NCBI GenBank assembly: GCA_028284945.1
Contig: JANQQJ010000024.1
Coordinates: 1-64,000 of the forward strand
DNA: 64,000 bases
From: Alphaproteobacteria bacterium
Lineage (GTDB): Bacteria; Pseudomonadota; Alphaproteobacteria; SMXS01
Reading direction: 5' to 3'
The notes below the pieces were generated by a model. That model was given only the letters and a program-made list of their open reading frames with translations, made no database searches and was not told the origin of the DNA. Both the position numbers and the translations under genes were made by a program. This document shows, piece after piece, positions 1 through 64,000 of the stretch. Position 1 is the stretch's first letter; each line of letters opens with the position of its first letter.

Positions 1-323
1 AGCATTTTCCAGGGACGATTGAGCGTTGTATGCCTGCCAATCAGCACATAATCAATAGCCGGTGCCGCGTGCGCCGGCATCACCTGTTGCGCAGCCGATT
101 TCAGCCGACGCCGCGCCCGGTTGCGTTTGACGGCATTGCCGACCTTCTTGCTGACGGTAAAACCGACGCGGGCGCTGTTGTCGGACGGATAGTCCCGCTG
201 CGGCGCCGCCTGCATCACCAGCCCTTTGGTGACCCATTTGCTGCCCGTGCGCGCCACACGCAGAAAATCGCTGCGGCGCTTCAGGCGCGGCAGTTCTTTT
301 TCAATCTGTTGGGGATTGGCCAT
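1..323 (-). CDS. rnpA: Ribonuclease P protein component (partial, C-terminus outside window)
   Basis: Protein subunit of RNase P, which trims the 5' leader of pre-tRNAs together with the catalytic RNA. The minus-strand reading begins MANPQQIEKELPRLKRRSDF and carries the basic family core (VGFTVSKKVGNAVKRNRARR), which binds the RNA. About 107 codons lie in the window; the end of the gene is beyond base 1. ATG at 323 is preceded by AGGA. It follows rpmH by 45 bases, the near-universal rpmH-rnpA order. Identification is from family knowledge and motif match. Confidence 0.93.
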   Translation of the reverse strand, partial: MANPQQIEKELPRLKRRSDFLRVARTGSKWVTKGLVMQAAPQRDYPSDNSARVGFTVSKKVGNAVKRNRARRRLKSAAQQVMPAHAAPAIDYVLIGRHTTLNRPWKM

Positions 324-337
324 CGCAGTATCCTGCG

Positions 338-366
338 CTGGCGGCGCAACTGGCTTAAGCCGCCAG
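338..366 (-). promoter_or_regulatory. Stem-loop in the rpmH-rnpA spacer
   Basis: In the 45-base gap between rpmH stop and rnpA start, an 8-bp stem (CTGGCGGC / GCCGCCAG, arms 338-345 and 359-366) encloses a 13-base loop that overlaps a perfect 10-base palindrome GGCTTAAGCC (352-361). It ends about 15 bases before the rnpA start, so it could modulate rnpA translation or mRNA processing. No T-tract follows, so it is not a typical terminator. Function is inference. Confidence 0.35.
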
Positions 367-368
367 CC

Positions 369-503
369 TTAAGCAGACAAACGCTTGCGGCCCTTGGCGC
401 GGCGCGTTTTCAGGACCCGACGCCCACCAACGCTCGCCATGCGGGAGCGAAAGCCGTGACGGCGCTTGCGGACCAGCCTGGATGGTTGGAAGGTGCGTTT
501 CAT
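369..503 (-). CDS. rpmH: 50S ribosomal protein L34
   Basis: A 44-residue protein starting [20 protein letters not shown] and ending GRKRLSA, the standard length and sequence of bacterial L34, a small very basic protein of the large ribosomal subunit. It is too short for usual length cut-offs but unmistakable. It is first in the transcript with rnpA behind it, and a sigma70-type promoter lies 57 bases upstream of the ATG. Confidence 0.98.
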
Positions 504-559
504 GTTCACTCCATAACTAAACGAACCGTGCTTGGACGGCTCGAAAATCGAAGGGCCGC

Positions 560-588
560 TGTATAGAGGGTGGCCAACGGGAAGTCAA
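560..588 (-). promoter_or_regulatory. Sigma70-type promoter of rpmH-rnpA
   Basis: On the minus strand TTGACT (583-588) and TATACA (560-565) are separated by exactly 17 bases, a near-consensus housekeeping promoter pointing into rpmH. The strength fits a ribosomal protein gene. The rest of the 504-732 gap shows no gene. Confidence 0.75.
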
Positions 589-732
589 TTCGATGATCGG
601 CCCCCCTCAAACCGTCATCAATAGACCATCATCAACGGATGTCACGATCAGGTGAGACGGGGCTGACTTGGGAATTTTACGGGTTAGGTTCTCTTTTCAC
701 ACGGCCAGCGCCTGCGTGGAAAGGAACCGACT

Positions 733-1563
733 ATGCGACTAAGCTCCGCCTTCATCCTGATTGCTATTGCGTTAACGCCCTTGGAAGCGGCTGCCATCAA
801 GGGTCCCAGCGCCAAGCTCGTAGACCAGCGTTGGCAACAACATGATCCATCGTCCCAGGCCACAATTGATCACAGCCCGTGGGGCGTATTCCTCGACAAC
901 TACCTGGTTGAAGGCACCGATGGCGTGAATCGGGTTCGCTATGGCGCGGTAACGCCCGCTGACAAGGCAGGGCTCGACCAATATGTCGCGTCGCTGGAGG
1001 CGCAGCCGGTCTCGACGCTGAACCGGAACGAGCAAATGGCCTATTGGATCAATCTCTATAACGCAGTGACGGTCAAAGTCGTTATCGAGGCCTATCCGGT
1101 AAAGTCGATTCGCAAGGTCCTCTCCGGTGGATTTTTCTCACCCGGCCCCTGGAAACGCGATCTCGTGACCGTCGAAGGCCACGCGCTCTCGCTCGATGAT
1201 ATCGAACACGGCATCTTGCGGCCGATCTGGCAGGACAACCGCATCCACTATGCCGTCAATTGCGCATCAATTGGCTGCCCCAACCTGATGCCCAAGCCAT
1301 TTACCGCCGAGACGTTGGAGACAATGATGGCGCAGGCCGCGCGCGACTATGTGAATCATCCGCGCGGCGCCCAGTTCAGTGATCGCGGGAAGTTGACCGC
1401 GTCTCGCATCTATAATTGGTATGATGCAGACTTCGGCGGAAACGAGCAGGGCATCATCGCCCATCTGAAACAACACGCCGACCCCGGCCTTGCGGCCCGT
1501 CTGGACGCAATCGCCGATATCAGACGCTACGAGTACGATTGGTCGCTGAACGATGCCAAATAG
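733..1563 (+). CDS. DUF547 domain-containing exported protein
   Basis: A 276-residue protein with an N-terminal signal peptide (about residues 1-21, hydrophobic, ending LEAAA). The body matches DUF547: the MAYWINLYNAVTVKVV block near residue 100, SIRKVL, SLDDIEHGILRP, and the conserved RIHYAVNCASIGCPNL with two Cys near residues 178 and 183. DUF547 has no firmly established activity; it is probably periplasmic here. It begins a plus-strand run with a TVP38 membrane protein 9 bases downstream, so the two may act together at the envelope. Confidence 0.85.
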   Translation: MRLSSAFILIAIALTPLEAAAIKGPSAKLVDQRWQQHDPSSQATIDHSPWGVFLDNYLVEGTDGVNRVRYGAVTPADKAGLDQYVASLEAQPVSTLNRNEQMAYWINLYNAVTVKVVIEAYPVKSIRKVLSGGFFSPGPWKRDLVTVEGHALSLDDIEHGILRPIWQDNRIHYAVNCASIGCPNLMPKPFTAETLETMMAQAARDYVNHPRGAQFSDRGKLTASRIYNWYDADFGGNEQGIIAHLKQHADPGLAARLDAIADIRRYEYDWSLNDAK

Positions 1564-1572
1564 GGAAGCACA

Positions 1573-2304
1573 ATGACCGAGCAGGCACAGACCGGCGCGC
1601 CGCCGAAAAAGTTCTCCATTATCAAACTTCTGCCGATCTTGGTGATCGGGGTCGCCCTTGCCATTTTCCTGGCGCTTGATCTGGACGCCTATATCTCGTT
1701 CGACGCGTTGCGGGAAAACAAGGATGCGCTGCTTAACTGGGTTGAACGCTGGGGTCTGCTGGCGTCGGTGATCTATGCCCTGATCTACGCCACCCTGGTC
1801 ACTGTTGTCCCGCCGACCGGGGCTGTTTTGACCCTGACGGGCGGCTTTCTATTCGGCTGGTTGGCCGGTGCCATCACCGTTGTTTTCGGTGCGACGCTGG
1901 GGGCAACAGCGCTTTATCTGGCAACGCGGACCGCGTTCGCTGACGTGCTGCGCGACCGGGCTGGCGGGGCCGTGCAAAAAATGCGCGAAGGTTTTCAAAA
2001 CGACGCCGTCAGCTACATGCTGTTCCTGCGCCTCGTGCCCGCCTTTCCGTTTTTCATCGTCAATATCGTACCGGGCCTGCTGGGCGTGAAGATGCGTACC
2101 TTTGTGGTCACCACATTCTTCGGGATAATGCCGGGCACTTTCGTCTATGCAGCACTAGGAGCCGGATTGGGCGAATTTATCGACGAACGCGACCCGGATC
2201 TGGGCCTGATCTTCGAGCCCCAATATCTTCTACCGATCCTGGGGCTTGCTGTTTTGGCCCTGATTCCTGTTATCTTAAAGCGCCTGCGCAGGTCGAAGGC
2301 GTAA
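1573..2304 (+). CDS. TVP38/TMEM64 family inner-membrane protein
   Basis: A 243-residue polytopic membrane protein with a hydrophobic N-terminal helix (about 20-40) and several later helices. It contains the family core VVPPTGAVLTLTGGFLFGWLAGAI followed by an FGATLGATALYLATR segment and RLVPAFPFFIVNIVPG. These are hallmarks of the SNARE-associated/DedA-like fold linked to lipid movement. It sits between the DUF547 gene (9 bases) and a histidine kinase gene (13 bases), probably co-transcribed. Confidence 0.88.
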   Translation: MTEQAQTGAPPKKFSIIKLLPILVIGVALAIFLALDLDAYISFDALRENKDALLNWVERWGLLASVIYALIYATLVTVVPPTGAVLTLTGGFLFGWLAGAITVVFGATLGATALYLATRTAFADVLRDRAGGAVQKMREGFQNDAVSYMLFLRLVPAFPFFIVNIVPGLLGVKMRTFVVTTFFGIMPGTFVYAALGAGLGEFIDERDPDLGLIFEPQYLLPILGLAVLALIPVILKRLRRSKA

Positions 2305-2317
2305 CGCGGGAAGATTA

Positions 2318-3706
2318 ATGTTCACAAGCATGTCGGCACGGCTGCTCGTGCTGACAATTTTGTTCGTGATGCTGGCCGAAGTGCTGATCTTCGTTCCGTC
2401 CATTGCGCAATTCCGCGTCAGCTGGTTTGAAGAGCGGCTGGCCGCGGCCCAGCTTGCCAGCCTGTCGCTGGAAGCCACCCCCGATTCCGACATCAGCCCG
2501 GAATTGGAAGAAGAGCTGCTGGCCAATGCCATGGTCAAGGCCGTGATCCTGAAGCGGGCCGCGACACGGTCCCTGATGTTGAGCGACAATATGCCCGCCG
2601 GTCTGGATGCAACCTATGACCTGCGCAACGCCACCACTATCAGCCTGATCCGTGATGCGCTGATGACGTTGGTCCAGGGGCCTCGGGACACCATTCAGGT
2701 GACAGGCGAGGCACAGGTCGGCGGCGGCGAATATGTCGCGATCATTCTGGAAGAAGCGCCACTGCATGCCGCGATGATCGACTATGCCCGCAATATTCTG
2801 TGGCTGTCGCTGATCATTTCCCTATTCACGGCCAGCCTGATCTACCTGACCCTTTTCCGGTCATTCGTCCGCCCTATGCAGCGGATAACCGAGAATATGG
2901 TGCGGTTTAGCGAAGCACCGGAAGACCCCAGGCGGATTATCGAACCCTCAAGCCGAAGTGACGAAATCGGCACCGTCGAACGCGAGCTGCAGGCCATGCA
3001 GGAACAGGTCCGTGAATCGCTGGCGCAAAAAACCCGGCTGGCCAATCTGGGCGAAGCCGTCGCCAAGATTAACCATGATCTACGCAATATGCTGACCAGC
3101 GCCAAACTGGTTTCTGACCGGCTGGCAAAAAGCGATGACCCGCGGGTCCGCAAGGCTTTGCCCATGCTGGTCAGCGCCGTCGGACGGGCCATTGAATTAT
3201 GCGCGCAGACATTGAAATACGGCAAAGCTGAAGACCCCAAGCCTCGTCCGATCCTGTTCGACTTGGCCCCGCTGGTAGACGAGATTGGCGCCTCTGTCGG
3301 CCTGTCGTCTGATTCGGAGCCGGCGTTCTGCAACCGCGTCCCCGCCGATATCAGTATTGAGGCTGACCCCGATCATGTGTTCCGGGCCATCCAGAATCTG
3401 GTTCGCAACGCAAACCAGGCCATTGCCGATGCAGAAGGCGAAATCAGAGTGGCCGCGAAGCGTGAAAACGGCATGTGCCTGATTGATGTTGCCGATACCG
3501 GGCCGGGCCTTCCAAAACTCGCCCGAGACAACTTGTTCAAGCCCTTTGCCGGCAGCACACAGAAGGATGGGACAGGACTGGGGCTGGTCAGTGTCCAGGA
3601 ACTGACCCGCGCCCATGGCGGCGACGTGCAACTGGTCGAAACGGGTAAAAACGGAACACTCTTTCGATTGTCTTTCCCCTATCCAGAGAATGTTGCAGCG
3701 CAATAA
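2318..3706 (+). CDS. Membrane-bound sensor histidine kinase
   Basis: A 462-residue kinase with two transmembrane helices (about 7-29 and 159-180) bracketing a periplasmic sensor of about 130 residues, then a HAMP linker, an H-box with the phospho-acceptor His near residue 253 (KINHDLRN), an N-box (NLVRNANQAI, about 360), a G1 box DTGPG (about 393) and a G2 box GTGLGL (about 418). It would autophosphorylate and pass phosphate to a response regulator. None is encoded nearby, so it is an orphan. The ligand is unknown. The ATG has GGAAG upstream. Confidence 0.92.
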   Translation: MFTSMSARLLVLTILFVMLAEVLIFVPSIAQFRVSWFEERLAAAQLASLSLEATPDSDISPELEEELLANAMVKAVILKRAATRSLMLSDNMPAGLDATYDLRNATTISLIRDALMTLVQGPRDTIQVTGEAQVGGGEYVAIILEEAPLHAAMIDYARNILWLSLIISLFTASLIYLTLFRSFVRPMQRITENMVRFSEAPEDPRRIIEPSSRSDEIGTVERELQAMQEQVRESLAQKTRLANLGEAVAKINHDLRNMLTSAKLVSDRLAKSDDPRVRKALPMLVSAVGRAIELCAQTLKYGKAEDPKPRPILFDLAPLVDEIGASVGLSSDSEPAFCNRVPADISIEADPDHVFRAIQNLVRNANQAIADAEGEIRVAAKRENGMCLIDVADTGPGLPKLARDNLFKPFAGSTQKDGTGLGLVSVQELTRAHGGDVQLVETGKNGTLFRLSFPYPENVAAQ

Positions 3707-3754
3707 TTCGTTGAGTAAGCTAGGCACTCAAATGCTTGGCAGGAAAGACCCCCA

Positions 3755-4387
3755 ATGACTTCAAAAGTAATTGCTGTGGCGCAGCAAAAAGGCGGCGCAG
3801 GCAAGACAAGTGTAGCTGCACACCTGGCAACGGCGCTGGTGAGTGCCGGCAAGTCGGTCGCGCTCGTGGATGTGGACCCGCAGGAAAGCCTGACCGCATG
3901 GCACAGCCTGCGTGTTGATCAGCATGGCGACGAAGCGGCGTTCGACTTTTCCACCTGTGAAGGCTGGAAAGCGCCCGCCCAGATCGCCCAGATGCGGCGT
4001 AACAACGACTTTGTCGTCATCGATACACCGCCTCATGCGGAAACAGCCGCCCGCCAGGCCGTCCGGGAAGCCGATATGGTTCTGGTGCCGCTGCAGCTGA
4101 GCCCGATGGACGTCTGGGCCATGCGCGAAACCCTCGACCTGGTTGACCGGGAAAAAACCGGGTTCTTACTGGTGCTCAACCGTGTGCCGCCGCGGGCCAA
4201 GACGGCTGACGAACTTCGGGCACAGTTGAAAAAGGAAAAGCTGCCCGTTGCCAAGGCAACATTGGGAAACCGGGTCGCTTTTGCCTCCAGCCTGATGCAG
4301 GGGCTGGGCATTACCGAAGCCGCGCGCACCAGCCGCGCCGGTCAGGAAATGGCGGCCCTCGCCAAGGAAATCATGAAAAAGGCCTAA
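3755..4387 (+). CDS. ParA/MinD family ATPase (orphan)
   Basis: A 210-residue P-loop ATPase with the deviant Walker A motif KGGAGKTS (about residues 12-19), DVDPQES (about 40) and a VIDTPP switch motif (about 90). Such proteins segregate DNA or position cargo by ATP-dependent dimer cycling on the nucleoid. No ParB partner or parS-like cluster is evident, so it may be a cargo-positioning or regulatory relative rather than the chromosomal ParA. It follows the histidine kinase by 48 bases. Its stop overlaps the stop of the convergent gamma-glutamyltransferase gene by 4 bases. Confidence 0.87.
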   Translation: MTSKVIAVAQQKGGAGKTSVAAHLATALVSAGKSVALVDVDPQESLTAWHSLRVDQHGDEAAFDFSTCEGWKAPAQIAQMRRNNDFVVIDTPPHAETAARQAVREADMVLVPLQLSPMDVWAMRETLDLVDREKTGFLLVLNRVPPRAKTADELRAQLKKEKLPVAKATLGNRVAFASSLMQGLGITEAARTSRAGQEMAALAKEIMKKA

Positions 4388-6081
4388 TCGCCTTTAGCAA
4401 CACCCTCACGGCGCGGGTCGGCGCCGCCTTCGAGCCACCGGCCCTCATCATCGTAATGGATAACGATACCATGCAGCCCGCTGGTCAGTCCCGCAGGGCG
4501 CAGCGCATAGCCCATCGCCTCAAGCGCTGGCTGCGCCTGCCACAGCACCGTGTCACGCTCGATGATCAGGCTATTGCCGAAATAGATGTAGTTGGGCAGC
4601 TCAATCGCCTGCTGCATCGACATGTTCCAGTCCAACAGTCCAATGAGTGTCTTGGCGACAAAGCTGATGATCAGCGGGCCACCGGGCGATCCGACTGTGA
4701 TAATGGGACGGCCCTGCTCGTCAAACACCAGTGTCGGCGACATGGAGCTTAAGGGCCGCTTGCCCGGTCCCGGCCGGTTGGCTACGGGCAGTCCATCTTC
4801 TTCCGGGGCAAAGGTGAAGTCGGTCAGCTGATTGTTGAGCAGGAAGCCACGCACCATCAGCCGGCTGCCGAAGGCATTCTCGACGCTCGAGGTCATCGCC
4901 ACCACATTGCCCCATTGATCGACGATGGAATAATGCGTCGTCGCCGGCACTTCGGCGGGGTCCGCCGGCGTATACCGCGCTTCGACACCGGGCGGTATGC
5001 CTGCTGGCGCATCAGCCATGATTTGACCCGGCGAAACCAGGGCACGGCGTTCCTCCAGATAGGCATCGGACGTCAGGCCCATCACCGGCACGTCGACCAC
5101 ATCGCTATCGGCCAGCCACTTGGCCCTATCCGCGTAAGCGAGCCGGGCGGCCTCAGCAAACAGATTGGCCGATTCCGCTGTATTGGGCGTCTGCGCGGCC
5201 ATATCCAGCCCTTCGAGAATCTTCAGAATCTGGATCACCGCAACACCGCCGGACGATGGCGGCGGCATGCCGCAGATCCTTTTCTCACGGTAGGTCGCAC
5301 AAACCGCCTCGCGCACCTTGGGCTGATAAGCGGCCATGTCTTCCAGGCTGAGGGTGCCGGGGTTCACCGGTGCGGTTTGAACAGCGGCAATGATATCTTC
5401 AGCAATCGGGCCTTGGTAAAACGCCTCCGGATTTTCGGCGAGGATGGTGAGCGTCTCGGCGAATTCGGGGTTCTTCAGCACATGGCCAACCGGGTGCGGC
5501 TCGCCTTCGTCGGCAAAGTAATGTGCCGCCGAGGTATCAAACTTCTTCAGGTGCTTGTCGCGGCCCAACAGCATGTTGAGGCGCGGCGATACCTGGAAAC
5601 CGTCTGTCGCCAGCCTGATGGCAGGCTCGAACAGATCAGACCAGGGCAGTTTGCCATGGCTGTCATGGGCCAGCTTGAGCATGCGGATCACGCCCGGCAC
5701 GCCGACGGACCGGCCACCGGGCATAACATCGCCTTTGACCTCGGGCGCGCCTTCGTGCGTCAGGAAAAGCGTATGGTCGATGTCGGAGGGCGCCGTCTCA
5801 CGCCCGTCATAGGCAGTCACCGACCCGGTCTCGGCGTCGTGAAGCATCAGGAACGCGCCGCCGCCGATGCCCGATGATTGTGGCTCCACCAGTGTCAGAA
5901 CAAGCTGAACAGCAATGGTCGCATCGACAGCCGATCCACCCCGGCGAAGGATTTCGAGCCCTGCGTCGGTGGCATGGGGATTGGCGCTGGCAACCATGTG
6001 CTTGCGCGGCGGCTCGCCATCGGCATGGGCAGCCAGTGGCAGCAGGGTGGCGAGACAAACGACTAGAAGGCGAAAACCCAT
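4384..6081 (-). CDS. ggt: Gamma-glutamyltransferase (glutathione hydrolase)
   Basis: A 566-residue periplasmic enzyme that cleaves gamma-glutamyl bonds, mainly of glutathione. A signal peptide covers about residues 1-20 (LLPLAAHA). Family motifs include GIGGGAFLML, YDGRETAP with the substrate-binding Arg, and PATTHYS, where the first Thr (about 381) should be the nucleophile and self-cleavage point, then RPLSSMSPT. Start ATG 6081 is chosen because the signal peptide follows directly. It diverges from the peptidase gene 45 bases away. It may link to the GST and MAPEG proteins through glutathione turnover. Confidence 0.94.
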   Translation of the reverse strand: MGFRLLVVCLATLLPLAAHADGEPPRKHMVASANPHATDAGLEILRRGGSAVDATIAVQLVLTLVEPQSSGIGGGAFLMLHDAETGSVTAYDGRETAPSDIDHTLFLTHEGAPEVKGDVMPGGRSVGVPGVIRMLKLAHDSHGKLPWSDLFEPAIRLATDGFQVSPRLNMLLGRDKHLKKFDTSAAHYFADEGEPHPVGHVLKNPEFAETLTILAENPEAFYQGPIAEDIIAAVQTAPVNPGTLSLEDMAAYQPKVREAVCATYREKRICGMPPPSSGGVAVIQILKILEGLDMAAQTPNTAESANLFAEAARLAYADRAKWLADSDVVDVPVMGLTSDAYLEERRALVSPGQIMADAPAGIPPGVEARYTPADPAEVPATTHYSIVDQWGNVVAMTSSVENAFGSRLMVRGFLLNNQLTDFTFAPEEDGLPVANRPGPGKRPLSSMSPTLVFDEQGRPIITVGSPGGPLIISFVAKTLIGLLDWNMSMQQAIELPNYIYFGNSLIIERDTVLWQAQPALEAMGYALRPAGLTSGLHGIVIHYDDEGRWLEGGADPRREGVAKGD

Positions 6082-6126
6082 GATTATCCTTTGTTCCTGT
6101 TGGGCTCGGGCGATAGGCTGGCGCGC

Positions 6127-7125
6127 ATGATAAGGCCAGGTGAACGAAATCTCATCACCGATATTGACGGCATTCGGGTCGGTAATGCTGAAGATATAGA
6201 ATTGCGCAGCGGCACCACCGTCATTTTGCCGGATCGGCCGTGCGCCATGGCTGTGGACGTGCGCGGCGGGGGCCCGGGAACCCGCGACACCGATGCGCTT
6301 GACCCGACATGCCTGGTTGAAACGTTTCATGGCCTCGTACTAAGCGGCGGGTCTGTGTTTGGGCTCGCCGCGGCCGACGGGGTAACCGCATGGCTGAGCG
6401 AAGACGGCGTTGGCCTACCCCTGGGACCCAAGGCCCTACCGGTTGTTCCCGGCGCGATCCTGTTCGACCTGGTGAACGGCGGCGACAAGGACTGGGGCGA
6501 TATCAATCCCTATGTCGGGCTAGGCCGGTCCGCCTGCGACGCAGCGACTCGAGACTTCAGCCTCGGCAACGCAGGCGCCGGAATGGGTGCGACCGCGGGA
6601 TCTCTGAAGGGCGGACTGGGCAGCGTTTCAGCGATCGACGGTGAGGTCGAAGTCGGTGCGTTGATTGCGGCCAATCCATTTGGCGAGGTGGTGATCCCCG
6701 GATCGCGGACCTTCTGGGCCTGGGCCATGGAATGTGAAAACGAATATGGTGGGCAGCCACCACCTGCTGCATTGGCCGGCCCCCTGCCGCTCGACTTTCC
6801 CAAGCCCGGCATTTCCGGCACGAACACGACCATTGGCGTCGTCGCAACCAATGTCGCGTTATCGAAAGCCCAGCTTCAGCGGGTCGCCATCATGGCGCAA
6901 GACGGCCTCAGCCGCGCAATCCGTCCGGCGCATACACCTTTCGACGGCGATACGATCTTCGCCCTGTCGACCGGGACCGATGACCCAGGCTCAAGAGACC
7001 CGGCGCTTGAACCGATGCTGGTCGCGCGGATTGGCGCCATGGCCGCTGATTGCGTCGCGCGTGCGATTGCACGCGGCGTCTATGAAGCGGAAACGTTGGG
7101 AGATGCCCCAGGCTATCGGGGATAG
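6127..7125 (+). CDS. P1 (S58) family N-terminal-nucleophile peptidase, NylC/DmpA type
   Basis: A 332-residue self-processing hydrolase. The LSGGSVFGLAAADGV and GNAGAGMGATAGSLKGGLG blocks are typical of the DmpA/NylC superfamily. GTNTTIGVVATN near residue 231 gives a predicted Asn233-Thr234 autocleavage site as in nylon oligomer hydrolase NylC, and FDGDTIF (Asp273, Asp275) matches its catalytic Asp pair. Family members hydrolyse amide bonds of N-terminal amino acids, beta-peptides or 6-aminohexanoate oligomers; the substrate here is unknown. ATG 6127 is preferred to an in-frame TTG at 6091. Confidence 0.88.
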   Translation: MIRPGERNLITDIDGIRVGNAEDIELRSGTTVILPDRPCAMAVDVRGGGPGTRDTDALDPTCLVETFHGLVLSGGSVFGLAAADGVTAWLSEDGVGLPLGPKALPVVPGAILFDLVNGGDKDWGDINPYVGLGRSACDAATRDFSLGNAGAGMGATAGSLKGGLGSVSAIDGEVEVGALIAANPFGEVVIPGSRTFWAWAMECENEYGGQPPPAALAGPLPLDFPKPGISGTNTTIGVVATNVALSKAQLQRVAIMAQDGLSRAIRPAHTPFDGDTIFALSTGTDDPGSRDPALEPMLVARIGAMAADCVARAIARGVYEAETLGDAPGYRG

Positions 7126-8138
7126 AGCCTGATCAGCGGATCAGTGCCTTCATCGCCTGGCGTGCTGTACACGTCCGCGGGCACGCCCAGTTCACGTAAT
7201 AGCGTAACCAATGCCCCAAGCTGCCCCGGCGGGGCATTCATGGTCTCAATATCAAACGCGATATCCGGATATTGGGCCCGGACCCGATCAACGAGGTTGC
7301 GCAACTGCGGCTCAAACTCCAGCTCCGGGTCGGCAAAGTTCAGCGTGACGAGCGGCTGCCGGCCTTTGAACCGGTCACCGCTTTCGCGTGGCGGCGCGGG
7401 GCCGGGTGCCGTGACCTGAGGTTCCTGGGGGCGAACCGCAGGCCGTGGATCGTCGGGTTCGTCCTCCACATCCAGCGGTGGCGGCTGAAGCGCCGCGATC
7501 TGGGAATCATGCGCCTGCAGGAAACGGTTCCAGCGGTCTTCGGCCTCACCCATCGAGCGGTCCATTTGGCCAAGGGCGGCCAACACCGCTTCCAGATCGT
7601 TCACCAGCAGGTTCCGCCGTTCTTTGTCAGCCTCTTCGAGGTCTGCTGGGTCGACGGTTCTCAGATCAGCCAGTAGCGCGGCACCGCTTGCGGCATCCGC
7701 CGCGACATCCGCGCGTTCATCGCCCAAACCGTCAAGATCACTGCCCAGGCGCGACAGTTCGGTCTGCAGCCGGTTCCAGCGTTCCGCGGCATCCTCCCCA
7801 GGCAGGATACCCAGTTCGGACAGCTTCGAGGCCTGATCACCAAGCGTGCGGCGTCTCGTATCGAAAAGGTCGCTGTGGAACGGCACGCGGGCGGCGAGCG
7901 CGCGCAGATCTTCCGCAACCGCGTCCATTGTCACCCGCGCCGCCGCGGCGCGTTTGTTGCGCTCGGCGGCAGCCTGGACCGGGTCCACCGCATTCTCACT
8001 ACTGTATTGATCGGCAGGCGGCCCGTCAGACGGCGATTCGCCAGACAGACTCGGCCATACGGCATCACGCAGGAATGCGCACCCCGTGAGGGACAGGACG
8101 GCCAAGACGATCACGCTGCTGCGTAGCAAGCGGTTCAT
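7113..8138 (-). CDS. Uncharacterised lipoprotein
   Basis: A 341-residue protein with a lipoprotein signal: a basic n-region, a hydrophobic stretch and LTGC with the lipidated Cys at 20. The middle (about 55-180) is Ala/Leu/Arg/Glu-rich and probably helical coiled coil; a Pro-rich linker follows (about 200-240). The C-terminal 75 residues look like a compact alpha/beta domain (AQYPDIAFDIE). I do not recognise the family. The start is set at the signal peptide; the Shine-Dalgarno sequence is weak. Its 3' end overlaps the peptidase gene by 13 bases. Confidence 0.75.
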   Translation of the reverse strand: MNRLLRSSVIVLAVLSLTGCAFLRDAVWPSLSGESPSDGPPADQYSSENAVDPVQAAAERNKRAAAARVTMDAVAEDLRALAARVPFHSDLFDTRRRTLGDQASKLSELGILPGEDAAERWNRLQTELSRLGSDLDGLGDERADVAADAASGAALLADLRTVDPADLEEADKERRNLLVNDLEAVLAALGQMDRSMGEAEDRWNRFLQAHDSQIAALQPPPLDVEDEPDDPRPAVRPQEPQVTAPGPAPPRESGDRFKGRQPLVTLNFADPELEFEPQLRNLVDRVRAQYPDIAFDIETMNAPPGQLGALVTLLRELGVPADVYSTPGDEGTDPLIRLYPR

Positions 8139-8221
8139 GAGAATCAAGGAAGTTATTGGCGACACAATTGATCTTACGAGGTGGCCCGCCTGCGAACAAG
8201 CCCCGCGACCGGGGACTGGGC

Positions 8222-8250
8222 TTGCAATCACCACCCCTATTGGATAGGTT
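8222..8250 (+). promoter_or_regulatory. Promoter of tRNA-Arg
   Basis: TTGCAA (8222-8227) and TAGGTT (8245-8250) are spaced by 17 bases, and the mature tRNA begins 18 bases after the -10, a normal stable-RNA layout. The -10 is only a moderate match. Confidence 0.55.
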
Positions 8251-8267
8251 CCCGCGCCTTGGCCTAA

Positions 8268-8344
8268 GCGCCCGTAGCTCAGCTGGATAGAGCACTAGAC
8301 TACGAATCTAGGGGTCGGGAGTTCGAATCTTCCCGGGCGCGCCA
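8268..8344 (+). tRNA. tRNA-Arg (anticodon ACG)
   Basis: A complete 77-base cloverleaf: acceptor GCGCCCG/CGGGCGC, D stem GCTC/GAGC, anticodon stem CTAGA/TCTAG with loop CTACGAA (anticodon ACG, reading CGN Arg codons after A34-to-inosine editing), variable loop GGGTC, T arm GGGAG-TTCGAAT-CTTCC, discriminator G and encoded CCA. All stems pair, with one G-U in the T stem. Confidence 0.97.
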
Positions 8345-8360
8345 TTCCCTCTTCGGAAAT

Positions 8361-8413
8361 GGTCACCCAATCGGTGACAGAGAGGTTCGATCTTTGTTCG
8401 AACCGGCACACCA
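8361..8413 (+). other. Two stem-loops ending in CACACCA, just after tRNA-Arg
   Basis: Seventeen bases after the tRNA lie a 6-bp stem (GTCACC/GGTGAC, arms 8362-8367 and 8373-8378, 5-base loop) and a 7-bp stem (GGTTCGA/TCGAACC, arms 8384-8390 and 8398-8404, 7-base loop), then GGCACACCA. This resembles the 3' half of a tRNA but lacks an acceptor stem and a proper T loop. It may be a decayed tRNA, a processing structure or a weak terminator. Confidence 0.35.
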
Positions 8414-8512
8414 AAAATCCCATTCAAAAAACCAGCTTCGTTGGAATGGGGCGGGTCAAGTTAAGCTGGTAAGTCTGCTTCAAAAACCAACGGATGACGA
8501 TCTAAGGCAAAA

Positions 8513-10030
8513 TCACCGGGAGCGTTGTTCACCGCAGTCCGTGACCTGAACCAGAATTCGGTTCTCATTGTTTTGCTCATTCGATTCCGGCTCTTGGTCC
8601 GAATGATCCACAAAGACACGCACGGTGTGATCGCCATTTGGCAGATATATGGTGCCAGAGACGTTTCTCGACTGGCCCGCACCGAGTTCGTTGATCGTGC
8701 CCGTATGCAGCGTGCTGTCCGTGAACAACCGGCTCTGGAACGCGTTCGCTGCATCGCCCGAACCGATGTTTTTGACCGGATACACCATGCGGAAGCCACA
8801 GGCACTCCCTCGTTTGTCTGTGCTGCTCTGACCACTGACGGCCAGCGTGCTGCCCCAGTTCCCGGTCTGATTGCCGATGGTAATCGTCTCACCGGGCGTC
8901 AGGTCGCTCTTTTTGCCTGAGGGCACGGGGCTGGCTTTCAGCGGTGGGATGGGCGGTTTGGGATCGCTGGGCGCGAGCTTTAGTTCACTGCTCGCCGCGG
9001 CGGTACAATTCACGTTGATCTGCAACGCGTTCGACATTTTTTGGCCGGGCCCCTTGGTTCGAAGCGTCCAGGTCCGGTCATAGTCTTCCTCGATCGTCAG
9101 TTCGCGCTTGATTTTCCGGGTCTGGGCTTTGGTGAAGTCCATCTTGATGGCCGGCATTACAGCATTGCCGACGCTCCATTGATATTCCGTCGACCCCGCC
9201 TGGTTGGCGGTCACTTCACCGAACAGGGTGATTTTTTTCGGACAGCTGCCGGTGTAACTGGTCTGGCTTGCGCTAAGTGCCACGTCTGTGATCATGAACG
9301 CATTGCCCATCTGATTAGGCATATTGTCTTTGCCGATCCCCTCGGAATAGGGCTTGGCGTTACATTGCGCCCGGATCGTTGGTGCACCGTCATAGACAAA
9401 AAACCAGCTTTCGTTGGTGATGGAAGGCTTGCTGCATGTGGTCCAGGCCTGCAGCCGAAAATTCTCGGCCAGCCAGCCTGACTTTGGCAGATTGACGGCG
9501 CGCGCCTCGCTCATCGCCTTGCCGACGGAAATGTTTTGTTGATTGGCGACCTTCTGCGCTTCTGCGTTACAGACATTTATAGCGGCTTGCTTGACCTGCG
9601 CAGGCACCGGACCGCTGAGGGACCGGCCCGTGACATAGATTTCCTTTTCACCGCTGTCGACACCCCATGGCACAATCGTGTCCTGCATCAGACCAAATGT
9701 CTGATTTTGGACTTTCTTCGAATAGACGTCAGCGAAGCTTATCCCTTCCCCTAGGACAGCCTCCAGATAGTGCACATCCCAGAGGGATTTACAGGTGACC
9801 CCGGCACTGTACATCACAGTCATGTTGGTGTTGGTGACGGTGTCATATGCGTTGCCGTTCGCAAAAACCTGCAACATCGGCACTTTGCCCATTTGATCGA
9901 CAGAGACCTTGTCTACACGGGTGACCATCCCGGGGCCTGGATCATTGGTTTCCGCCAGTGTGATCGCAGGGGCGATCGAAGTGGCGGCTAGAGCCATAAC
10001 GGCAAGAAATGACTTTTGACGAATATTCAT
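8513..10030 (-). CDS. Secreted protein with C-terminal CARDB domain
   Basis: A 505-residue exported protein with a signal peptide of about 26 residues (ending ITLAE). The middle is beta-rich with several Cys and no recognised domain. The last 100 residues match a CARDB-type immunoglobulin-like fold (YPVKNIGSGDA, DGDHTVRV-like NGDHTVRVFVDHSDQEPESNEQNN), found in cell-surface and adhesion proteins. ATG 10030 is preceded by GGGAGG. It is transcribed alone. The role is unknown; a surface or periplasmic binding function is inference. Confidence 0.75.
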   Translation of the reverse strand: MNIRQKSFLAVMALAATSIAPAITLAETNDPGPGMVTRVDKVSVDQMGKVPMLQVFANGNAYDTVTNTNMTVMYSAGVTCKSLWDVHYLEAVLGEGISFADVYSKKVQNQTFGLMQDTIVPWGVDSGEKEIYVTGRSLSGPVPAQVKQAAINVCNAEAQKVANQQNISVGKAMSEARAVNLPKSGWLAENFRLQAWTTCSKPSITNESWFFVYDGAPTIRAQCNAKPYSEGIGKDNMPNQMGNAFMITDVALSASQTSYTGSCPKKITLFGEVTANQAGSTEYQWSVGNAVMPAIKMDFTKAQTRKIKRELTIEEDYDRTWTLRTKGPGQKMSNALQINVNCTAAASSELKLAPSDPKPPIPPLKASPVPSGKKSDLTPGETITIGNQTGNWGSTLAVSGQSSTDKRGSACGFRMVYPVKNIGSGDAANAFQSRLFTDSTLHTGTINELGAGQSRNVSGTIYLPNGDHTVRVFVDHSDQEPESNEQNNENRILVQVTDCGEQRSR

Positions 10031-10352
10031 AATACCCTCCCCAAGTGACTAATCCTGTCGGCTCACATCTGTCAGTCAGCCTAACCCTGACCTACTCTCC
10101 ACCACGCAGCCATCCTTTTTCTACACATGACGCCCCCGATGGGAAGCTGGTTGTACCCGTCCGGATCATAGCTTGATCCCTCATCCAGACGATCACAATC
10201 CCATTGCTAATTGTACCACGTCACCGAAGAAATGCGTGGATAACCGGCCAGCGGAAAATTCACCTGGGCAATAGATGTATACGGCAACACAGCCTGGTTG
10301 GGGATCACATGGCAATAATCGAACTGGGCCTTAAATCCGACTGATACGCGAT
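10031..10352. other. 322-base gap without a recognisable gene
   Basis: Between two minus-strand genes. It must hold the promoter of the CARDB gene. A stop-to-stop minus-strand reading of about 50 codons just after the PQQ dehydrogenase (ending PRISSVTWYN) looks protein-like but has no usable start or ribosome site, so it may be a gene remnant or chance. No terminator or RNA was recognised. Confidence 0.4.
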
Positions 10353-11876
10353 CTAATCAGGCACAAGGCGCCAGAGAGAGCCATCCTCATTGTGTTCCAG
10401 AACGATATAGACATAGCCGTCACCGCCCATCTCCACATCTCGAATGCGCCCGAAATCTGTGATGAGTTTTTCCTGCTCGACGAGCTGGTTGTCTTCAAGT
10501 CTCAGGCGATACAGGGTACTTGCCTTGAGACTTCCAACAAGGAAGTCGTTTCGCCAACGGGGAAACTGGCCACCATCGTGAAAGGTGAAATTTGACACCG
10601 CCGGGGCCGGTGTAAAGTCGACAACGGGCAAAACCGTGTCTTCAATCGGGAAGTCTAGCCCCAGGTCTTCGCCAATCGAAACTTTCTGTCCGTTGTAATC
10701 AAGTCCGTTAGTGTAAAGCGGCCATCCATAATTTTGACCAGCCAGAATATTGTTGATTTCATCGCCGCCGCGCGGGCCCATTTCCGTGTTCCACAGGGCT
10801 CCGGTATACGGGTGAGCATCCAACCCTTGACCTGTGCGGTGGCCATAACTCCAGACCGTATGAATTGTAGAGGCGTCCGGGCGGTCATCAGGAGCCACCC
10901 AAAACGGATTATTTTCAGGGACGCTCCCATCGTCGCGGACGCGGTGAATTTTTCCAAAAGGCGTATCTAGCTGGTGAAGCTTGTCGTAGGTGTTTTTCCC
11001 GCCGATGGAAATGAACAGGTATCCCCGTCCATCAAACGCCAGCCGCCCTGCCGCGACGCCGTCGGGCACAGGCGTGTAGTGGTCTTTATGGACCGACCAG
11101 ATAACTTCCTGGTCCACCCAGTTTCCATTTTTGATACGCCCTCGAACAACCCGAACCATTGTCGCAGGCACCACCCAACCACATGATAATAAGCAGCGAT
11201 CAGTATGCGAAAGATATATCCAGCCGTTGTCTTCATATTGGGGGTGTAGCTCCACATCGAGCACAATACCGAGATTGACCCATGTACCTTGCACGCTGAA
11301 CAGGGTTCCCCATACTTGCGGCGTCCCCTTGATCAACGCACCTTGCTTGCCTTCAGTGTCAACGATCGACAGGCCCCTGGTTTTCTCCGCGATCAGAATC
11401 TCGCCGTTTGGCATATAGGCCAGGGAATAGGGCCTGCTTTCCAGGGTGGTGATGCGTTCCAGCCGGAAATCATGGTGCATCGACGGGATGCGTTGATCGC
11501 TCGCCGGATCATTGGTGTAGGATTCTGCCGTGGTCGGAAACTTTTGGCGACGTTCGCTGATGAATAAGGCCAACGCCTTAATCAGTTCGGGCGATAGCTT
11601 TTGATCCCAGGCCGTCATGGTTGTATCGGGCAGGCCCTTGGCAATAACTGCCACCATCTGCTCGACCGTATCGCCGTGTTTGAGTTTTGTATCGACGAGG
11701 GCCGGCCCCAAATTTGTGCCGGCCAACGCCTCGCCATGGCAACGGGCACAATGTTTGTTCCAGGCCACGAACGAAGGTTCTCTGCTATCTCTGGTGCTCA
11801 AATACCAATAGCCAAACGCTGCGGCCAAAGCGCCGGTGGCAATCAGACCAATTACAATTTTGAGCCAGAGCTTCAC
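10353..11876 (-). CDS. PQQ-dependent aldose (sugar) dehydrogenase fused to cytochrome c
   Basis: A 507-residue protein with an N-terminal membrane anchor or signal (about 5-26), a c-type haem domain (CARCH, Cys43/Cys46/His47; a Met ligand probably in the TTMTAW segment), and from about residue 125 a six-bladed soluble-aldose-dehydrogenase domain (PNGEILIAEKTRG, DVELHPQYEDNGWIYLSH, WNTEMGPRGGDEINNI, GQNYGWP). It would oxidise aldoses or other alcohols in the periplasm with PQQ and pass electrons directly to its own haem. No pqq synthesis genes are in the window. The start is the ATG before the anchor. Confidence 0.92.
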   Translation of the reverse strand: MKLWLKIVIGLIATGALAAAFGYWYLSTRDSREPSFVAWNKHCARCHGEALAGTNLGPALVDTKLKHGDTVEQMVAVIAKGLPDTTMTAWDQKLSPELIKALALFISERRQKFPTTAESYTNDPASDQRIPSMHHDFRLERITTLESRPYSLAYMPNGEILIAEKTRGLSIVDTEGKQGALIKGTPQVWGTLFSVQGTWVNLGIVLDVELHPQYEDNGWIYLSHTDRCLLSCGWVVPATMVRVVRGRIKNGNWVDQEVIWSVHKDHYTPVPDGVAAGRLAFDGRGYLFISIGGKNTYDKLHQLDTPFGKIHRVRDDGSVPENNPFWVAPDDRPDASTIHTVWSYGHRTGQGLDAHPYTGALWNTEMGPRGGDEINNILAGQNYGWPLYTNGLDYNGQKVSIGEDLGLDFPIEDTVLPVVDFTPAPAVSNFTFHDGGQFPRWRNDFLVGSLKASTLYRLRLEDNQLVEQEKLITDFGRIRDVEMGGDGYVYIVLEHNEDGSLWRLVPD

Positions 11877-11990
11877 TGTCCAGTCCGGTCAACTTTTATG
11901 TCCCGACGTTCTGAGTCCAGGAAAGACATTTTAGAAATGCCAGTTCTCACACTCATCTGCCGGGGCGCTATCCCCGTTCAATTCAAACAT

Positions 11991-12017
11991 AAAAAAGCCC
12001 CCTCGGTTGAGGGGGCT
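11991..12017 (-). terminator. Rho-independent terminator after the 12.0-12.5 kb NTF2-like gene
   Basis: A perfect 9-bp stem (AGCCCCCTC 11996-12004 / GAGGGGGCT 12009-12017) with loop GGTT. On the minus strand it is followed by six T, and on the plus strand by TTTT, so it may work both ways. It lies 23 bases after the stop of the NTF2-like gene. Confidence 0.9.
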
Positions 12018-12039
12018 TTTCTAACTTAGCCGCGGGTCC

Positions 12040-12474
12040 TTATGCGGGTGGCTGATCCTTTTGAATCCGTGTGCCGCGCGAGACCAAATGATGACGAATG
12101 ATCTTCCACTCCCCATCGATTTTTTTCATGTCATTTTCATAGGTCGCCCATAGGGTGAGCGTGGTGTCAGGTGCGTCCGCCATATAGTGGTGTGCCTGCA
12201 CATCGGTCCGGCAGTGCGCCACGCCATCATCGTCAAAATCGACAAGTTGCGGCCCCATCATGTGCTGTGTGGGCCCGAACGCCTCCAGCGCCTCCTTCAC
12301 ATAGGCGGTCCATTCGTCACCGCCGGTATAGGTTTCCTCGCCAAAACCTGTGACGACCACATCATCGGAAAAGCAGCGGCGGTAGAGTTCAAGGTCCCGG
12401 TTATCAACGCCCTTGGCATATTTGGCCATAACGTCCATGCAGCCCATGCGGTCTGCGACATATTGATCAGACAT
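12040..12474 (-). CDS. NTF2/SnoaL-like protein
   Basis: A 144-residue protein of the cone-shaped NTF2-like fold: MDVMAKYAKGVDNRDLELYRRCFSDD near the N-terminus and a C-terminal DGEWKIIRHHLVSRG strand pair. Members include ketosteroid isomerases, dehydratases and dioxygenase beta subunits, but most are uncharacterised. ATG 12474 is chosen because AGGGGA lies 7 bases before it. It is monocistronic, with its own terminator. Similar proteins occur four more times in the window. Confidence 0.85.
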   Translation of the reverse strand: MSDQYVADRMGCMDVMAKYAKGVDNRDLELYRRCFSDDVVVTGFGEETYTGGDEWTAYVKEALEAFGPTQHMMGPQLVDFDDDGVAHCRTDVQAHHYMADAPDTTLTLWATYENDMKKIDGEWKIIRHHLVSRGTRIQKDQPPA

Positions 12475-12636
12475 ATGTTCCCCTGTTTGTAAAACGTCCC
12501 CTGGAACCATCAGTATTGCCCATGGGGTTGGCTCTCACAACGCCCTTTTGACCGATGCAATGGCCTTGTCCGGCATCAAATCATGGCCTATAAGCTGACA
12601 GAACTCCGGGAACGATGAAGTGCGAGGCTTTTCATC

Positions 12637-12729
12637 GTGTTCCAAGGTGCATCCAGATATTGGCTAGTGGTTGCAGGCTCAATGGCGGGCGTTAGTGTCG
12701 GCTTTTGGCTTGCCTCGTCAATCATTTAG
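12637..12729 (+). CDS. Possible 30-residue membrane peptide
   Basis: A GTG-started reading frame (GTG 12637, GAGG 9 bases upstream) ends at TAG 12729. It encodes a mostly hydrophobic peptide with one potential membrane helix (WLVVAGSMAGVSVGFWLASS). It lies in the otherwise empty 12475-12845 gap. There is no homologue I know, and short frames of this kind arise by chance. Listed as a candidate only. Confidence 0.2.
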   Translation: MFQGASRYWLVVAGSMAGVSVGFWLASSII

Positions 12730-12781
12730 CCTGCTCCAATTCTTCTCTCCATGGTCGTTTGGTCGGCCCTGGCATATAGAA

Positions 12782-12813
12782 AAGAGGCGTCCGCTCACCG
12801 GCGGACGCCTCTT
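12782..12813 (-). terminator. Terminator after the acidic lipoprotein gene
   Basis: A perfect 13-bp stem (AAGAGGCGTCCGC 12782-12794 / GCGGACGCCTCTT 12801-12813) with a 6-base loop. In the minus direction it runs into TTTTC. It lies 33 bases after the stop of the acidic lipoprotein gene. Confidence 0.88.
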
Positions 12814-12845
12814 AATCCGTGATTTAGCTTTAAAGCCTTAAAGAC

Positions 12846-13220
12846 TTACGGGTTCATGCTATCGGCTGCGTCATCAGCAGCGTCACCCATATCATCAGCT
12901 GCGTCTGACATACCGTCGACGGCGTCAGACATGTCGTCTGCGGCGTCTTCAGCGGAATCCATCATATCGTTGGCTGCATCCTGCATGTCGTCAGCAGCGT
13001 CCTGCATGGAGTCAATCGCGTCATCCATGGTGGAGTCAGCTTCATCCATCGCATCTTCAGCGTCCTCTTTGACCTCTTCCATGGTCTCAGGCGCCATGGC
13101 GTCCTCAGCCGCCGGGGCATCCGGCTCTGCGGGCGCGGGCGCGTCGCCCCCCTGATCACAGGCCGCGAGGAAAAACAGCATTGCTGTCGCTGGTACGGCG
13201 GTTTTTAACAACCCTCTCAT
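12846..13220 (-). CDS. Small acidic repeat lipoprotein
   Basis: A 124-residue lipoprotein with a FLAAC lipobox (Cys21), an Ala/Pro linker, then about 80 residues built almost only of Asp, Ala, Met, Glu and Ser in repeating DAADDM / DAxDxM units. Spacing is near-heptad or tetrapeptide, so a long acidic helix or coiled coil on the outer membrane is likely. Net charge is strongly negative. ATG 13220 is preceded by GGGAG. No family was recognised. A metal-binding, spacer or Lpp-like role is possible. It has a dedicated strong terminator. Confidence 0.8.
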   Translation of the reverse strand: MRGLLKTAVPATAMLFFLAACDQGGDAPAPAEPDAPAAEDAMAPETMEEVKEDAEDAMDEADSTMDDAIDSMQDAADDMQDAANDMMDSAEDAADDMSDAVDGMSDAADDMGDAADDAADSMNP

Positions 13221-13332
13221 ATTGGATAACTCCCTTTATTTCGTTGCGATACCGACGGTCGGGACTGTCGCATATCTGCAAGATCGATACAAATACAACT
13301 ATCGGCTGGAAATCAGGGGATTTTGGCCCGGT

Positions 13333-14490
13333 CTAAGGCGTACCCAACCAGTCAAGAATAGCCTGACGATCGCCGTCCAGATCTGGGACTGGCCCTCTTG
13401 TAGATGGATCACCGAACGCCGATAGTTTGATGGGGTTTCCTGCGACTTCGAGCGTGCCCATGTCCGGGTCATCCATAGTGACGACCATGTTCCGCGCCCG
13501 AAGCTGCGGATCGTTCAATGCCTCTTCGACATTGTTGATGGGGCCACAGGGCACGCCGGCGGCTTCCAAAAGGCTCAGCCAGTCTGCCGTGGATTTACCG
13601 GCAAAGGTGGCTTCCAGTTCCAGCGACAGCGCGTCAACGTTCTGCGTGCGCAGGTCATTGGTGGTGAACCGCTCATCGTTTAGGAGTTCCGGCCGCTCCA
13701 GGACTTCTGTGAGTTTGGCGAACAGGCTGTCATTGCCGGCTGCAATAACCAGATAACCATCGGCGGTGCGATAGGCGGCAAAGGGCGTGATCGACGGATG
13801 CCGGGCGCCAATCGGCCCTGGCGGTGTACCGGTCGCCGCATAGCGCACAATAGCATTTTCTAGGATCGCCAGCTGGCTATCGAGCATTGAGACGTCAATG
13901 AACATCCCTGAATTGGTCTGGGTCCGGTGATAGAGCGCCGCGTTAACGCCGATTGCCGTGAACAGGCCGGCGGTGATGTCGCCGATTGAGCTGCCAACCC
14001 GAGTGGGCGGCGCGCCCGGCTGCCCGGTAACACTCATAATCCCACCCATGGCCTGGACGACCATGTCATAAGCGGCGCGATTGCGGTATGGGCCGGTTTG
14101 GCCGAAACCTGACGCCGCGGCATAGATCAGTTTTGGCCAGCGCTGATGGATACTATCCCAGTCATAACCCAGCTTCTCCATGACACCCGGCCGGTAGTTT
14201 TCGACCAGGACATCGGCGCGTGCCAATAGCGCGTCGAAAATCTCCCGGCCCTCAGCGGCCTTCAGGTCCAGGGCGATGCTTTCCTTATCCCGGTTCAACG
14301 AGCTGAAATAGGCCGACTTGCCGCCGATGAACGGGCCGATATGGCGCGCATCATCGCCTTTTTCCGGCACCTCGACCTTGATCACCCGCGCCCCAAGATC
14401 GGACAGCACCATGGTGCAGTAGGGTCCGGCAAGGACCCGTGTCAGATCGATAACGACAAGGCCGGATAACGGCCCCTCGCGGTTTGCCAT
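13333..14490 (-). CDS. CaiB/BaiF family (class III) CoA-transferase
   Basis: A 385-residue enzyme moving CoA between carboxylic acids. The N-terminal block LVVIDLTRVLAGPYCTMVLSDLGARVIKVE is typical, LNRDKESIALDLK follows, and SSIGDITAG gives the catalytic Asp at about 171. It is translated 6 bases after the PaaG-like hydratase gene, so the pair probably activates and then processes an acyl-CoA. The acid substrate is unknown. Confidence 0.93.
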   Translation of the reverse strand: MANREGPLSGLVVIDLTRVLAGPYCTMVLSDLGARVIKVEVPEKGDDARHIGPFIGGKSAYFSSLNRDKESIALDLKAAEGREIFDALLARADVLVENYRPGVMEKLGYDWDSIHQRWPKLIYAAASGFGQTGPYRNRAAYDMVVQAMGGIMSVTGQPGAPPTRVGSSIGDITAGLFTAIGVNAALYHRTQTNSGMFIDVSMLDSQLAILENAIVRYAATGTPPGPIGARHPSITPFAAYRTADGYLVIAAGNDSLFAKLTEVLERPELLNDERFTTNDLRTQNVDALSLELEATFAGKSTADWLSLLEAAGVPCGPINNVEEALNDPQLRARNMVVTMDDPDMGTLEVAGNPIKLSAFGDPSTRGPVPDLDGDRQAILDWLGTP

Positions 14491-14496
14491 GGCGCC

Positions 14497-15291
14497 TTAC
14501 TGACCTTTGAATTCAGCCGGGCGCTTGTCGAAGAAGGCTTTTACCCCTTCGGCGAAGTCATCGGTCTGACCGGCGATTTTCTGGCTCTGACGCTCAAGGT
14601 CCAGCTGTTCGTCATAGGTATTGAGCGGACTTTCCCAATAGAGTTTGCGGATCAGCTTCAGCGCGACCGTCGGACCATTGGCCAATTCCGTTGCCAGCGC
14701 ATTGGCCTCACCCATCAAGGCGTCATCGTCACAGACACGGTTGACGATACCCCAGTCCATGGCTTTTTCAGCCGGCAGTTTTTCAGCCAGGATCGAGAGT
14801 TCTTTGGCACGCGCCATGCCAACAAGGCGTGGCAGCAGATAAGTCGACCCGCCATCCGGCACCAGGCCAATGCGGCGGAAGGCCTGCAGGAAGTAACTCG
14901 ACCGCGCCGCCAGGATCATGTCGCCCATCATGGCAAAGCTCATGCCGACGCCGGCAGCCACACCATTGACGGCGGTGATGAATGGCATTTCGAGATCGCG
15001 AAAGCGCTTCAGCAACGGATGATAGTACCGCTCCAACACATCGCCTGCATCGCGGTCGCCGTCATCCATGTTGCTGATGCCGCCACCGAGATTGGCGCCG
15101 GCGCAGAAGCCACGGCCTTCGCCCGTCAGGATCAGGCAGCGGGCGCCATTGGCTTTGTCCTCGACTTGATCCAGCGCCGAACCGATCGCCTCAAGCATCG
15201 GAATGGACACCGCATTCAAGGCATCAGGGTCGTTCAGGGTCAGCGTTGCAACCGCTCCATCGATAGCCAGTTTGGCTTTATCTTCGCTCAT
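14497..15291 (-). CDS. Enoyl-CoA hydratase/isomerase, PaaG-like
   Basis: A 264-residue crotonase-fold enzyme. It has GRGFCAGANLGG (first oxyanion-hole strand) and FITAVNGVAAGVGMSFAMMGD (second). The PDGGSTYLLPRLVGMARAKEL segment, with Asp rather than the hydratase Glu, resembles PaaG-type isomerases that act on ring or double-bond positions. ATG 15291 has GGAGAG upstream; a longer frame exists but lacks this. First gene of a two-gene transcript with the CoA-transferase. It diverges from another crotonase gene 115 bases away. Confidence 0.88.
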   Translation of the reverse strand: MSEDKAKLAIDGAVATLTLNDPDALNAVSIPMLEAIGSALDQVEDKANGARCLILTGEGRGFCAGANLGGGISNMDDGDRDAGDVLERYYHPLLKRFRDLEMPFITAVNGVAAGVGMSFAMMGDMILAARSSYFLQAFRRIGLVPDGGSTYLLPRLVGMARAKELSILAEKLPAEKAMDWGIVNRVCDDDALMGEANALATELANGPTVALKLIRKLYWESPLNTYDEQLDLERQSQKIAGQTDDFAEGVKAFFDKRPAEFKGQ

Positions 15292-15406
15292 TTGCTTTCT
15301 CTCCAGCAGCGCTATAGGCTGCGCAAAGCATGGGCATTTAGCCCGTCGCCGCAAGCGAAAATCGCGGCATATCGGGCCATTCACTAACGCACGCGCCGGG
15401 GGAAAT

Positions 15407-16186
15407 ATGGCGGACTACGAATTCGTTAAGACCGAGACTGACGGTAACCTTTTCATCATTACGATCAATCGTCCCGACGTGATGAATGCCTGCCACCCGC
15501 CGACCAATGACGAATTGGAAAACGCGTTCGATAGCTTCGCCGAAAATGACGACCTTTGGGTCGCAATCATTACCGGCGCGGGAGACCGCGCCTTCTCTGC
15601 CGGGAACGACCTGAAGTATCAGGCCGAGGGCGGCAAGATGTGGCGCCCGAAGAAAGGGTTCGGCGGCATCACATCGCGTTTTGATCTGAACAAGCCGGTG
15701 ATTGCCGCCGTCAATGGCGTGGCCATGGGCGGCGGGTTCGAAATCGCCCTGGCGTGCGACATTATCCTGGCGTCTGACAACGCCATTTTTGCCTTGCCGG
15801 AACCACGGGTCGGGCTGCTGGCCGCCGCGGGGGGCGTTCACCGTCTGCCCCGGTCGATACCATTGAAGCAGGCCATGGGCATGATGTTGACGGGCCGGCG
15901 TGTTCCCGCTGCTGAGGGCATGGCACTGGGTTTTGTCAACGAAGTCGTCCCGCAGGCAGAATTGATGGACGCGGCACGGCGTTGGGCTGCACAAATCTTG
16001 GAATGCTCCCCACTGTCCGTTCGCGCCACCAAGGACGCGGCTTATGCCGGCTTTAACGAAGACAGTCTGCAGGCCGCCATTGAAACCGTATATCCCGGCA
16101 TGGCGGCAATGCGGGACAGTGAAGACTTTATTGAAGGGCCGAAGGCATTTGCCGAGAAGCGGCCACCTAATTGGAAAGGCCGGTAA
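15407..16186 (+). CDS. Enoyl-CoA hydratase family protein, CaiD-like
   Basis: A 259-residue crotonase-fold protein with AFSAGNDLKYQ and KPVIAAVNGVAMGGGFEIALACD oxyanion-hole motifs and ALPEPRVGLLAAAGGVHRLPR. The Glu of PEPRVGL is kept, but the usual second acidic residue (VPDSGG or VPGAGG region) is replaced by AAAGG, so hydration chemistry may be altered. It resembles carnitinyl-CoA dehydratases. ATG 15407 follows GGGGGA. It is followed by the RND exporter gene 56 bases on. Confidence 0.88.
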   Translation: MADYEFVKTETDGNLFIITINRPDVMNACHPPTNDELENAFDSFAENDDLWVAIITGAGDRAFSAGNDLKYQAEGGKMWRPKKGFGGITSRFDLNKPVIAAVNGVAMGGGFEIALACDIILASDNAIFALPEPRVGLLAAAGGVHRLPRSIPLKQAMGMMLTGRRVPAAEGMALGFVNEVVPQAELMDAARRWAAQILECSPLSVRATKDAAYAGFNEDSLQAAIETVYPGMAAMRDSEDFIEGPKAFAEKRPPNWKGR

Positions 16187-16242
16187 AGACGACTTACGGT
16201 CTCCATTAGGGGCCGTTCTTTTCTGGCGTCGTGGGCTGACGC

Positions 16243-18591
16243 ATGAACCAGTTTTATATCTCATATGCGGAATGGGTCTTCCGCTGGAGATGGGTAATTG
16301 TTGCTGTGGCAATTGTTGTCACCGGTGCACTGGCGTCTGGTTTCCAGCATAGAAGTTTCTCCGACGACTACCGCGTCATGTTCTCGTCAGAGAACCCGGA
16401 CCTGATGGCCTATCAGGCGCTGGAACGGACCTATATGTCTGTAGACACTGTCACCTTTGTTGTCAGGCCAAAGGACGGTAACAGTCTGTTCACCCCTGAT
16501 CATCTGGCCGCGCTGGCCGGGCTAACGGAACAAGCCTGGCAATTACCCTACGTGGTTCGCGTGGATTCCCTGGCAAATTTCCATCACATCGACGCGGACC
16601 AAGACTCGCTCGATATTCATGCGCTGATCGATTCATCGACGGTGTTCACACCCAATGACGTTGCCAAAATCGAACAGGTTGCCAGGTCCGAACATGATCT
16701 GTTCGGGCGCCTAATCTCGGAAGATTTAACGGCCGCCACTATCGTGGCAACGGTTGAGTTGCCACGCGGCCAGAATCACGTTCATGTCGAAGTCGCACCG
16801 GCAGTTCGGACGCTGGCGGCTGATTTTCGAGACCAACACCCGAACCTGGACCTGGCGGTCGGCGGACACGTCATGCTCAGCGAGGCGATGTCTAATGCAT
16901 CGGAAAGCACCTTTACGCAGCTGTTTCCGTTGATGTTCGTCTTTATCGCGGTTGCTCTGTTCGTTTTTTTGCGATCGGTCAGGAGCGTCATTATCGCGAT
17001 GGCGGTGGTGGGCCTGACGGTCGCCAGCACATTGGGCGCCTGGTTTTATCTGGGCATCGAGCTCAACGCGGCGACTGGCTCCGTGCCGATCATCATCCTT
17101 ACGGTCGCGGTCGCCGATGTGGTCCACATGATGGTGACAATGAACGATGAGGTTGCGCGCGGTAGGAGCCGCCGCGACGCGCTTGTCGAAACCTTGCGGA
17201 TCAACCTGCACCCGGTAACCCTGACCAGCCTGACCACGGCGATCGGGTTTTTGAGTCTGAATTTTTCAGACGCACCTCCTTACCGCGAACTTGGATCCAT
17301 TGCCGCAACGGGCGCCGTCATGGCGTGGATTCTCTCCATTTTTCTACTACCCGCCCTTATGGCCATTGTTCGGGCGCCAACACGGTCTGACTACAATGTG
17401 GAGCATCGGGTCGTGAATAGGCTGGTAGAGTTCTCACTGGCATGGCCCAAAACAGCCATCTTGGGCGTTCTGATTGTGGCGGCCGCTTCCGCTGCCGTCA
17501 TTCCCACGGCGAAGACATCTGATCGGTTCGTTGAGTTTCTGGCCCCTGATGTCGAATATCGGCAGGACGCTGAATTTGCGCTTCAGCACATGCCCGGGGT
17601 CTATGACATCGCATTTTCCATCAGCGCCGGGGAAGACGGCGGGATCGCCAGCCCAGACTATCTAAGACGCCTGGAACAGTTTTCGTCCTGGCTGGCGCAG
17701 CAGCCTGAGATCGTCCATGTCTCTGACCTGAGCAGTGTCGTCAGACGGATCAATCAGGCCATGCAGGGTGGTGCCGCAGAACACTATGTCATCCCCGACC
17801 GGCGTGACAAAATCGCGCAATATCTGCTTGTTTATGAGATGCAGCTGCCTGAGGGCGCGGACCTTAACAATCTGCTCAATGTCGGAAAATCAGCGTCGGC
17901 GGTACGCGCCACAATGGGCAATATTTCCAGCCGCGACATGCAGGAGGTGAAGCGCCGCGCCGAAGCGTGGCTGAGAACCAACACACCCTCTGAGATGCAT
18001 GCGACTGGAAGCGGCGTGACGATCATGTTTGCCTATCTGACGCTGCGAAACGTCGAGGCGATGACTATCGGCACGCTGATTGCGATTTTGGCGATATCCG
18101 CATCATTGATGATCACGCTGCGCAGCGTGCGGTTAGGTCTGTTCAGCCTGGTCCCGAATTTGCTGCCGCCACTGATCGGCTTCGGCGTCTGGGTCCTGAT
18201 CAATGGAAAATTCGGCATGTATGCCGCCTTTGTGACCGCCACCGCATTGGGGCTGATCGTCGACTTCACCGTCCATTTTTTAAGCAAGTATTTGCGCGGC
18301 CGACGGGAGCGCGGATTAAGCGACGTTGATGCGGTCCGCTATACGGTAAGGGCCGTCGGGCCGGCGCTTTGGATATCAGCAATCGTCTTGATCGTTGGTT
18401 TTCTGGTGCTTGCGCTATCTGATTCAACGCTTGATGCCAATCTGGGGATTTTCGTCGCGCTTATTGCCGCGGTGGCGCTGGTCGTCGATCTGCTTCTACT
18501 GCCAGCCGCGTTGCTGCTTCTGGACAAGGGACGCTACCCCGCCATTACAGGCCCAAAGCACGAGACGCTAGAGGTGCGGGGCGAGGCCTAG
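16243..18591 (+). CDS. RND/MMPL family transporter
   Basis: A 782-residue inner-membrane exporter with two halves, each starting with one helix, a large periplasmic loop (about 40-220 and 420-590) and a five-helix bundle. Conserved acidic residues sit in VAVADVVHMM (about 290) and LGLIVDFTVHFLSKY (about 675), as expected for proton-driven sterol-sensing-domain-like transporters. Relatives export lipids, hopanoids or hydrophobic compounds. No membrane-fusion or TolC partner is adjacent. Its last 24 bases overlap the convergent MAPEG gene. Confidence 0.9.
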   Translation: MNQFYISYAEWVFRWRWVIVAVAIVVTGALASGFQHRSFSDDYRVMFSSENPDLMAYQALERTYMSVDTVTFVVRPKDGNSLFTPDHLAALAGLTEQAWQLPYVVRVDSLANFHHIDADQDSLDIHALIDSSTVFTPNDVAKIEQVARSEHDLFGRLISEDLTAATIVATVELPRGQNHVHVEVAPAVRTLAADFRDQHPNLDLAVGGHVMLSEAMSNASESTFTQLFPLMFVFIAVALFVFLRSVRSVIIAMAVVGLTVASTLGAWFYLGIELNAATGSVPIIILTVAVADVVHMMVTMNDEVARGRSRRDALVETLRINLHPVTLTSLTTAIGFLSLNFSDAPPYRELGSIAATGAVMAWILSIFLLPALMAIVRAPTRSDYNVEHRVVNRLVEFSLAWPKTAILGVLIVAAASAAVIPTAKTSDRFVEFLAPDVEYRQDAEFALQHMPGVYDIAFSISAGEDGGIASPDYLRRLEQFSSWLAQQPEIVHVSDLSSVVRRINQAMQGGAAEHYVIPDRRDKIAQYLLVYEMQLPEGADLNNLLNVGKSASAVRATMGNISSRDMQEVKRRAEAWLRTNTPSEMHATGSGVTIMFAYLTLRNVEAMTIGTLIAILAISASLMITLRSVRLGLFSLVPNLLPPLIGFGVWVLINGKFGMYAAFVTATALGLIVDFTVHFLSKYLRGRRERGLSDVDAVRYTVRAVGPALWISAIVLIVGFLVLALSDSTLDANLGIFVALIAAVALVVDLLLLPAALLLLDKGRYPAITGPKHETLEVRGEA

Positions 18592-18957
18592 ATAGATCAG
18601 CGCCATGCCCATGATCGACACCAGAACAAAGGTGCCTTGAGCCCCAATCAGCCGCGCATAGGTGGCGCCGGGGTTGGTGCTGTAGCCCCATGTGTGACCG
18701 AGGCGGCAAAGTACGAGACCCGCGCCCAGGATGTGAACCAGGGCCCCGGGCACACCGCTGATCTCAACCAGGTACAACAGCACCAGCGCCAACGGCACGT
18801 TCTCAACGAAGTTGGCCTGAACCCTCATGGTGGTGTCGGGCTTCCAGTCCGGCAGCTTTTTCGCGTTAATCCTGGCCCATAAGACCTGGTTGGCCAGCGC
18901 GACGGCCAAGAGGCCCATAAGCCCGGCATAAAGTCCGGTAATCGGAATCTCACTCAT
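18568..18957 (-). CDS. MAPEG family membrane protein
   Basis: A 129-residue, four-helix membrane protein of the eicosanoid/glutathione-metabolism family: N-terminal helix, KKLPDWKPDTTMRVQANFVENVPLALVLLYLVE, and a GHTWGYSTNP motif. The RxQxNFVE-like segment is the glutathione-site signature. It is last in a four-gene minus-strand operon (NTF2-like, small membrane protein, flavin reductase, MAPEG). Its ATG overlaps the previous stop by 4 bases, implying translational coupling. Confidence 0.9.
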   Translation of the reverse strand: MSEIPITGLYAGLMGLLAVALANQVLWARINAKKLPDWKPDTTMRVQANFVENVPLALVLLYLVEISGVPGALVHILGAGLVLCRLGHTWGYSTNPGATYARLIGAQGTFVLVSIMGMALIYLGLAPHL

Positions 18958-19628
18958 TCCGAAGTCTCCTTTTCGCCATCGAGAGCCGGCGGTTCATCCA
19001 TCAGTTTGCGCGCGGCCGGCGAATTCGGCCGCTTCAGTTCATAAAGGTCAGACGTGCGTGCATACCAGCCGGTGCCGTGCATCCGCCCGATCAGCTTGAG
19101 TGCCGGCGTATCGACATAGAGTTTTTCCATATCGACGAACTCATCCTTGATGTGCATGCGCAGAATCTCGCCGACGATGATCTTGCTGCCGCCGCTCATT
19201 TCAAGCGCCGTTGTCCGTTTGCACTCGAAGTTAACCGGGGCTTCGGCGATCAATGGCGGGGCAACATCCACCGCGGGCAGCGCGGTGAGCCCCGCCTCTT
19301 CCAGTTCATTCACTTCCGGCGGAAAAGACGTCGAGCACAGGTTCATCTGATCGCCGATATCTTCACTGACCAGCGCGACGACAAACTCACCCGTGTCGCG
19401 GATATTGTCGCCGGTGTCCTTTACAGGTGCGATATCGGCATAGGTTTCCAGGCCCAATACCAGTGTCGGCGGTTCCGATGCCATGCCATTGAAAAAGCTG
19501 AATGGCGCCGCGTTGACGATGCCGTCTTTGCTCAGCGAGGTCACAAAGCCGATCGGCCGGGGCACAATGGTGGACGTCATCAGTTTATAGCGGTCAAGCC
19601 GCCGCATTTCCCGAAAGTTGAAGTCCAT
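18954..19628 (-). CDS. Flavin reductase-like (DIM6/NTAB) flavoprotein
   Basis: A 224-residue FMN-binding split-barrel protein: TSTIVPRPIGFVTSLSKDGIVNAAPFSFFNGMA is the FMN-binding block, and FVVALVSEDIGDQMNLCS follows. Such proteins supply reduced flavin to monooxygenases or act as oxidoreductases. No two-component flavin monooxygenase is adjacent, so the partner is unknown. Third gene of the NTF2-like to MAPEG operon, 5 bases after the small membrane protein gene. Confidence 0.9.
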   Translation of the reverse strand: MDFNFREMRRLDRYKLMTSTIVPRPIGFVTSLSKDGIVNAAPFSFFNGMASEPPTLVLGLETYADIAPVKDTGDNIRDTGEFVVALVSEDIGDQMNLCSTSFPPEVNELEEAGLTALPAVDVAPPLIAEAPVNFECKRTTALEMSGGSKIIVGEILRMHIKDEFVDMEKLYVDTPALKLIGRMHGTGWYARTSDLYELKRPNSPAARKLMDEPPALDGEKETSE

Positions 19629-19633
19629 CGCCG

Positions 19634-19876
19634 TCAGCCCGTTACAAGGCTGACCAGGATAAGCGCCAGCCCCCCGAACGTTAGAGTGAGGCCGATATAG
19701 GCATATTGGTCCATCCAGAACAGGCCAAACGCCTCTGGCGTACCTTTGGGCGCCGTCGGCTGTTCACCTTTTTTCAACTGACGGGGCAACCCGCCGACAA
19801 TCAGGATGCCGATCCCATGCCACATGCCGGCCAGGCCGATAATGATCCGCCAGGCAAACCAGTCGATCCCTTCCAT
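19634..19876 (-). CDS. Small two-helix membrane protein
   Basis: An 80-residue protein with helices at about 9-28 and 58-78, separated by a Pro/Lys-rich loop. It is packed 3 bases after the NTF2-like gene and 5 bases before the flavin reductase gene, which supports it as a real gene. No family was recognised. It may anchor or connect the soluble partners to the membrane (inference). Confidence 0.7.
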   Translation of the reverse strand: MEGIDWFAWRIIIGLAGMWHGIGILIVGGLPRQLKKGEQPTAPKGTPEAFGLFWMDQYAYIGLTLTFGGLALILVSLVTG

Positions 19877-19879
19877 GGT

Positions 19880-20389
19880 CTAGCCGAACTGCTGGTAATA
19901 GGGGTCGTTGGGCATCCGCCCGCCGGTGTTCAGGCCGCCCAGCAGGCCGTCGCTGCGCTGGTCGGAGGATGGTGTATTCGTATTCCAGTCCATGACATAA
20001 AAACGTGACTTAATACGCCATTCGCCATTGCGCTTTTCGAACCGGTCGAGGTAGCGGCCACCGACAATCATTTCGTTCTCATTGCCGTTTTCGTCGGCGA
20101 TCAGGTGATACGCGGTGCAGTAGGTCTCGCCCGTCGCCTTGTCGCCATCAACCTCGATCCAGTGATTGCCGATGGAATGCAGGGTGCGCACCATGGTGCT
20201 GATCCCGGCGACGCAGTTTTCAGCCCAGGTGATCGCGTTTTCATCAGCACCGCTGTAATTGCAGGTGCCATCGTCCCAGAACGCACCCTTCAATACGTCC
20301 AGGTCACAGCGGTCGACGCCGTGGCAATAGCGCGACATCACGGTGTAAATCTGAATATGGTCCCAGGCTTTTGCCGCATCGTCCGACAT
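19880..20389 (-). CDS. NTF2/SnoaL-like protein
   Basis: A 169-residue NTF2-fold protein: YTVMSRYCHGVDRCDLDVLKGAFWDDGT at the N-terminus, TYCTAYHLIAD, MIVGGRYLDRFEKRNGEWRI near residue 130. The VDRCDLD plus GGRYxDRFE/KRxGxWRI pattern recurs in the 23.3 and 23.8 kb proteins. ATG 20389 is chosen because GGGGA precedes it; an in-frame ATG at 20443 has no clear ribosome site. First gene of the operon leading to MAPEG, and divergent from the TonB receptor gene. Confidence 0.83.
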   Translation of the reverse strand: MSDDAAKAWDHIQIYTVMSRYCHGVDRCDLDVLKGAFWDDGTCNYSGADENAITWAENCVAGISTMVRTLHSIGNHWIEVDGDKATGETYCTAYHLIADENGNENEMIVGGRYLDRFEKRNGEWRIKSRFYVMDWNTNTPSSDQRSDGLLGGLNTGGRMPNDPYYQQFG

Positions 20390-20486
20390 GTCGGTTTCCC
20401 CATCTGAATAAATTGCTATCGATTCCGGGAGCGTATCGTTCATGCAACACTCGCGCAAAGAAAATCATACGTGACTTTTTTTGCGG

Positions 20487-20515
20487 TTGGTGCGGAGGGA
20501 TGCGCCGTGTATCAT
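20487..20515 (+). promoter_or_regulatory. Candidate promoter of the TonB receptor gene
   Basis: TTGGTG (20487-20492) and TATCAT (20510-20515) have a 17-base spacer and point at the receptor gene, leaving a 5' leader of about 70 bases. That leader holds a short hairpin (CGGGC-AGAC-GCCCG) just before the start. Pattern match only. Confidence 0.4.
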
Positions 20516-20591
20516 CCCCGTAAGTAAAGGCCGGAAAACAAATAATCGGCATATTTGAAGAGTGCGGGCAGACGCCCGTTTGGGGTAACCG

Positions 20592-23078
20592 ATGGGGAGA
20601 AATTCGGTGAAATATACGTTTAGAACTCTCGTCTGCGTGGCGGGGATGTCCTTGTTGTCGGGAGCAGCCTTCGCGCAAGGCGATGACGCTGCTGCGTCTG
20701 ACGAGCAAGAACGCGTCGGGCGGTCGTCGCTCGAGACTATTACCGTTCAAACCAAGCAAAGCAATGCTGCGGACATTCAGTCTATTTCGACAGCGGTGAC
20801 CGGGTTCTCCGGCGCGAAGCTGGAGCGTGAGTTCGCTGTCACGTTGGAAGACTTCAACCACTCAATCCCGAATGTTCAGCTTGAACATGTCGGCCTGTTC
20901 CAGGCCGCTGCATCCTTCAATATGCGCGGCATCGGTACAGCGGGTATTGAGAGTTTTGCCGATCCCGTGGTCGCAGTTTTCGTCGACGGCGCGTACTACT
21001 CGCGAAACGCGGTCTCGCTTTTAGACCTTTTCGATATTGAGTCCATCCAGGCCCTGCGTGGCCCACAAGGAACGATCTATGGCCGGAACGCCTTTGCCGG
21101 CGCCATCACAGTGCAAACCAAACGCCCAGACCTGGACGAGTTCGGTGCCGAATTTCACTTCGATATTGGTAATGCCGGCCGGCTGAACCTTGGCATTATC
21201 GGTAATATGCCGGTTGTAGAGGGCAAGGTCGCCATCCGTATCGCGGCCAACTATCACAAGCTGGATGGCTTCTTTAAGAACTCCGGCTTGGTCGTCGAAT
21301 CCTACACACCGTTTGTACCGGACTCCCTGGTTCTTCGGGTCGACGACAATATCAAGGGAACCCGCCACAACGGCGAGAAGTCCGTCTATTTCCGGCCCAG
21401 CATCCGTTTCACGCCGAATGACCGGCTGGACGTCAGCATTATTGGTGAAATCTGGCGTGACCGCGGCGACGGTACAACGAATTGGAGCCAGTGTTACGAA
21501 CCGAATAGTTTTCCGCCGCCCCTGGGCAACGGCCCCAGCGGCATCCCTGCGGTGCACCAGGCCTTTGGTTTCCCGTGTAAGGATCCATTCGGCGATCCGA
21601 GATTCGGCATTGATGGCGACGGCAGCGACCCATTCGAGTCCGACTTCAGCCTTGTGCCGGATCAGACCAATCATGACGTCTGGGGCATTACCGTCGACGG
21701 CAGCTATGACACCGGCATCGGCACCATCAGCCTGATGTTCAACCACCGCGATGTGGATGAGGACGTGACCTCCGACACCGATGGATATGCGTATGACATC
21801 TTCAGTTCATCGCGTGTCCAGCAGTTCAAGTCGACCCAGTTCGAGCTTCGCTTTAACACAACGATTGGCGAGGACATCGACATTCTGACTGGTATCTTCT
21901 TCCTGAAAGATCAGTATCTGGTTCAGCAATTCCTTTGGATCTTTGCCGACAGCCCACTGTTTGGTGGTGGCGGCTTCTCCCGCAGCAATCCGCTGACCTC
22001 GTGGGGACGTAATGGCCAGGATCGCCGGACATGGGCCGGTTATCTTCAGATTGACTGGCGTATAACCGATCAACTCTCGCTTATCCTCGGTGGCCGGTAC
22101 TCCTGGGAGAAGAAGTACAATGTGATCGGCATGGCGATCAACGACGCCGCCTGCCCGCCGGGCGAGACCCCGCAGACCGCAAATTGTAATGGTACGCCCT
22201 TTGCCGGGGACGATCCGACCGATTTCTTCGATTTCGATCCATCAGTATCCTTTGGACCGATCGAAGACAGCTGGGATGCGTTCTCGCCCCGTATCGGTCT
22301 TGACTATCAACTGAACGACGATGTGTTGATCTTCGCTTTCTGGCAGCGCGCCTATAAATCCGGTGGTTTTGTGAACAACGCCGGTAGCCTGTCGGTCTTC
22401 CAGGTGCCGTTCAACCAAGAGCGGGTCGACAATTATGAAATCGGCATGAAGAGCGATTGGCTGGATGACCGCCTTCGGTTGAACGTCAATATCTTCCACG
22501 CCCGCTATGCCAACCTGCAGCGTTCGGTGATCCGTGAAGCCGACACGTCAACGGGTCAGGAAACCTTCACCGACAACGCCGCCGGTGCCCGGTCCTGGGG
22601 CGTTGAGGCCGAAATCAGCGTTATTCCGGTGGAGGGCCTGACTGTTTACGGCATCCTCGGCTGGCTCGATATCCAGTACCGTGACTTTATCGCCGACATC
22701 AACGGCGATGGCGTCGCCACCGATAACTCAGGCCTTGATCTTGTGCGCGCCCCGAAATGGGACGTGAACATCGGGTTCACCTATGAGTTTGCGATCGGCA
22801 ATAACGGGTTCATCACCATCGGATCCAACGTCACCCACACCAGCAGCATGGTGCTGACAACGCCGAACGACGTCGGCTTCCAGCGCCGTCCGTTGACCAC
22901 GGTGAACGCCCAGATCAATTGGGAATCGGGTGATGGCAAGTATCGCTTTTCCATCTGGGGCAAGAACCTGAACAATGACATCGAGCGGCTGGGCGGCACG
23001 CCTGTCGCGACGCTGTTTGCGTTCGCCGCACCGACGCAGCCGCGTCAGTACGGCATTACGGCGATTGCCAAGTTCTAA
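20592..23078 (+). CDS. TonB-dependent outer-membrane receptor
   Basis: An 828-residue outer-membrane importer. A signal peptide of about 30 residues ends GAAFAQ, a plug domain follows (about 50-170: SIPNVQLEHVG, ALRGPQGTIYGRNAFAGAI), then a 22-strand barrel ending in a terminal aromatic-rich strand (ITAIAKF, final Phe). The RGPQGTIYGRN plug motif marks the large family used for organic substrates as well as siderophores. ATG 20592 is listed, but GTG 20607 has a better Shine-Dalgarno sequence (GGGGAG). A terminator follows. Its place before oxidase genes suggests uptake of the pathway substrate. Confidence 0.94.
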   Translation: MGRNSVKYTFRTLVCVAGMSLLSGAAFAQGDDAAASDEQERVGRSSLETITVQTKQSNAADIQSISTAVTGFSGAKLEREFAVTLEDFNHSIPNVQLEHVGLFQAAASFNMRGIGTAGIESFADPVVAVFVDGAYYSRNAVSLLDLFDIESIQALRGPQGTIYGRNAFAGAITVQTKRPDLDEFGAEFHFDIGNAGRLNLGIIGNMPVVEGKVAIRIAANYHKLDGFFKNSGLVVESYTPFVPDSLVLRVDDNIKGTRHNGEKSVYFRPSIRFTPNDRLDVSIIGEIWRDRGDGTTNWSQCYEPNSFPPPLGNGPSGIPAVHQAFGFPCKDPFGDPRFGIDGDGSDPFESDFSLVPDQTNHDVWGITVDGSYDTGIGTISLMFNHRDVDEDVTSDTDGYAYDIFSSSRVQQFKSTQFELRFNTTIGEDIDILTGIFFLKDQYLVQQFLWIFADSPLFGGGGFSRSNPLTSWGRNGQDRRTWAGYLQIDWRITDQLSLILGGRYSWEKKYNVIGMAINDAACPPGETPQTANCNGTPFAGDDPTDFFDFDPSVSFGPIEDSWDAFSPRIGLDYQLNDDVLIFAFWQRAYKSGGFVNNAGSLSVFQVPFNQERVDNYEIGMKSDWLDDRLRLNVNIFHARYANLQRSVIREADTSTGQETFTDNAAGARSWGVEAEISVIPVEGLTVYGILGWLDIQYRDFIADINGDGVATDNSGLDLVRAPKWDVNIGFTYEFAIGNNGFITIGSNVTHTSSMVLTTPNDVGFQRRPLTTVNAQINWESGDGKYRFSIWGKNLNNDIERLGGTPVATLFAFAAPTQPRQYGITAIAKF

Positions 23079-23091
23079 TTAGGGGAGGGGT

Positions 23092-23107
23092 GCCCGCTTA
23101 AGCGGGC
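23092..23107. repeat. Perfect 16-base palindrome
   Basis: GCCCGCTTAAGCGGGC lies 14 bases after the TonB receptor stop and just before the main terminator. It could form an 8-bp hairpin in the mRNA tail, perhaps protecting the 3' end. Confidence 0.6.
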
Positions 23108-23115
23108 AGCCATCT

Positions 23116-23148
23116 GGGGCGCCGGTTCTAGGCCGGCGCCCCTTTTTT
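23116..23148 (+). terminator. Rho-independent terminator of the TonB receptor gene
   Basis: A perfect 10-bp GC stem (GGGGCGCCGG 23116-23125 / CCGGCGCCCC 23133-23142) followed by six T. It separates the receptor from the NTF2-like genes downstream. Confidence 0.93.
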
Positions 23149-23256
23149 GTCATTTTCTTGAACAAGCGCGCACGGCCTGTATTCTCGGAGGCGTTGGGAA
23201 GACATAACGGCAAGGCCTTAGGGAAAACGGGGCACGCCGTAGCAGGGGAGCAATTC

Positions 23257-23793
23257 ATGCCGACTGACGCCGAGCTTCAGGCGCTGCTCGACAAGCAGGC
23301 CATCACAGAACTAAGTTATATCTACACACGCGCCTGCGATCGCATGGACCGGGCGTTATTAGAAACGGTGTATTGGCCGGACGGCACCGACGACCATGGA
23401 ACCTTCAAAGGGACCGCGCCCGAATATTTTGACTGGGTGATGGACTTCCTGTCGAACTGGGTTTCCACGCATCATGATAACTCCAACATCCTGATCGAAC
23501 TGGATGGCGACAACGCCTGGGGCGAAGTCCATTGGACCGGCTATTACCGCTACGACCTGGATGGCGAGACCTATGACCACCTGGCGGTCGGACGCTATGT
23601 CGACCGCTATCAGCGCCGCGACGGCGAATGGCGCATTCTGCACCGCACCTGTGTGTCGGACTGGACGCGGATTGCGCCAACCTTGAATGACTGGCGCAAA
23701 GCCCCACCGGGCGCGCAGATCTTGGGGCAGCGGGGCAAGGATGACCCTGTCTATCAACGCGACCGTATCGCCATCGCCCAGGCCGCTGAATAA
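23257..23793 (+). CDS. NTF2/SnoaL-like protein
   Basis: A 178-residue NTF2-fold protein (ELQALLDKQAITELSYIYTRACDRMDRALLETVYWPDG; later GRYVDRYQRRDGEWRILHRT). ATG 23257 follows AGGGGAG at good spacing; a longer in-frame extension has no such site. It begins a plus-strand series with a second NTF2-like gene 40 bases on and a GMC oxidoreductase. Relatives in catabolic clusters act as isomerases or dehydratases, but catalytic residues cannot be assigned here. Confidence 0.85.
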   Translation: MPTDAELQALLDKQAITELSYIYTRACDRMDRALLETVYWPDGTDDHGTFKGTAPEYFDWVMDFLSNWVSTHHDNSNILIELDGDNAWGEVHWTGYYRYDLDGETYDHLAVGRYVDRYQRRDGEWRILHRTCVSDWTRIAPTLNDWRKAPPGAQILGQRGKDDPVYQRDRIAIAQAAE

Positions 23794-23833
23794 AGCACCG
23801 TCCAAAAAAGACGACCGTAAAACGGGAGAGCCC

Positions 23834-24469
23834 ATGACCATCAAACGCATGCTCGACGCCGGAACCGTTGCAACGGTCGATGACCCGCATCTACAGGAGT
23901 TGCTGGACAAACAGGCCTGCAAGGATGTGATGATGACCTATTGCCGCGCCATCGACCATCGCGACGAAGAACTGTTGCGCAGCGTCTTCCATCCGGACTC
24001 TTATCACCGGCATGGTTTTGAAGGGCCTTCCAGCGCGCCCAAGAAGCGCGCAAAAAAGGGGGAGCATCCGGATTTCGTCTCCTATGCGATGGGCGTGCTG
24101 GCAACCCATCACCGCACCCACCATCAGCTTGGCAACCTGTTCATCGATATCGAGAAGGATGGCAAGACCGCCTACACAGAGGCCTATTTTACCGCCTATC
24201 ACCGCATGCGCGCGAGCAGCGACCCGAAAGCGGGCCCCAATGCCTTCGACACGGAAATGGATTACTGGGTTGGCGGCCGTTACATGGACCGGATGGAAAA
24301 ACGTGATGGCGTTTGGAAAATTGCGTTCCGCGCCGGCATGACCGACTGGAACAAGCTGGAAGCCCCGACCTCAAGGGGGCTGGACGATATCAAGCCAGAA
24401 CACCGCATGCAGCAAAGCCGAAAGGATATGCTGTTCCACCGCCGCCGACGGTTTAAGGCGCCGAGCTAG
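23834..24469 (+). CDS. NTF2/SnoaL-like protein
   Basis: A 211-residue paralogue of the preceding gene: HLQELLDKQACKDVMMTYCRAIDHRDEELLRSVFHPDS, then GGRYMDRMEKRDGVWKIAFR. An insert rich in Lys near residues 60-75 and a basic C-terminus distinguish it. ATG 23834 has GGGAGAG upstream. The GMC oxidoreductase gene begins 10 bases after its stop, so all are likely co-transcribed. Confidence 0.85.
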   Translation: MTIKRMLDAGTVATVDDPHLQELLDKQACKDVMMTYCRAIDHRDEELLRSVFHPDSYHRHGFEGPSSAPKKRAKKGEHPDFVSYAMGVLATHHRTHHQLGNLFIDIEKDGKTAYTEAYFTAYHRMRASSDPKAGPNAFDTEMDYWVGGRYMDRMEKRDGVWKIAFRAGMTDWNKLEAPTSRGLDDIKPEHRMQQSRKDMLFHRRRRFKAPS

Positions 24470-24479
24470 GGGGCCCGCC

Positions 24480-26069
24480 ATGGCGGATTATGATTTCATC
24501 ATTGTTGGGGCCGGATCGGCCGGCTGTGTGCTTGCCAACCGGCTTTCTGCCAATCCGAACAATCGGGTTCTGCTGCTTGAAGCAGGCAAGAAAGACTCAT
24601 CGCCCTTTATTCACATGCCTGCCGGCCTGTCACAGCTCGTCCCGAAGGAAGACCACAACTGGTACTTCTGGACCGAGCCGCAGGAGCATCTGTTCGGCCG
24701 CGAGCTGTTCTGGCCGCGTGGCAAGGTGCTGGGTGGCTCCAGCTCAATCAACGGGATGGTCTATATTCGTGGCCATGCTTCGGATTATGACCATTGGCGC
24801 CAGCTTGGCTGCCGTGGCTGGTCGTTTGAAGATGTCCTGCCCTACTTCAAGAAATCCGAAACCTGTGAACGTGGATCAGATGACTTTCACGGCGCCGATG
24901 GCGAGCTGAATGTCACCTCCAAGGTAATGGATCACCCAATGACCAAGGCGTTTGTCGACGCCTCGGTTCAGGCGGGCTTTAAGAAAGCCGATGATTTCAA
25001 CGGGGCTGACCAGGAAGGCGTCAACACCTACGATTTCACCATCAAGGACGGTAAGCGCCAAAGCGCTGCTGTTGCATTCCTGCATCCGGTGATGAATCGC
25101 GAAAATCTAACCGTCGAAACCGACGCGCTGACGACCCGCGTGTTATTCACCGAGGGCAAAGCATCGGGTGTCGAATACCGGCAGGGCGTCGAATTAAAGA
25201 CAGCAAGCGCAGACCGCGAGGTCGTGCTCTCCGGCGGGGCAATCAACTCGCCGCAACTGCTGCTTCTTTCCGGCATCGGGCCGGGCGCGCAGCTACAGCA
25301 TCTGGGCATACCGATCATTAAGGACCTGCCGGGTGTCGGTGAAAACCTTCAGGATCATCTGGACGTATTGCTGCGATGGCGGTCGCTGCAGCCGATATCC
25401 GCCTATGGCGCCTCGAAGTTCCCGAACAACGCGCTGACCCTGTTGCGCTGGCGGCTTGCATCCTCAGGCTGGGGCGCTGCCGCGCCGACACCGGGCGGTG
25501 CGTTTTTGAAGACGCGGCCAGAGCTGGAACGACCCGACATTCAGCTTCATCAGATGAATGTCGCAAGTGCCCCGCATGGCCTGGAACCACCGAAAGAACA
25601 CGGCTTTCAGGTTCATGTCTGTCAGTTACGGCCGGAAAGCCGTGGAACGGTCAGCCTGTCATCCCCGCTGCCAAAGGATCACCCGAAAATCGACCCGAAC
25701 TATCTGTCGGCGCCCGGCGACCTGGAAGTGCTGCGCGATGGGCTAAAGATCGTGCGTAATATCGTCAATCAATCTGCATTCGAACCCTTTCGCGGCGAGG
25801 AAACCTGGCCTGGGATCGAGGTCGATGAGGATTATGAAATCGATGCCGCCATCCGCAGCAGTGCCGAGACGCTCTATCACCCGGTCGGCACCTGCAAAAT
25901 GGGCCATGACGAGATGGCAGTCGTCGATGATGAGCTGCGGGTCCACGGCGTGCCCGGACTGCGTGTCGTGGATGCGTCCATCATGCCGACACTGATCGGC
26001 GGCAACACCAATGCACCCGCCATTATGATCGCGGAAAAAGCCGCCGATATGATGCTGGCGACCCCCTAG
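24480..26069 (+). CDS. GMC family FAD-dependent alcohol oxidoreductase
   Basis: A 529-residue flavoprotein related to choline and alcohol dehydrogenases. FAD-binding motif IIVGAGSAGCVLANRL (about 6-21) leads to LLLEAGK; the GMC signature RGKVLGGSSSINGMVYIRG is near residue 80. Catalytic His in YHPVGTCKMG (about 467) and GGNTNAPA (Asn about 509) form the usual His/Asn pair. It would oxidise a primary alcohol to aldehyde; a P450 encoded downstream could create that alcohol (inference). No signal peptide. Confidence 0.95.
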   Translation: MADYDFIIVGAGSAGCVLANRLSANPNNRVLLLEAGKKDSSPFIHMPAGLSQLVPKEDHNWYFWTEPQEHLFGRELFWPRGKVLGGSSSINGMVYIRGHASDYDHWRQLGCRGWSFEDVLPYFKKSETCERGSDDFHGADGELNVTSKVMDHPMTKAFVDASVQAGFKKADDFNGADQEGVNTYDFTIKDGKRQSAAVAFLHPVMNRENLTVETDALTTRVLFTEGKASGVEYRQGVELKTASADREVVLSGGAINSPQLLLLSGIGPGAQLQHLGIPIIKDLPGVGENLQDHLDVLLRWRSLQPISAYGASKFPNNALTLLRWRLASSGWGAAAPTPGGAFLKTRPELERPDIQLHQMNVASAPHGLEPPKEHGFQVHVCQLRPESRGTVSLSSPLPKDHPKIDPNYLSAPGDLEVLRDGLKIVRNIVNQSAFEPFRGEETWPGIEVDEDYEIDAAIRSSAETLYHPVGTCKMGHDEMAVVDDELRVHGVPGLRVVDASIMPTLIGGNTNAPAIMIAEKAADMMLATP

Positions 26070-26108
26070 TCAGCTGTTAAACTTGTTTCTGAATTAGAGA
26101 GAACGTCT

Positions 26109-27467
26109 TTGTCTTCATCGCCCGACTCGGCGAAATCCGAGCCCTTCCCCAGTCCGATCTATGCCTGGTTCGTTGTTTCACTGCTGATTCTGGCCGCCTT
26201 TATCGGTTACATCGACCGGCAGATTCCGGCAATCGTCAGCGGCCCGATGCAAGAGGATCTGGGCGTCAGCGATACCGAGATCAGTTCGCTCTACGGCATC
26301 TTTGCCCTGTTCTACGCGATCGCTGGCATCCCGATTGCCTGGCTCGCGGACCGAAAAAGCCGCAAGTATATTCTGGCCATCGGCATTTTCTTCTGGTCGG
26401 CGATGACCATGGTCTCCGGCCTGACGCGGAATTTCGCCATCATCACCCTCGCCCGAATTGGCGTCGGTGTGGGTGAGGCGACATTGACGCCCGTCCAGAA
26501 CTCGCTGGTGGGCGACTATTTTCCCCGCGAGAAGATCGCGCTTGCCCTCAGCGTGCTGCAGGCCGGGCCGATCATCGGCTCGGGCATCGGCTTCATCATT
26601 GGCGGCTATGTCTTCGACCTGGCGGAGAGACTTCCACCGGTGGTGATGCCGGGCATGGGCGAACTGAAACCCTGGCAGTTGACCTTCTTCTATATGGGCA
26701 TCCCGGGCTTTCTGATTGCGATAATGTTTCTGCTCATTCGTGAACCGGTTCGGCGTCAGACGCTGGGCGCCGTCAAAACCGCAAAGGACAAGCCTGAGGC
26801 GGGCGTGTTGTCCGGATTCTACCGCCAATACTGGAAGACGCTGATTCCCCATCATCTGGGTTTCTTGTGCTTTGCCCTGCTTGGCTACGCGTTTGTGTTC
26901 TGGACCATCCCCTTGTTTACCCGGGTACACGGTCTGGACGCGGCGGACGCCTCCATCACCTTTGGCTGGATTTTCGTGTTTGCCGGACCACTGGGGCCGA
27001 TCATTGTCGCGTACGTGGCAAAGTGGTTGGCGCAAAAGGGCCGCCATGACGCGAACATTGTCGTGCCCATGCTGGGCGCGTTGATCGGGGTCTTTGTCGT
27101 CGCGGCCATCCCACTGATGCCGTCGCCGACCTGGGCGTTCATCCTTTATGCGCCGGCGCTGATCTTCGTGAATTCGCCGTTCGCGATGGCCTATGCGTCA
27201 CTTACCGTGATTGCGCCCGCCTCGATCCGGGCACGGGTCGCCGCCGTCTACATGCTCGTGTCGTCCTTCGGCATGTTCCTGGGGCCGCCGATTGCCGGTG
27301 CCTTCAATGATGTCGTTTTCCCGGGCACCGACGGCGTACGCTGGTCACTGATTACCGTGACGGCCATCTTCGGTTTTCTGGGCCTTGTCTCACTCATGTT
27401 TGCCCGCCGGCCCTATGCTGAAGCGGCCGCCGCAGCAGAACGGGACGACGCCCTGTCCAAGGATTAG
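26109..27467 (+). CDS. MFS transporter (spinster-like)
   Basis: A 452-residue, 12-helix carrier. The N-terminal helix ends FIGYIDRQIPAIVSGPMQ; the loop 2-3 motif reads GIPIAWLADRKSRKYILAIG, and GVGVGEATLTPVQNSLVGDYFPREKIALALSV is the typical fourth-helix block. The start is TTG 26109 (GAGAGA upstream). It lies between the GMC oxidoreductase and a P450, so it probably imports the substrate or exports an intermediate. Confidence 0.92.
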   Translation: MSSSPDSAKSEPFPSPIYAWFVVSLLILAAFIGYIDRQIPAIVSGPMQEDLGVSDTEISSLYGIFALFYAIAGIPIAWLADRKSRKYILAIGIFFWSAMTMVSGLTRNFAIITLARIGVGVGEATLTPVQNSLVGDYFPREKIALALSVLQAGPIIGSGIGFIIGGYVFDLAERLPPVVMPGMGELKPWQLTFFYMGIPGFLIAIMFLLIREPVRRQTLGAVKTAKDKPEAGVLSGFYRQYWKTLIPHHLGFLCFALLGYAFVFWTIPLFTRVHGLDAADASITFGWIFVFAGPLGPIIVAYVAKWLAQKGRHDANIVVPMLGALIGVFVVAAIPLMPSPTWAFILYAPALIFVNSPFAMAYASLTVIAPASIRARVAAVYMLVSSFGMFLGPPIAGAFNDVVFPGTDGVRWSLITVTAIFGFLGLVSLMFARRPYAEAAAAAERDDALSKD

Positions 27468-27539
27468 CAAGCAAGGTTTTCCAAACCATCGAAGTCGAGC
27501 TACCCTGTATCAGCAGAATTTGCACGGGGGAGAGCAACG

Positions 27540-28814
27540 ATGAGTACACAGCCGGACGAGCAGGAAGCCGAAAAGAGGCTGGAAGATTATTCGCTGTTGG
27601 ACCCGCAGGTGCACGCCTGCCCCTATGAGTTCTTTCAGCGCTTGCGCAATGAATGCCCGGTCTACCGGATGCCGGAAACCGGCACCTATATGATCACCCG
27701 GTATGAGGATATCCGGGCGATCAAACGGAACCCGGCCGACTTTACGTCCAACATCACGGTGCAGGAGCGGGGCAAGGACCGCATCGAGCTGATGAAGGAA
27801 CATGACGCGATCCTGGCCAAATATGGCTGGGATAACGTCCAGACTCTGCAGCGTACCGACCCACCGCAGCACAATCGCTGGCGGCAGCTGATCGACCGGA
27901 CCTTTACCGCCAGCCGCGTACGGGAATTGAAACCGCATATTGATGCCATGGTGCACGAACTGATCGACGAATGGATCGATGACGGCGAGTGTGAGTTCGT
28001 CAGCCAATATGCAATCCCGCTGCCCTGCAAGGTGATCGCCGGGCAGCTGGGGGTCGGCGACACCGACTTCTGGAAGCTGAAGGCCTGGTCCGATGCCATG
28101 CTGGAACCGGCCAGCCCGACCTGCCCGCCGGAAAAGGTGACCGAACACGCTCACTCTGTCGTTGAATCCCAACACCACTTCTACAAGGTGTTCGAAGATC
28201 GGCGGAAACAACCACAGAACGACATCATGTCGGCGCTGGTGAACACCGATATGGGCGATGAACCGCCGCTTACCATGCATGAGCTGCAAAACCTGATGAA
28301 CCAATTGCTGACCGGCGGCAACGAAACCACCACAAGCGCGATCTCTCACGCCATGTGGAACCTGCTCAAGTTCCCGGATCAGATGGCGCGTCTGCGCGAA
28401 GACCAGTCGTGGCTGAAGAATTTCGTTGAGGAGACGCTGCGCTTCGAAACGCCGGTGCTGGGACTTGCACGGAAAACCACCCGGGATGTCGAGGTGAGTG
28501 GCACACCGATCCCTGAAGGCTCCATGGTGGTGCTGACCTATGCCGCGGCCAACCGCGACGAAGACAAGTTCGATGACGGCGAAGACTTCGACGTCACCCG
28601 CAAGAATGCCGGTGCGCATATCGCCTTCGGCATGGGCGCTCATTTCTGCCCCGGTGCGATGCTGGCGCGGCAAGAAATTCTATCGACTTTCGAGGCGCTG
28701 CTGGACCGATTGGACAAGATCGAAATCGCCCGCCCCCTGCCCGACGAAACCCATCAGCGCAGCGTCTTTCTGCACCAGATGAAGGAATTGCCGATCAAGT
28801 TCACGACGCGATAA
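27540..28814 (+). CDS. Cytochrome P450 (first of tandem pair)
   Basis: A 424-residue soluble class I P450. I-helix motif GGNETTT (about 260), the ExxR motif EETLRFE, and the haem loop FGMGAHFCPG with Cys at residue 370. It needs a ferredoxin and reductase, which are not encoded in the window. Near-identical length and the same Cys position as the P450 at 29.5 kb indicate duplication. It would hydroxylate an unactivated carbon. GNETT I-helices occur in steroid- and terpene-acting P450s such as CYP125, but that does not fix the substrate. Confidence 0.96.
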   Translation: MSTQPDEQEAEKRLEDYSLLDPQVHACPYEFFQRLRNECPVYRMPETGTYMITRYEDIRAIKRNPADFTSNITVQERGKDRIELMKEHDAILAKYGWDNVQTLQRTDPPQHNRWRQLIDRTFTASRVRELKPHIDAMVHELIDEWIDDGECEFVSQYAIPLPCKVIAGQLGVGDTDFWKLKAWSDAMLEPASPTCPPEKVTEHAHSVVESQHHFYKVFEDRRKQPQNDIMSALVNTDMGDEPPLTMHELQNLMNQLLTGGNETTTSAISHAMWNLLKFPDQMARLREDQSWLKNFVEETLRFETPVLGLARKTTRDVEVSGTPIPEGSMVVLTYAAANRDEDKFDDGEDFDVTRKNAGAHIAFGMGAHFCPGAMLARQEILSTFEALLDRLDKIEIARPLPDETHQRSVFLHQMKELPIKFTTR

Positions 28815-28828
28815 GACGCAACCTCGGC

Positions 28829-28911
28829 GTCATTGCGAGCGAGCATAGCGAGCGCGGCAATCCAGAGCGAGACTATGGATTGCTTCGTCCCTGCGCTCCT
28901 CGCAATGACGG
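28829..28911. repeat. REP-like palindromic intergenic repeat (83 bases)
   Basis: Ends are perfect 12-base inverted repeats (CGTCATTGCGAG 28829-28840 / CTCGCAATGACG 28900-28911). Inside is a second inverted pair (GCAATCCA / TGGATTGC). This is the widely distributed TCATTGCGAG...GCAATCCA...TGGATTGC...CGCAATGA element family found between genes of many Proteobacteria. It lies 15 bases after the P450 stop and could act as an mRNA stem or terminator. Confidence 0.85.
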
Positions 28912-28956
28912 AGTCGTGTTAGACTTTGCGCTGCGGATCAATAGCAGGAGCGGGAT

Positions 28957-29382
28957 ATGTCAGAAACACGCGAACGCAAAGGCCATTGCCTCTGCGGGGC
29001 CATCAAAATCACCGCGACCAAGGCGAGCAACAGTGTGGGCGCCTGCCACTGCAATATGTGCCGCCAATGGTCAGGCGGTCCCTATCTTGCGATCGATTGC
29101 GGTACGGATGTTTCCATCGTTGGCGAAGAGCATGTCGGCATATTCAGCTCGTCCGAATGGGCAGATCGTGGCTTCTGTAAAACCTGCGGCAGCGCCCTGT
29201 TTTACCGGGTTAAGGCTTCCGGCCAGCTGATCATGGCGGCAGGATTGTTCACCGATGAGGATGGCCTGGTCTTCGATCATCAGGTCTTTATCGACGAACG
29301 GCCAGGCTATTACGAATTCGCCAACAAAACCGAGGACAAGACAGGCGCAGAACTGTTCGCGGAGTTTGCATCCCAAGACTAG
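28957..29382 (+). CDS. GFA/CENP-V family zinc protein
   Basis: A 141-residue protein of the family named for a glutathione-dependent formaldehyde-activating enzyme. Zinc ligands are visible as C-x-C (11, 13), ACHCNMC (30, 32, 35) and FCKTC (74, 77). Most members lack proven activity on S-hydroxymethylglutathione. It lies between the two P450 genes and after the repeat; P450-driven demethylation yields formaldehyde, so a detoxification role is conceivable but unproven. A second copy is at 56.5 kb. Confidence 0.92.
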   Translation: MSETRERKGHCLCGAIKITATKASNSVGACHCNMCRQWSGGPYLAIDCGTDVSIVGEEHVGIFSSSEWADRGFCKTCGSALFYRVKASGQLIMAAGLFTDEDGLVFDHQVFIDERPGYYEFANKTEDKTGAELFAEFASQD

Positions 29383-29407
29383 CGTCCTTGAAGCGCCTTG
29401 ACTCAGC

Positions 29408-29436
29408 TTGAAACGCCTATGGGCGCAATGTAACTA
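29408..29436 (+). promoter_or_regulatory. Candidate promoter of the second P450 gene
   Basis: TTGAAA (29408-29413) and TAACTA (29431-29436) with a 17-base spacer containing CGCCTATGGGCG, a partial palindrome. The -10 is imperfect. Confidence 0.35.
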
Positions 29437-29469
29437 TCCCTAGATACCAATCGAACGGGGATAGAGACC

Positions 29470-30744
29470 ATGAGTACGCTTGAACGCGCGCCCGAAGCAA
29501 GCGGCGCTCCGCTTTCCGAATTCAACCCCCTCGACCGCCAGACGCAGGCCTGTCCCTATCCGTTTTACAAGACCATGCGGTCGGAATGTCCGGTGTTCCA
29601 GGCCCCGCAGACGGGCATGTACTACGTCACGAAGTATGAAGACATCCGCTTCATCAAGCGCAACCCGCAACTGTTTTCATCGAACATGGTGCCGACCGAC
29701 CGGGCCGGGTTGACCGAGGCGCAAAAGAAACATGCCGAGGTCTTTGCGAAATATGGCTGGTCTCACGTTCAGGCACTGCAGCGGACCGACCCACCCGCGC
29801 ATGACCGCTGGCGCAAACTGATTGACCGTACGTTTACAGCCACCCGTGTGAACGGCATGAAAGACTATGTGGACGAAATGGTCCACGAACTGATCGACGC
29901 GTTCATCGACAATGGCGAGTGTGAATTCGTACACGATTTCTGCATCCCGTTGCCTTGCAAGGTCATCGCCGATCAGCTGGGTCTGCCACGCGACGAATAT
30001 CTCAGCCTTAAAGCCTGGTCGGATGCAATGCTGACGCCAGGCGGCCTGATGGCAACGGACGAAGAAATCGTCCAATGCGCCTATACCGAGGTCGAAGCCC
30101 AGCACTTCTTCTACAAGGTTTTCGAAGATCGGCGCAAAAACCCCAAGGACGACATCATGTCGGCCCTGGTAAACACCCGGTTCGAGGGCGAAGAACCGCT
30201 TTCCATGCATGAGCTGCAAAATATGATGAACCAGCTCATTACCGGCGGCAACGAAACCACCACAAGCGCCCTGGCGCACGCCATGTGGAACCTGCTGAAG
30301 AACCCGGAGCAAATGGCCAAACTGCGCGCGGACCGGTCGCTGGTGAAGAATTTCGTCGAAGAAACCTTGCGATACGAGACGCCGGTGCTGGGGCTGTTCC
30401 GCAAGGCCACCCAGGATGTCGAACTGCGTGATGTAACGATCCCGAAAGACGGCATCATCTTCATGGCCTATGGCGCGGCCAACCGGGATGAAGAAAAATT
30501 CGACGATGGCGAAGAATTCGACGTCAGCCGCAAGAACGCAGGGGCACAAATCGCCTTTGGCATGGGCGCGCATTTCTGTCCTGGTGCCATGCTCGCCCGG
30601 CGGGAAATCTATTCGGCGTTCGAGATCATTCTCGACCGCATGGAAGACATCCAGCTCGCCCGCCCGCTCAATGAATTCACCCACGACCCGAGTATATTCC
30701 TGCATCAGCTGACAGAGCTGCCCATCACCTTCAAAAAGGCGTAG
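29470..30744 (+). CDS. Cytochrome P450 (second of tandem pair)
   Basis: A 424-residue paralogue of the 27.5 kb P450 with the same motifs: QRTDPPAHDRWR, VHELIDAFIDNGECEFV, GGNETTT, EETLRYE and FGMGAHFCPG with haem Cys370. Surface positions differ most. The pair may split substrate range or successive oxidation steps. A lipoprotein gene starts 5 bases after its stop. No redox partner is in the window. Confidence 0.96.
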   Translation: MSTLERAPEASGAPLSEFNPLDRQTQACPYPFYKTMRSECPVFQAPQTGMYYVTKYEDIRFIKRNPQLFSSNMVPTDRAGLTEAQKKHAEVFAKYGWSHVQALQRTDPPAHDRWRKLIDRTFTATRVNGMKDYVDEMVHELIDAFIDNGECEFVHDFCIPLPCKVIADQLGLPRDEYLSLKAWSDAMLTPGGLMATDEEIVQCAYTEVEAQHFFYKVFEDRRKNPKDDIMSALVNTRFEGEEPLSMHELQNMMNQLITGGNETTTSALAHAMWNLLKNPEQMAKLRADRSLVKNFVEETLRYETPVLGLFRKATQDVELRDVTIPKDGIIFMAYGAANRDEEKFDDGEEFDVSRKNAGAQIAFGMGAHFCPGAMLARREIYSAFEIILDRMEDIQLARPLNEFTHDPSIFLHQLTELPITFKKA

Positions 30745-30749
30745 GGCAA

Positions 30750-31232
30750 ATGCGGATCAACAGCTCAGGAATTGCATTTGCTGCACTTTTGCTCGTGGCA
30801 CCGGTCGCTGCCTGCGCGGAGGCTGACGCCGGCCCAGCCACCCCGCAAGAGGCCGTCGATGGGTTCTATGGCGCGCTGAACGCCATGTTCACCGGCGATC
30901 TGGAACCGATGAAGGCTGTTTGGTCGCACGCGGACGACGTGACCTATATGGGCCCGACGGGTGGCTTCCGGGTCGGCTGGGACGACGTGCTGGCCGACTG
31001 GCAGGGACAGGCCGACCAGAAGCTGGGCGGCAAGGTCGAGCCCAGCGATATTCACATCGTTACGGGGCCTGAGATCGCCATCGTCAAGAACAGGGAGCGT
31101 GGCGAGAATGTCGGCCCGGATGGCGATCCGCTGGTCGTCGAGCTGCGCGCCAGTTTGGTGCTGCGCAAGGAAGACGGCGTCTGGAAAGTGATCGGCCACC
31201 AGACCGACCTGCTGCCTTTCCTAAGCGAGTAG
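30750..31232 (+). CDS. Exported NTF2/SnoaL-like lipoprotein
   Basis: A 160-residue protein with a signal ending PVAAC, a probable lipobox (Cys22), then a DUF4440/SnoaL-type domain (AVDGFYGALNAMFTGDLEPMKAVWSHADDVTYMGPTGGFRVGWDDVLADW, DGVWKVIGHQTDLLPF). Its export separates it from the cytoplasmic NTF2-like proteins. It is coupled closely to the second P450 gene (5 bases). The function is unknown, perhaps binding or handling the substrate in the periplasm. Confidence 0.83.
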   Translation: MRINSSGIAFAALLLVAPVAACAEADAGPATPQEAVDGFYGALNAMFTGDLEPMKAVWSHADDVTYMGPTGGFRVGWDDVLADWQGQADQKLGGKVEPSDIHIVTGPEIAIVKNRERGENVGPDGDPLVVELRASLVLRKEDGVWKVIGHQTDLLPFLSE

Positions 31233-31240
31233 ATCAGGCC

Positions 31241-31975
31241 TTAGTCGACGTTGCTGATCTTGGACAGCATCTCGCGCGCCTGACCGGGCGTCTGACCGTA
31301 GAGCAGCGACTTCGCTTCGTCTGAAATCTGCCCCGGTGTGGCGGCGATATCCCTACCGATTTCATAAGCCCTTTGGACAGCGGGCCGTTCGCCCATCGCC
31401 TCGAACCAGCGCTTCAGGTTTGGCATAGCGTCAAGGTCCTGGCCCTGCAGCTCGTGCAGCGTGATCCAGCCCCAGTTAGCCATATCGGCGATCGAGTATT
31501 CGTTGTTGGCGATCCAGTCCTGCCCTTCCAGCTTCCAGTCTAGAAGATTCCAGAGCCGCGACACCTCGTTGGTATAGCGGTCGATGGCGTACTGGATTTT
31601 CTCAGGCGCATAGGCACGGAAATGATTGGCCTGTCCGCCCATCGGGCCGGTGCCACCCATCTGCCACATCACCCATTGCATAACCTTGGCGCGCTTGTAT
31701 GGATCCGATGGCCAGAACTGCCCGGTCTTTTCAGCCAGGTGGATCAGGATCGCCCCTGACTCAAACAACGCCAAGGGTTGGCCGTCCGGCCCTTTGACGT
31801 CGTGATCGACCATGGCCGGCACCCGGTTGTTCGGGCTTATGGCCAGGAACTCGGGTTCAAATTGCTGCCCGATCAGGATGTTGACCGGAACGACATTATA
31901 GTCGAGCCCACACTCCTCGAGCATGATGCTGACCTTCCAGGTGTTGGGTGTCGGGAAATAGTAGAGATCGATCAT
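31241..31975 (-). CDS. Glutathione S-transferase, Nu/YfcG-like
   Basis: A 244-residue thioredoxin-fold plus helical GST. The active-site segment FPTPNTWKVSIMLEE has the Thr-Pro-Asn of YfcG-type enzymes, which have disulfide-bond reductase activity. ISPNNRVPAMVD carries the cis-Pro loop, and ALFESGAILIHLAEK follows. It lies 12 bases after the MAPEG gene in one transcript. Together with ggt at 4.4 kb this points to glutathione chemistry. Confidence 0.93.
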   Translation of the reverse strand: MIDLYYFPTPNTWKVSIMLEECGLDYNVVPVNILIGQQFEPEFLAISPNNRVPAMVDHDVKGPDGQPLALFESGAILIHLAEKTGQFWPSDPYKRAKVMQWVMWQMGGTGPMGGQANHFRAYAPEKIQYAIDRYTNEVSRLWNLLDWKLEGQDWIANNEYSIADMANWGWITLHELQGQDLDAMPNLKRWFEAMGERPAVQRAYEIGRDIAATPGQISDEAKSLLYGQTPGQAREMLSKISNVD

Positions 31976-31987
31976 GGTGTTGGCTCC

Positions 31988-32641
31988 TTAGGTCAGGATC
32001 AGATAATAGGTCGACGCAACGACCATGTAGCTCAGGGCGAGCAGGGTTGATTGGATCCCTACAATCCGGCCAAAGCTCGCATAGGGATTGGTGGTATAGC
32101 CCCAGGCATGCAGATAGCGCGCGACCGTGAATATGGCGCCGCCGAAATGAACCATCAGCGCGGGCGCCCCGGACCATTCCAGCGCGATCAGCAACGCCAG
32201 CCCGGTGGGTACATATTCGGTGAAATTGGCATGGACGCGGGCGATCTGATCGCCCTTGGCATTGTCGTCCTCAGCCGACGAGATCGCGGCCTTTACACGG
32301 AAGTGCAGCACATTATATGTCAACAAGACCAACAGAAAGCCCAGCGCCGCGGCATAGTAAAGGCTGATCGGAACATCGATTCCGGCCGTGGGCACGCTCA
32401 GCCCGGGCCCCATCACGTTGGCACCGATGATCAGCACCACGCCCACCACAAGGCAGGCCCAGGCCCCACGCATGAAATTCATGAAGATGCCAATGATCAT
32501 CTCGGGCGGCTGATGTTCCTGACCGGATGGATCTTTGCCATAGGGTAGAATGCGCCGATAGGCATAGGTGATGCCAAGGCCGACCATAATGAACGCCGCG
32601 CCCAGCGCCGTGCCGAACACGCTGATATTCAGGTCTTCCAT
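31988..32641 (-). CDS. MAPEG family membrane protein, long form
   Basis: A 217-residue protein whose C-terminal 130 residues match MAPEG (ARVHANFTEYVPTGLALLIALEWSGAP, RYLHAWGYTTNPYASFGR), preceded by an extra helical region of about 85 residues with two membrane segments. Family members conjugate glutathione to lipophilic compounds or reduce peroxides. The RVHANFTE segment is the glutathione-site signature. First gene of a two-gene operon with the GST. Confidence 0.9.
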   Translation of the reverse strand: MEDLNISVFGTALGAAFIMVGLGITYAYRRILPYGKDPSGQEHQPPEMIIGIFMNFMRGAWACLVVGVVLIIGANVMGPGLSVPTAGIDVPISLYYAAALGFLLVLLTYNVLHFRVKAAISSAEDDNAKGDQIARVHANFTEYVPTGLALLIALEWSGAPALMVHFGGAIFTVARYLHAWGYTTNPYASFGRIVGIQSTLLALSYMVVASTYYLILT

Positions 32642-32652
32642 ACTCTCCCCCC

Positions 32653-32681
32653 TTGGTGGACCTTCAGCTTGGTTCTACTAT
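32653..32681 (+). promoter_or_regulatory. Promoter of the acyl-CoA dehydrogenase pair
   Basis: TTGGTG (32653-32658) and TACTAT (32676-32681) with a 17-base spacer in the 70-base divergent gap between the MAPEG and acyl-CoA dehydrogenase genes. Confidence 0.5.
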
Positions 32682-32711
32682 AAACGAGGCGAGCTGGAGG
32701 TAGGGAGCCTT

Positions 32712-33866
32712 ATGACCGATCTTTCTTTGACATTTGAACCACGGGCGCTGGCACCGGAACAGGAAGCGATACGGGATGAAATCCGGGCTTTTCTGAAAGA
32801 TGAATACGACCGGGGCACTTTTGCTCGGGCACAAGAAGCGATGGCCAAACATGATTTCGGCTTTTCTGAACGCCTCGGTGCAGCCGGTTTCATCGGCATG
32901 ACCTGGCCGGAAGAGTTCGGGGGCCGGGGCCTCAGCTTTCTTGATCGCTATGTCGTGACGGAAGAATTAATGGCGGCAGGCGCTCCCTGCGGCGCCCACT
33001 GGGTCGCCGACCGGCAGAGCGGCCCTTTACTTATTCGCTATGGCACGCCCGAACAGCGCGAGCGCTTCCTGCCCGAGATCATCGCCGGCAAATGCTACTT
33101 CTGCATCGGTATGTCCGAGCCCGACAGCGGATCCGACCTGGCCTCGATCCGCACAACTGCCAAGAAGGTCGACGGTGGCTGGCTGGTTAACGGCACCAAG
33201 CTGTGGACCTCCAACGCCCATGTGTCGGATTACATGATCGCGTTGGTGCGCACCGAGCCACCATCGGATGACCGGCATGCCGGTATGAGCCAGATGCTGA
33301 TCGACCTGAAATCTGACGGCATCGATATCCAGCCGGTCAAGAATCTGGCCGGGCATCACCATTTCAACCAGGAAATGTTCACTGACTGTTTCGTGCCCGA
33401 CGACATGGTCGTCGGCACCGTCGGCAATGGCTGGGAACAGGTGATGAGCGAACTGGCATATGAGCGCAGCGGACCTGAACGGTTCTTGAGTACGTTTCAA
33501 ATGCTTGTCGAACTGGTGCGCGCCGTCGGCCCCGACCCGGACGAGATAGAGGCCCGCGCGATTGGCAGGCTTACGTCCCACCTGATGACCCTGCGCAATA
33601 TGGCGCTTACCGTCGCCGGGCAGCTGACCGATGGCGAACTGCCCGCAACAGAGGCGGCACTGGTCAAGGATCTGTCGACCAACTTCTGCAAGGAAATTCC
33701 TGAAGTGGCCCGGCTGGTCTATCCGCCTGATGCAGGCGCGGGCGACAACATGAAATATGAAGAGGCGCTGGCGACGGCAACGCTCTACGCGCCATCCTTT
33801 ACCATTCAGGGCGGTACCCGTGAGATTCTGCGCGGCATGATCGCCCGCGGCCTGGGACTTCGGTGA
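32712..33866 (+). CDS. Acyl-CoA dehydrogenase family protein (larger subunit of a probable pair)
   Basis: A 384-residue FAD enzyme that forms an alpha,beta double bond in acyl-CoAs. FGGRGLSFLDRYVVTEELMAAGAP, CIGMSEPDSGSDLASIRTTA and IQGGTREILRGMIARGLGL mark the family. YERSG near residue 247 carries a Glu in the position used as the base in FadE-type enzymes. ATG 32712 follows GGAGG and GGGAG. The next gene is a second, shorter ACAD 10 bases on, the arrangement of heteromeric ACADs of steroid side-chain degradation. Confidence 0.93.
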   Translation: MTDLSLTFEPRALAPEQEAIRDEIRAFLKDEYDRGTFARAQEAMAKHDFGFSERLGAAGFIGMTWPEEFGGRGLSFLDRYVVTEELMAAGAPCGAHWVADRQSGPLLIRYGTPEQRERFLPEIIAGKCYFCIGMSEPDSGSDLASIRTTAKKVDGGWLVNGTKLWTSNAHVSDYMIALVRTEPPSDDRHAGMSQMLIDLKSDGIDIQPVKNLAGHHHFNQEMFTDCFVPDDMVVGTVGNGWEQVMSELAYERSGPERFLSTFQMLVELVRAVGPDPDEIEARAIGRLTSHLMTLRNMALTVAGQLTDGELPATEAALVKDLSTNFCKEIPEVARLVYPPDAGAGDNMKYEEALATATLYAPSFTIQGGTREILRGMIARGLGLR

Positions 33867-33876
33867 GGGTGCTGTC

Positions 33877-34905
33877 ATGAATGAACTCCGCACCATGATC
33901 TTGGATACGGCGGATCGCATCTTCCGCGACAAATGCGATCAGACCTTGATCGATGCCGCAGAGGGGGGCGAGTGGCCTGCTGATCTTTGGCAGACGGTCG
34001 AAGACGCCGGATTGGCCGTCGCAGCCGTCCCGGAAGAACAGGGCGGCGCCGGAGGCACCATCGGCGATGGGTTGGCGCTGTTAAAAGTCGCTGGCCGCTA
34101 TGCCGCACCCCTGCCCCTGGCAGAAACTTTTCTGGCCGGGCATCTGTTGGCGCAGGCGGGCGCCAGCGTGCCTGCGGGTCCGCTGACGGTGGCGCCGGTG
34201 CATCGGGGCGATCCCTTCGATGTGCCCGGCGGCGCGCTGCACGGCGTGGCATCGAAAGTGCCCTGGGCCGCACAGGCGGTGGGACTGGTGGTTGCCCTGC
34301 CGGATGGGGTCGCGTTGGTTGACCCGGCGGACTGTAGAATAGAACCCGGCAGCGCCGTTTCCGGCGATCCGCGTGATACGGTCATTTTTGACGGGGCTGC
34401 CGTTAAGGTCCATGCCCTGGATGACGCACCCGAACGCCTCTGGAGGCTCGGTGCCCTGACACGGTCGGTACAGATGGCAGGCGCGCTCGAGGCGATCCTC
34501 GACATGACAACGCAATATGTGAAGGACCGGGTGCAATTTGGCCGGCCAATCGCCAAGTTTCAGGCCGTGCAGCAGTCGCTCGCTGTACTCGCCGGGCAGA
34601 CGGCAGCGGCCTCTGCCGCTGCCGAAAATGCGATTGCGGCGGTTGAGGCCGGTGGCGGCGAAGCGCAGATCGCGGTCGCCAAGGCCCGTTGTGGCGAGGC
34701 GGCCTCGTCCGCTGCAGAGATTGCCCATCAGGCGCATGGCGCCATCGGCTTCACCCACGAATATGCGCTGCATCAATTCACGCGGCGGCTGTGGACCTGG
34801 CGCGATGAATTCGGCGGCGAGCCATATTGGCAGGGTGAACTGGGCCGGATGGTCGCTAAAGCCGGCGCAGACAATCTTTGGGCCTTTGCGACCAGGTCGT
34901 CCTGA
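33877..34905 (+). CDS. Acyl-CoA dehydrogenase family protein (smaller subunit of a probable pair)
   Basis: A 342-residue ACAD-like protein. The N-terminal half is divergent (WQTVEDAGLAVAAVPEEQGGAGG); the C-terminal half keeps YVKDRVQFGRPIAKFQAVQQ and AHQAHGAIGFTHEYALHQFTRR, which contact FAD. I cannot point to a catalytic Glu equivalent to the one in the first gene, so it may be the non-catalytic FAD-binding partner of an alpha2beta2 enzyme. The 10-base spacing supports co-translation. Confidence 0.9.
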   Translation: MNELRTMILDTADRIFRDKCDQTLIDAAEGGEWPADLWQTVEDAGLAVAAVPEEQGGAGGTIGDGLALLKVAGRYAAPLPLAETFLAGHLLAQAGASVPAGPLTVAPVHRGDPFDVPGGALHGVASKVPWAAQAVGLVVALPDGVALVDPADCRIEPGSAVSGDPRDTVIFDGAAVKVHALDDAPERLWRLGALTRSVQMAGALEAILDMTTQYVKDRVQFGRPIAKFQAVQQSLAVLAGQTAAASAAAENAIAAVEAGGGEAQIAVAKARCGEAASSAAEIAHQAHGAIGFTHEYALHQFTRRLWTWRDEFGGEPYWQGELGRMVAKAGADNLWAFATRSS

Positions 34906-35007
34906 GTTCACTCGGCTCCGCGCTGGCCGAAGTGTTCTGGCAGACACGCACCCGCGGCCTTGCATGAAAGCTGGCGACCGCCAGTCTGTTAATCCGGGAC
35001 CATATTG

Positions 35008-36231
35008 ATGCGGCTTGTTGCGGTGGAAAAGGATACATCACCGTTGCTCGCAGGCTTTATGCGCGTAAGCGGCACCATCCGCTTCGACGGGAGCGAGACC
35101 GAGACCATTTGGTTTGATCTTCCGTCTGACCAGGAAACTTCGATCAATGATCAGGGAGACCCGTGGGCCGTCCTGCTGATGCCGGAAGCTGCCATCCGTG
35201 GCGAGACTCTTGAGATGGATCTGCAGGTCGACCCTGTCCTGATCGACAATCTTCGGGGTCTGCATCGATTGTGGCAGAGCTGGTACGGGTTTATCCGCCC
35301 AACCGAAATCATCGCGCCCAAAGGCAAATTTGCGCTCAAAGGAACCGAAACCGCGCAGTTCTTTTCCGGCGGCGTGGACTCATTTTTCTCACTAAACTAT
35401 GGCGCGGCGCGGCCTGAGTTCCCATCGGTCAAGCCAACCAGCAGCCTGTTGACCCTTTGGGGATGCGATGTGCCGCTATCCAATCCAGACGCGTTTGAGT
35501 CCGTGCGCACGCTTGCCGAAGACACGGCCCGTCTCTACGGCATGGACTGCGTCCCTATCGCTTCGAACATGACAAGCCTTAAAAGCAGCAAACTCTACTG
35601 GGGTTCGCTGACCTATGGATCCTGCTTTGTCGCGGCGGGCCAGTTGCTCTCAGGCCGTTTTCAGAACCTTGTTTTCGCCTCTTCTCTCGACCTTGGGACG
35701 CCCGAACCAGAGGGGTCTAATCCGCTCGCTGATCCTCTGCTCAGCAGTTCCCAGTTGCGTGTCATCCATCAAGGCGCGGCCTTCAAGCGGATCGAGAAGA
35801 CAGAGTTCATTGCGTCTGACCCGCAAGTACTCTCCAGGCTGCGTGTCTGTTGGGCAATGGGCGAAGCAACAAATTGCAGCCGCTGCGAGAAGTGCCTGCG
35901 GACAATGGGTACACTTGATCTATTGGGCGTCAAGGATCAGGCCACGTCATTCGACTGGTCGTCTTACAGCCCTGGCGCACTGGCAAAAGTATATTTGCCA
36001 TCGCCGCTACATGCTGCCCTTTTTCGCGAAATAGGTGATACCGCAAGGTCAAGAGGGCGCGATGACCTGGCAAAGGCCATCACAAAAAGCCTGCGACGGT
36101 CCTTTGTGCTTCGTTATGCCGTTGTGAAACCCGCAAAAAGGATCTGGTCGTTGCTGAGTCGATTCCCGGGTCTCGAGGGTTATGTCATGCCTCTGCGGCG
36201 GTTTCTGAGCCGGCAGCTTCTGAACCGCTAG
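35008..36231 (+). CDS. QueC-like PP-loop ATPase with extra domains, paralogue 1
   Basis: A 407-residue protein of unknown role. Residues 1-110 form a conserved N-terminal domain (IWFDLP, INDQGDPWAVLL, DPVLIDNLRGLHRLW). The PP-loop is FFSGGVDSF (SGGVDS at 120-125), the AMP-forming ATP-pyrophosphatase signature. Cys281, Cys290, Cys293 and Cys296 (C-x8-C-x2-C-x2-C) match the zinc site of 7-cyano-7-deazaguanine synthase QueC. The last 70 residues are basic and amphipathic. ATG 35008 is the first Met of the conserved N-terminus. It lies 102 bases after the ACAD pair. QueC itself is much shorter, so this is a relative, not QueC. Confidence 0.75.
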   Translation: MRLVAVEKDTSPLLAGFMRVSGTIRFDGSETETIWFDLPSDQETSINDQGDPWAVLLMPEAAIRGETLEMDLQVDPVLIDNLRGLHRLWQSWYGFIRPTEIIAPKGKFALKGTETAQFFSGGVDSFFSLNYGAARPEFPSVKPTSSLLTLWGCDVPLSNPDAFESVRTLAEDTARLYGMDCVPIASNMTSLKSSKLYWGSLTYGSCFVAAGQLLSGRFQNLVFASSLDLGTPEPEGSNPLADPLLSSSQLRVIHQGAAFKRIEKTEFIASDPQVLSRLRVCWAMGEATNCSRCEKCLRTMGTLDLLGVKDQATSFDWSSYSPGALAKVYLPSPLHAALFREIGDTARSRGRDDLAKAITKSLRRSFVLRYAVVKPAKRIWSLLSRFPGLEGYVMPLRRFLSRQLLNR

Positions 36232-36257
36232 GAACGCCAAGATCGCCCGATTGCGAC

Positions 36258-36731
36258 CTAATACGTGCCGCCCAGCTTAGTGTGATCCCAGCTGATGGTT
36301 TTTACCGGCGTAAAGCGGATAATCACCCGCTTACGCGCGGCATAGCCGATCTGTTCGATTTCTTCCGGCGGAAAATCTACCTTTGCCGGATCGCGCTGGC
36401 GGCGAATGTTCTTCATGGTTTCCACCACGAAATCATTGTCGTCGATGATCTCGGCCTCGGCTTCCATCATCACGGATTTCAACTCTTCGTACTCTCCGCC
36501 GGCTTCGATCAGCAGCGCTGCTTTGGGATTACGCTTGAAATTCAGCACCTTCTGGCTGGCGCCATAGGTGGAGACCAGAAAACGCCCTTCGGGATCGGTA
36601 TAGAAGAACATCGGCATCGGGTGCGGATAACCGCCGGGGCCGACCGAGACGATAATCAGCGTCTTTTCCGCCCGCACGAAGTCGTACAACTCGTCATCGG
36701 TCATGGTGATTTGATCGCGCCTTGAGGCCAT
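36258..36731 (-). CDS. Pyridoxamine 5'-phosphate oxidase-like (PPOX) protein
   Basis: A 157-residue split-barrel flavin/deazaflavin-binding protein: LIIVSVGPGGYPHPMPMFFYTDPEGRFLVSTYGASQKVLNFKRNPKAALLIE is the PPOX core. Members use FMN, F420 or haem-related cofactors; which one cannot be decided. It sits in the opposite orientation between the two PP-loop paralogues. ATG 36731 has GAGGGA upstream. Confidence 0.88.
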   Translation of the reverse strand: MASRRDQITMTDDELYDFVRAEKTLIIVSVGPGGYPHPMPMFFYTDPEGRFLVSTYGASQKVLNFKRNPKAALLIEAGGEYEELKSVMMEAEAEIIDDNDFVVETMKNIRRQRDPAKVDFPPEEIEQIGYAARKRVIIRFTPVKTISWDHTKLGGTY

Positions 36732-36883
36732 GGCTTTCCCTCTTCAATCCAGTTCAGGTTTCTATCACTAAGCGGCACCGGCAAGCATGTCGAGGGGCGA
36801 TAGACATCGCCATTTCTATGCGCACGCTGTTCGGGATAAAGTCGACTCGGCCTGAATGTAACCGCCAAAAAGATCATCTGCCG

Positions 36884-38143
36884 ATGCGCCTCGTTTCTGT
36901 CGAAAGGAGTGAGTCACCCCTGCTGCCCGCTGCCATACGGGTTGCCGGGACCGCGCAATTCGATAACGGCGAGACCCAGACGATCTGGTTCGACGTTCCA
37001 TCGGAACATGCGCCGGCAATCAACGATCAGGGCGATGCCTGGGCGGTCTTGCTACTACCCGATGCCATTGTCCGGCGTGAAAATCTGGTCCTGGACGTAC
37101 CGGTTGATCCCGTATTGCTCGACAATTTGCGGGGGCTGCAACGCCTCTGGCAGGCCTGGTACAGTTTTGTCCATCCCGTTGAGATCCAAGCCCCTGCCGC
37201 GCGCCTTGAACAGGTTGGGCGTGAAACCGCACAGTTCTTTTCAGGCGGTGTCGACTCGTACTTCACCCTGCTCTACGGACTGGAACAGCAGGAATATCCC
37301 GGGATTCAGCCAACGTCCTGCCTGCTGACCCTGTGGGGTTTCGACATATCGATCGATAATCCTGACGCCTTTGCGGCTGTTCGCGGTCTATCTGAGAAAA
37401 CTGCCGAGCAGTTTGGATTGGAATCTATTCCTATAGCGACAAACGCGCTCGCGCTGTCATGCAACAAGCGCTATCTCGGTCGGCTGACCCAGGGCGGTGT
37501 TATTGCGGCATCAGGGCTGTTGCTTTCCAAGCGGTTCGAAAATCTTCTGATCGCTGGCTCATTCGACGTGGGTGCGACCTTCCCCTGGGGCTCTCACCCC
37601 TTGGTTGAACCACTGTACAGCACGTCCCAGACGCGCGTTATTCACCATGGTCAGGCGTTTGGGCGAATCGAAAAAACAACCCTGGTTGCACGATCATCGG
37701 ACGCGCTGAGCCAGTTGCGCGTGTGCTGGTCGAATCGCGATCATTCAAACTGTAGCCGTTGCTCGAAATGCATCAGAACAATGGTGACTCTCGATCTCTT
37801 GGGCGCAAAAGACCGTGCGACAAGTTTTGACTGGACTGACTATAGCCTGGCCAACATCGCAAAAACCTATGTCCCTTCCAGAGCCCATGCTGACTTGATC
37901 GCCGAAATTCGCGATATGGCCCGTGAACGCAGCCGGCATGATCTGGTTCAAGCGCTTGATCGATGTCTGCGTCGATCAATTCTGCTGCGTTACAGTGTTG
38001 TCGGTTTCGCCCGGTTTGCTTGGTCCAAAATGAAGGCTGTGCCCTGGTTACGGCGGGCCGCAACGCCACTTTACGGAACGCTCAAACGCCTGTTGATGAA
38101 AAGCGAGACGGGCGGCCGCAAAAAGATTGCGCCGGACACGTGA
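36884..38143 (+). CDS. QueC-like PP-loop ATPase with extra domains, paralogue 2
   Basis: A 419-residue paralogue of the 35.0 kb gene. By eye the first 300 residues align without a gap and about 170 are identical. The PP-loop SGGVDS (120-125) and the Cys set 281/290/293/296 are at the same positions. The basic C-terminal tail is kept but diverges, ending with a Gly/Lys-rich segment. ATG 36884 is picked by alignment with paralogue 1; the frame stays open to 36722. It ends directly against the convergent TetR gene. An amide- or nitrile-forming ligation with ATP-to-AMP cleavage is plausible; the substrate is unknown. Confidence 0.75.
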   Translation: MRLVSVERSESPLLPAAIRVAGTAQFDNGETQTIWFDVPSEHAPAINDQGDAWAVLLLPDAIVRRENLVLDVPVDPVLLDNLRGLQRLWQAWYSFVHPVEIQAPAARLEQVGRETAQFFSGGVDSYFTLLYGLEQQEYPGIQPTSCLLTLWGFDISIDNPDAFAAVRGLSEKTAEQFGLESIPIATNALALSCNKRYLGRLTQGGVIAASGLLLSKRFENLLIAGSFDVGATFPWGSHPLVEPLYSTSQTRVIHHGQAFGRIEKTTLVARSSDALSQLRVCWSNRDHSNCSRCSKCIRTMVTLDLLGAKDRATSFDWTDYSLANIAKTYVPSRAHADLIAEIRDMARERSRHDLVQALDRCLRRSILLRYSVVGFARFAWSKMKAVPWLRRAATPLYGTLKRLLMKSETGGRKKIAPDT

Positions 38144-38809
38144 TCACGCCGCGCTGGACTTGGCCGCTTTGGCATTCTTGTTCAGGGTCTTGAGTTTTCG
38201 GATAACGCTGTCGCGGTGCCGGCCTTTCAGCGCCCCGGCCAGCAGAGCCAGCACCACCTGGACATTGCCGATCCGCAACCCGTTATCGTCGATATCTTCA
38301 GCGGCCCAGCGGGCGACCACGCCATAGGCCATGGACGTCATCTCTCCGGCAAGGGCCTCGATATCGACCCAGTTCTCCAGCGCGTCTTCAGCATCCAGCC
38401 GCTCGAGCTGCTCGATCCAGAAGGCGGTGGGGATATCGTGCAGCTGCTGGCGTACGGGGCTGCCCGGTTCGCAGGCGAAGTAGATGCGGCACATGGTCTT
38501 TGCATAGGCCGGCACGCGCATGATCTCTTTATAGGCAGCGAAATTGCGCGCCTCGACGATGGCGGCGATATCGTCGCTCTCGGGCTCGACAGTCATGCCG
38601 TTCACCCGTTCCTCAAACACTTGCGAGACGGCTTCGGCGACCAGCCCGTCCTGTCCGCCAAACAGATTGTAGAGCGTGCCTGTGGCAACACCGCTCTCCT
38701 TCGCCAGCGCGCGCATGGTGAAATCCCCATCGTTGCGCGCCATCATGTCGAGCGCGGTTTCGACGATCCGGGCCCGCCTGGCGATCATGGTCTCACTTTC
38801 GTACTTCAT
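38144..38809 (-). CDS. TetR family transcriptional regulator
   Basis: A 221-residue repressor-type protein. The N-terminal helix-turn-helix is FTMRALAKESGVATGTLYNLFGGQDGLVAEAV (about 30-61); a ligand-binding all-helical domain follows. The C-terminus is Lys-rich. It is divergent from a P450 gene, and a perfect 18-base palindrome lies in the gap, so it probably represses the P450 gene and is released by a pathway ligand. Its stop abuts the paralogue 2 stop. Confidence 0.93.
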   Translation of the reverse strand: MKYESETMIARRARIVETALDMMARNDGDFTMRALAKESGVATGTLYNLFGGQDGLVAEAVSQVFEERVNGMTVEPESDDIAAIVEARNFAAYKEIMRVPAYAKTMCRIYFACEPGSPVRQQLHDIPTAFWIEQLERLDAEDALENWVDIEALAGEMTSMAYGVVARWAAEDIDDNGLRIGNVQVVLALLAGALKGRHRDSVIRKLKTLNKNAKAAKSSAA

Positions 38810-38842
38810 GGTGTCACCTTACCACTGCTATTCGGGAATGTG

Positions 38843-38889
38843 TTGACCAATATTGGAACATGTTGTAGATAATTGAAACGCGTTTCAAT
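38843..38889 (+). promoter_or_regulatory. P450 promoter with two operator palindromes (probable TetR site)
   Basis: TTGACC (38843-38848) and TAGATA (38866-38871) are 17 bases apart. Immediately after the -10 is ATTGAAACG-CGTTTCAAT, a perfect 18-base palindrome (38872-38889) covering the expected transcription start. A second palindrome CCAATATTGG (38847-38856) overlaps the -35. A TetR gene diverges from here, so repression by occlusion is the natural reading. Confidence 0.7.
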
Positions 38890-38914
38890 ATTGCGATTCG
38901 CCGGGGAGCGACAG

Positions 38915-40153
38915 ATGAACAAGGAAATTACAGGCACCCTTATGGATCCCGCGATCCAGCAGTGCCCTTTCGACCACTACGCCGAGCTGCGTGAGAACGC
39001 GCCGGTCTACCAGATGCCGGACACCGGCTTCTTCATTGTCACCGGCTACGATTTGCTGATGCAGGTGATGAAGAACTTCAAGGTCTTTTCGAACCTGGCG
39101 CCCGGCGGCCAGCGCGCTGGCGTCACGTGCGAGGAGGCCGAGCGGATCATCAAGGAAGAGGGCTATGGCCGGTTCATGCCGACCATCGTCAACAACGACC
39201 CGCCGGGCCACACCGCCTATCGCAGCTTGGTCAATGACGCGTTCCGCGCGGGCCGCATTCGGCAGATGGAAGAGTATATCGACGATGTGGTCGAAGACCT
39301 GGTTTCCAAGTTCGAGGACCAGGCCGAGTGCGAGGCGGTTGCCGATTTGGCGGTCCCGGTGCCGATGTATGTCATCGCCGATCAACTCGGCGTGCCGCGT
39401 TCGGAGTTCAAGAAGTTCAAGGCCTGGTCGGACGCCTGGGTGATCGGGCTGGGCCTGCCGGTGCCGGATGAAAAACTGGTCGAGGCCGCCGAGCTCGTTG
39501 TCGAGATGCAGCACTACATGATCGCGCGCATGAAAGAGCGCCGCGAAGATCCGCAGGACGACATGATGACCGACCTGGTCCAGGCGACCTATGACGGCGA
39601 GCGGCCCCTGACCGACAAGGAGGTTCTGTCGATCGTCGAGCAGATCCTTGTCGCCGGCAACGAGACCACCACCAATGGTATCGCCAATGGCGTCATGCTG
39701 ATGGCGCAGGATCAGGAGCTGCAGAATCGTCTGCGCGCCAACCCGGACCAGGTGAAGCCATTTGTCGAAGAGGTGCTGCGCTATGAATCGCCTGTGCAGG
39801 GCCTGTTCCGGTATGTCACCGAAGACACTGAACTGGGCGGCGTCGCGGTCCCGAAGGGATCGACCGTGATGATTCGCTACGCATCGGGCAACCGGGATGA
39901 AACCAAGTTCGAAAGCGCCTGCGCCTTCGACATGGACCGTAAGAACAACGGTGCACATATGGCGTTTGGGTCCGGGACCCATCACTGTGTGGGCTCACAG
40001 CTCGCCCGGGCGGAGATGCAGCAGTCGTTCAAAGCCATGCTGAAACACTTTTCAAAATTTGAGCTGGCCTGCGACCCGGCGGAAATTGTCTACCATCCCA
40101 GTTTCGCGCTGCGCGGCCCCGTAAAGCTGCCCCTTCGGCTCGAAAAAGCCTAA
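38915..40153 (+). CDS. Cytochrome P450 (third, TetR-linked)
   Basis: A 412-residue soluble P450 distinct from the 27.5/29.5 kb pair. I-helix VAGNETTTNGIANG (about 248), EEVLRYE, and haem loop FGSGTHHCVG with Cys at about 358. ATG 38915 has GGGGAG at good spacing. A SRPBCC gene follows 26 bases on and a Rieske oxygenase after that, so several oxygenases share this stretch. Redox partners are absent. Confidence 0.95.
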   Translation: MNKEITGTLMDPAIQQCPFDHYAELRENAPVYQMPDTGFFIVTGYDLLMQVMKNFKVFSNLAPGGQRAGVTCEEAERIIKEEGYGRFMPTIVNNDPPGHTAYRSLVNDAFRAGRIRQMEEYIDDVVEDLVSKFEDQAECEAVADLAVPVPMYVIADQLGVPRSEFKKFKAWSDAWVIGLGLPVPDEKLVEAAELVVEMQHYMIARMKERREDPQDDMMTDLVQATYDGERPLTDKEVLSIVEQILVAGNETTTNGIANGVMLMAQDQELQNRLRANPDQVKPFVEEVLRYESPVQGLFRYVTEDTELGGVAVPKGSTVMIRYASGNRDETKFESACAFDMDRKNNGAHMAFGSGTHHCVGSQLARAEMQQSFKAMLKHFSKFELACDPAEIVYHPSFALRGPVKLPLRLEKA

Positions 40154-40179
40154 TCTGTGGCCGGAACGGGGAGAAGCAA

Positions 40180-40602
40180 ATGACAACCGTCAAAGTAGAT
40201 ACGGTGCTGGACGTTTCAGCAGATGCCGCCTGGACGGTCTTGGCCGACTTCGGTGGGTTTCTGAATTGGGCCGGCGATGGATCCAGCACGGCTGAGATCG
40301 AAGGTGACGGCATCGGCATGATTCGCCATCTGGAGATGCCGGGGATTGGCAAGTTCGGTGAGAAACTGACCGTTCTGGATCATGACAGCAAAACGCTTGC
40401 CTATCAGGTCGCCTATGGAGCGCCATTGGGCATGGAAAGCTATGGCGCACAGGTCACGCTGGTCGACAACGGCGATGGCACCTGCGCGGCCAACTGGGTC
40501 GGAGAATTTGAAGGCGGTGATGAGGCCGCTATTTCAGAGGGGCTGAAAGGCTCTTATGCGGGGATGTCAGACAGTCTGGCAGCCTATGTGAAGGGTCAGT
40601 AG
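40180..40602 (+). CDS. SRPBCC (START/Bet v1-like) family protein
   Basis: A 140-residue ligand-binding fold beginning VDTVLDVSADAAWTVLADFGGFLNWAGDG, followed by IRHLEMPG and TVLDHDSKTLAYQV beta strands and a long C-terminal helix. Members act as polyketide cyclases, lipid carriers or binding proteins; catalytic residues cannot be named. It is coupled to the third P450 gene. A 7-bp GC stem (40601-40607 / 40620-40626) follows the stop but has no T-tract. Confidence 0.86.
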   Translation: MTTVKVDTVLDVSADAAWTVLADFGGFLNWAGDGSSTAEIEGDGIGMIRHLEMPGIGKFGEKLTVLDHDSKTLAYQVAYGAPLGMESYGAQVTLVDNGDGTCAANWVGEFEGGDEAAISEGLKGSYAGMSDSLAAYVKGQ

Positions 40603-40696
40603 CCGCCGCCGGACCGCTTGGCGGCTGGACGCATTTGTGTAAAATCAGCACGCGCGCTGAAATCAGCGGCGCGGTTGGGGAAAAGGAGAACGGGTA

Positions 40697-41974
40697 ATGG
40701 ACGCTCAGGAAATCGCAGAACTTCGCGAGTTGATGGACTATGAAGGCCGCCGCAAAGGGCCGCCCGAAGGTTATCCAAAATTCCCCGACATGCCGGCCGG
40801 GCGTTACAACTCGGAAGAGTTCTACAAGCTGGAAAAAGAAGAGTACTGGACCAAGGTCTGGATGATGGCCGGCCATATGGACGAGATCCCTGAGGTCGGC
40901 TCCTACAAACTTTGGGAAATGTCCGGTGAGCCGATGCTGATCGTGCGCGGCAAGGACAATGTGGCCCGCGCCTTCTACAACACCTGCAGCCACCGCGGCG
41001 CACCGGTGATTCAGGAAGCCTATGGCCAGGCCAAAGGCGGGCTGGCCTGTAAGTACCATGGCTGGACCTATGATTTTGAAGGCAACCTGATCAACCTGCG
41101 CGACAAACGCGATTTTGTGGACCTGGATATGGATTGCCGCGGCCTGTTCCCGGTGCGGACCGAGCAGTTCGGCAAACTGATTTTCATCACCCTTGATGAC
41201 GATGCCATTCCGCTGCGCGAATTCCTGGGACCGGTCGCCAGCCAGTGGGACGATTTCGACTTCGCCAACACCCGGCTGGTCCACCACTACACCTGGAATC
41301 TGGAGTGCAACTGGAAGATCGCCATGGAAGCCAACATGGAGGTCTATCACGTTAAGTCGATTCACCCGGATACGGTGGATGCGGGGCTGGACTACCGCAA
41401 GAACGTCAACACGCTCTATCCACACGGGCATTCCCGCATGGTGGCCCCGACGCCAGAGGCGGTTCTGGCCGCCATGCCGCCGAAACCAGACCATATCCCG
41501 GAGATTGAGTCGGTCGGAGAGCTGCCGCGAACGACGACCTATTCCTTCCACGTAGACCCAAATCTTGTGTCGCCCATGGGACAGACCCTGTTCCCCATGC
41601 TGTTCTTCTGGCCGGACGGGCTGCGCAAGACCAAATATGAGCTGTACTGGATCGGCGCCGACTGGGGCGACGGTGAGATGCCGCAAGAGTGGAAAGACCA
41701 GATCGACTATTTCAATGTGGTCATCACCGAAGACACCCAGTTTGGTGACTGGATCCAGAAATCCGCGGACTCCATAGCCTTTAAGGGTGTGCCGCTCTGC
41801 TATCAGGAATCGCGGATTTATCACACGCACGAAAATATCGACCGGGTGATCGGACTGAACAAGGTGCCGGACCACCTGGCTGTAAAACAGGTGCTGGGTG
41901 AAGACTGGATCTATCCGAACGATTCCAAGCTGCGCCTCGCTGAATCCGAAAAAATGAAACAGGCGGCCGAGTAA
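40697..41974 (+). CDS. Rieske non-haem iron ring-hydroxylating oxygenase, alpha subunit
   Basis: A 425-residue terminal oxygenase. The Rieske 2Fe-2S ligands are Cys97-x-His99 and Cys118-x2-His121 (CSHRG...CKYHGW). The mononuclear iron His pair lies in NMEVYHVKSIHPD (about His218 and His223), with a conserved acid further on. It would insert oxygen into, or demethylate, an aromatic or aliphatic ring substrate. No small subunit, ferredoxin or reductase is adjacent. It is followed 5 bases on by a RidA-family gene. Confidence 0.94.
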   Translation: MDAQEIAELRELMDYEGRRKGPPEGYPKFPDMPAGRYNSEEFYKLEKEEYWTKVWMMAGHMDEIPEVGSYKLWEMSGEPMLIVRGKDNVARAFYNTCSHRGAPVIQEAYGQAKGGLACKYHGWTYDFEGNLINLRDKRDFVDLDMDCRGLFPVRTEQFGKLIFITLDDDAIPLREFLGPVASQWDDFDFANTRLVHHYTWNLECNWKIAMEANMEVYHVKSIHPDTVDAGLDYRKNVNTLYPHGHSRMVAPTPEAVLAAMPPKPDHIPEIESVGELPRTTTYSFHVDPNLVSPMGQTLFPMLFFWPDGLRKTKYELYWIGADWGDGEMPQEWKDQIDYFNVVITEDTQFGDWIQKSADSIAFKGVPLCYQESRIYHTHENIDRVIGLNKVPDHLAVKQVLGEDWIYPNDSKLRLAESEKMKQAAE

Positions 41975-41979
41975 CACCT

Positions 41980-42396
41980 ATGGACGCCCACAAAATTACT
42001 CACTATCCGGACCCCTATGAGGCGTTCGGGATCGCCCAGGGCTATCGCTATGGCAATCTGATCGTCCTGTCGGGCCAAATCGCCATGACAGATGATGGCA
42101 AGACGGTGGGCGAAGGCGACATCGCGGCCCAGGCCGAACAAGCCTTTGCCAATATCGAAGCGATCCTGAATGAAGCCGGGTCCAACCTGCGCAATATCAT
42201 CAAGATGACCATCTATGTGACCGACATGAGCAAAACCGATGAGTTGATGCCGGTCTACAACAAGCTGTTCGGCAAACCACCGCCCGCGATGACCATGGTC
42301 GAGGTTTCTGCGCTGGCCATGCCGGAGATCATGGTCGAGATCGATGCAATGGCAATCACCGGCGGCATTCCCAGGCCCTCACTGCCGCCATATTAG
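41980..42396 (+). CDS. RidA/YjgF family protein lacking the catalytic Arg
   Basis: A 138-residue trimer-forming fold: YGNLIVLSGQIAM, EQAFANIEAILNEAGSNLRNIIKMTIYVTDM. True RidA imine deaminases carry Arg in a PxRxxVEV motif; here the stretch is PPPAMTMVEV, so the Arg is absent. It therefore belongs to a non-canonical Rid subgroup, often found in catabolic operons. Five bases after the Rieske gene. Confidence 0.9.
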   Translation: MDAHKITHYPDPYEAFGIAQGYRYGNLIVLSGQIAMTDDGKTVGEGDIAAQAEQAFANIEAILNEAGSNLRNIIKMTIYVTDMSKTDELMPVYNKLFGKPPPAMTMVEVSALAMPEIMVEIDAMAITGGIPRPSLPPY

Positions 42397-42424
42397 GGCC
42401 AACAAGATAAAGACGAAGCGTCGC

Positions 42425-43612
42425 GTGAGGGCATCTGTTCTGCTCGCTCTGTTTGCCGTGCTTTCTATCGGCTGGGCGGCAGCAGAGGACAGCTACTCTC
42501 TACCCGAATCCCCTGCCGAGGTATCGGCACCCGATGTCATCGTCGAGAATTTCCGGGCGATGGATCGGCTTTATCGTACCGAGATTGTCCGTGCCGGTGG
42601 CCAGCCTTCGACGCTGCTGCGGGCCCCACAGCCGCTACCCGATACATATGTGTATAAGGGCAACGCTCACAGCGTAGCGGAGTTCATCGACCAAACCGAC
42701 ACGACCGGCCTGCTGGTGATCAAGGGCGGGGTTATCGTCCATGAGAGTTACTACCTGGGTGAGACGGAGACAGATCTTCATATTTCATGGTCTGTTGCGA
42801 AGTCCTTTGTTTCCGCGCTTGTAGGCATTGCCCTCAATGAGGGTCTAATTGAGAGCATTAATGACCCGGTGACCAATTATCTGCCACAGCTTGTAGACAG
42901 CGGTTACGATGAGGTGCCGATCAAGCACATCCTGCAAATGTCATCCGGCGTCGATTTCACGGAAGACTATGCCGATTTTGAGTCCGACGTGATGCGCATG
43001 GCCATGGCCGTTGCCGGTGGATCACTTGATGCGGAGGTGGCCAAGATCAAGCCCGGCATCGAACCCGGCACTAGAAACCGCTATGTCAGTGCCGACACGC
43101 ACGTGCTGGGCATGCTATTGACGGCTGTGTCAGGCAAATCCGTCGCGGCGTACATGGAAGAAAAGCTGTGGCATCCGCTTGGTATGGAAGCCGACGCCAA
43201 ATGGATTCTCGATGGCGTGGGCTCGACCATGGCCATGGGCGGTCTCAATGCCACTCTTCGCGACTTTGGCCGATTTGGATTGCTCTATCTCAATAAAGGC
43301 CAATGGGACGGCAACCAGATTGTACCCGCCGAATGGATAAGGGCGTCAGTGACGCCCGATGCGCCGCATTTGTTGCCCGGCGACAACTCACTTTCGGATT
43401 CACGATTTGGCTATGGTTATCAATGGTGGATACCAGAGAACCCGCGCGGCGACTTCATTGCCATCGGCGTCTTCAACCAGTTCATCTATGTTGACCCGGC
43501 GCATGATGTAGTGATCGTCAAAACTTCCGCCTATGCGGACTATCTGACAGACTATGACTCTGAGGAACGGACCGTCGCGGCCTTCCAGTCACTTGCGGAG
43601 CAGCTGAAATGA
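42425..43612 (+). CDS. Serine hydrolase of the beta-lactamase/NylB type, exported
   Basis: A 395-residue class C beta-lactamase-fold hydrolase. The signal peptide is at the N-terminus (LLALFAVLSIGWAAA). The nucleophile motif is S-V-A-K (Ser123, Lys126), the Tyr motif Y-V-S (220-222), with INDPVTNYLPQLVDSGYD and ILQMSSGVDFTEDY as in 6-aminohexanoate-dimer hydrolase NylB and EstB esterases. Start GTG 42425 puts the signal peptide first; the frame is open further upstream into the Rid gene. Substrate could be an ester or amide. Confidence 0.87.
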   Translation: MRASVLLALFAVLSIGWAAAEDSYSLPESPAEVSAPDVIVENFRAMDRLYRTEIVRAGGQPSTLLRAPQPLPDTYVYKGNAHSVAEFIDQTDTTGLLVIKGGVIVHESYYLGETETDLHISWSVAKSFVSALVGIALNEGLIESINDPVTNYLPQLVDSGYDEVPIKHILQMSSGVDFTEDYADFESDVMRMAMAVAGGSLDAEVAKIKPGIEPGTRNRYVSADTHVLGMLLTAVSGKSVAAYMEEKLWHPLGMEADAKWILDGVGSTMAMGGLNATLRDFGRFGLLYLNKGQWDGNQIVPAEWIRASVTPDAPHLLPGDNSLSDSRFGYGYQWWIPENPRGDFIAIGVFNQFIYVDPAHDVVIVKTSAYADYLTDYDSEERTVAAFQSLAEQLK

Positions 43613-44142
43613 AAGAAATGGCAGAAGGCCTTATCCGGTACCCAATCCAGCAATATGGTTATGTCGTAAACGACATAGAAAAGGCCGCGCGGCATTGGGT
43701 TGAGTTCTTCAACGCCGGGCCGTTCCTGATCTCACCCCATCATCAGTCGGAGAACGTGACCTATCGCGGTGAACCCTGTGACGCAGACCTGAGCTATGCG
43801 TTCGGACAGGCGGGGCCTGCGCATATCCAACTCATTCAACAGCATTGCGATACCCCATCTGTCTACCGCGACATGTACGCCCAAGGGGAACAAGGGTTCC
43901 ACCATGTCGCCATGCTGGTGAAGGACTGGGAGGCCGAGCGGGCACGCTTCGAGGCAGCGGGATACCCTTCCGTGATGGAGTTGGTTTCTGCTGCGCGGGT
44001 CGCCTATATGGATGCGCGCCCGGCGATCGGCGGCTTCGTCGAGATTTATGAAGACGATGGTCCCGTCCGCGATATCTTCCAGCAGTGGAAGGACCTGCAC
44101 GATAATTGGGACGGCGTGACCGATCCCATTCGCCAGATGTAG
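43609..44142 (+). CDS. VOC (glyoxalase-like) family protein
   Basis: A 177-residue vicinal-oxygen-chelate protein: IQQYGYVVNDIEKAARHWVEFFNAGPF, then HIQLIQQH and FHHVAMLVKDWEAERARFEAAG, ending GGFVEIYED. His and Glu residues in these strands are likely metal ligands. Its ATG overlaps the serine hydrolase stop by 4 bases, so it is translationally coupled. Possible role as a lyase, isomerase or dioxygenase step. Confidence 0.88.
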   Translation: MKEMAEGLIRYPIQQYGYVVNDIEKAARHWVEFFNAGPFLISPHHQSENVTYRGEPCDADLSYAFGQAGPAHIQLIQQHCDTPSVYRDMYAQGEQGFHHVAMLVKDWEAERARFEAAGYPSVMELVSAARVAYMDARPAIGGFVEIYEDDGPVRDIFQQWKDLHDNWDGVTDPIRQM

Positions 44143-44145
44143 GTG

Positions 44146-44910
44146 CTAAACCACCGGGCCGATCAGGCCCAATTGCGACGCCATGGCGGCTGCCTGGCTG
44201 CGGCTTGAGGCGCCCAATTTCTTCACCGCTTTTTCAATGTGGAACCGCGCGGTCGCAGGCGACCGGAAGATCATTTCGGCAATCTCGGCATCAGTCTTGC
44301 CCAAGGCCACCCATGTCAGGCATTCAATTTCCCGTTCGGTCAGACTGGCGATGTCAGAACTGGTTGGCTGTTCGTCACGGAGCTGAAACACGAGGTCCAG
44401 AAAGAAATGCCCGATCAGCATCAATTGGGGACTGTGGTCATGAACAAGCGCCTCGAGATCCGTGGTGGAATCGCCCGTCGTCCAGCCCACGGAGCCGACG
44501 CGCCCAAGGGGCCGGTGCACCGGCACCGTTATGCCGCCATAAGTGCCCTGTTCGGCCATCATCTCCAGCACCCGTGCCTGCGCCTTATCGAGGGTCGGGC
44601 GTTTGTCCCAGATCTTCTGCGCGTACCAGACAAAGGGCTTTGTCGCAAACCGGCAAGCATGCCCGATTGGGCTGGCCAGCGTGTATTTTTTGTCCAGCCA
44701 GGTCTCGATGTAATCTTTCGACCAGCCGAAGACCTCGGCCAGGGTGACACCATCTTCGCCCAGGATCAGACTTGAGTTGGAATAGTCATCGGAGGCTGCA
44801 ACCCTCGGGACGCCGATCACGTCCCCCACCCGTTTCAGGATCAGCGCTGCAGACAGCATGTCACGGCATGTCTGCAGGTCCTCGATGGCCTGGTTCAGGT
44901 CCTCCCTCAT
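44146..44910 (-). CDS. LuxR-type regulator with autoinducer-binding domain (solo)
   Basis: A 254-residue regulator. The N-terminal domain (about 10-165) has the autoinducer-binding pattern (W-DKKYTLASPI, FATKPFVWYAQKI, YGGITVPVHRPLGRVGSVGW). The C-terminus is a LuxR helix-turn-helix (LTEREIECLTWVALGKTDAEIAEMI, ATARFHIEKAVKKLGASSRSQAAA). No luxI synthase is in the window, so it is a solo that may sense foreign or non-acyl-homoserine signals. ATG 44910 is preferred to a longer frame. It diverges from a CoA-transferase gene. Confidence 0.9.
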   Translation of the reverse strand: MREDLNQAIEDLQTCRDMLSAALILKRVGDVIGVPRVAASDDYSNSSLILGEDGVTLAEVFGWSKDYIETWLDKKYTLASPIGHACRFATKPFVWYAQKIWDKRPTLDKAQARVLEMMAEQGTYGGITVPVHRPLGRVGSVGWTTGDSTTDLEALVHDHSPQLMLIGHFFLDLVFQLRDEQPTSSDIASLTEREIECLTWVALGKTDAEIAEMIFRSPATARFHIEKAVKKLGASSRSQAAAMASQLGLIGPVV

Positions 44911-45027
44911 GGACTGTATCTTGGCACGGTAAGGCGTTTCGCCCCAATTGATTCGTGATGGCCTTTCCCACGGCCCGGCACAGGCTATATTGAACCGCAA
45001 CAGGCAGCGCAAAGGTCAGGGGAAATC

Positions 45028-46260
45028 ATGGAAAAAGAAAAAAGCGGGCCACTCGCGGGCATTCGCGTGATCGATATGTCGACGGTCGTGCTGGGACCCT
45101 ATGCAGGCCAGATCATGGGCGATCTGGGCGCCGAGGTAATCCGGGTTGAATCACCACAGTCGGACATGACCCGCTGGGCAGGCAATTCGCCGCATCCGGG
45201 ATTCGGCACCATCTTCATGACCTGTAACCGCAACAAGCGGTCCTTGTGCCTGGATCTGAGGAAAGACAGCGCCAAGGCGGCCTTTCGTGAATTGATCAAG
45301 ACCGCTGATGTGTTCTTGCACAACGTGAGGCGGGCCGGCGTGGCGCGCCTGGGTTTTGACTATGACGACGTGAAGGCGATCAAGCCCGATATTGTCTATG
45401 TCCATGCCGTCGGCTTTGGCAGCGAAGGCCCCTATGCGGGTCAGCCTGCCTATGACGACCTGGTGCAGGCGGCAGGTGGATCAGCGGGTCTCAATGCCTT
45501 TATCGATCCGGAAGCCCATCCTGAATTCATGCCGACGCTGGCTGCCGACAAGACGTCGGGCCTCCATGCGGCCTATGCAACCATGGCGGCGTTGTTCCAC
45601 CGGGAACGGACCGGCGAAGGACAATTCGTCGAAGTGCCGATGCTGGAGAGCTTTGCCTCTTTCCTGATGATCGAGCACTTGAATGGCCATGTCTATGACC
45701 CCCCGACCGGCGATTATGGCTATCACAACATCATCAATTTCAAGCGCAGGCCCTATCCGACAGCCGACGGTTATCTGTGCATCATGCCCTATCAGGTCGA
45801 GCAATGGCGGCGCATCCTGAAACTGGGCGGGCTTGAAATTGCCGACGACGATCCGCGCTTCGTTGATATGAATTCACTGCGCAGTTCGATCAACGAACTT
45901 TACGACCTGCTCCGGACGATTACGCCTGCCAAGACCAGCGCGGACTGGGCAGATATTTTCGTCGAGATGGACGTGCCCTTCGCGCATATCAACTCGCCTG
46001 AAAACATCATGGAAGAGCCCCATCTGAAAGATGTCGGCCTGTTCCAACGGCGCGAGCATCCGCATGAAGGCGGTTATGTCGCCATGCGCCACCCGGTCAA
46101 GTTCGAGGCGACCCCAGCCGACATCTACCGCGACCCGCCTGCCCTGGGCGAGCACAATAGAGAAGTGTTGGAAGAAGCGGGCTTGTCCGGTGAGGCAATC
46201 GATGCGCTTGAAGCAGAAGGCGCGCTGTTCTCAATGGTGCCGCCTCCAACAGGCGAGTAA
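45028..46260 (+). CDS. CaiB/BaiF family (class III) CoA-transferase
   Basis: A 410-residue enzyme distinct from the 13.3 kb one. GIRVIDMSTVVLGPYAGQIMGDLGAEVIRVE starts the fold; LAADKTSG gives the predicted catalytic Asp at about 174, and VFLHNVRRAGVARLGFDY is typical. It would activate a carboxylic acid intermediate as its CoA thioester. It is divergent from the solo LuxR gene, with 117 bases between, and is the likely regulatory target. Confidence 0.93.
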   Translation: MEKEKSGPLAGIRVIDMSTVVLGPYAGQIMGDLGAEVIRVESPQSDMTRWAGNSPHPGFGTIFMTCNRNKRSLCLDLRKDSAKAAFRELIKTADVFLHNVRRAGVARLGFDYDDVKAIKPDIVYVHAVGFGSEGPYAGQPAYDDLVQAAGGSAGLNAFIDPEAHPEFMPTLAADKTSGLHAAYATMAALFHRERTGEGQFVEVPMLESFASFLMIEHLNGHVYDPPTGDYGYHNIINFKRRPYPTADGYLCIMPYQVEQWRRILKLGGLEIADDDPRFVDMNSLRSSINELYDLLRTITPAKTSADWADIFVEMDVPFAHINSPENIMEEPHLKDVGLFQRREHPHEGGYVAMRHPVKFEATPADIYRDPPALGEHNREVLEEAGLSGEAIDALEAEGALFSMVPPPTGE

Positions 46261-46266
46261 CCCAGT

Positions 46267-46950
46267 CTAAATCGTCCCCGGCCAGTGCACCCGGTTCTCG
46301 TCGACGAACATCACCTTGGTGGCCTTCATATCGAGCACATGGGCCAGATCGCTGGGTGCCAACCCGCCGTCAGCATCCTTGGCGTAGTCGTCCGTGTTCG
46401 CCCACCAAAGCTCTTCGGCGCCGTCATACATCGGGTCGGTATCAACATAGGCTTCAGGGGCCGCCGGTGAGCGCACCCAGCGGCACAGGTTCCCGCCTCC
46501 CGTAATCAAGGGATGGTCATGCGCCATCCAGTGTTCGACAAAGGCCTGATGCGACAGGTCGGGATCACGCCGATAAAAAGCCAGCACCTTGACCAGCTTG
46601 TCATCCTTGCCAACCGATGGCCCCTCAACCTCGACCTGTTCGCTCACCATGACGCCGGCTGACCGTTCGCGCATGAACCGGGGTTCATCTGGGTAAGCCC
46701 CGGTCAGATATTCCGGGATGGCGTTCAACTGGCCCGCGGCTTCCAGATCATCCATCCAGCACTCCGGAGACCCGTCACACGGCGCCTCGAACCCCGGGAA
46801 AGGGTCAGCCGCTTTATGGTTTTGGACATAACGCTTCATAACAGCGGTCAGCTTCAATGCCTCCACCGCATGGGGCCCGGCCCAATGGGCATGAAACTGT
46901 TCCTGCGTGATGTCGCTGCGTTTGTGTAGCATGCCGAAGACTTTGATCAT
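46267..46950 (-). CDS. EthD domain protein (duplicated domain)
   Basis: A 227-residue protein with two related ferredoxin-like halves: MIKVFGMLHKRSDITQEQFHAHWAGPHA and DKLVKVLAFYRRDPDLSHQAFVEHWMAHDHP. EthD-type proteins occur in P450 and ether or lactone degradation operons; their chemistry is unclear. ATG 46950 overlaps the flavoprotein stop by 4 bases, so it is coupled to it. The last gene of the BKACE-flavoprotein-EthD operon. Confidence 0.87.
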   Translation of the reverse strand: MIKVFGMLHKRSDITQEQFHAHWAGPHAVEALKLTAVMKRYVQNHKAADPFPGFEAPCDGSPECWMDDLEAAGQLNAIPEYLTGAYPDEPRFMRERSAGVMVSEQVEVEGPSVGKDDKLVKVLAFYRRDPDLSHQAFVEHWMAHDHPLITGGGNLCRWVRSPAAPEAYVDTDPMYDGAEELWWANTDDYAKDADGGLAPSDLAHVLDMKATKVMFVDENRVHWPGTI

Positions 46951-48704
46951 GTTTGTTTCACCGGTTCGTTGTGAGCATTGTTCGCCGCGATGTAACCGAA
47001 GGTCATGGCAAGGCCGATCGTGCCTCCGGCACCAAAATAGGCTTCGCGTGAGGGACTGGCGATGCAATTCCCCGCGCCATAGAGACCAGGGATTGGCTTG
47101 TCGTCCTTGTCCAGAATCTGCGCTTTGGCGTTGATCACCGGGCCACCATTCGTATCCAGAACACCTGCACCGACAATGATCGCATAGTAGGGGCCCTCGT
47201 CGCTCAGCGGGTGCATGGTAATATTGGGCATGTTGTTGGCAGGCCACTTCTCGCTGACCTTGGGGGCCGCAAACAGATAGGTCCACGCCCTGTCATATTC
47301 CTGTTCGCCGCGGCCAAATTCCGGGTCGACGCCGGACAGCGCAGCATCATTGAAACGCGCAATACTGTCGCCCAGCACCGCTGCAAAATCATCGGCCAGT
47401 TCAATGTCGCCGATCTGTGGCTGTAGCTCCGACAGCCGGGCGCTGATGGCAGCAGCAAGGTCATCCAGCGTATCGCCAGACAGCACATAGGGGGCTTTTG
47501 TCGGTTCTGATGGCAGCGGATAGTTTCCCGCGAAGGCTTCTGCGGTGCGCTGGTCATAGACCGTGAACATCAACTGGTTGGGGTATTCCGCCCGCGACGG
47601 ATCAAACACGTGGTGGATTTCGGTGCGGTCATTGTAGTTGCGCTTTTCGTTCACCACCCGCCGGCCATATTTGTTGACCTGCAACACGGAATCGCCACCG
47701 GCCATAAAAGCGCCAGACCCCACCTCATGGGTCTCCAGCGCTTCTTCCAGCACGACCTCCGTGCGCCATGCCCCGGTCATATTGCCCAGCTTGGCGCCTG
47801 CGGCACTGGCGATCGGGATAATGTCACCGGTCGCGACCGCAGCCGCACAGGCGCCATAGACCTTATTGCGTTGATAGCGGGCCAGCATGTCCGGGTTGTT
47901 GGCAAAGCCCCCGGTCGCGAAGATGACCGCCTTTCTGGCCTGGATATTGACGGCGTTGCCATTGTGGTCGGCCTGAAGGCCGATGGACTCGCCGTCATCA
48001 TTCATCAGCAGGTTTTGGGCGGGATGTTCCAGCAACACCGGCACCCTCATGCTGGCCAGCTTGTCGCCCATCTGGCCAATGATTTCCGGCCCATTGCCCG
48101 CCTTTCCATTTGGTAGAGCCGGTCCGAGCGGACGGCCCATCGAGGTCTTGTTCTCCGGCGCATGGTCGAAATAGTCCGGTGGCATCCGTTCCAGATCCCA
48201 CATATCCCAATGCATAACCTTTAGTGCACCAAGCGCCTGCACCCGGTCGACCATAGCCGAGCCATTGTCATAGAACGCCTCCAACAGAGCATAAGCATCA
48301 GGCGTCAGCCCCAGGGTCGGGCTGTCTGGCGTATAGGCTTCGGGAAACGAGTAGCGGCAGAGATAGCGCAAGCAGTCATCTTTTTCATCGGCAATCCCTT
48401 TGGCCTTCAGAGCGAAATGATTGGGAATCCAGAACACCCCGCCTGATTTGGCGCATGTGCCGCCAGGCGAATCCGCCTTTTCAACGACAATGACGCTGTC
48501 ACCATTACCTGCCGCAATCACCGCCGCGGTGTAGCCTGCAGCGCCGCCACCCACGACAACAATGTCCGCGTCGTGGTCCCAGGTTCGCTCAGCACGGGCT
48601 TGTTTGCTCGAGAGTGTGATGGCTCCCAAGGTTGCGGCAGCTGTGCCCGCCGCGGCCCCGGTCAGCACCCTACGCCGCGAAATACTCATTTCAGCTTTTC
48701 CCAA
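46947..48704 (-). CDS. FAD-dependent dehydrogenase, KstD/fumarate reductase type, with Tat signal
   Basis: A 585-residue flavoprotein. The N-terminus has a Tat signal (SISRRRVLTGAAAG, cleavage after QARA). FAD-binding VVVGGGAAGYTAAVIAAGNG and EKADSPGGTCAKSGG follow. EGPYYAIIVG, NGGPVINAKAQIL and GNCIASPSREAYFGAGGTIGLAMTFGYIAA match 3-ketosteroid delta1-dehydrogenase and fumarate-reductase-like proteins. A Tat export signal is unusual for KstD, so it may work in the periplasm. TTG 48704 with GGAGGGG upstream is a good start; ATG 48689 is an alternative. Confidence 0.88.
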   Translation of the reverse strand: MGKAEMSISRRRVLTGAAAGTAAATLGAITLSSKQARAERTWDHDADIVVVGGGAAGYTAAVIAAGNGDSVIVVEKADSPGGTCAKSGGVFWIPNHFALKAKGIADEKDDCLRYLCRYSFPEAYTPDSPTLGLTPDAYALLEAFYDNGSAMVDRVQALGALKVMHWDMWDLERMPPDYFDHAPENKTSMGRPLGPALPNGKAGNGPEIIGQMGDKLASMRVPVLLEHPAQNLLMNDDGESIGLQADHNGNAVNIQARKAVIFATGGFANNPDMLARYQRNKVYGACAAAVATGDIIPIASAAGAKLGNMTGAWRTEVVLEEALETHEVGSGAFMAGGDSVLQVNKYGRRVVNEKRNYNDRTEIHHVFDPSRAEYPNQLMFTVYDQRTAEAFAGNYPLPSEPTKAPYVLSGDTLDDLAAAISARLSELQPQIGDIELADDFAAVLGDSIARFNDAALSGVDPEFGRGEQEYDRAWTYLFAAPKVSEKWPANNMPNITMHPLSDEGPYYAIIVGAGVLDTNGGPVINAKAQILDKDDKPIPGLYGAGNCIASPSREAYFGAGGTIGLAMTFGYIAANNAHNEPVKQT

Positions 48705-48722
48705 AATCCCCTCCGTTGTGTT

Positions 48723-49592
48723 TCAGACGGACACTGTCTGATGTCCCAAGGCGTTCCGAACGTCTGCCGGACTGGCCAGTATCCGGCCCTGCCGTTCGAT
48801 CACCTGCCGCGCCGACTGCACCAATTCCACATTGCCGCGCGCCGACCCTGCAGGCGCATCCTCCAACCCCACCCGCAGGTGGCACCCAGCGTCCAGAATG
48901 ACCGGTATCATCGGCTCAGGCTCATTGCCGAACGCGGCCACCATCAGCGGTGTGCCGGGTGCACACATCGCATGCAGTTTCGTATAGGTCTCCAGCGCCC
49001 AATCCTTGAAGGGCAGGCCGAAGGTAAAATGATCCGGCATCATCAACCGATAGATTGGCGTTGGCAGGCCCTCGTAGCGAGCGGCCCACCCCGCACCGGC
49101 GCGCAGGAAACCCGGCTCATAGATCGCATAGGATGGGTGCCAGCCATGCGCGCAGGCGAGCGACAGGCCCAATCGGATATGATCATCCGGATTGGCATAG
49201 ACGAAGCCGCTACGGTCCGAATCAATTTGCGCCCGGTGCGTGATATTGACTGTACCGGGGTCGACGACCGCCCATTCCAATAGTCCGCGTTCGCCCAGCC
49301 AGCGCAGCGGTGCGTAGCGGCTTTCTGCGTCGCCATTCAGCGCCAGCGTCGGATAGATGATCGCATCCGTGCGTGCCTTCAGGCCCTCAATAATCCGGGC
49401 ATAGATGCCTGCATCCTCGCAGGAACGTTCTGTTTCGGGATCGTAAGCATGCAGATGAATTATGGCGGCGCCAGCCTCGGCGCAGGCGACACCCTGTTCG
49501 ATAATCTCTTCCGGCGACACCGGGATCAGCGGCTGCAGCTTCCTGCCCCAGCCACCGTTCAGCGCCACCTCCAGCCAGACCGGCTCGGTCAT
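48723..49592 (-). CDS. BKACE (3-keto-5-aminohexanoate cleavage-like) family enzyme
   Basis: A 289-residue TIM-barrel zinc enzyme condensing beta-keto acids with acetyl-CoA. The HLHAYD motif gives His46 and His48 as metal ligands and LRVGLEDA gives Glu244. Family substrates vary widely, so the amino-acid link is not implied. It leads the operon with the Tat flavoprotein (18 bases) and EthD. It is divergent from the GPH transporter genes. Confidence 0.9.
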   Translation of the reverse strand: MTEPVWLEVALNGGWGRKLQPLIPVSPEEIIEQGVACAEAGAAIIHLHAYDPETERSCEDAGIYARIIEGLKARTDAIIYPTLALNGDAESRYAPLRWLGERGLLEWAVVDPGTVNITHRAQIDSDRSGFVYANPDDHIRLGLSLACAHGWHPSYAIYEPGFLRAGAGWAARYEGLPTPIYRLMMPDHFTFGLPFKDWALETYTKLHAMCAPGTPLMVAAFGNEPEPMIPVILDAGCHLRVGLEDAPAGSARGNVELVQSARQVIERQGRILASPADVRNALGHQTVSV

Positions 49593-49724
49593 TCATCCTC
49601 CCCTTTTCCCGGGCAAGAGTATGCGCGATCAGGGCGCTTCGCTGCAAACCCCCGATTTTCATCGATATCGCTTGCTATCGACGGAACAACCACGCCAAGA
49701 TTTACAGCGTCACGGGGAGATTAT

Positions 49725-51110
49725 ATGTCAGACGGAAATCACGCGGCTTCTGGGCACGTGCCGCTAAAGCGGTCGACGATCTTTTTCTATAGCCTGCCGC
49801 AAATGCCGGTGATGATGGGGTTTCTACCCTTCGCCATCATCCTTCCCCCCTTCTATTCCGGGGAACTGGGTCTTGACCTGGGCCTTTACTCACAGATCCT
49901 TTTAGTTGTCTCTTTGTTCGACGTGCTTACCGATGCGCTGATCGGCCGAGTCAGCGACAAAACACGGTCGCGCTTTGGCAGGCGTCGCATCTGGATGGTT
50001 ATCGGCATCCCGATGATGATGTTCGGAATCTATAAGCTCTACATCCCGACCGGCCCGGTGGACGGCTGGTACTTCTTCACCTGGGCGATGGTGATGCGGT
50101 TCGGTTGGACCTTATTGACCATCCCTTACTGGTCTTGGGGCGCCGAACTTTCACCGGATTATCAGGAAAGGTCCCGGATCACCGGGTCGCGCGCCGCATC
50201 GGGACTGATTGGCACATTGCTGGTCTGGGCTGTATTGCTGGTCGGCCTGTTTGGGTTCGATATGGGCGGCACAACCGCATCGGTAAATCTGATCGGTGCC
50301 GTCATCATTATTGCCCTGCCTATTACAGTGGGACTTGCGGTCTGGCGGGTTCCGGAACGAAAAAACATTAGCCCGACGACCACGCCGATCTGGGAAGGCG
50401 TCAAGCTGATGTGGCGGAACGGGCCACTCAAACGGCTGATCCTGGCGTTTCTTGTCGGTTACACATCCTTCGCCATCACCTTCCAACTTTATATTTTCTA
50501 TATCACCTCGATCCTTCAGGCCGGTTCGGCATGGATATGGCTTTTGTCCATGACCACGTTGATTGGTGTTCTGGCGGTGCCGGTCTGGGTCAAGATCTCG
50601 AAGCGGACGGGCAAACACCGCGCGTGGGGGGCAGCGCTGATTATTTCGGCCGTGGTCGGCCCGCTTTATGCCCTGCTGGGGCCCGGGGACTTGCTTTATG
50701 CCATTCCTATCCTCGTTGTGCTGGCGTTCGCATCAGGCACATTCGATGCCATGCCGAATTCGATGAAGGCCGATGTTATTGACCTCGATACGGTTATGAC
50801 CGGCGAGGACCGGGCGGCGCTTTACTTCTCCGCCTGGGCCTTTACGCAAAAGTTAGCGCAGACAATTGCAGGCTATCTGACGCTGCAGGGCCTGGCTCTG
50901 GCGGGTTATGTCCCTGCCCTGGGTCCTGAAAACGATCCTGACGGGCTTTTCGCGCTCAAGATGATCTTTGCCTTCGTGCCGAGCATTTTCTTTATCGCCG
51001 CAGCGGCCATTGCTTGGAACTATCCGATCACCGAGGCGCGGCAGCGTGAACTCAGGGCCGAAGTGGAGAACCGCAAATCCGGCCAACTCGCAGAGGCTCC
51101 GGCGGAGTAA
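49725..51110 (+). CDS. GPH family (glycoside-pentoside-hexuronide type) MFS transporter
   Basis: A 461-residue, 12-helix symporter: FFYSLPQMPVMMG, LFDVLTDALIGRVSDKTRSRFGRRRIWMVIGIP, WGAELSPDYQERSRITGSRAA and FDAMPNSMKADVIDLDTVMTGEDRAAL are the family's signature loops. ATG 49725 follows GGGGAG; an upstream in-frame stretch has no such site. A close paralogue begins 12 bases on. In other bacteria such carriers take sugars, but many related ones in catabolic clusters take other compounds. Confidence 0.92.
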   Translation: MSDGNHAASGHVPLKRSTIFFYSLPQMPVMMGFLPFAIILPPFYSGELGLDLGLYSQILLVVSLFDVLTDALIGRVSDKTRSRFGRRRIWMVIGIPMMMFGIYKLYIPTGPVDGWYFFTWAMVMRFGWTLLTIPYWSWGAELSPDYQERSRITGSRAASGLIGTLLVWAVLLVGLFGFDMGGTTASVNLIGAVIIIALPITVGLAVWRVPERKNISPTTTPIWEGVKLMWRNGPLKRLILAFLVGYTSFAITFQLYIFYITSILQAGSAWIWLLSMTTLIGVLAVPVWVKISKRTGKHRAWGAALIISAVVGPLYALLGPGDLLYAIPILVVLAFASGTFDAMPNSMKADVIDLDTVMTGEDRAALYFSAWAFTQKLAQTIAGYLTLQGLALAGYVPALGPENDPDGLFALKMIFAFVPSIFFIAAAAIAWNYPITEARQRELRAEVENRKSGQLAEAPAE

Positions 51111-51122
51111 GGGGGAAGTGCT

Positions 51123-52484
51123 TTGACGGCAACAGCGCACAAGCCTCTAAAGAAATCGACCATCTTCTACTACGGCATCGCCGAGTTGCCGCTCTACATG
51201 ATGCTCTTGCCGGTCGTCGTGATGATTCCGAATTACTACGCACAGGACCTGGGCGTGAGTCTCTGGGTGCTCGCCGTCCTGCCGATTGCGACCAGGATGT
51301 TTGATGCGTTTACGGACCCGATCATCGGTCGGTTGAGTGACCGGACCCATTCCCGGTGGGGACGCAGGCGGCCATGGATTCTTGCCTCCGTGCCGTTGAT
51401 GATGATCGGCATTTATAAGCTCTTCATGCCTGAGCCCCCGGTCAGTGTGTTTTATCTGTTTGGCTGGCTGATCGTATTCTGGACCGGCTGGACCATGTTC
51501 TTGATCCCCTATTTCGCGTGGGCCGCAGAACTGACGCCGGACTATCACGAGCGGTCAGTGGTCACTGGGTTCCGCTCAATGATGGGCGTGGCGGGGCAGT
51601 TGCTGGGCCAGCTTGTACCGGTCGTCGCGCTGGCCTTTTTTGCCTTTGGCGGGACCGGCAATGTGTTGTGGCTGCTGGGTGTTCTTGCGCTCGTGCTGAT
51701 CCCCATTGTCGTCGTCCCGGCGGTGCTCAAGGTGCCTGAACGTATGGATTATGTGCCGTCGACCCTGCCTCTCAAGGAAGCGGCCAAGCTGATGTGGGCC
51801 AATGGTCCGCTGAAGCGATTGATGCTCGCCTTCTTCTTCAATTTCTTCGGCCTGGCGATGACCACCAACCTTTACCTGTTCTATATCAGGAGCGTTATTG
51901 GTGAGGAAGAGCGCTGGGTTTACATCCTCGGCGCATTCTACCTCTGCAATATGCTCGCGGTGCCGTTTTGGGTCAGGCTGTCACGGACGATCGGGAAACA
52001 CCGGTCCTGGGGAGTGAGCCTTGTTCTCATTTCTGTCGCGTCGCCGTTCTATCTTCTGCTCGGGCCAGGCGATCTTTGGTACATGATGCCGATTACGATC
52101 CTGTCCGGCATCGCCGCCGGGTCGTTCCAGGCCCTGCCAAATTCCATGAAAGCCGACGTGATCGACATTGACACACTCGAAAGCGGCGAGGACCGTGCCG
52201 CACTCTTTTTCTCGGTATGGTCCTTCGTTCAGAAAGCGTCGCTTGCGCTGGGCGGATCGCTAGGTCTGGCGCTGCTGGCCATGGTCGGGTTCGAGGCGGC
52301 GCCGGGGGCCGTCAATACCGAACAGGGCATATGGGGCCTCAAAATCCTATTTGCCCTGGCGCCGTCCGTGTTTTTTCTGGCTGCGACAGTGGTCGCCTGG
52401 GGCTATCCCATAACAGAAGAGCGGCAACGGCAAATCCGCGCTGAGATTGACGCCCAGCGTGCCGCGCCGGGTCCAGCCGCGTAG
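51123..52484 (+). CDS. GPH family MFS transporter (second of tandem pair)
   Basis: A 453-residue paralogue of the preceding gene with the same signature loops (MFDAFTDPIIGRLSDRTHSRWGRRRPWI, WAAELTPDYHERSVVTGFRS, FQALPNSMKADVIDIDTLESGEDRAAL). Start TTG 51123 has GGGGGA upstream. The pair may form a two-component system or handle two substrates. It runs convergently into an exported protein gene with a gap of 6 bases. Confidence 0.92.
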   Translation: MTATAHKPLKKSTIFYYGIAELPLYMMLLPVVVMIPNYYAQDLGVSLWVLAVLPIATRMFDAFTDPIIGRLSDRTHSRWGRRRPWILASVPLMMIGIYKLFMPEPPVSVFYLFGWLIVFWTGWTMFLIPYFAWAAELTPDYHERSVVTGFRSMMGVAGQLLGQLVPVVALAFFAFGGTGNVLWLLGVLALVLIPIVVVPAVLKVPERMDYVPSTLPLKEAAKLMWANGPLKRLMLAFFFNFFGLAMTTNLYLFYIRSVIGEEERWVYILGAFYLCNMLAVPFWVRLSRTIGKHRSWGVSLVLISVASPFYLLLGPGDLWYMMPITILSGIAAGSFQALPNSMKADVIDIDTLESGEDRAALFFSVWSFVQKASLALGGSLGLALLAMVGFEAAPGAVNTEQGIWGLKILFALAPSVFFLAATVVAWGYPITEERQRQIRAEIDAQRAAPGPAA

Positions 52485-52490
52485 CACGTT

Positions 52491-53192
52491 TCAATTGGAT
52501 ACATCAAAACCACCGGTTTGCCGGTTAAAGGTCACAACATGCCTTGTCCCCGACGTGGAGTAGTCCACCGCGGTCGTCACAGGCGGCAACTGGCCCATAA
52601 CCTGTCCCTTGCGGACACTTTCGGTGGTCAAAAACATCAACAGAGACTTGGGGGCTGTAATGCTGATCGCCCCCTGGCCAAAAATCACCGACGCTTGCAT
52701 GGGCACGATGCCCGCGGACCTTTTGTTGATGCTATAGGGTAGCGAAAGCCCAAATGTTCCGGCCTTGGTCGATGCGTTGGTCAGCTTGAAGACATGGTCA
52801 TTGGTCTGGGCGGTAACCGAAAACGTGCTTCCATCATAAGTGTAGCTGCCACCAGCGGATGGCGATGAGCTGTCTGACGGCATGATGAAGGCCCCGGTCT
52901 GGGGCACCACTGTTGCCGCATAGACCGAATACGCATCATGTTCCCAGGTGATCTGGTTGGTTTCGTAGAGCTGTTGCGGGTTGATCGCCACCCAGGCAAT
53001 CGCGCTGGGCGTTCCCGTAAAGGGCTGCACGATCACCAGGTTATAGCCGGTCGATTGAAGATAGACGATGTCTTCGGGTGCAATCTGGATGACAAGCTGA
53101 TCTTGAGCCGCTTGAGCGCCCTTAGCCGTGAACACGCCAAGTACGAGAGTCAAACCAAAAGCGACCGCAGATACTGAAACAAAGCGGGTCAT
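52491..53192 (-). CDS. Exported protein of unknown function
   Basis: A 233-residue protein with a signal peptide (about 1-28, ending GAQA). The rest is beta-rich (IQIAPEDIVYLQSTGYNLVIVQPFTG, FSVTAQTNDHVFKLTNASTKAGTFG) with almost no Cys. ATG 53192 has AGGAGG 6 bases upstream. I do not recognise a family; it may be a periplasmic or surface protein. It is the last gene before the SDR run on this strand. Confidence 0.75.
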   Translation of the reverse strand: MTRFVSVSAVAFGLTLVLGVFTAKGAQAAQDQLVIQIAPEDIVYLQSTGYNLVIVQPFTGTPSAIAWVAINPQQLYETNQITWEHDAYSVYAATVVPQTGAFIMPSDSSSPSAGGSYTYDGSTFSVTAQTNDHVFKLTNASTKAGTFGLSLPYSINKRSAGIVPMQASVIFGQGAISITAPKSLLMFLTTESVRKGQVMGQLPPVTTAVDYSTSGTRHVVTFNRQTGGFDVSN

Positions 53193-53265
53193 TTTCAACC
53201 TCCTATCTTATCCCCAGCCCCAAATTAGAGTTATGGCTTCGTTGGCCCGAACGCAATTGGCGTTA

Positions 53266-54042
53266 TCAGGGGACAATACCTTCGGTAATCGTCACCGTAT
53301 TGTCGATCACCAGTTCCGCGCCATTAGTGTATTTCGATTCATCAGAGGCCAGATAAACCACCATCCAGGCGATGTCGTCCGGCTCGCCCGGTGTCGTTCC
53401 CGCCACAGGTTGTGAATTACGCGGGTCCTCTTCCATAGCAGCAGCCACTTGCGCCCCTACCTTTTGCGTCATGGGGGTCACAATGCCGCCGGGATGGATG
53501 GAGTTCACCCGAATCTTGTCGCCATTTTGCGCGCAGTGCACCGCCGCTGCTTTCGACATCAGCCGCACCGCGCCTTTGGCTGCTGCATAGGAGAAGACGT
53601 ACGGGATACCGGCAATGCCAGCAATCGACGACATGTTGATGATAGAGCAGCCCTCGCCGGACTCGCGCATCAGAGGAATAGCGTGCTTCATGCCATAGAA
53701 GGTTGCGTCCGTGCTGACGGCGTTAACCGCGCGCCAGTCTTCTTCCGAGCAAGTTTCGACCGTACCGGGAATGACGATGCCGGCATTGTTTACCAGCACG
53801 TTCAGCTTGCCGTATTTTTCCTTCACGTGGGCGATCAGGTTCACCCACGCTTCTTCGTTGGTGACGTCGAGGTGGTAATACTCACCGCCGATTTCGCTGG
53901 CGACCTTCTGGCCCTCATCATCGGCGATATCGGCGACAATGACCGTGCCGCCTTCCTGCGCCAGCCGGCGGCTATCCGCCTCACCCAGCCCCATCGCCCC
54001 GCCTGTCACAATGCAGACTTTACCTGCAACCCGATCTGTCAT
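53266..54042 (-). CDS. Short-chain dehydrogenase/reductase (paralogue 1)
   Basis: A 258-residue Rossmann-fold NAD(P) oxidoreductase. TGGAMGLGE (13-21) is the cofactor motif, NNAG lies at 86-89, and the catalytic residues are Ser139, Tyr152 and Lys156 (YAAAK). Acidic residues after the second strand (DIADDEG) suggest NAD preference. Close paralogue of the next gene. Both probably oxidise a secondary alcohol of a cyclic or hydroxyacid substrate. Confidence 0.95.
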   Translation of the reverse strand: MTDRVAGKVCIVTGGAMGLGEADSRRLAQEGGTVIVADIADDEGQKVASEIGGEYYHLDVTNEEAWVNLIAHVKEKYGKLNVLVNNAGIVIPGTVETCSEEDWRAVNAVSTDATFYGMKHAIPLMRESGEGCSIINMSSIAGIAGIPYVFSYAAAKGAVRLMSKAAAVHCAQNGDKIRVNSIHPGGIVTPMTQKVGAQVAAAMEEDPRNSQPVAGTTPGEPDDIAWMVVYLASDESKYTNGAELVIDNTVTITEGIVP

Positions 54043-54129
54043 GCTGTTCTCCTATCCACTTTTTCTCGCTACTTCTGTTTCCCAAAAACACCTCTCACCC
54101 ACACCTTGGCGGGCATGACAAGGAAGGGG

Positions 54130-54915
54130 CTAAGCGACCACGCCCTCTGTCACCGTGACCGTATTGTCGATAATCAGTTCAGCACCGTTGGTATATTTCG
54201 ATTCATCCGACGCCAGGTAGAGCACGCCATAGGCAATGTCATTGGGCTCGCCCATCCGGCTGCCCATACGGTATTCCATAATCCGCTGGCTAATCTCGTC
54301 CGGTTCCGGCGCCGATGATTCTGGCGGATGTACTCCCGTTGTCATCGGCGTTTCAATCGCACCGGGATGGACTGAATTGACCCTGATCTTGTCGCCGTTC
54401 TGCGCGCAGTGAACGGCCGCGGCTTTCGACATCAGCCGCACGGCACCTTTGGCCGCGGCATAGGCGAACACATAAGGCGTACCGGCGATCCCCGCGATCG
54501 ACGACATGTTTATAATCGAGCATAACTCGCCGGAGTCCCGCATCAGCGGAATGGCGTGCTTCATGCCATAGAAGGTGGCATCGGCGCTCACTGCATTGAC
54601 CCGCCGCCACAACTCTTCAGTCGTGTTTTCGACGTGGCCACCACCGGCAATACCTGCATTGTTCACCAGCACATTCAGCTTGCCATAGGTGGATTTGACA
54701 TGGCCCATCAGGGCGATCCAGGCATCCTCCTGGGTAACGTCCAAATGGACATATTCCGCACCGATTTCATTGGCGAGCGCCTGTCCCTTGTCATCGACGA
54801 TATCGGCGATGATCACCTTGCCACCTTCTTTGGCGAACAGGCGGCAATCCGCCTCCCCCAGGCCCATGGCCCCACCGGTGACGATACATACTTTTCCGTC
54901 AACGCGTCCTGTCAT
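54130..54915 (-). CDS. Short-chain dehydrogenase/reductase (paralogue 2)
   Basis: A 261-residue SDR with the same catalytic positions (Ser139, Tyr152, Lys156) and TGGAMGLGE motif as the 53.3 kb gene, and closely similar sequence through residue 160. They differ around 190-215, a loop that often covers the substrate. The tandem arrangement suggests recent duplication. Follows the VOC gene in the transcript by 21 bases. Confidence 0.95.
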   Translation of the reverse strand: MTGRVDGKVCIVTGGAMGLGEADCRLFAKEGGKVIIADIVDDKGQALANEIGAEYVHLDVTQEDAWIALMGHVKSTYGKLNVLVNNAGIAGGGHVENTTEELWRRVNAVSADATFYGMKHAIPLMRDSGELCSIINMSSIAGIAGTPYVFAYAAAKGAVRLMSKAAAVHCAQNGDKIRVNSVHPGAIETPMTTGVHPPESSAPEPDEISQRIMEYRMGSRMGEPNDIAYGVLYLASDESKYTNGAELIIDNTVTVTEGVVA

Positions 54916-54936
54916 GTTCTCTCCTTGCGTAATGGC

Positions 54937-55482
54937 TTACCGTTCCGGGTGACGCGGGTCCCACAACCGCGCCTCGGTTTCCTTCTCATAACCCTTGCCA
55001 TTGGGAAAGCTGATCAGCTCCATCTGCATGTCCCACGGGGTCAGGAAGTAACAGGATCGCAGGCCCGCTTCCGGCCCTTCGGCGACGGCTGGACCGCCGC
55101 CGGCCATCAACCGGATATTATGTGATCGCAAGTGATCCATGGCTGCGTCCATGTCATCGACATATAGCGTGATGTGATGCCCACCCCAGTCACTGTTCTT
55201 CGGCATCTGCTTGCGCTGGTCGGGTGCCGCATATTCAAACAGTTCGATATTGGGGCCGTGACCGCAACGGAACTGCCCCACCTTGACGATCTCGGCACGC
55301 GGATGGACGTTCAGCATATCGTTCATCCAGGTGCCCTCGTCATCCTTGAATGGCCCATGGGCATAGAACGGTTCGAACCCCAATATGTCGACGAAGAACT
55401 CTCGGGCCTGTTCGTAATCGGGCACCGTGATGCCGATATGTTCAGCACCGCGCAGGCCCGGCAATCCCTTGTTTTCACTCAT
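54937..55482 (-). CDS. VOC (glyoxalase-like) family protein
   Basis: A 181-residue protein: GAEHIGITVPDYEQAREFFVDILGFEPF is the first beta-alpha-beta unit, then GHHITLYVDDMDAAMDHLRSHNIRLMAGG and FLTPWDMQMELISFPNG. His and Glu in these units are the probable metal ligands. It lies between the SMP-30 gene (4 bases) and SDR 2. Could be an extradiol-like dioxygenase, lyase or isomerase. Confidence 0.9.
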   Translation of the reverse strand: MSENKGLPGLRGAEHIGITVPDYEQAREFFVDILGFEPFYAHGPFKDDEGTWMNDMLNVHPRAEIVKVGQFRCGHGPNIELFEYAAPDQRKQMPKNSDWGGHHITLYVDDMDAAMDHLRSHNIRLMAGGGPAVAEGPEAGLRSCYFLTPWDMQMELISFPNGKGYEKETEARLWDPRHPER

Positions 55483-55486
55483 GCAT

Positions 55487-56368
55487 TCATCCTTTAAATC
55501 GAGGCTCTGCGATACCCTTTACGCCCAGACCGGTCACTTTCAGAAGCGCGCCATCCATTGGGCCGTCGGCCTCCCGATTAAGCGAGTTGGAAATAGAGGT
55601 CACGTAGAGTTCGCTTAAGTCCGGACCGCCAAACATGACGCTTGAAGGCAACGCGACAGGCATGGAATAGGCTTCCATCAGAATTCCATCCGGATCGAAT
55701 TTCCCGACCTGACGGTTGCGGACCAGCGCGACCCATAGGTTACCGTCAGAATCGACGGTCGCGCCGTCACCGGCGCCATCGTGGTCGCGGCCGACATCGA
55801 TATGAACGCGGCGTTCACTGATTTGACCGCCATCCGTGTCATAATCATAGGCATAAATCACAGCACCAATACTGTCGGAAAAGTACAGCGTTTTGCCATC
55901 CGGACTGAAACAGGGTCCATTGGACAAAACAATATCTGAATCCAGTGTTTCGACAGAATGATCTGCGTTGAGCCGGTAAAGATGTGCGATCGCCGGTTCC
56001 CGCGGTGGCCTGGTGATCATCGTTCCGGCGACAAATCGCCCCTGACGGTCAACTTTGCCGTCGTTAAAGCGTGTTCTCGGCTCGCCCGCCTCAGGATCGG
56101 TAAGCGGCTCGCATCGGCCACGTTCAAAATCGAGAAGATGAAACCCTGTCCGTAATGCGACCACAGCGCCGCCCTGTTCGCGTAAGGCCATAGACCCGAT
56201 GACATCAGGAACACCCCAATGGCGTAGCTCGCCGGTCCGATGATCGAGGCGGTGGACAATTCGTCCTATGGAGTCAATCCAGTAGAGCGCCTGTTCACGC
56301 TCGTCCCAGACCGGGCCCTCGCCCAGCATGTCTTTGGTCGTACCGACCCGTTCGATGGTGATGCTCAC
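55487..56368 (-). CDS. SMP-30/gluconolactonase/LRE family lactonase
   Basis: A 293-residue six-bladed beta-propeller. LGEGPVWD carries the metal-binding Glu17, TRFNDGKVDRQGRFVAGTM the Asn/Asp pair, LSNGPCFSPDGKTLYFSDS and GDGATVDSDGNLWVA the later metal residues. It hydrolyses lactones. GTG 56368 with GGGGAG at 6 bases is the preferred start. It begins a minus-strand run SMP-30, VOC, SDR2, SDR1. Confidence 0.92.
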   Translation of the reverse strand: MSITIERVGTTKDMLGEGPVWDEREQALYWIDSIGRIVHRLDHRTGELRHWGVPDVIGSMALREQGGAVVALRTGFHLLDFERGRCEPLTDPEAGEPRTRFNDGKVDRQGRFVAGTMITRPPREPAIAHLYRLNADHSVETLDSDIVLSNGPCFSPDGKTLYFSDSIGAVIYAYDYDTDGGQISERRVHIDVGRDHDGAGDGATVDSDGNLWVALVRNRQVGKFDPDGILMEAYSMPVALPSSVMFGGPDLSELYVTSISNSLNREADGPMDGALLKVTGLGVKGIAEPRFKG

Positions 56369-56513
56369 CGGTGTCTCCCCTGACCCGGCCATGAAACAAG
56401 GACTGGGCAGCAAATGCAACGGCGAAACAGTCATGCGTGATGGATTAGAGGCCTTTACCGTCACCCGGCTGCGCCCTACGGTCTTGCTGACTGAGAAGAG
56501 GGGGTGGGTGTTC

Positions 56514-56906
56514 ATGTTCAAAGGATCTTGTCTTTGCGGTGGGGTGACCATCCATGTGGAAGGGGAATTCGAGCATGCGCCCGAAGCCTGCCATTGCACC
56601 CAGTGCCGGAAACAAAGCGGTCATTTCCTGTCGGCCGTCAACGTTCACCGCTCCAAGCTGACGGTAACGGGGGACGAGCATGTAACCTGGTACCAATCCT
56701 CTGATAACGTGCGGCGTGGATTCTGCTCGCAGTGCGGGGCGACACTGTTCTGGAAGCCTGAAATCGACGGATATGAGTGGACGGCCGTGGCCATGGGGTT
56801 GTTCGATGGCCCAACGGGGACCCGCATCGCCAAACACACCTTTGTCGGCGACAAGGGTGATTACTATGACATCAACGACGGGGCACCCCAGAGCGACGCC
56901 TTCTAG
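56514..56906 (+). CDS. GFA/CENP-V family zinc protein
   Basis: A 130-residue relative of the 28.9 kb GFA protein with the same Cys set: C6-x-C8, C26-x-C28-x2-C31 and FCSQC. It overlaps the divergent SMP-30 upstream region and ends 4 bases into the convergent phosphatase gene. ATG 56514 starts the domain directly; the upstream frame is antisense to the SMP-30 start region. Activity on glutathione adducts is unproven. Confidence 0.9.
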   Translation: MFKGSCLCGGVTIHVEGEFEHAPEACHCTQCRKQSGHFLSAVNVHRSKLTVTGDEHVTWYQSSDNVRRGFCSQCGATLFWKPEIDGYEWTAVAMGLFDGPTGTRIAKHTFVGDKGDYYDINDGAPQSDAF

Positions 56907-57478
56907 CCGACCTCGGTCTCTGCCTCTTCACCCAGCGACCCGACCTCCATAACCCCGTTTCTTGATATAATTTCGGTTACGGAACAGTTATCAGGACGGA
57001 AATAGACGACTGTATCGTCGCCCAGAATCTCGCCAATGATAACGTTGATGGCGACAAAATGTGACGTGATCACCGTCGGCTCATTGATCGACCGGATGGC
57101 CTCCATAAGATCTTTGCGCCAAAGGGTCAGATCGTGCTCTCCGGCGAATTGTGCGACCGGATCGGACCACCGCCCAGGCATCACCTGCATCAGCCATTCG
57201 CGCCGCTTCTCCAAATCTTCCGTTGGCGACGGAACTTCACTAACCCGTTGATCTATTGAAGGTTCTATATCCCACAATTTGGCGAATGCCGCAGCCGTTT
57301 CCTGGGTTCTGCGCATCGGGCTTGTCACAACCGGCATGGGCCCAAGGGGCCCGAGTTTTTCCGCAGCCTTTTGCGCTTGTGCCTGCCCCAGCGCACTCAA
57401 CCCCGGGTCCATATCCTGATCCCAGCCGCCTGTCGCTTCACCATGGCGGACCAGATAGATGGAAAACGCATCAGTCAT
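56903..57478 (-). CDS. Histidine phosphatase family protein
   Basis: A 191-residue phosphoglycerate mutase-like phosphatase: YLVRHGEATGGWDQDMDPGLSALGQAQAQKAAEKL with the RHGE catalytic motif near residue 11, PMRRTQETA and a second His (TSHFVAINV, about 145). Could dephosphorylate a small metabolite or protein; no specific substrate is indicated. Convergent overlap of 4 bases with the GFA gene. Confidence 0.92.
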   Translation of the reverse strand: MTDAFSIYLVRHGEATGGWDQDMDPGLSALGQAQAQKAAEKLGPLGPMPVVTSPMRRTQETAAAFAKLWDIEPSIDQRVSEVPSPTEDLEKRREWLMQVMPGRWSDPVAQFAGEHDLTLWRKDLMEAIRSINEPTVITSHFVAINVIIGEILGDDTVVYFRPDNCSVTEIISRNGVMEVGSLGEEAETEVG

Positions 57479-57677
57479 ATATCATTCCGTTACCGTTATA
57501 TTATCCACCAGCTAAGCCGTTTTTGAACAGATAGCCCACTACGTGTCCAATGCTCGGGACGCCGCTATAAGAGAGCAACTTTCAGACCGGTGCAAGGCCA
57601 TGTTCACTTGCTGCCCCCTCATGCTTGCATCAAAATGATCTCAATATCGCTCTTGATTAATGCAAAGGCCCCCACGA

Positions 57678-58544
57678 ATGACACAAGTTGACCCCGAGGG
57701 TCCCAATTCAGACCAGATCGAATTTTGGAACGGCGATGGCGGCCGCAAATTCATCAAATATCAACATGCCCTGGATGTGATGATCGGCCCATTCGGCGAT
57801 GCCGCGATGGCCAAACTAGAGGTACAGCAGGGGGAGGTCGCGCTTGATGTCGGGTGTGGATGTGGCGCAACGACCATCGAATTGGCACGTCAAGTCGGCA
57901 GCCGCGGCGAAGCCGTCGGGGTCGATATCTCGGAAATCATGCTGGCCCGCGCAGAAGACGTCGCTGCCCATGCCGAGGCAACCAATGTGTTCTTCGAACA
58001 CGCCGATGTCGAGACCAGCCCGCTCCACCGGGATAGTTTCGATATTGCGTTTTCGCGCTTCGGCGTGATGTTTTTCCAGAACCCGGTAACCGCCTTCTCG
58101 AACATCGCGCGGGTCCTGCATGACAAGGGCCGGATCGGCTTTGCCTGCTGGCAGCCGATTGACAAGAACCCCTGGCTGGGCCTGCAGATGCAAGCGGTAT
58201 TGCCCTTTGTCGACCCACCAGAACCGATGCCTGCCGACGCCCCCGGCCCGTTTTCCCTGGCCGACCCGGACCGCATCCGTCAGGTTCTGAGTGAGTCTGG
58301 GTTTACAGATATCAACGTCGACGGGTTCACCCCGGACATCATTTTGGGCGCTACCCATGATCTGGACGATGCTGTCGATTTCGGCCTGGAAATGGGGCCG
58401 GCGGGGACACTGCTTGAGGGCGCCGACGATGGCACCATTGCCAAAGCGACAGCGGCTGTCCGGTCAGCGTTAGCGCCGCATCACGGCGCGGAAGGTGTCA
58501 AGGTCGGCGCGGCGGCCTGGATTGTTACGGCGCGTCGGGGATAG
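57678..58544 (+). CDS. Class I SAM-dependent methyltransferase
   Basis: A 288-residue Rossmann-fold methyltransferase: VALDVGCGCGATTIELARQVG is SAM motif I (about 52-72), VGVDISEIMLARA motif II and FEHADVET motif III; FDIAFSRFGVMFFQNPV follows. Substrate is unknown. ATG 57678 is used; ATG 57660 is in frame and equally possible. The last 20 bases overlap the convergent zinc-ribbon gene. Confidence 0.9.
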   Translation: MTQVDPEGPNSDQIEFWNGDGGRKFIKYQHALDVMIGPFGDAAMAKLEVQQGEVALDVGCGCGATTIELARQVGSRGEAVGVDISEIMLARAEDVAAHAEATNVFFEHADVETSPLHRDSFDIAFSRFGVMFFQNPVTAFSNIARVLHDKGRIGFACWQPIDKNPWLGLQMQAVLPFVDPPEPMPADAPGPFSLADPDRIRQVLSESGFTDINVDGFTPDIILGATHDLDDAVDFGLEMGPAGTLLEGADDGTIAKATAAVRSALAPHHGAEGVKVGAAAWIVTARRG

Positions 58545-59445
58545 TCGATTGGGCTGCAGGCGCTTCAGCAGCGCCATCCAGCAGGGCATCCGGTGATGAA
58601 AGCTGATCCGCCGGCGCATCGCCTGGCTGCAGTTCGCTGTCAGCCGCCGGATCCGAAGGAGCCGCATCGGGTTCAGCAGCCGGCTGTCCCAAGGCTTTTT
58701 GACTGAGGGTGGCCAAATCTTCGGGCGGGTTGCGCAACATGCCGACAAAGTCTTCGGATTCACCGCCCGCCAGGCTCTCAAAGGGAACATTGAACGTCCA
58801 GCGGTCGATGACCTGATTGTTCTTGTCCAACAGGTCAAATGTTAGCTCGGGCATCGCCTGTTCCACCTCGGCCGGATTACGAACCGTGCCCCAAATCGTC
58901 AAAATGCGCATACCCTCTTCGGTCGCCAGCCGTGACCGTTCCACCTTGATTTCCACCGGTGGCAAATTCGGGTCGACGGGTAAGGTTTCAGCAGCCTCGC
59001 CGGTCTCTTCAGCCGCAACAGTCGACGCCTCGGTAACCGTTGATGTGCTTGGCTGACCGCGCACCAGCCGCATAATGTCGTCGCGCATCAGGAACGCGCC
59101 GACACCCAGGATCAGGATAATGACCGGAATACCCAGGAACCCGAACGGATTGCGCTGGACGGGCTCCTGCGGGGTTGCCGGCACGGGCATCTGGGACCGC
59201 TGCAACGCCTCTGTCTCTGGAGTCCGTGGCGGTGGCGGCGGCGGGGGAGGCGTTGGCGGCGCAGGCCGCTCAACCGAACCATCCAGCGACGCGCCGGGCA
59301 CGTCCGGTTCAGCAACATCAGATGGTGTGGGGTCCTGAAACCAGATGTGGTCACATTTCGCACAGCGTACCCGGCGACCCTGATCGCCGATCTTGTCCTC
59401 GGCAACCAGATACCGGGTTGAGCAGTTGGGGCAGGTAATGATCAT
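58525..59445 (-). CDS. MJ0042-type zinc-ribbon membrane protein
   Basis: A 306-residue protein with an N-terminal zinc ribbon (CPNC...CAKC, residues 5-33), a Pro-rich linker, one membrane helix (about 125-145) and a C-terminal DUF3426-like domain (TIWGTVRNPAEVEQAMPELTFDLLDKNNQVIDRWTF). ATG 59445 begins the zinc ribbon. It is divergent from ftsE, a conserved alphaproteobacterial neighbourhood. Its role is unknown. Confidence 0.9.
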   Translation of the reverse strand: MIITCPNCSTRYLVAEDKIGDQGRRVRCAKCDHIWFQDPTPSDVAEPDVPGASLDGSVERPAPPTPPPPPPPPRTPETEALQRSQMPVPATPQEPVQRNPFGFLGIPVIILILGVGAFLMRDDIMRLVRGQPSTSTVTEASTVAAEETGEAAETLPVDPNLPPVEIKVERSRLATEEGMRILTIWGTVRNPAEVEQAMPELTFDLLDKNNQVIDRWTFNVPFESLAGGESEDFVGMLRNPPEDLATLSQKALGQPAAEPDAAPSDPAADSELQPGDAPADQLSSPDALLDGAAEAPAAQSTIPDAP

Positions 59446-59591
59446 GAAGAAAGAGAGCGATCCGCCACTAGTTTGTTGACAATTGCGTGCATGACGACGG
59501 AACACACCGCCATAGTGCACTTAATCAGAAAGCCTCGCCAAAGACCACTTTGATAGGACACTTTTGTAGCCGATGCAGTAGGGTGTCACGC

Positions 59592-60338
59592 ATGATCCGC
59601 TTTGACAATGTTGGAATGCGGTACGGCATGGGGGAAGAAGTCCTGAAGGACATTTCCTTCACCCTCGAACCGGGGTCCTTTCACTTCCTGACCGGCAAGA
59701 GCGGCGCCGGCAAAACGTCACTGCTGCGGCTGATGTATCTGGCCGTGCGTCCTTCGCGTGGGCTGATCCAGATGATGGGTACGGATGTTGTGACCGCACC
59801 CCGAAAAACCCTGCCAGAGCTGCGCCGAAATGTGGGGGTCGTGTTTCAGGACTATCGATTGCTCGATCATATGAGCGCGTTTGACAATGTTGCCTTGCCG
59901 CTGCGAATTGCCGGGGCACCGGAATCGCAAGTTACTGAACAGGTAGAAGAATTGCTGGCATGGGTGGGCCTGAAAGATCGCATGCAGGCCCGGCCGCCAA
60001 TCTTGTCCGGTGGCGAAAAGCAACGAGTGGCGATTGCACGCGCGGTGATCAACCGCCCGCGCCTGCTGCTGGCCGACGAGCCAACCGGCAACCTGGACGA
60101 AGATCTGTCCCGGCGCCTGGTGCATCTGTTTCTGGAATTGAACAAGGTCGGCACGACGGTTGTGGTTGCAACCCACGATCTTCGACTCGTTCACGGGATC
60201 GACGCCCCGCGCCTGCATCTTGCAGACGGGACTCTGGCGGGAACCGGCGATGCCTTGGCCGATGAAGACGACGCCACAAATGATGAAACCCCAGCACCGC
60301 AGCCGGAAGCCGCGATGCTTGAAGGCCTGCCGGGCTAG
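59592..60338 (+). CDS. ftsE: Cell division ATP-binding protein FtsE
   Basis: A 248-residue ABC ATPase. Walker A is [10 protein letters not shown] (Lys41), the signature is [15 protein letters not shown], and Walker B is [12 protein letters not shown]. Short Ala/Pro-rich tail. With FtsX it regulates septal peptidoglycan hydrolases during division. FtsX follows 12 bases on, confirming identity. The start is the ATG at the canonical N-terminus. Confidence 0.96.
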
Positions 60339-60350
60339 GCGCATTTGGCT

Positions 60351-61226
60351 ATGGCGCGATCCATCGACTTTCTGCCTAAAGAAACCATCCATGGCCGGCT
60401 TTTGCCTTGGGTTGTGGGCGTCATGGTATTTCTTTCTGGTCTGGCGCTGGTGCTGGGACTTGGACTTCAGGCCCTGACATCCGGCTGGAAGGCCGGCCTT
60501 GAAAACAGCCTGACGGTGCAGATCATTGGACCGGATCAGGGTGTCCGAGACCAGGAAGCCGAAGCTGCGCTTGCCGTCCTGCAAGACTGGCCAGGGGTTG
60601 AGAACGCCAGCCGAATGCCGGTTTCAGACATTGAGGGGCTGTTGGAACCGTGGCTCGGGTCAGGCAGCGTGCCGGACGCATTACCTGTACCTGTTCTGAT
60701 CGAAGTATCACTGGTGCCTGGCACACAGATCGATTTGGTGCCCCTGTCTCGCCAAATCCGCACCGTTGCGCCCTCTGCGCGGATCGACGGCCACGACCGC
60801 TGGCTTGACGATCTACGGGTGCTGGCGCGGCTGGTTCAGGGTGTCAGCGCGGTCATTCTCGGCCTGATCGTGCTTGCCACGATCACGGTCATCGTATTTG
60901 CGACGCGCGCGGGTTTGGCAGCACAGCGAGACGCCGTCGCTATCGTTCATCTGATCGGCGCCGAAGACCGCCAGATCGCCGGTGCATTCCAACGGCGCTT
61001 TCTGCTGGTTGGCATTCAAGGCGCGTTATTAGGGCTGGCTGGGCTTGGTGCTTTGTTTTTGGCAGCTTATACCGCTTCCGAAATAATACAGACGGATATG
61101 CTGCCGTCGCTGCTGCCACCCACCTATGTGTTTTATGCACTGCTGCTTTTACCCCTACCCGCGGCGCTAATCACCATGTTGACCGCGCGGTTTACGGTCA
61201 AGCGCGCGCTGGGTGACATGAACTGA
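60351..61226 (+). CDS. ftsX: Cell division protein FtsX
   Basis: A 291-residue permease-like protein with four membrane helices (about 22-44, 163-187, 219-241, 257-280) and a periplasmic loop (about 50-150) after the first, the FtsX pattern. It forms the membrane part of FtsEX. Downstream ydcF overlaps its stop by one base, so the four genes form one operon. Confidence 0.93.
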   Translation: MARSIDFLPKETIHGRLLPWVVGVMVFLSGLALVLGLGLQALTSGWKAGLENSLTVQIIGPDQGVRDQEAEAALAVLQDWPGVENASRMPVSDIEGLLEPWLGSGSVPDALPVPVLIEVSLVPGTQIDLVPLSRQIRTVAPSARIDGHDRWLDDLRVLARLVQGVSAVILGLIVLATITVIVFATRAGLAAQRDAVAIVHLIGAEDRQIAGAFQRRFLLVGIQGALLGLAGLGALFLAAYTASEIIQTDMLPSLLPPTYVFYALLLLPLPAALITMLTARFTVKRALGDMN

Positions 61227-61834
61227 TGCGCCGCCTGCTGAAAATAGCCGGGATGGCCGCCGTGATCTGGATTGGCGGGTTGATTTGGTATGTTGAGCTG
61301 CTGCCCCGTGGCCCGGCGTCAGATAACACACCCACAGACGGCATTGTGGTGCTGACCGGGGGCCAGAACCGGTTGCCCGAAGCGCTGGACCTGCTGGGCG
61401 ATGGGAAAAATGGGCGGCTTTTGATCTCGGGCGTCAATGCCGAGATCGATGACCTGCTGCTGAAGGAATCCCTGGGCCTTGATCAGCCGGGCACGCCGGA
61501 CCTATTCACCTGCTGTATCGATGTGGGGCGCCAGGCGCTCGATACCGAAGGCAACGCCCGTGAAATTGCCGACTGGGCCGCCGAGCATGGCTATGTCTCA
61601 TTGCTGGTTGTCACTGCCGGCTATCACATGCCGCGAAGCCTGCTGGAAATCCGCCGCATCGCTCCGGAATTAAGGCTTGTTCCGCATCCGGTTTTTTCTG
61701 ACGCAGTCAAATTGGAAAGCTGGTGGCGCTATCCCGGCACGGCCCGTTTCATTGCCGGCGAGTACAATAAATATCTGGTTGCCTTGTTGAAGGTGCATGT
61801 GTTGGACCGGCTGAATGCGGGAACCGCATCTTGA
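61226..61834 (+). CDS. YdcF/ElyC family membrane protein (DUF218)
   Basis: A 202-residue protein with an N-terminal helix (7-25) and a DUF218 domain: DGIVVLTGGQNRLPEAL, RLLISGVNA, NAREIADWAAEHGYVSLLVVTAGYHMPRSLLEI. The family includes ElyC-type envelope factors. Its start overlaps the ftsX stop and its stop overlaps the plsC start, so it is translationally coupled in both directions. Confidence 0.9.
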   Translation: MRRLLKIAGMAAVIWIGGLIWYVELLPRGPASDNTPTDGIVVLTGGQNRLPEALDLLGDGKNGRLLISGVNAEIDDLLLKESLGLDQPGTPDLFTCCIDVGRQALDTEGNAREIADWAAEHGYVSLLVVTAGYHMPRSLLEIRRIAPELRLVPHPVFSDAVKLESWWRYPGTARFIAGEYNKYLVALLKVHVLDRLNAGTAS

Positions 61835-62592
61835 TCCTGCTCCGGTCAGTTGCCTTTAACCTGGCCTTCTGGGGCTGGACGGCGCTGATGTCGATCGGGT
61901 GCCTGCCCATACTGGCGGGCCCAGCAAAATGGTCGATGACGGCCCAGACGATCTGGGCGCGAGGCAGCATTGCCATGGCGCGATGGATGGTCGGCGTAAA
62001 GTTCGAAGAACGCGGGCGTGAGCACCTGATCGATGGCCCCATGATCCTCGCCATCAAACATCAGTCGTCTTTCGAAACCATCGCCTTCAGCTTTCTCGTC
62101 CACCACCCGGCCATCGTGCTGAAGAAGGAACTCATATCGATCCCCCTCTATGGCTGGTACGCGATGCGGGCAAAAATGATCGCGATTGACCGGAAGGGGT
62201 CAGCCTCGGCCATGCGCAAGATGCTGCGGACCGCTGAAGCAGCCGTTGCGGACGGACGTCCCATCGTGATTTTCCCTGAAGGCACCAGAACCGCCGCCGG
62301 AGACGTCGGCACATATCACCCGGGTGTGGCGGGGTTGTACAGACACCTGAAAATACCGGTTGTCCCGGTCGCAGTGGACTCAGGCCTTTATTGGCCGCGG
62401 CGGACCGTTGTGAAGACCCCGGGCACCATTCAAATCGAGTATTTACCACCCATCGCCCCCGGCCTGCCCCGCAAGGATTTCATGACGCGGCTCGAGACCG
62501 ACATAGAAGGGGCCACCAATTTGCTGCTTGCCAAGGCAGGGTTCTGCGCTGTGGAAAAGCCGGTGGCTAATCCCGGGGAAAACGGGGATTAG
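61831..62592 (+). CDS. plsC: 1-acylglycerol-3-phosphate O-acyltransferase
   Basis: A 253-residue inner-membrane enzyme making phosphatidic acid. The acyltransferase motif is KHQSSFE (His77-x4-Glu82), with FPEGTR (about 150) and VPVAVDSG following; a membrane helix covers about 5-28. TTG 61831 overlaps the ydcF stop. The His-x4-Glu form replaces the usual Asp, which is seen in some members. Last gene of the ftsE operon. Confidence 0.9.
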   Translation: MILLRSVAFNLAFWGWTALMSIGCLPILAGPAKWSMTAQTIWARGSIAMARWMVGVKFEERGREHLIDGPMILAIKHQSSFETIAFSFLVHHPAIVLKKELISIPLYGWYAMRAKMIAIDRKGSASAMRKMLRTAEAAVADGRPIVIFPEGTRTAAGDVGTYHPGVAGLYRHLKIPVVPVAVDSGLYWPRRTVVKTPGTIQIEYLPPIAPGLPRKDFMTRLETDIEGATNLLLAKAGFCAVEKPVANPGENGD

Positions 62593-62651
62593 TCCAGATT
62601 CCGGCGTGTTCTAAGGCGGGTTTGAACGGCGCATCTGTGGAAACATAACAA

Positions 62652-62668
62652 GAACATCGACATTGTTC
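62652..62668. repeat. Inverted repeat GAACA-N7-TGTTC before the ribonucleotide reductase gene
   Basis: A 17-base inverted repeat 57 bases upstream of the reductase start. It is a possible regulator site. It is not the direct GTTC-N7-GTTC of alphaproteobacterial LexA nor an NrdR box. Confidence 0.3.
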
Positions 62669-62724
62669 GTATACGGCGAAGAGCGTATGATGCTGGCCGC
62701 AGCTTTCCACGAATCGGCAATGAC

Positions 62725-64000
62725 ATGACGGCAACGGCACCGATCTCGAAACAGATCTGGGACATGAAATACCGGCTGAAACAGCCGGACGGCACGCCTG
62801 TCGACAAGTCGATGCAGGACACTTGGCGCCGTGTTGCCAGCGCTCTGGCGGAACCGGAAGTCGAGGGTGAACGCACGCTGTGGGCCGACCGGTTCTATGA
62901 CGCGCTGGAGGATTTCAAGTTCCTGCCCGCCGGCCGCATCATTGCGGGCGCCGGCACCGGCCGGGACGTCACCCTGTTCAACTGCTTTGTCATGGGCACA
63001 ATCCCTGACGATATGGGCGGCATCTTCGAGCATCTGCGCGAGGCCGCGCTTACCATGCAGCGAGGCGGCGGCATCGGCTATGACTTTTCGACCCTGCGGC
63101 CCAAGGGCGCGCCGGTTAAGGGTGTCGGCGCCGACGCATCAGGGCCGCTGACCTTCATGGATGTGTGGGATTCCATGTGCCGCACGATCATGAGCGCCGG
63201 CTATCGCCGCGGGGCCATGATGGCCACCATGCGCTGTGACCACCCGGATATTGGTGCCTTCATCGAGGCGAAGCAGGACGCGGGCCGCTTGCGCATGTTC
63301 AACATGTCGGTGCTGGTAACAGATGCCTTTGTCGAGGCGGTCAATGCCGACCAGGACTGGGACCTCACCTTTGAGGGGACGGTTTTCAAAACCGTTTCCG
63401 CGCGCGAGCTTTGGGACCAGATCATGCGCGCGACCTATGCCTATGCCGAACCGGGCGTGATCTTCATCGACCGGATCAATGCACGCAACAATCTCAACTA
63501 CTGTGAAACCATCAGCGCGACCAACCCTTGCGGCGAGCAGCCGCTGCCGCCTTACGGAGCGTGCCTGCTGGGCTCGGTCAATCTGGCACGTTTGGTTAAG
63601 GATCCGTTTACCGAAGACGCCACCATCGATCTGGAGGCGCTGGACGGGATTGTCCGCACCGCCGTGCGGATGATGGATAATGTGGTCGACGTTTCGCGCT
63701 TCCCGCTCGAACAACAGGCGCACGAGGCGCAGGCCAAACGGCGGATCGGGCTGGGCGTCACCGGGCTGGCTGACGCGCTGATCATGTGCCGGGCGCGCTA
63801 TGGCTCGAAACAGGCGGTGGAACTGACGCAAGCCTGGATGGCGCGGCTGCAGCGCGCGGCCTATCTGGCCTCGGCTGACCTCGCAGCGGAAAAAGGCGCC
63901 TTCCCGCTCTATGACAAGGAAAAGTATCTCGCGGGCGAATCCATCGTCGAACTGGATGATGATGTCCGGGCCGCCATTGCAGAACACGGTATCCGCAATG
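62725..64000 (+). CDS. nrdJ: Adenosylcobalamin-dependent (class II) ribonucleotide reductase, partial
   Basis: The 5' 425 codons of a B12-dependent reductase making deoxyribonucleotides. QIWDMKYRLK starts it; MQRGGGIGYDFSTLRPKGAPV and RRGAMMATM bind substrate; NPCGEQPLPPYGACLLGSVNL gives the radical site Cys269 with Asn267 and Glu271. Class II enzymes need adenosylcobalamin and work with or without oxygen. The gene runs off the window. ATG 62725 fits the conserved N-terminus. Confidence 0.95.
   Translation, partial: MTATAPISKQIWDMKYRLKQPDGTPVDKSMQDTWRRVASALAEPEVEGERTLWADRFYDALEDFKFLPAGRIIAGAGTGRDVTLFNCFVMGTIPDDMGGIFEHLREAALTMQRGGGIGYDFSTLRPKGAPVKGVGADASGPLTFMDVWDSMCRTIMSAGYRRGAMMATMRCDHPDIGAFIEAKQDAGRLRMFNMSVLVTDAFVEAVNADQDWDLTFEGTVFKTVSARELWDQIMRATYAYAEPGVIFIDRINARNNLNYCETISATNPCGEQPLPPYGACLLGSVNLARLVKDPFTEDATIDLEALDGIVRTAVRMMDNVVDVSRFPLEQQAHEAQAKRRIGLGVTGLADALIMCRARYGSKQAVELTQAWMARLQRAAYLASADLAAEKGAFPLYDKEKYLAGESIVELDDDVRAAIAEHGIRN

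Follow-up and report, generated by a model that had tools for sequence, protein, structure and literature searches.

Tandem QueC-fold PP-loop proteins with QatC-like extensions and a probable link of their family to surface glycans

What do two QueC-like proteins do when they are encoded side by side, far from any queuosine genes? The question is raised by a locus in the window, that is, the whole stretch of 64,000 nucleotides of alphaproteobacterial DNA analysed here. The first-pass annotation described two such proteins, of 407 and 419 residues, flanking a PPOX gene, with no queuosine, Qat or CBASS partners near. All of this holds: both open reading frames are intact, the gene between them encodes a PNPOx_N protein, and none of these partners is seen in the window. 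The features of the locus are as follows.

35008..36231, + strand: QueC/QatC-fold PP-loop protein 1 (P0001), 407 aa, ATG start, intact ORF
35008..35343, + strand: N-terminal extension of P0001, about 112 residues, conserved among relatives, W92 invariant
35365..35382, + strand: SGGVDS pyrophosphate-binding loop of P0001, residues 120–125 (sequence; family-wide conservation)
35848..35895, + strand: four-Cys (zinc-type) motif C-x8-C-x2-C-x2-C of P0001, residues 281–296 (sequence; alignment of relatives)
35956..36228, + strand: C-terminal helical extension and basic amphipathic tail of P0001, net charge +10 in the last 45 residues
36258..36731, − strand: PNPOx_N (PPOX-type flavin) gene between the two copies (PF01243, E 4.3e-13)
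36884..38143, + strand: QueC/QatC-fold PP-loop protein 2 (P0002), 419 aa, ATG start, intact ORF
36884..37219, + strand: N-terminal extension of P0002, about 112 residues, element order b-b-b-a-a-b-a (modelled alone, pLDDT 95)
37241..37258, + strand: SGGVDS pyrophosphate-binding loop of P0002, residues 120–125 (sequence; family-wide conservation)
37724..37771, + strand: four-Cys (zinc-type) motif C-x8-C-x2-C-x2-C of P0002, residues 281–296 (sequence; alignment of relatives)
37832..38140, + strand: C-terminal helical extension and basic amphipathic tail of P0002, net charge +9 in the last 45 residues

The mechanical ORF of P0002 opens further upstream, at TTG 36722; ATG 36884 was taken as the start, since from there the protein fits P0001 without gaps. 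The gap-free alignment extends over 406 residues with 55% identity (E 4e-166), hence the likeness is full-length and not restricted to the 300 residues, about 57% identical, that had been reported. Both proteins have the previously noticed SGGVDS and C-x8-C-x2-C-x2-C motifs, with the cysteines at the same positions, C281, C290, C293 and C296. The extra N- and C-terminal parts are also real, and a tail of this basic amphipathic kind is typical of the whole family. No Pfam family matches the N-terminal extension of P0001. The two genes are diverged tandem copies from an unnamed family of PP-loop proteins, putative ATP-pyrophosphatases, the use of ATP being suggested by the fold and the motifs.

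The AlphaFold2 model of P0002 (pLDDT 93.2, pTM 0.90) has a core of the QueC/Cap9 fold. Its SGGxDS loop lies in a Rossmann-like five-stranded core, which, together with the Foldseek matches, places the protein in the PP-loop ATP pyrophosphatase superfamily: the probability is 1.00 both for Cap9 (PDB entry 9nto, TM 0.65 on the target) and for viral QueC models. The C-terminal extension is modelled as helices 333–348, 352–384 and 387–409. Structure comparison, as proposed in the first-pass annotation, thus identified the core, but the N-terminal domain modelled alone gave no confident match among solved structures. Sequence searches of solved structures yielded weak matches only, QatC being the first (E 0.096).

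The first genome scan, with P0001 as the only query, returned no match. Relatives are encoded by 515 candidate stretches found by genome scanning, in many phyla of bacteria and archaea, including haloarchaea. Neither P0001 nor P0002 passes the Pfam, NCBIfam or PADLOC cut-offs, and in 20 of 20 plasmid records among the matches listed the product is named "hypothetical protein". Six of ten relatives show a weak match to DUF6395 (PF19932) around the Cys motif, the best with E 0.003; P0002 scores 18 bits, below the cut-off of 25. In 72 aligned relatives the four cysteines, N289 and D124 are invariant. The first Cys spacing, x8 in the pair, ranges among relatives from about x6 to x15. P0001 retains every nearly invariant column of the family except for T186, replaced by S. 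Loss of the PP-loop or the cysteines in most members, which would have spoken against the initial interpretation, is not observed, as nearly all members keep them; in the 80 sampled loci this retention is partly selected, since these loci were picked through motif patterns, and the motifs are also kept in plasmid relatives found by plain tblastn. The median net charge of the last 45 residues is +7, compared to +0.5 expected from composition, and it is at least +5 in 92 of 110 relatives; the hydrophobic moment of the tail is 0.58 versus 0.42. Tandem pairs arose repeatedly in the family and occur at about 14% of the loci. Thus of the new ligase pair suggested initially, the pairing is nothing special, and it can be called new solely as a branch, unnamed and uncharacterised, within the known QueC/QatC PP-loop superfamily.

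The neighbourhoods of the relatives, considered in the sample of 80 loci and on plasmids, point to surface glycans. A polysaccharide pyruvyl transferase (PPT) gene is situated at most two genes away from 24 of the 80 relatives, or from 27 if ExoV-like PPTs are added, compared to none of 321 gene positions at a distance of six or more genes (one with ExoV-like PPTs; Fisher p 1.7e-8 for the count without them). At the remaining 53 loci a PPT is lacking at this distance, and the stretches read from haloarchaeal plasmids carry no annotated one. Annotated plasmid relatives adjoin genes for PPT, glycosyltransferases, a flippase and O-antigen ligase, and when Pfam families were counted around two sets of unannotated loci, glycosyltransferases and PS_pyruv_trans came out on top. 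Azospirillum brasilense and Gloeothece are among the hosts in which the QueC-like gene and a PPT gene are adjacent. The closest relatives of the window pair, L067 and L087, are found in exosortase or polysaccharide settings, where TIGR03108, the family of the WbpS type, matches neighbouring genes. We found no glycan-linked QueC-like family in the literature.

Natural fusions show the same association. In L146 a single ORF encodes the QueC-like protein followed by an ExoV-like PPT, whereas in L137 the order is opposite, a PPT coming first. In L081, judged by motif only, a sulfotransferase-like part precedes the QueC-like one. The 846-aa ORF of L122, a candidate fusion with a heptosyltransferase, was left out of the count because its N-terminal part, judged by eye, resembles the antisense shadow of an rfaQ-like gene. 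Ten other candidates (L029, L030, L077, L082, L095, L097, L134, L138, L141 and L145) were rejected, being long mainly due to ORFs extending upstream of the likely start. Since relatives lie beside PPTs and are twice fused to them, the family probably alters surface sugar chains chemically; a role in surface glycans, in many cases alongside a polysaccharide (ketal) pyruvyl transferase, is what we consider likely. Of the small molecule, glycan or protein named at first as possible substrates, PPT adjacency and the PPT fusions narrow the choice to a glycan for the family.

The setting of the window pair itself is different. No glycan genes were found in the window against the labelled gene set, and no neighbour of the only PPT of the genome (G000:C24) is a labelled glycan gene. 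The pair is surrounded by genes for P450, acyl-CoA dehydrogenase, Rieske and GST proteins and a TetR regulator. GC3 of P0001 and P0002 (0.61–0.64) is below that of all measured neighbours (0.70–0.80), which suggests a separate arrival. The pair is probably a horizontally acquired orphan, and, as there are no glycan genes nearby, its own role is less certain than that of the family. The PNPOx_N gene between the copies is probably a bystander: PNPOx families are absent from the commonest neighbours of the relatives, and a functional link was rejected for this reason.

It is very improbable that the pair are extra QueC enzymes, that is, preQ0 synthases. They have the core fold and both classical QueC motifs, SGGxDS and C(x)8CxxCxxC (PMC13329287), but are almost twice as long, have no queD or queE neighbours and do not match PF06508 at E 1. 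The substrate motifs YxQxHxxE, VPxRN and YPDC are present in 0, 1 and 0 of 110 relatives, compared to 9, 7 and 9 of nine canonical QueC controls; lacking all three, the pair has no deazaguanine pocket. Moreover, the canonical QueC of the genome is encoded on another contig (G000:C11:62799-63446, E 1.2e-79, 267 bits). By profile, the nearest known family, the best of three compared, is QatC (90%, P 1.5e-6). QatC (NF041925) combines a QueC-fold core, SGGxDS and four cysteines with extensions at both termini that are similar in size to those of the pair, and the four strands and three helices preceding the five-stranded core in the P0002 model agree with the count implied by the QatC numbering (PMC13279940). 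An HP dipeptide, located roughly where QueC has YPDC, is also common to QatC and this family. These likenesses would fit modification of a protein in the manner of QatC or Cap9, with a carboxylated small molecule adenylated and then linked to a partner protein at its N-terminus, perhaps as part of phage defence, yet we consider this improbable. The Cys motif is C(x)19CGxCxxRR in QatC but C(x)8CxxCxKC, ending CxKCxRT, in the pair; NF041925 (cut-off 280 bits) matches neither protein nor anything in the genome of the window; and instead of qatA, qatB and qatD the pair adjoins acyl-CoA dehydrogenase, PNPOx, TetR and P450 genes, and the relatives adjoin glycan genes. Cap9 of type IV CBASS shares the core fold (9nto), but has about 185 aa, retains the QueC motifs and is encoded next to a CD-NTase gene, whereas the pair, at 407 and 419 aa, has neither the motifs nor such a neighbour. 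PADLOC gives no match for the pair and one stray weak match (DpdF) among 72 relatives, and no member of the family was found in the phage and viral collections searched.

A different chemistry in the same glycan setting is somewhat less improbable, though still unlikely: formation of an N-acyl sugar amidine, as by WbpG/PseA, of a thiocarboxylate, or coupling of the carboxylate with an amino acid or amino sugar. WbpG-type enzymes belong to the same PP-loop superfamily and act in O-antigen synthesis (PMC13329287), the N-sugar amidotransferases WbpG/PseA (TIGR03573) being encoded in surface-glycan clusters, and some relatives of the pair are flanked by an ATP-grasp or GNAT gene. On the other hand, WbpG/PseA proteins have another Cys pattern and other extensions, and C-x2-C-x2-C is missing from the sampled WbpG-type proteins. 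Profile comparison gives a weak match (39.5%) with just the P-loop region aligned, and TIGR03573 matches neither P0001 nor P0002, nor any protein of this genome, so membership in this family was rejected. For the window pair, one may also think of recruitment to the surrounding catabolic cluster (an acyl-CoA dehydrogenase pair, P450s, a Rieske oxygenase and GST), where it would amidate or activate a carboxylic intermediate in the degradation of lipids, steroids or terpenoids. P0001 begins 102 bases past a co-oriented acyl-CoA dehydrogenase gene, and L027, a relative from another alphaproteobacterium, adjoins thiolase and ChsH2-like genes. However, L027 belongs to a different clade of the tree, the GC3 difference suggests that the pair arrived separately, and its closest relatives are those in exosortase or polysaccharide settings; such recruitment is hence rather doubtful.

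The best overall explanation, to which we assign a probability of about 0.5, is that of a QueC-fold ATP-pyrophosphatase family with QatC-like extensions that decorates or builds surface polysaccharides by amidating a sugar carboxylate. Given the glycan role, amidation itself is an even bet. The chances that the window pair retains such a role are likewise evenly balanced, because no glycan gene adjoins it. Such chemistry has precedents: QueC turns a carboxylate into an amide and a nitrile using ATP and ammonia (PMC13329287), and the AsnB-type amidotransferase WbpS carries out ATP-dependent uronamide formation in surface glycans (PMC7468200). The latter's family (eps_aminotran_1, TIGR03108) resembles ours in the proposed reaction, the ATP-dependent conversion of a sugar carboxylate into an amide, and in the exosortase/EPS setting, but as AsnB-type uronamide synthases these are another family.

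As a mechanism, we propose that the C-terminal helices, being basic and amphipathic, would anchor the enzyme at the inner membrane, the site of lipid-linked sugar assembly. The SGGVDS loop would bind ATP and adenylate the sugar carboxylate with release of pyrophosphate, and AMP would then be displaced by ammonia or an amine, yielding an amide. The candidate carboxylate is that of a uronic acid or of the pyruvate ketal made by the PPT, and the four-Cys zinc site would be structural. The first-pass annotation had proposed an ATP-dependent, possibly membrane-associated ligase; the tail was found, and we infer the use of ATP and the ligase chemistry from fold and motifs, the carboxylate substrate, amide product and membrane binding being likewise predicted. 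A more speculative possibility, which we regard as unlikely, is a two-step sugar modification spread across many phyla and in some cases accomplished by a single fused protein: the PPT adds a pyruvate ketal and the QueC-like partner amidates the ketal carboxylate or converts it to a nitrile, QatC then being a side branch of a larger glycan family.

A survey of the QueC superfamily from 2026, which took members of PF06508 as its basis, describes no branch with the QueC-type Cys motif in glycan clusters (PMC13329287); the window pair shows no PF06508 match. If the glycan interpretation is true, a testable enzyme class becomes available for hundreds of "hypothetical proteins" encoded in bacterial and archaeal polysaccharide clusters, and QatC acquires a plausible relative in metabolism. 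The PPT fusions provide a concrete pair of activities that can be assayed together on defined, genetically tractable polysaccharides.

The two open reading frames described in the first-pass annotation are both intact and match its description. P0001 and P0002, arranged as

35008–36231, forward strand: P0001, QueC-like PP-loop protein, 407 aa
36258–36731, reverse strand: PPOX-type flavin gene, encoding a PNPOx_N protein
36884–38143, forward strand: P0002, QueC-like PP-loop protein, 419 aa

are 55% identical over 406 residues without a gap (BLASTP), with SGGVDS at residues 120–125 and the shared cysteine set C281-x8-C290-x2-C293-x2-C296. For P0002, the ATG at 36884 is the best choice of start, preferred over the upstream TTG at 36722, since the fit to P0001 and the relatives begins there. 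No queuosine, Qat or CBASS genes are seen near the pair. At nearly invariant positions, P0001 differs from the commonest residue of the family only at position 186, and P0002 only at positions 198 and 242; judged by sequence, both proteins are likely to be catalytically active.

The possibility that these proteins are QueC was rejected; the canonical QueC of the same genome sits on a different contig. Neither protein has a match to PF06508, NCBIfam or PADLOC. QueC is defined by SGGxDS, C(x)8CxxCxxC, YxQxHxxE, VPxRN and YPDC (PMC13329287, a PF06508 survey in Biochemical Journal, 2026). The last three motifs occur in 0, 1 and 0 of 110 family sequences, the window pair included, whereas canonical QueC controls of the same class have them in 9/9, 7/9 and 9/9. 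The motif content thus indicates a family that retains the ATP site and the Cys site, without the deazaguanine pocket.

The closest known relative in architecture is QatC, because of the profile ranking, the layout of the extensions and the correspondence at the HP site. Profile comparison places QatC (90%, P 1.5e-6) above QueC (44%) and WbpG (39.5%). In QatC the QueC core, strands 5–9, is flanked by N- and C-terminal extensions (PMC13279940); similarly, the AlphaFold2 model of P0002, built from the alignment of relatives (pLDDT 93.2, pTM 0.90), has four strands and three helices followed by a five-stranded core. The TRT(T/A)HP motif of QatC corresponds to (W)GSHP in the family. However, the window pair departs from QatC in the Cys spacing, falls below the NCBIfam cut-off and has no qat neighbours. 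Foldseek matches the P0002 model to Cap9 (9nto; probability 1.00, TM 0.65 on target), with no PDB match reaching E 0.001, and to several viral QueC models (probability 1.00). When the N-terminal domain is modelled by itself (pLDDT 95), the structure search gives no confident match. DUF6395 may be distantly related to the pair, since it is the pair's weak Pfam match and is also encoded near the Priestia tandem pair of relatives, a few genes away (L013:16264-16645; L-numbers denote DNA stretches encoding relatives).

We conclude that the family is real and conserved, and forms an uncharacterised branch of the QueC/QatC PP-loop superfamily that is linked to glycans. When 84,980 species genomes were scanned by pattern, at least 515 relatives were confirmed, and in a 72-row alignment of relatives G122, D124, C281, N289, C290, C293 and C296 are invariant. 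The occurrence is patchy: in the samples, relatives are present in 5/385 genomes of Alphaproteobacteria and 10/398 of Pseudomonadota. Among the matches listed, the highest identity, 38–40%, is to Rugosibacter, Undibacterium, Methylobacillus and Gemmatimonadetes; plasmid relatives (25–30%) come from Azospirillum, Gemmobacter, Gloeothece, Nostoc, Priestia and haloarchaea, and all 20 plasmid records among these matches are annotated "hypothetical protein".

A polysaccharide pyruvyl transferase (PPT) gene adjoins the relative at the annotated plasmid loci of Gloeothece, Azospirillum and Gemmobacter, and in Priestia lies beside the tandem pair. The Nostoc plasmid locus has a flippase, glycosyltransferases and an O-antigen ligase, and glycan genes are also near the Pseudobutyrivibrio copy. 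Among 80 genome loci chosen by motif patterns, PPT is one or two genes away in 24, with none at 321 gene positions six or more genes away (Fisher p 1.7e-8), and 22 of 26 PPTs are on the strand of the relative. If ExoV-like PPTs are included, the count is 27/80, with one PPT seven genes away. The top Pfam families among 111 and 105 neighbours in two locus sets are glycosyltransferases, polysaccharide flippases and PS_pyruv_trans; Wzy_C, Wzt_C and sulfotransferase also appear. Exosortase-type genes surround the closest relatives (NCBIfam scan); they include TIGR03108 amidotransferases and an exosortase-associated acyltransferase gene that adjoins the Rugosibacter copy.

Pyruvyl transferase is also found fused to the QueC-like part, in opposite orders:

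L146:3111-5285, Dehalococcoidia: single 724-aa ORF, QueC-like part followed by ExoV-like pyruvyl transferase
L137:2615-4558, gammaproteobacterial MAG: single 647-aa ORF, PPT followed by QueC-like part

In the former, the second half is a match to S. meliloti ExoV as well as to annotated PPTs. The latter is possibly a read-through of two genes, as the linker region reads oddly. In a Planctomycetia relative (L081), an N-terminal HYPKTAGTSLQ sulfotransferase-type motif precedes a proline/alanine-rich linker; this domain was recognised by eye, and searches gave no confirmation. What looks like a fusion in L122 was not accepted, being judged an antisense reading frame.

The window pair itself is flanked by acyl-CoA dehydrogenases on one side and a TetR/P450/Rieske set on the other. 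No glycan genes were detected around it and the sole PPT of the source genome lies elsewhere; hence the glycan role rests on the family rather than on this locus. Horizontal acquisition fits the lower GC3 of the pair (0.61–0.64, against 0.70–0.80 in all neighbours measured) and its absence from related genomes (0/9 examined in the organism's own taxonomic family). The surrounding region, 29470–43612, is a catabolic-looking cluster with two P450s, an acyl-CoA dehydrogenase pair, GST, a Rieske oxygenase and, by eye, RidA-like and serine-hydrolase-like proteins, possibly for steroid or terpenoid breakdown.

Beside the observed fold, motif conservation, glycan linkage and fusions, a chemistry may be proposed by analogy. 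As in QueC (PMC13329287), ATP would adenylate a carboxylate with loss of pyrophosphate, and ammonia or an amine would then attack the activated carboxylate. The gene context would best fit a uronic acid as substrate, or a pyruvate ketal through its carboxylate. Surface-glycan uronamides have a precedent in WbpS (PMC7468200), where an AsnB-type amidotransferase forms them.

Across 110 sequences, the median net charge of the last 45 residues is +7, where +0.5 would be expected, and the hydrophobic moment is raised; these properties fit attachment to an acidic membrane surface. Of the 80 loci, 11 carry tandem copies, always on the same strand, and in the tree several pairs (window, Undibacterium, Desulfobulbaceae, Priestia) are independent sister duplications. 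The copies of a pair may associate as a heterodimer or act on separate acceptors. In three Pseudomonadota genomes (L050, L051, L052), two branches of the family that are old and widely separated occur as neighbouring genes, travelling together as if they were two subunits.

Several other loci deserve mention. An alphaproteobacterial genome of 1.9 Mb, 100% complete (G118; L024, L025, L026), has four QueC-like copies, two in tandem. On the Nostoc plasmid (L010 and L058), two copies flank a polysaccharide tyrosine autokinase gene, and transposase genes surround the second copy. In another alphaproteobacterium (L027:6179-9307), a distant relative adjoins genes for a thiolase and for an OB-fold protein resembling ChsH2 of steroid degradation. 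Finally, Priestia megaterium S1 has a 2633 bp circular "plasmid" (L204, NZ_CP130479.1) with one QueC-like copy, a piece of the other and no annotated replication gene, and a 57-kb plasmid on which a truncated copy adjoins a PPT gene (L205, NZ_CP130478.1:2319-2939). This arrangement reflects a split in the assembly or else the excision of a circle via recombination between the tandem copies.
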